DNA of 7,832 bases, from positions 1 through 7,832 of the forward strand of contig JAGTWP010000062.1 in assembly GCA_018260755.1 (NCBI GenBank). The letters run 5' to 3'. Position 1 is the stretch's first letter. Every line of letters starts with the position of its first letter. Below the pieces are notes generated by a model that saw only the letters and a program-made list of their open reading frames with translations, ran no database searches and had not been told where the DNA came from. The position numbers were made by a program, and so were the translations under genes. Shown here one piece after another: positions 1-7,832 of this stretch. The stretch comes from Candidatus Altarchaeum sp. Lineage in GTDB: Archaea > Altiarchaeota > Altiarchaeia > Altiarchaeales > Altiarchaeaceae.

Positions 1-129
1 AACTTTTGTGTTTTGCATTTTATAGTGTATTTGAACTTGGATTTATATTTGAGTTTGTGCTTGAATTTTAAAATTTGCAAAACTTCAACAATGTGTTTAT
101 CTCTATAAGTAAAAATCAACATATGAGCG
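1..129. repeat. 129-bp direct repeat, copy 1 (cut by window edge)
   Basis: This stretch recurs at 462-590 with the same length and only three visible substitutions. It begins at the first base of the window, so the true unit may extend further left. Inside it is a degenerate ~12-base periodicity of TTGAA/TTGGA blocks. It ends at ATGAGCG, after which the two copies diverge completely. It shows no convincing coding content on either strand. Confidence 0.9.
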
Positions 130-179
130 TTATTTATTTAATATCAAACTTTTATTATTTATTTAATGTCAAAATTTTA
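130..179. repeat. 25-bp tandem duplication
   Basis: Two adjacent 25-base units (130-154 and 155-179) both start TTATTTATTTAAT and differ at only two positions. The duplication lies directly after the end of the first 129-bp repeat copy. The sequence is AT-only apart from a few bases, and no function is evident. Confidence 0.75.
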
Positions 180-289
180 TTGTTTTTTATTAAATTTGAT
201 GTAATTTCAATTTGTTTTAAATTTAACAAGTCCTATTAAACTTAAAAAATTTAAAGAAAAATTTAAAAAATTTAAAAAATTGAGACCGT

Positions 290-367
290 TTAAAACTCTG
301 TTGGTGAAAAAGAGTTTTAACCTCGCTAACGCTCGGATATTTCAAAAACTTCGTTTTTAAAATTATC
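290..367. repeat. Double-hairpin intergenic element
   Basis: Two stem-loops flank a GC-richer core. The first pairs TTAAAACTC (290-298) with GAGTTTTAA (312-320), nine perfect base pairs. The core CTCGCTAACGCTCGG follows at 322-336. The second hairpin (336-367) pairs GATATTTCAAAAAC with GTTTTTAAAATTATC around a TTC loop, with one bulge and one mismatch. The same order, hairpin plus CGAGCG-like core plus TTAAAA, appears in inverted orientation at the right edge of the window (about 7778-7832), so this is probably a dispersed, REP-like family. The region 180-461 contains no gene that I can support. Confidence 0.6.
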
Positions 368-461
368 AAAAATTTGTTCATTTTAATTTGATTTTGCTAT
401 TTTTTTAATTTAAAATTTGTTTTTGAGCAAAAAATATTCACTCTTATACCTATGAACATTG

Positions 462-590
462 AACTTTTGTGTTTTGCATTTTATAGTGTATTTGAACTTG
501 GATTTATATTTGAATTTGTGCTTGAATTTTAAAATTTGCAAAACTTCAACAATGTGTTTATCTCTATCAGTAAAAATCAACATAAGAGCG
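462..590. repeat. 129-bp direct repeat, copy 2
   Basis: This is the second copy of the unit at 1-129, offset by 461 bases, without indels and with three mismatches. It ends in ATAAGAGCG and runs directly into the transposase remnant at 588-656. The unit is therefore probably tied to an insertion-sequence end or a recombination product. The frame shared with the remnant is open through this copy, but its translation (repeating LNLDLYLNLCLNF) looks like repeat sequence rather than transposase. Confidence 0.9.
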
Positions 591-656
591 AAAAAAATTA
601 ATTTTGTAAAAGATGAGTTTCATGGAGAATGGAACTATAAAATTATTCCAAATTGA
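588..656 (+). pseudogene. C-terminal remnant of an ISAzo13-family transposase
   Basis: The last codons before the TGA at 654-656 read KDEFHGEWNYKIIPN. I recognise the block FHGEWNY followed by a short hydrophobic end as the carboxy terminus of ISAzo13-type DDE transposases (Rhodopirellula transposase family), where it closes the protein. Only about 22 residues survive. The upstream 129-bp repeat is in frame but does not resemble the catalytic domain, so the gene is broken. The preceding repeat exists in two copies, which fits a deletion or recombination event at an insertion sequence. The recognition is from memory of the family and rests on one short motif. Confidence 0.55.
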
Positions 657-1009
657 TTAAGTTATTTCGTTACAATTCCTAAGTATAGCGGTAGCTTTAA
701 AAGCTCCGTATAATTTGCTCAGATGTAGCCACAACATTAAATACATACAACTTATTACACAAGAATACGATCTACTTTGTAGGTAGGTTATTATAGCAGT
801 CTAATTAAAAATGTTATAAATTATTTTAATCAATAAAAATAAGTATAAGAGCGAAAATTTATAATTTTTAGTATTTCAAAATTTCATTTTGAAAATACTC
901 TCTGAATAGTTTATATATTAATAATCATAATGTATTAACATAAATTTAATACCTCTGAATAGTTACAAAAATTATATGAAAATTTAATTCGTAACTGCTT
1001 CATTTAAAT
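657..1009. other. Gene-free AT-rich stretch beside the transposase remnant
   Basis: There are no convincing genes or RNAs here. The section 657-820 may be the outer end of the degraded insertion sequence. A hairpin at 871-898 pairs GTATTTCAAAAT with ATTTTGAAAATAC around a TTC loop, the same design as 336-367. The 12-mer CTCTGAATAGTT occurs twice, at 900-911 and 953-964. A TATAAGAGCGAAAA string at 844-857 recalls the junction at 583-596. Confidence 0.5.
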
Positions 1010-1639
1010 TTAATTTCCGCACGATTTTAACTTTTTCTCAGCAATCTCCCCATTCGGAGAAATTTCCGTAAATATAATTCCCTGAAATTTATAAACCTTT
1101 GTATCCTGCTTTAAATAATCATTTGCATTTAATCCTGCTTTCATACATGTTTCTTCCAAAAATTCCTTTTTGTTCCAGTTCCATTCAACGGGAACCTGCG
1201 GAAGCAGTAATCCGCTTCTTGCACCTTTTCTAACTATCAGTCCGTCCCTTCCTATTTCTATAAATTTTTCATATTCGTTTGGTTTGCATTTAATTAATTC
1301 GGGCTGTGTCAAAACTGTAACTTCAAATGTAACTTGAGATAATTCTTCTTTTTCCAACGGTTCAAATCTCGGATCTTTATAAGCTGCATATAATGAAGCA
1401 TTTTTCAATCCTTCCATTAAGGGAAAAATTGGCTCGGGAAATCCAATACACCCTCTTAATTCATGCTCAGGATATGTTTCAAGTGTTACAAAAACGCCGT
1501 ATTTCTCTGAAAATTTTTTTAAAATTTCTTCATCAATATGTTCCTCAATTTCATCATCTTTTTTATTTTCAAATACCTTTTCTACGGTTTTTCTTGCGTA
1601 TGTCACAAGAAATTTTCCAGCCCCTAAATTTATTTCCAT
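1010..1639 (-). CDS. AMMECR1-family protein
   Basis: A 209-residue protein matching the AMMECR1 family (TIGR00296 type), a single-domain fold widespread in archaea and eukaryotes and usual at about 200 residues. The signature LRGCIG is at residues 61-66, followed by YKDPRF (87-92), the FEVTVL strand (105-110) and LLLPQVP with WNW (144-155). The biochemical role is unresolved; in many genomes the family is linked with Memo and a radical SAM protein, neither of which is seen here. The start is preceded by no ribosome binding site, but a TATA-like AAATATAAAATAAAA lies ~25-35 bases upstream, directly behind the DprA stop codon. The gene could thus be leaderless with its own promoter as well as being last in the operon. 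It is probably a host housekeeping gene. Confidence 0.93.
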   Translation of the reverse strand: MEINLGAGKFLVTYARKTVEKVFENKKDDEIEEHIDEEILKKFSEKYGVFVTLETYPEHELRGCIGFPEPIFPLMEGLKNASLYAAYKDPRFEPLEKEELSQVTFEVTVLTQPELIKCKPNEYEKFIEIGRDGLIVRKGARSGLLLPQVPVEWNWNKKEFLEETCMKAGLNANDYLKQDTKVYKFQGIIFTEISPNGEIAEKKLKSCGN

Positions 1640-1663
1640 CCTAAATTTATTTAAATTTTTGTT

Positions 1664-1680
1664 TTATTTTATATTTTTGG
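1664..1680 (-). promoter_or_regulatory. Possible TATA box for the AMMECR1 gene
   Basis: On the minus strand the spacer between the DprA stop and the AMMECR1 ATG contains AAATATAAAATAAAA, about 25-35 bases before the start. That is the archaeal distance for a leaderless transcript. AT-rich spacers produce such strings by chance. Confidence 0.35.
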
Positions 1681-3318
1681 TTAAACCAATGTCATTTGAG
1701 TTGAATTTTGAGATCGCTTTTTCTTTTTATCCTGACTATGCAATATCCTGTTCCTTACACGATTCAGTTCTGTGTTTATTATCTCAATATCTTCGTCTGT
1801 TTTAAAGACAATATCTGCCTGTTTTTTTAAAATCAGGTGTGCATTGCCTGCTGTGTTTTCATTTTTGACGGGATGCTGCAAAACAATAAGTGCGCGCTTT
1901 TGTTTCTTACAAAAATTTACAGTATGCATAGTTCCGCCTTTTATGCCTGTTTCAATAACAAATACGCCCTGCGATAATCCGCTTTGAATCCTGTCTCTCA
2001 TTATTAAATGCTCGCGACTAATTTTTGTTCCATAAGGATATTCCGAAACGAGCGCACCTTTATTTTTAATTATTGCCTCTGCAAGTTCTTTGTTTTTAGC
2101 AGGATAAATTTTATCTAATCCATGCCCCACGACTGCAATAGTCAAACCACCAACATCTAATGCTCCCTGATGTGCGGCCGTATCTATTCCCTCTGCCAGA
2201 CCACTGGCTATAACATAGTCCTTTTTTGCAAATATTTCCGAAATTTTTCTTGCCATTCCGATACCATACTCTGTCGGATGTCTTGTTCCTACAATCGCAA
2301 TACAATTTTTGTTTAATGCCTCAATATTTCCTAAAATATGTAATAATGCCGGCGGGTCTGAAATTTGTAAAAGTGCTTTCGGATAATATGCGCTTTCTTT
2401 TGAAATTATCTGAATGTTGCGTTGTTTTGACTGTTCTAATATATCTTGGGACTTCTTCCAGCCGCTTGTAGCTTCTTGAAGAGTTGGAATGTATATTTTA
2501 CCAAATTTTGCATTTGCTTTTTTAAGTATTTCTATCAAATTTAACGGGTTATTTGGTTCGGATGTATCCTGAAGAGAGAGAATTTTTTCTATTGTTTTTG
2601 GCCCGATATTACGGGTTTCTTCCAATGCGAGCATAATTTCTACTTTCATTTTAACTGCTTTTATTTTTAGTATTTTTATTCCTGCTGGAATTTGTAATGC
2701 GAGCAATGCAACTAATCCACATCCGTGTTGTTTTAGCACAAATATTCCTGCATTTAATGATGTGCCTGTTGTTGTTACATCATCCACCAAAAGAATTTGT
2801 CTATCTCTGATTGTACCTTCATCTGCAACAGTAAGTGATTTTATTTCTTTACCTTGATTTCGCTCACCACCCAAATGCTTTTTAGGTAGAGTATATTTCC
2901 TTGATAAAATATCCGTTCCGTCAATTATATTATTCATCTTCAGGCATATTTGTCGGACAATTGTTCTGATGCCGGATTGATTTGTTCCCTTCCACTGAGA
3001 AGGCATAACACACATAACATATTCCGATGTATCTGAAAGAATGCCCAACAACTTATTTGTAAAGTATTTAATTGACTCTTCATAGTAGTACTTCTCATTC
3101 GTGTTTGATAAAGACGCCTCGTCTTTTTTTATATCAAGTATTTTATTAGAAAACTCATCCATATTCTGAAATGGCTTGCCGTGTTTAGGATAATATTTGC
3201 CAACGCATACCATCATATCTACTGGAATAAATTTACCTTCCGAATAATAATTTTGTTGTAATTCAGCCAATTTATTTTTTTCCTGCTCTTTGAACATTTG
3301 ACATTGCATTTTTCTCAT
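1681..3318 (-). CDS. PRTase (ComFC-like)-HhH-DprA fusion protein
   Basis: A 545-residue protein that joins parts usually found in separate genes. Residues ~30-200 form a type I phosphoribosyltransferase-like domain: a KYYP segment near 41, VMPSQWKG at 104-111, and the PRPP-binding loop ILLVDDVTTTGTS at 175-187. Residues ~228-248 look like a helix-hairpin-helix (TRNIGPKTIEKIL). Residues ~304-485 are the DprA/Smf Rossmann domain: IVGTRHPTEYG (342-352), ASGLAEGIDTAAHQGAL (371-387), EYPYG (426-430) and RDRIQSGLS (441-449). In bacteria DprA loads RecA on incoming single strands. Here the canonical SGSLITA reads KGGTMHTV (460-467) and the later PG reads HP (482-483), so it belongs to a divergent branch. 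No ComF zinc-ribbon cysteines are visible. The C terminus is basic (KKKKR, 531-535). The start is uncertain: M1, M4 and M8 are all possible, and none has a ribosome binding site. Confidence 0.88.
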   Translation of the reverse strand: MRKMQCQMFKEQEKNKLAELQQNYYSEGKFIPVDMMVCVGKYYPKHGKPFQNMDEFSNKILDIKKDEASLSNTNEKYYYEESIKYFTNKLLGILSDTSEYVMCVMPSQWKGTNQSGIRTIVRQICLKMNNIIDGTDILSRKYTLPKKHLGGERNQGKEIKSLTVADEGTIRDRQILLVDDVTTTGTSLNAGIFVLKQHGCGLVALLALQIPAGIKILKIKAVKMKVEIMLALEETRNIGPKTIEKILSLQDTSEPNNPLNLIEILKKANAKFGKIYIPTLQEATSGWKKSQDILEQSKQRNIQIISKESAYYPKALLQISDPPALLHILGNIEALNKNCIAIVGTRHPTEYGIGMARKISEIFAKKDYVIASGLAEGIDTAAHQGALDVGGLTIAVVGHGLDKIYPAKNKELAEAIIKNKGALVSEYPYGTKISREHLIMRDRIQSGLSQGVFVIETGIKGGTMHTVNFCKKQKRALIVLQHPVKNENTAGNAHLILKKQADIVFKTDEDIEIINTELNRVRNRILHSQDKKKKRSQNSTQMTLV

Positions 3319-3344
3319 GCGTTTTTAGTTTTTTTATTTTAAAT

Positions 3345-4001
3345 TTATCCTGATTTCACTCTTCTTATACATTCATCTATGATGCAGTCGTTAAACCATT
3401 TTTCACTTCTTAAAATAATATAAGCATCTATTGCATGCTCTCGCGTTATCATTTTTTGAACAAATAAATTTAATACGAAAGCAGGGGTTGAAATAACCTT
3501 TAATTTTAAAATTTCTCTGTTTGTCCTGATGAGCGCATCATCCGAAAGTATGAAATTACAATTCCCGTTCAAAAAATGCGAAACAATTTCAAGTTCAACG
3601 TCATATAATCCGTATTGTTTAAGTTCTTTATTTTGATAAACCTTCTCTACCGAAATTTTTCCTGTGTTTATTAAATTTAAAATAATATGTGCTTCCGGCT
3701 CGTTGTCCTTTTTTTGTCTCTCAATTTCATCTGCAAGCAAAGGAGTTATAACCACATTGTAAAAATTTATTGCGTCTTCAATTATTCCTGTCTTCGTTAA
3801 TAGCAGCAAAGCAATTCCGTCAATACAAATTTTACTTCTGATTTTGTTGTCAAAATATTTAACTTCTCCCTCAATCTCTTTCATTCCTTCATCTTCGACA
3901 TTTGCCTTTATTTCTGCTTTCTTGTTTTTATTACTTTCTATTCTGCTTTCATCTTTATCCTTTCTTTTTAATATGTCAAACAGAGCCCTGAGATTAGCCA
4001 T
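3345..4001 (-). CDS. PIN-domain nuclease-like protein
   Basis: A 218-residue protein from the ATG at 4001. Residues 1-50 are highly charged (K/E-rich, likely flexible). Residues ~55-200 read as a PIN domain with the expected acidic set: D61 in KICIDG, E92 in ADEIERQ, D134/E136 in YDVELEIV, and D154/D155 in FILSDDALIR. PIN domains are Mg-dependent ribonucleases, as in VapC toxins or rRNA-processing factors. A further ATG at 4082 is in frame, but it lies inside the TATA box, and the added 27 residues (KKRI repeats) only translate a purine tandem repeat, so I prefer 4001. No antitoxin-like gene is adjacent. It is the first gene of the apparent operon, 26 bases before the DprA fusion, and its promoter carries a palindrome shared with the DinD-like remnant. 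The target is unknown. Confidence 0.8.
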   Translation of the reverse strand: MANLRALFDILKRKDKDESRIESNKNKKAEIKANVEDEGMKEIEGEVKYFDNKIRSKICIDGIALLLLTKTGIIEDAINFYNVVITPLLADEIERQKKDNEPEAHIILNLINTGKISVEKVYQNKELKQYGLYDVELEIVSHFLNGNCNFILSDDALIRTNREILKLKVISTPAFVLNLFVQKMITREHAIDAYIILRSEKWFNDCIIDECIRRVKSG

Positions 4002-4032
4002 TCTAATTTTTATTAATAAATTATAAATCTCT

Positions 4033-4068
4033 ATCCTTTTTTTTATCCTTTTTTTTATCCTTTTTTTC
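4033..4068 (-). repeat. Three 12-base purine repeats in the PIN leader
   Basis: On the minus strand AAAAAAAAGGAT is repeated three times (4057-4068, 4045-4056 and 4033-4044; the first unit begins with G). Every base but the final T of each unit is a purine, and the 12-base length keeps frame. The repeats lie just downstream of the TATA box, so they would form the start of the transcript, or encode KKRI repeats if the ATG at 4082 were used. Such runs are prone to slippage. The AAGGA strings could also serve as weak ribosome binding sites, though they sit more than 30 bases before the ATG at 4001. Confidence 0.8.
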
Positions 4069-4079
4069 TTGTTTTTTAT

Positions 4080-4099
4080 CATATATATTGTGACAATAG
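4080..4099 (-). promoter_or_regulatory. Palindromic operator plus TATA box of the PIN operon
   Basis: On the minus strand the perfect 11-base palindrome ATTGTCACAAT (4087-4097) runs directly into ACAATATATATG, a TATA box. A transcript would start near 4055, before the preferred PIN start at 4001. The same arrangement is found at 7438-7455. A palindrome touching the upstream side of a TATA box is the usual place for an archaeal regulator or an upstream promoter element. A weaker relative, ATTACAATATATTC, lies ~40 bases further upstream on the same strand (about 4125-4138). Confidence 0.6.
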
Positions 4100-4220
4100 A
4101 TGAATTTAAAAATCAAAATTTATTTGAATATATTGTAATGGTATGGAGTAAGAATTTTAGATTGTGTGACCATGTTCAAACAAAATTTTTTTTGATTTTT
4201 CAACCCTTTTTTGCCTGTTG

Positions 4221-4242
4221 TATATTGCTACAATATATAAGC
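4221..4242 (+). promoter_or_regulatory. Rightward promoter-like site facing the repeat array
   Basis: ATTGCTACAATATATAAGC (4224-4242) matches the PIN promoter motif with two changes in the palindrome and a better TATA box (ATATATAAG). Transcription would begin near 4260, exactly at the first unit of the palindromic array. No credible protein gene follows, so the product would be a non-coding transcript through the array. The site is divergent from the PIN promoter. Confidence 0.45.
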
Positions 4243-4255
4243 ACTTTATTTTTAC

Positions 4256-4545
4256 TAAACGAATGTTTTTATTTCGTTAATTTTCTGCTATTTTAAAGCA
4301 ATTATTTTTTGCGTTAAGCAAAATAAAAATGTTGTAATAAACGAAAATAATTTATTCGCTAAATTTATTGTTTTAACGAAAGTTTTTATTGCGTTAAATG
4401 TTTATACTTTAACGAAAGTTTTTATTGCGTTAAATGTTTATACTTTAACGAAAGTTTTTGTTTCGCTAATTAATTATTTTTTAACGAAATGATTTTTTGC
4501 GTTAATTGTTATATTTATAGGCGAATGTTTTTATTTCGCTAAATT
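4256..4545. repeat. Array of eight imperfect palindromes, ~36-base period
   Basis: Each unit is a ~27-base stem-loop of the form TTTAACGAAAGTTTTTATTG followed by CGTTAAA, where TTAACG pairs with CGTTAA around a T-rich middle. Units start near 4256, 4294, 4338, 4372, 4408, 4444, 4480 and 4517; their left CG steps are 38, 44, 35, 36, 36, 36 and 37 bases. Units 4 and 5 are identical and share the linker TGTTTATAC; the outer units are more degenerate. Linkers are only ~9 bases and not unique, so it is not a CRISPR array. It may be a set of protein-binding iterons, a partition or origin site, or a structured non-coding RNA, since a promoter-like site points into it. Confidence 0.85.
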
Positions 4546-4605
4546 TCAACCACTTTAAAAAACTTACTTTAAAAATTTATTTATTTTATTTATTTTATTT
4601 AATAA

Positions 4606-4792
4606 TACATGACTATCGGCTATCAACCTAATTAAATATTACTATTTAAATACTTGTATTTCTAATTTATATATATGACTGAGCACTTTAAATAGTTTCA
4701 ATATTAATAATATTAACGGGAAAAAATATTTGTTTCAATTAAGTGGTAATAATTAATTCGGTTAATTTTTTAATTTAGCCGATAGTCATGTA
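4606..4792. mobile_element. MITE-like element with inverted terminal repeats
   Basis: A perfect 17-base inverted repeat, TACATGACTATCGGCTA at 4606-4622 and its complement at 4776-4792, bounds a 153-base AT-rich interior. The similarity continues inwards: AACCTAATTAAATATTACTA at 4625-4644 against AACCGAATTAATTATTACCA on the opposite strand from the right end (three mismatches), offset by about ten bases. ATAA stands directly outside both ends and could be a 4-base target duplication, though this is weak in AT-rich DNA. The interior has no reading frame of note. The size and ends fit a non-autonomous miniature transposon. A long hairpin regulatory RNA is the alternative. Confidence 0.6.
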
Positions 4793-4868
4793 ATAAATAA
4801 TTGTGATTTTGAAATTGTCAAATTAAATTTGTTGAGGTAACCTGATTTGCCGGATAATTTTGAACATA

Positions 4869-5804
4869 TTAAATTTTCCCGTTTTCCTTAAAACTGTAAT
4901 ATGTGTCGCCGATAATAACATGGTCAATAACGGAAATTCCGATAATCTCGCCCGTCTTAACAAGGGTTTCCGTAATTTTGATATCATCTGTTGAAGGTGT
5001 CGGATCATCGGAAGGGTGATTATGAACCAAAATTATTGAATTTGCACCGTCTTTTATTGCATCTCTAAAAACCTCTCTCGGATGAACCAGAGACGCATTT
5101 AATATTCCGACAGAAACAATTTTATCTGCAATTATCCTGTTTTTGGAATCAAGAAGAATAACTATGAAATACTCCTTATTATTATCGGGAATTTTATTGG
5201 AAGCGTACTCAAATACCTCTTTTGCATACTTTATTTTTTTCAGGCATTTCGATGCCAGATTACACCTTTTATTAAATTCAAATAATGCTTTGATTTGCAT
5301 TGCTTTTGCCTCCCCGATACCGTTTATCTTGTGGTATACTTTTATTTTTCCGTTTTCCTTTTTTAAAATATATTTGTAGGTCTCATCACTTGCGATTTCC
5401 AAAATCACCTTCTTTTCTGCTTTGTTAAGTTTGAAAGCAGCTGATTTTTCTCCATTTTTTATAATTATTGTTTCACCGTTGCCTTCTTTACTGATTTCCG
5501 CATTTTTCACCCAGTCCATTTTCAGGTCATCCTTCATATATTTTAGAAGTATCCCACTGTCATTTCCCGGAACATCATCCCAGCAAAAGAAATACACCTT
5601 GTGAAGTTCTTCAAACGACAAATTACTTAAATTACCAATTCCGTAAAATGAGATTAGACGATTGCACATATCAACAACATTTTCACCTTTAACTCCTTTT
5701 TGTAATATAATTGCAAGCAATTCCGCATCACTCAATGCAGAAGCGCCAAACTTCTTTAGCCGTTCTCTCGGACGATTTTCCGCAGGAATTTCTTTTATTT
5801 TCAT
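4869..5804 (-). CDS. radC: RadC-family JAMM protein with a ~88-residue insertion
   Basis: A 311-residue member of the RadC (UPF0758) family, which normally has about 220-230. The N-terminal part (1-70) has the standard RPRERLKKFG...LSDAELLAIILQKG start and is the first half of the helix-hairpin-helix region. Residues ~71-158 do not belong to the family; they are followed by the second half, INGIGEAKA (160-168). The C-terminal JAMM/MPN domain (from ~190) is complete: E244, then HNHPSDDPTPSTDD (261-274) supplying H261, H263, S271 and D274. RadC is no longer accepted as a classic repair enzyme; its role is unresolved, with a suspected link to mobile elements and recombination. The gene stands alone on the minus strand, 71 bases downstream of tRNA-Phe. 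A TTTTAAAC box ~35 bases upstream is a possible promoter; no ribosome binding site precedes the ATG. Confidence 0.92.
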   Translation of the reverse strand: MKIKEIPAENRPRERLKKFGASALSDAELLAIILQKGVKGENVVDMCNRLISFYGIGNLSNLSFEELHKVYFFCWDDVPGNDSGILLKYMKDDLKMDWVKNAEISKEGNGETIIIKNGEKSAAFKLNKAEKKVILEIASDETYKYILKKENGKIKVYHKINGIGEAKAMQIKALFEFNKRCNLASKCLKKIKYAKEVFEYASNKIPDNNKEYFIVILLDSKNRIIADKIVSVGILNASLVHPREVFRDAIKDGANSIILVHNHPSDDPTPSTDDIKITETLVKTGEIIGISVIDHVIIGDTYYSFKENGKI

Positions 5805-5875
5805 TTAAAATAAAGATTATGAATTAACATACGAGTTTAAAAGAATAAAAAAGATTGAAATTTTCAACAAAAAGA

Positions 5876-5949
5876 TGCGACAGGGGTGGTTTGAACACCC
5901 GACACCTCGGTCTTCAGCCGAGTGCTCTCCCGGGCTGAGCTACTATCGC
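5876..5949 (-). tRNA. tRNA-Phe (GAA)
   Basis: The minus strand folds as a full cloverleaf. The acceptor GCGATAG pairs with CTGTCGC (one G-U), the D stem is GCTC/GAGC, the anticodon stem is CTCGG/CCGAG with loop CTGAAGA, and the T stem is GGGTG/CACCC with loop TTCAAAC. The anticodon GAA reads Phe codons and the discriminator base is A, as expected. CCA is not encoded (TCT follows). There is no intron. It lies upstream of radC on the same strand. Confidence 0.97.
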
Positions 5950-6079
5950 AAAAATTTAAAATCCGATATTGCTAAAATATTATCAAAAGTTATTATTAAT
6001 TTAAATTTGAATAAAAATAATGAAATAAAAATAGCAAATTTAATTTTTTGTTCCTTTCCTAATTGTTTTGATTTAAATT

Positions 6080-6092
6080 ATAAAATATATAA
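6080..6092 (+). promoter_or_regulatory. TATA box of the oxidoreductase gene
   Basis: AAAATATATAAGC ends ~15 bases before the GTG start at 6107, with its centre ~21-25 bases upstream. This is the archaeal spacing for a leaderless transcript beginning at or near the start codon. The box resembles the ATATATAAG boxes elsewhere in the window but lacks the upstream palindrome. Confidence 0.6.
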
Positions 6093-6106
6093 GCAAAATT
6101 ATAAAA

Positions 6107-7156
6107 GTGGTAAAAATAGTGTTAATCGGATCAGGATGCGCGGGATTTAAATTTATGAAAGAATTAAAAAATTTAAATAAAGATAAAGATAATGAAATTT
6201 TATGGCTCTCAAGGGATGACTTTATGACAAAGAAATGGCTGATGGACTCATACATTATAAAGAACAAAGATGAGAAATTAAATGTAAATGTAAGGGATTT
6301 CATAAAAGAAAAAGGTATAAATGTCCGTTTTGAACAGGATGAAATTGAAAGCATAGACACAAAAAGCAAGGAAATTGCAGGAAAAAAGGGAAAATACATT
6401 TACGACAAACTAATCATTGCAACCGGCTCAAAAGCAAAACTTCCCAGAATTGAATGTGCGGATTCAACCAAAGGAAAAATTTTTCCGTTCAACAGCTATG
6501 ATGATTTTAAAAAAGTAAAGGAAAATTTAAAGGACTCAAAAGATGTTGTAATTATCGGAGCGGGACCTATCGGCTTTGAAATATCAGTAAATTTAGCAAA
6601 AAAATTTAATGTATCTTTAATTGAGTTTGAATCGGATATAATGCTGGCGATGTTGAGCGGAAAGCCGTTATACAGGAAAATTACAAAGAAAATTTTGGAC
6701 TTGCAAAATGTAAATATTCATACATTAACAAGGGCATGTAAATTTGAAGACAATAAATTGTTTTGCGATAATATAGAAACAAGGGAAAATTTTTATGTTC
6801 CGTCCGAGACTATTGTATTTGCCGCAGGAGTGAAGCAAAATTTACCTGTGATTGACGGATATATCTTTGAAACAGAAAAGAATATATTACTTTCTAATGA
6901 TTTCGGAGAAGCGTGGATAAGAGAAGAGGACGGGAGAAGAAAAATTTTAAATGATGTTTATGTTCTTGGAGACGCATGCTACTATCAAAATATCGGAAAT
7001 TTTCCGGCATCAGCAATGTTTGCAGAAAGGTCTGGAAAAATTGTGGCATATAATATATTTCAGAGCAAATACGGAAACAAAAAACGACTTGACTTTAATC
7101 CTTCGCTTTATGCAAAATTTTTTAATATGATTTTGAGAAGGTTGTTATCGGGCTGA
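6107..7156 (+). CDS. FAD/NAD(P)-dependent pyridine nucleotide-disulfide oxidoreductase family protein
   Basis: A 349-residue two-Rossmann flavoprotein. Residues 3-14 are the FAD motif (IVLIGSGCAG, a GxGxxG variant), 103-114 the IIATGSKAKLP strand-turn, 147-157 the NAD(P) motif VVIIGAGPIGF, and 284-290 the second FAD contact VYVLGDA. It belongs to the group with NADH oxidases, rubredoxin reductases and type 2 NADH dehydrogenases. The redox cysteine of NADH oxidase/CoA-disulfide reductase (expected near 35-50) is missing; that region reads SRDDFMTKKWLMDS. The C-terminal dimerisation domain of the ~440-residue enzymes is also absent. The tail (332-349, NPSLYAKFFNMILRRLLSG region) is amphipathic and could touch a membrane. 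The electron acceptor is unknown. The start is GTG with a well placed TATA box. It is a single gene, convergent with the DinD-like remnant. Confidence 0.85.
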   Translation: MVKIVLIGSGCAGFKFMKELKNLNKDKDNEILWLSRDDFMTKKWLMDSYIIKNKDEKLNVNVRDFIKEKGINVRFEQDEIESIDTKSKEIAGKKGKYIYDKLIIATGSKAKLPRIECADSTKGKIFPFNSYDDFKKVKENLKDSKDVVIIGAGPIGFEISVNLAKKFNVSLIEFESDIMLAMLSGKPLYRKITKKILDLQNVNIHTLTRACKFEDNKLFCDNIETRENFYVPSETIVFAAGVKQNLPVIDGYIFETEKNILLSNDFGEAWIREEDGRRKILNDVYVLGDACYYQNIGNFPASAMFAERSGKIVAYNIFQSKYGNKKRLDFNPSLYAKFFNMILRRLLSG

Positions 7157-7185
7157 TTACCTGAGCAAGCATTTAATCAGGTAAT
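7156..7185 (+). terminator. Hairpin terminator after the oxidoreductase gene
   Basis: ATTACCTGA (7156-7164) pairs perfectly with TCAGGTAAT (7177-7185), starting at the last base of the stop codon and followed by TTATTTA. It also covers the stop codon of the leftward remnant at 7173, so it may serve both convergent units. Archaeal termination depends more on T-rich tracts than on hairpins. Confidence 0.45.
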
Positions 7186-7403
7186 TTATTTACAATCATT
7201 TTGTGTAATTTGGTGTAATCTTTTTTTGGTAAAAAGTTTTCTTTAGATACAACATTCCTGTCAATTTCTTTCTCCAACTGTTCTCTGGCAATGCCTGCAA
7301 TGTTCCCACCTCTTTTAGAGTGTCCTGTTTGACAGGTTGTAAGGAAACTAAAATTTTTAGACCTCTTATATACTATAACAATATATACACATAAATTCCA
7401 ACT
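7173..7403 (-). pseudogene. C-terminal remnant of a DinD/BRO-type protein
   Basis: On the minus strand, codons from about 7334 down to the TAA at 7173 give TGHSKRGGNIAGIAREQLE and then KEIDRNVVSKENFLPK. The pattern GG-x-IAG-x-AR-x-x-LE, then VVS-x-ENFLP, recalls the tail of DNA-damage-inducible protein D and related BRO/antirepressor-type proteins found on prophages and plasmids. The frame closes at a stop just upstream of 7403, has no good start codon, and its first ~20 codons (WNLCVYIVIVYKRS) look like promoter DNA, not protein. The N-terminal BRO domain is missing, so this is a broken gene. The family assignment is from memory of the motif and is moderate at best. Confidence 0.5.
7365..7382 (-). 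promoter_or_regulatory. Weaker relative of the palindrome-TATA motif
   Basis: The minus strand reads ATTGTTATAGTATATAAG, matching the ATTGTGACAATATATAAA arrangement at 7438-7453 with three changes in the palindrome. It lies ~70 bases downstream of that site, upstream of the surviving DinD-like codons. Confidence 0.3.
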
Positions 7404-7437
7404 TTAAAAATTGTCCAAAGTTTGCCTTTTTCCTTTT

Positions 7438-7455
7438 TATATATTGTCACAATAG
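7438..7455 (-). promoter_or_regulatory. Palindromic operator plus TATA box upstream of the DinD-like remnant
   Basis: The minus strand carries the perfect palindrome ATTGTGACAAT (7443-7453) fused to ACAATATATAAAAAGG. It is the same design as the PIN operon promoter at 4080-4099, including the preceding CT and the purine-rich AAAGG start of the transcribed region. The gene it served is now only a fragment. Confidence 0.55.
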
Positions 7456-7475
7456 CAGGGGTTCCTTTTTGGTAA

Positions 7476-7586
7476 TTCCCTTACATCCTGTTGAAAGCAG
7501 AAATTATCGCAAAAGATGAAATAGAATTCAAAAATTTTCATGATTTCGCGCAAACAGATGAAATAAATGAAATTTTCAAAATTTAA
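7476..7586 (+). CDS. Possible small or truncated reading frame, unknown
   Basis: An open stretch without ATG (a TTG at 7491 is the only start-like codon) encodes LKAEIIAKDEIEFKNFHDF and then AQTDEINEIFKI, ending at TAA 7584-7586, which touches the last base of tRNA-Cys. The composition is protein-like (acidic, mixed, little low complexity) and could be the tail of a lost gene. I recognise no family. It may be chance. Confidence 0.2.
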   Translation, partial: FPYILLKAEIIAKDEIEFKNFHDFAQTDEINEIFKI

Positions 7587-7656
7587 GTGGAGGAAGGGAT
7601 TCGAACCCCCGTAAGCCGGTCTGCAGCCGGCTGCATAGCCACTTTGCTACCTCCAC
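7586..7656 (-). tRNA. tRNA-Cys (GCA)
   Basis: The minus strand folds into a cloverleaf. The acceptor GTGGAGG/CCTCCAC is perfect, the anticodon stem is GCCGG/CCGGC with loop CTGCAGA, and the T arm is GGGGG-TTCGAAT-CCCTT with two G-U pairs. The anticodon GCA and the U discriminator base are the identity elements of tRNA-Cys. The D stem carries an A13-A22 mismatch, also present in E. coli tRNA-Cys. CCA is not encoded and there is no intron. Two mobile-type gene scraps lie directly downstream. Confidence 0.96.
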
Positions 7657-7735
7657 AAATTATAAAATTACAAAGACAAATAATATAAACACCTAAATAT
7701 TAAGATTGAGAATAAATAAATAACTAAATAATTAA

Positions 7736-7832
7736 ATTTGTAACTATTCAGTCACCCAAAAGATTACGAGTAAATTTTTTGATTTTTTACGCTCACTTCG
7801 TTCGTGTATTTTAAAATCTTTGAGATTTTAAA
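7736..7832. repeat. Hairpin repeat and shared 15-mer at the right edge
   Basis: On the minus strand CTGAATAGTTACAAA (7736-7750) repeats exactly the plus-strand 15-mer at 955-969. Further right, CGCTCACTTCGTTCG (7790-7804) is followed by the hairpin TTTAAAATC-TTTGA-GATTTTAAA (7810-7832). Read from the other strand, hairpin, CGAACG...GAGCG core and TAAAAAATC mirror the element at 290-367. The hairpin touches the window end, so the element may be incomplete. Confidence 0.6.

Follow-up and report, generated by a model that had tools for sequence, protein, structure and literature searches.

A DprA-like protein together with a phosphoribosyltransferase (PRTase) protects against T7 and lambda, and DprA homologues act as antitoxins in the shosTA, syrTA and rqlHI systems (PMC9122126). 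According to a passage of PMC12593503 that cites Pu et al. 2025, ShosT is the toxin, acting on purine pools, and ShosA is a DNA-binding antitoxin. The general scheme, in which a PRTase toxin perturbs purine pools and damages DNA and is paired with a DNA-binding DprA-like antitoxin, can be drawn from PMC9122126, from the same passage of PMC12593503 and, for the related RqlHI, from PMC4670107. Two modes of restraint of ShosT by ShosA have been considered, namely direct binding and repair of the damage. ShosTA has already been reported in archaea, the Asgard group having it more often than other prokaryotes do (PMC11291487). The solved ShosT has about 420 aa and includes an extra part, and the ShosT of phage PfAC02a is annotated as HAD plus PRTase. 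ComFC is a PRTase with an N-terminal four-cysteine zinc finger (PMC9005727). Fusion of a toxin to its antitoxin is known from the toxSAS protein CapRel, an example which establishes that a protein of this fused kind is able to sense phage (PMC9712102).

In this study, we focus on a protein encoded in a stretch of 7,832 nucleotides (hereafter the window), which is an entire contig of a MAG congeneric with 'Candidatus Altarchaeum sp. HURL_140'; the host, which had been taken for an archaeon, belongs by kinship to the genus Candidatus Altarchaeum. The protein is probably a single-chain ShosTA toxin-antitoxin or anti-virus system, in which the DprA half would restrain the PRTase until infection. 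ShosTA itself and its presence in archaea are already known, and what is new is that an altiarchaeon carries the system as a single chain; searches of the open-access literature yielded no description of a fused ShosTA.

Domain architecture and kinship with ShosTA

The gene, which is present as a single copy in its own genome, lies on the minus strand of the window at 1681..3309. Its frame is open for 545 codons (1681-3318), giving 545 aa if read from 3318; the sister genome G003 lacks an ATG at the position of the window's first codon, and hence translation most likely begins at the conserved ATG at 3309 (residue 4). The original prediction of a PRTase, a helix-hairpin-helix (HhH) and a divergent DprA in one chain is borne out by Pfam, by PADLOC and by fold matches. 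The N-terminal half (2695..3309, minus, residues 4-208) is matched by the PADLOC ShosT profile at residues 33-207 (E 2.2e-14), and by Pfam Pribosyltran at residues 163-205 (E 1.7e-5), where its 24.6 bits fall just below the curated cut-off of 26.3; the unfused homologue in the sister clears the same cut-off with 29.8 bits. The PRPP-binding loop ILLVDDVTTTGTSL (2755..2796, minus) is intact, and its DDVTTTGT is invariant in the altiarchaeal ShosT alignment. In the structure model of the whole protein the PRTase half is poor, with pLDDT below 50 at residues 188-220, and therefore a separate PRTase-only AlphaFold model (pLDDT 77) was built. Its best PDB matches include PurF, ShosT with PRPP-Mg (8zvc), ShosT with phosphate (8zvd) and ComF, and a PRTase fold of the N-terminal half is thus supported by modelling. 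The earlier designation of this half as ComFC-like has to be replaced by ShosT-type, as the first 45 residues hold only two cysteines and no four-cysteine zinc finger.

The C-terminal half opens with the HhH (2539..2649, minus; MLALEETRNIGPKTIEKIL). This element had been placed between the two domains; it is real, but it belongs to the ShosA N-terminus, since the same stretch opens the separate ShosA of the sister. The DprA/SLOG Rossmann core follows at 1810..2427 (minus, residues 298-503), where Pfam DNA_processg_A (PF02481) matches with E 2.2e-65 and the whole-protein model matches DprA (3maj) and ShosA (8zva). The PADLOC ShosA profile covers residues 227-510 (E 3.3e-76), a match that by itself does not separate ShosA from DprA, because ordinary DprA also scores high (Smf of K. 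aerogenes, 1.4e-59). The closest sequences in the PDB, 8zva and 9vzo, are both ShosA. As described before, the core carries KGGTMHTV (1918..1941, minus) in place of the SGSLITA of chromosomal DprA, and HP in place of PG (1870..1875, minus). These residues had been read as a sign of divergence, yet they are common to ShosA encoded beside PRTase genes on plasmids of Hymenobacter, Rhizobium and Sinorhizobium, and on the sequences compared they mark one subgroup of ShosA proteins. Chromosomal-type DprA, which is topA-adjacent in five records, has KSGSLITA and a PG-type sequence.

In a 42-row tree, the DprA half of the window clusters at 100/100 with five unfused ShosA proteins of altiarchaeal or related origin, and chromosomal DprA forms a separate group (99/99). 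Forcing the window into chromosomal DprA was rejected (p-AU 0.0019), in agreement with the earlier view that this half is not of the competence type. The window protein shares with ShosTA (8zva, 8zvb, 8zvc, 8zvd, 9vzo) a ShosT-type PRTase with an intact PRPP loop, an HhH/SLOG ShosA lying outside the competence-DprA clade, the order T then A, the motifs of one ShosA subgroup, conservation of both toxin and antitoxin halves, and defence-type surroundings. It differs in being one polypeptide where the known system has two adjacent genes in one operon, an arrangement present in all five of its closest relatives with readable frames, as well as in its archaeal host, its altered toxin C-terminus and its short ShosT, which lacks the extra part of the solved protein and may differ from it in chemistry. 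Because it is fused, we treat the protein as a variant of ShosTA and not as a standard member.

PsyrTA/RqlHI resembles the window protein in that a DprA-like antitoxin controls a PRTase toxin domain, but PsyrT has its PRTase fused to a RecQ-like helicase, and no helicase domain was found in the 545-aa protein by Pfam and PADLOC searches. Altiarchaeal relatives carry PsyrTA elsewhere. In other altiarchaea, a PsyrTA/RqlHI-like pair occurs at L024 4309-7367, L025 2371-8132 and L026 1-1559 (PsyrT E 1e-270), and in G003 the PsyrT shares a single 1603-aa ORF with an XPD/DinG-like helicase that has RQC and HRDC domains.

The fusion junction and other fused proteins

In the sister, which has 89% DNA identity, shosT ends in LALGKTQPE followed by a stop, and after a further 26 nt shosA begins in a different frame. 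Compared with the sister, the window lacks 2 nt near the end of the toxin's coding sequence, within its final codons (2690..2700, minus), and reads LALQIPAGIK... instead. The former stop TAA (2676..2678, minus) is thereby out of frame, and reading passes through the former leader into shosA. The shosA ATG (2647..2649, minus) is retained, now internally, within a 45-nt run identical to that of the sister, which only one other such run in the gene exceeds in length, and hence this codon may supply free ShosA as well. The two-gene relatives (G002, G003, G011, G027 and G295) have the canonical order, and their toxins end in ALxKT or ALxQT. Since two separate genes are the rule among the closest relatives whose frames can be read, the fusion is derived and, to the extent observed, confined to the window genome. 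The original prediction that a PRTase and a DprA-like protein are normally separate proteins and are fused here was correct, but the pair corresponds to the known partners of two-gene ShosTA. In the bacterial plasmid and phage records examined, the PRTase and DprA-like genes are separate and often overlap or adjoin. A scan of genome contigs with the whole protein matched only the sister and a Flexibacter homologue, and among viral contigs the scan found a single PRTase/DprA pair, which is unfused and has an integrase-like gene after it. In another Altarchaeum (G001, L023 8518-10211), ShosT and ShosA are each split into two frames, as pseudogenes or through MAG errors.

The deletion site is not a homopolymer. 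When the frame is restored, the toxin tail reads KFQQE where the sister has KTQPE, so that the invariant Thr is still gone, and the tail carries more substitutions than the background would predict (5/14, P about 0.01), a count made after the site had been viewed and hence only suggestive. For these two reasons the frame change looks old, and not like a base-calling slip. Pairwise dN/dS against the sister, an estimate shared with the sister branch, is 0.24 for the T half and 0.29 for the A half, and the changes on the window and sister branches (11 v 8, and 16 v 17) show no clear excess in the window. By these estimates, both halves are under purifying selection. The toxin could nevertheless be weakened, because the conserved C-terminal K-T has been lost.

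A sample of 394 archaeal genomes contained one other protein with both halves in a single frame (G151, 561 aa), and three more genomes of its class carry the fusion: G457 (91% identical), G466 (cut by the contig end) and G435 (626 aa, 36%). These proteins of 500-626 aa (L041 4177-5862, L084 2627-4309, L085 1-1503 and L086 2276-4156) resemble the window protein in having an N-terminal PRTase and a C-terminal DprA-like SLOG domain, but share only 28% identity with it and are conserved across several genera. In the tree their DprA halves branch apart (99/88), and they carry other motifs, so the fusion in this class arose independently. We tentatively propose, in the knowledge that the evidence leaves this slightly short of an even chance, that archaea have at least twice made two-gene ShosTA into a single-chain immune protein, a counterpart of CapRel whose DprA-like sensor exerts direct cis control over a PRPP-using toxin.

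Proposed mode of action and alternative explanations

In the mechanism that we propose, the joined protein would be produced as such, with the N-terminal PRTase as a toxin that binds PRPP and the C-terminal HhH and DprA-like half binding DNA and restraining the toxin in cis. Relief of this restraint might come from a viral product or from DNA intermediates that arise in the course of infection, as in fused CapRel, and the released ShosT half would then disturb nucleotide (purine) pools and harm DNA. CapRel likewise has an N-terminal toxin and a C-terminal antitoxin in one protein and has unfused relatives; its alarmone-synthetase-like toxin and its antitoxin are both unrelated to those of the window, and thus the comparison is one of analogy and not of homology. 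On this view, the fusion arose when shosT lost 2 nt from its final codons, its cassette lying within the PIN-AMMECR1 interval described below. A natural fusion with both halves under selection favours control inside one complex, and offers a one-gene construct for testing restraint and triggering. In addition, the window protein extends ShosTA to Altarchaeota and, together with the other archaeal class, speaks for convergent fusion in archaea.

Two alternatives concern the kind of protein. A competence or recombination protein, in which a DprA-type loader of RecA or RadA is tied to a ComFC-like PRTase, would account for the strong DprA fold and for ComF among the PRTase fold matches; it is highly improbable, as the tree rejects the grouping with chromosomal DprA, the SGSLITA and PG motifs, the topA or chromosomal context and the ComFC zinc finger are all absent, the window holds no com genes, and the copy in the sister sits among defence cassettes. 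The earlier suggestion of a function other than RecA loading is likely to be right. The further idea that a PRPP-binding domain and a SLOG pocket form a bifunctional enzyme making or sensing a nucleotide signal draws on the intact PRPP loop and on SLOG-fold proteins that bind nucleotide signals in some defence systems, for which a passage of PMC11204291 gives ThsA as an example. We consider it very doubtful, since a passage of PMC12593503 presents the characterized ShosTA as a toxin and its antitoxin, with ShosA binding DNA, and the adjoining genes of the window show no obvious signal-reading effector.

The other two alternatives accept ShosTA and concern the state of the gene. The fusion has been seen in one genome only, a draft MAG (85% complete, 78 contigs), and hangs on a single private 2-nt deletion; the copies in the MAGs of relatives (G001, G446) also have broken frames, and an ordinary two-gene ShosTA might have lost two bases in the consensus through an assembly or sequencing error. 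We regard this as quite unlikely in view of the non-homopolymeric site, of a tail that lacks the invariant Thr and has excess substitutions even with the frame restored, and of an ORF that is otherwise intact, with a clean two-gene copy at the same site in the sister. Alternatively, the deletion may have inactivated the ShosT C-terminus, so that the locus is becoming a pseudogene and ShosA is made from the internal ATG, as the loss of the conserved ALxKT end and the identity of the shosA start region to that of the sister might suggest. Such decay is unlikely, though it deserves consideration, because the pairwise dN/dS, which is shared with the sister branch, indicates no less constraint on the toxin half than on the antitoxin half, and because the toxin half has an intact PRPP loop and contains no stop codons. 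We therefore retain the single-chain ShosTA as the probable reading.

The PIN-AMMECR1 interval

In the window, the fused ShosTA gene lies between a PIN-like gene and an AMMECR1 gene, and all three are encoded on the minus strand. The PIN-like gene lies directly upstream (3345..4082, minus), and an 86% identical copy borders the corresponding interval in the sister; its assignment to PIN was made by eye, library matches being weak (PDC-S70 6e-4), and a PDB sequence search gave no match. At the other border, the AMMECR1-family gene (1010..1639, minus; PF01871, 1.9e-53) has an 89% identical copy in the sister. Between these two genes the sister (G003:C81, L018 3414-10998) has three tandem cassettes, consisting of an AAA ATPase with DUF4276, the unfused ShosT and ShosA, and again an AAA ATPase with DUF4276. 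The AAA and DUF4276 pairs resemble the PADLOC candidate system HEC-01. A full PIN gene precedes the first cassette and 3' PIN remnants precede the other two, with 67-nt PIN repeats at L018 4034, 5902 and 8235. The interval has the appearance of a defence hotspot whose cassettes come and go through recombination between PIN tails, and by this route the array in the sister may expand. This PIN-bordered array points to a hotspot that swaps different systems behind copies of one gene.

Other features of the window may be mentioned here. A RadC-family gene at 4869-5804 encodes 311 aa with the usual N-terminal and JAB domains, the stretch between them (about residues 70-150) matching no confident family; here an archaeon has RadC close to a DprA-like gene. 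Four copies of an AT-rich repeat spaced by 36 nt (TTTAACGAAAGTTTTTATTGCGTTAAATG...) occupy intergenic DNA upstream of the PIN gene, at 4336-4510. At the left end of the contig, positions 1-129 and 462-590 form a 129-nt direct repeat with 98% identity, possibly the site of an assembly break.
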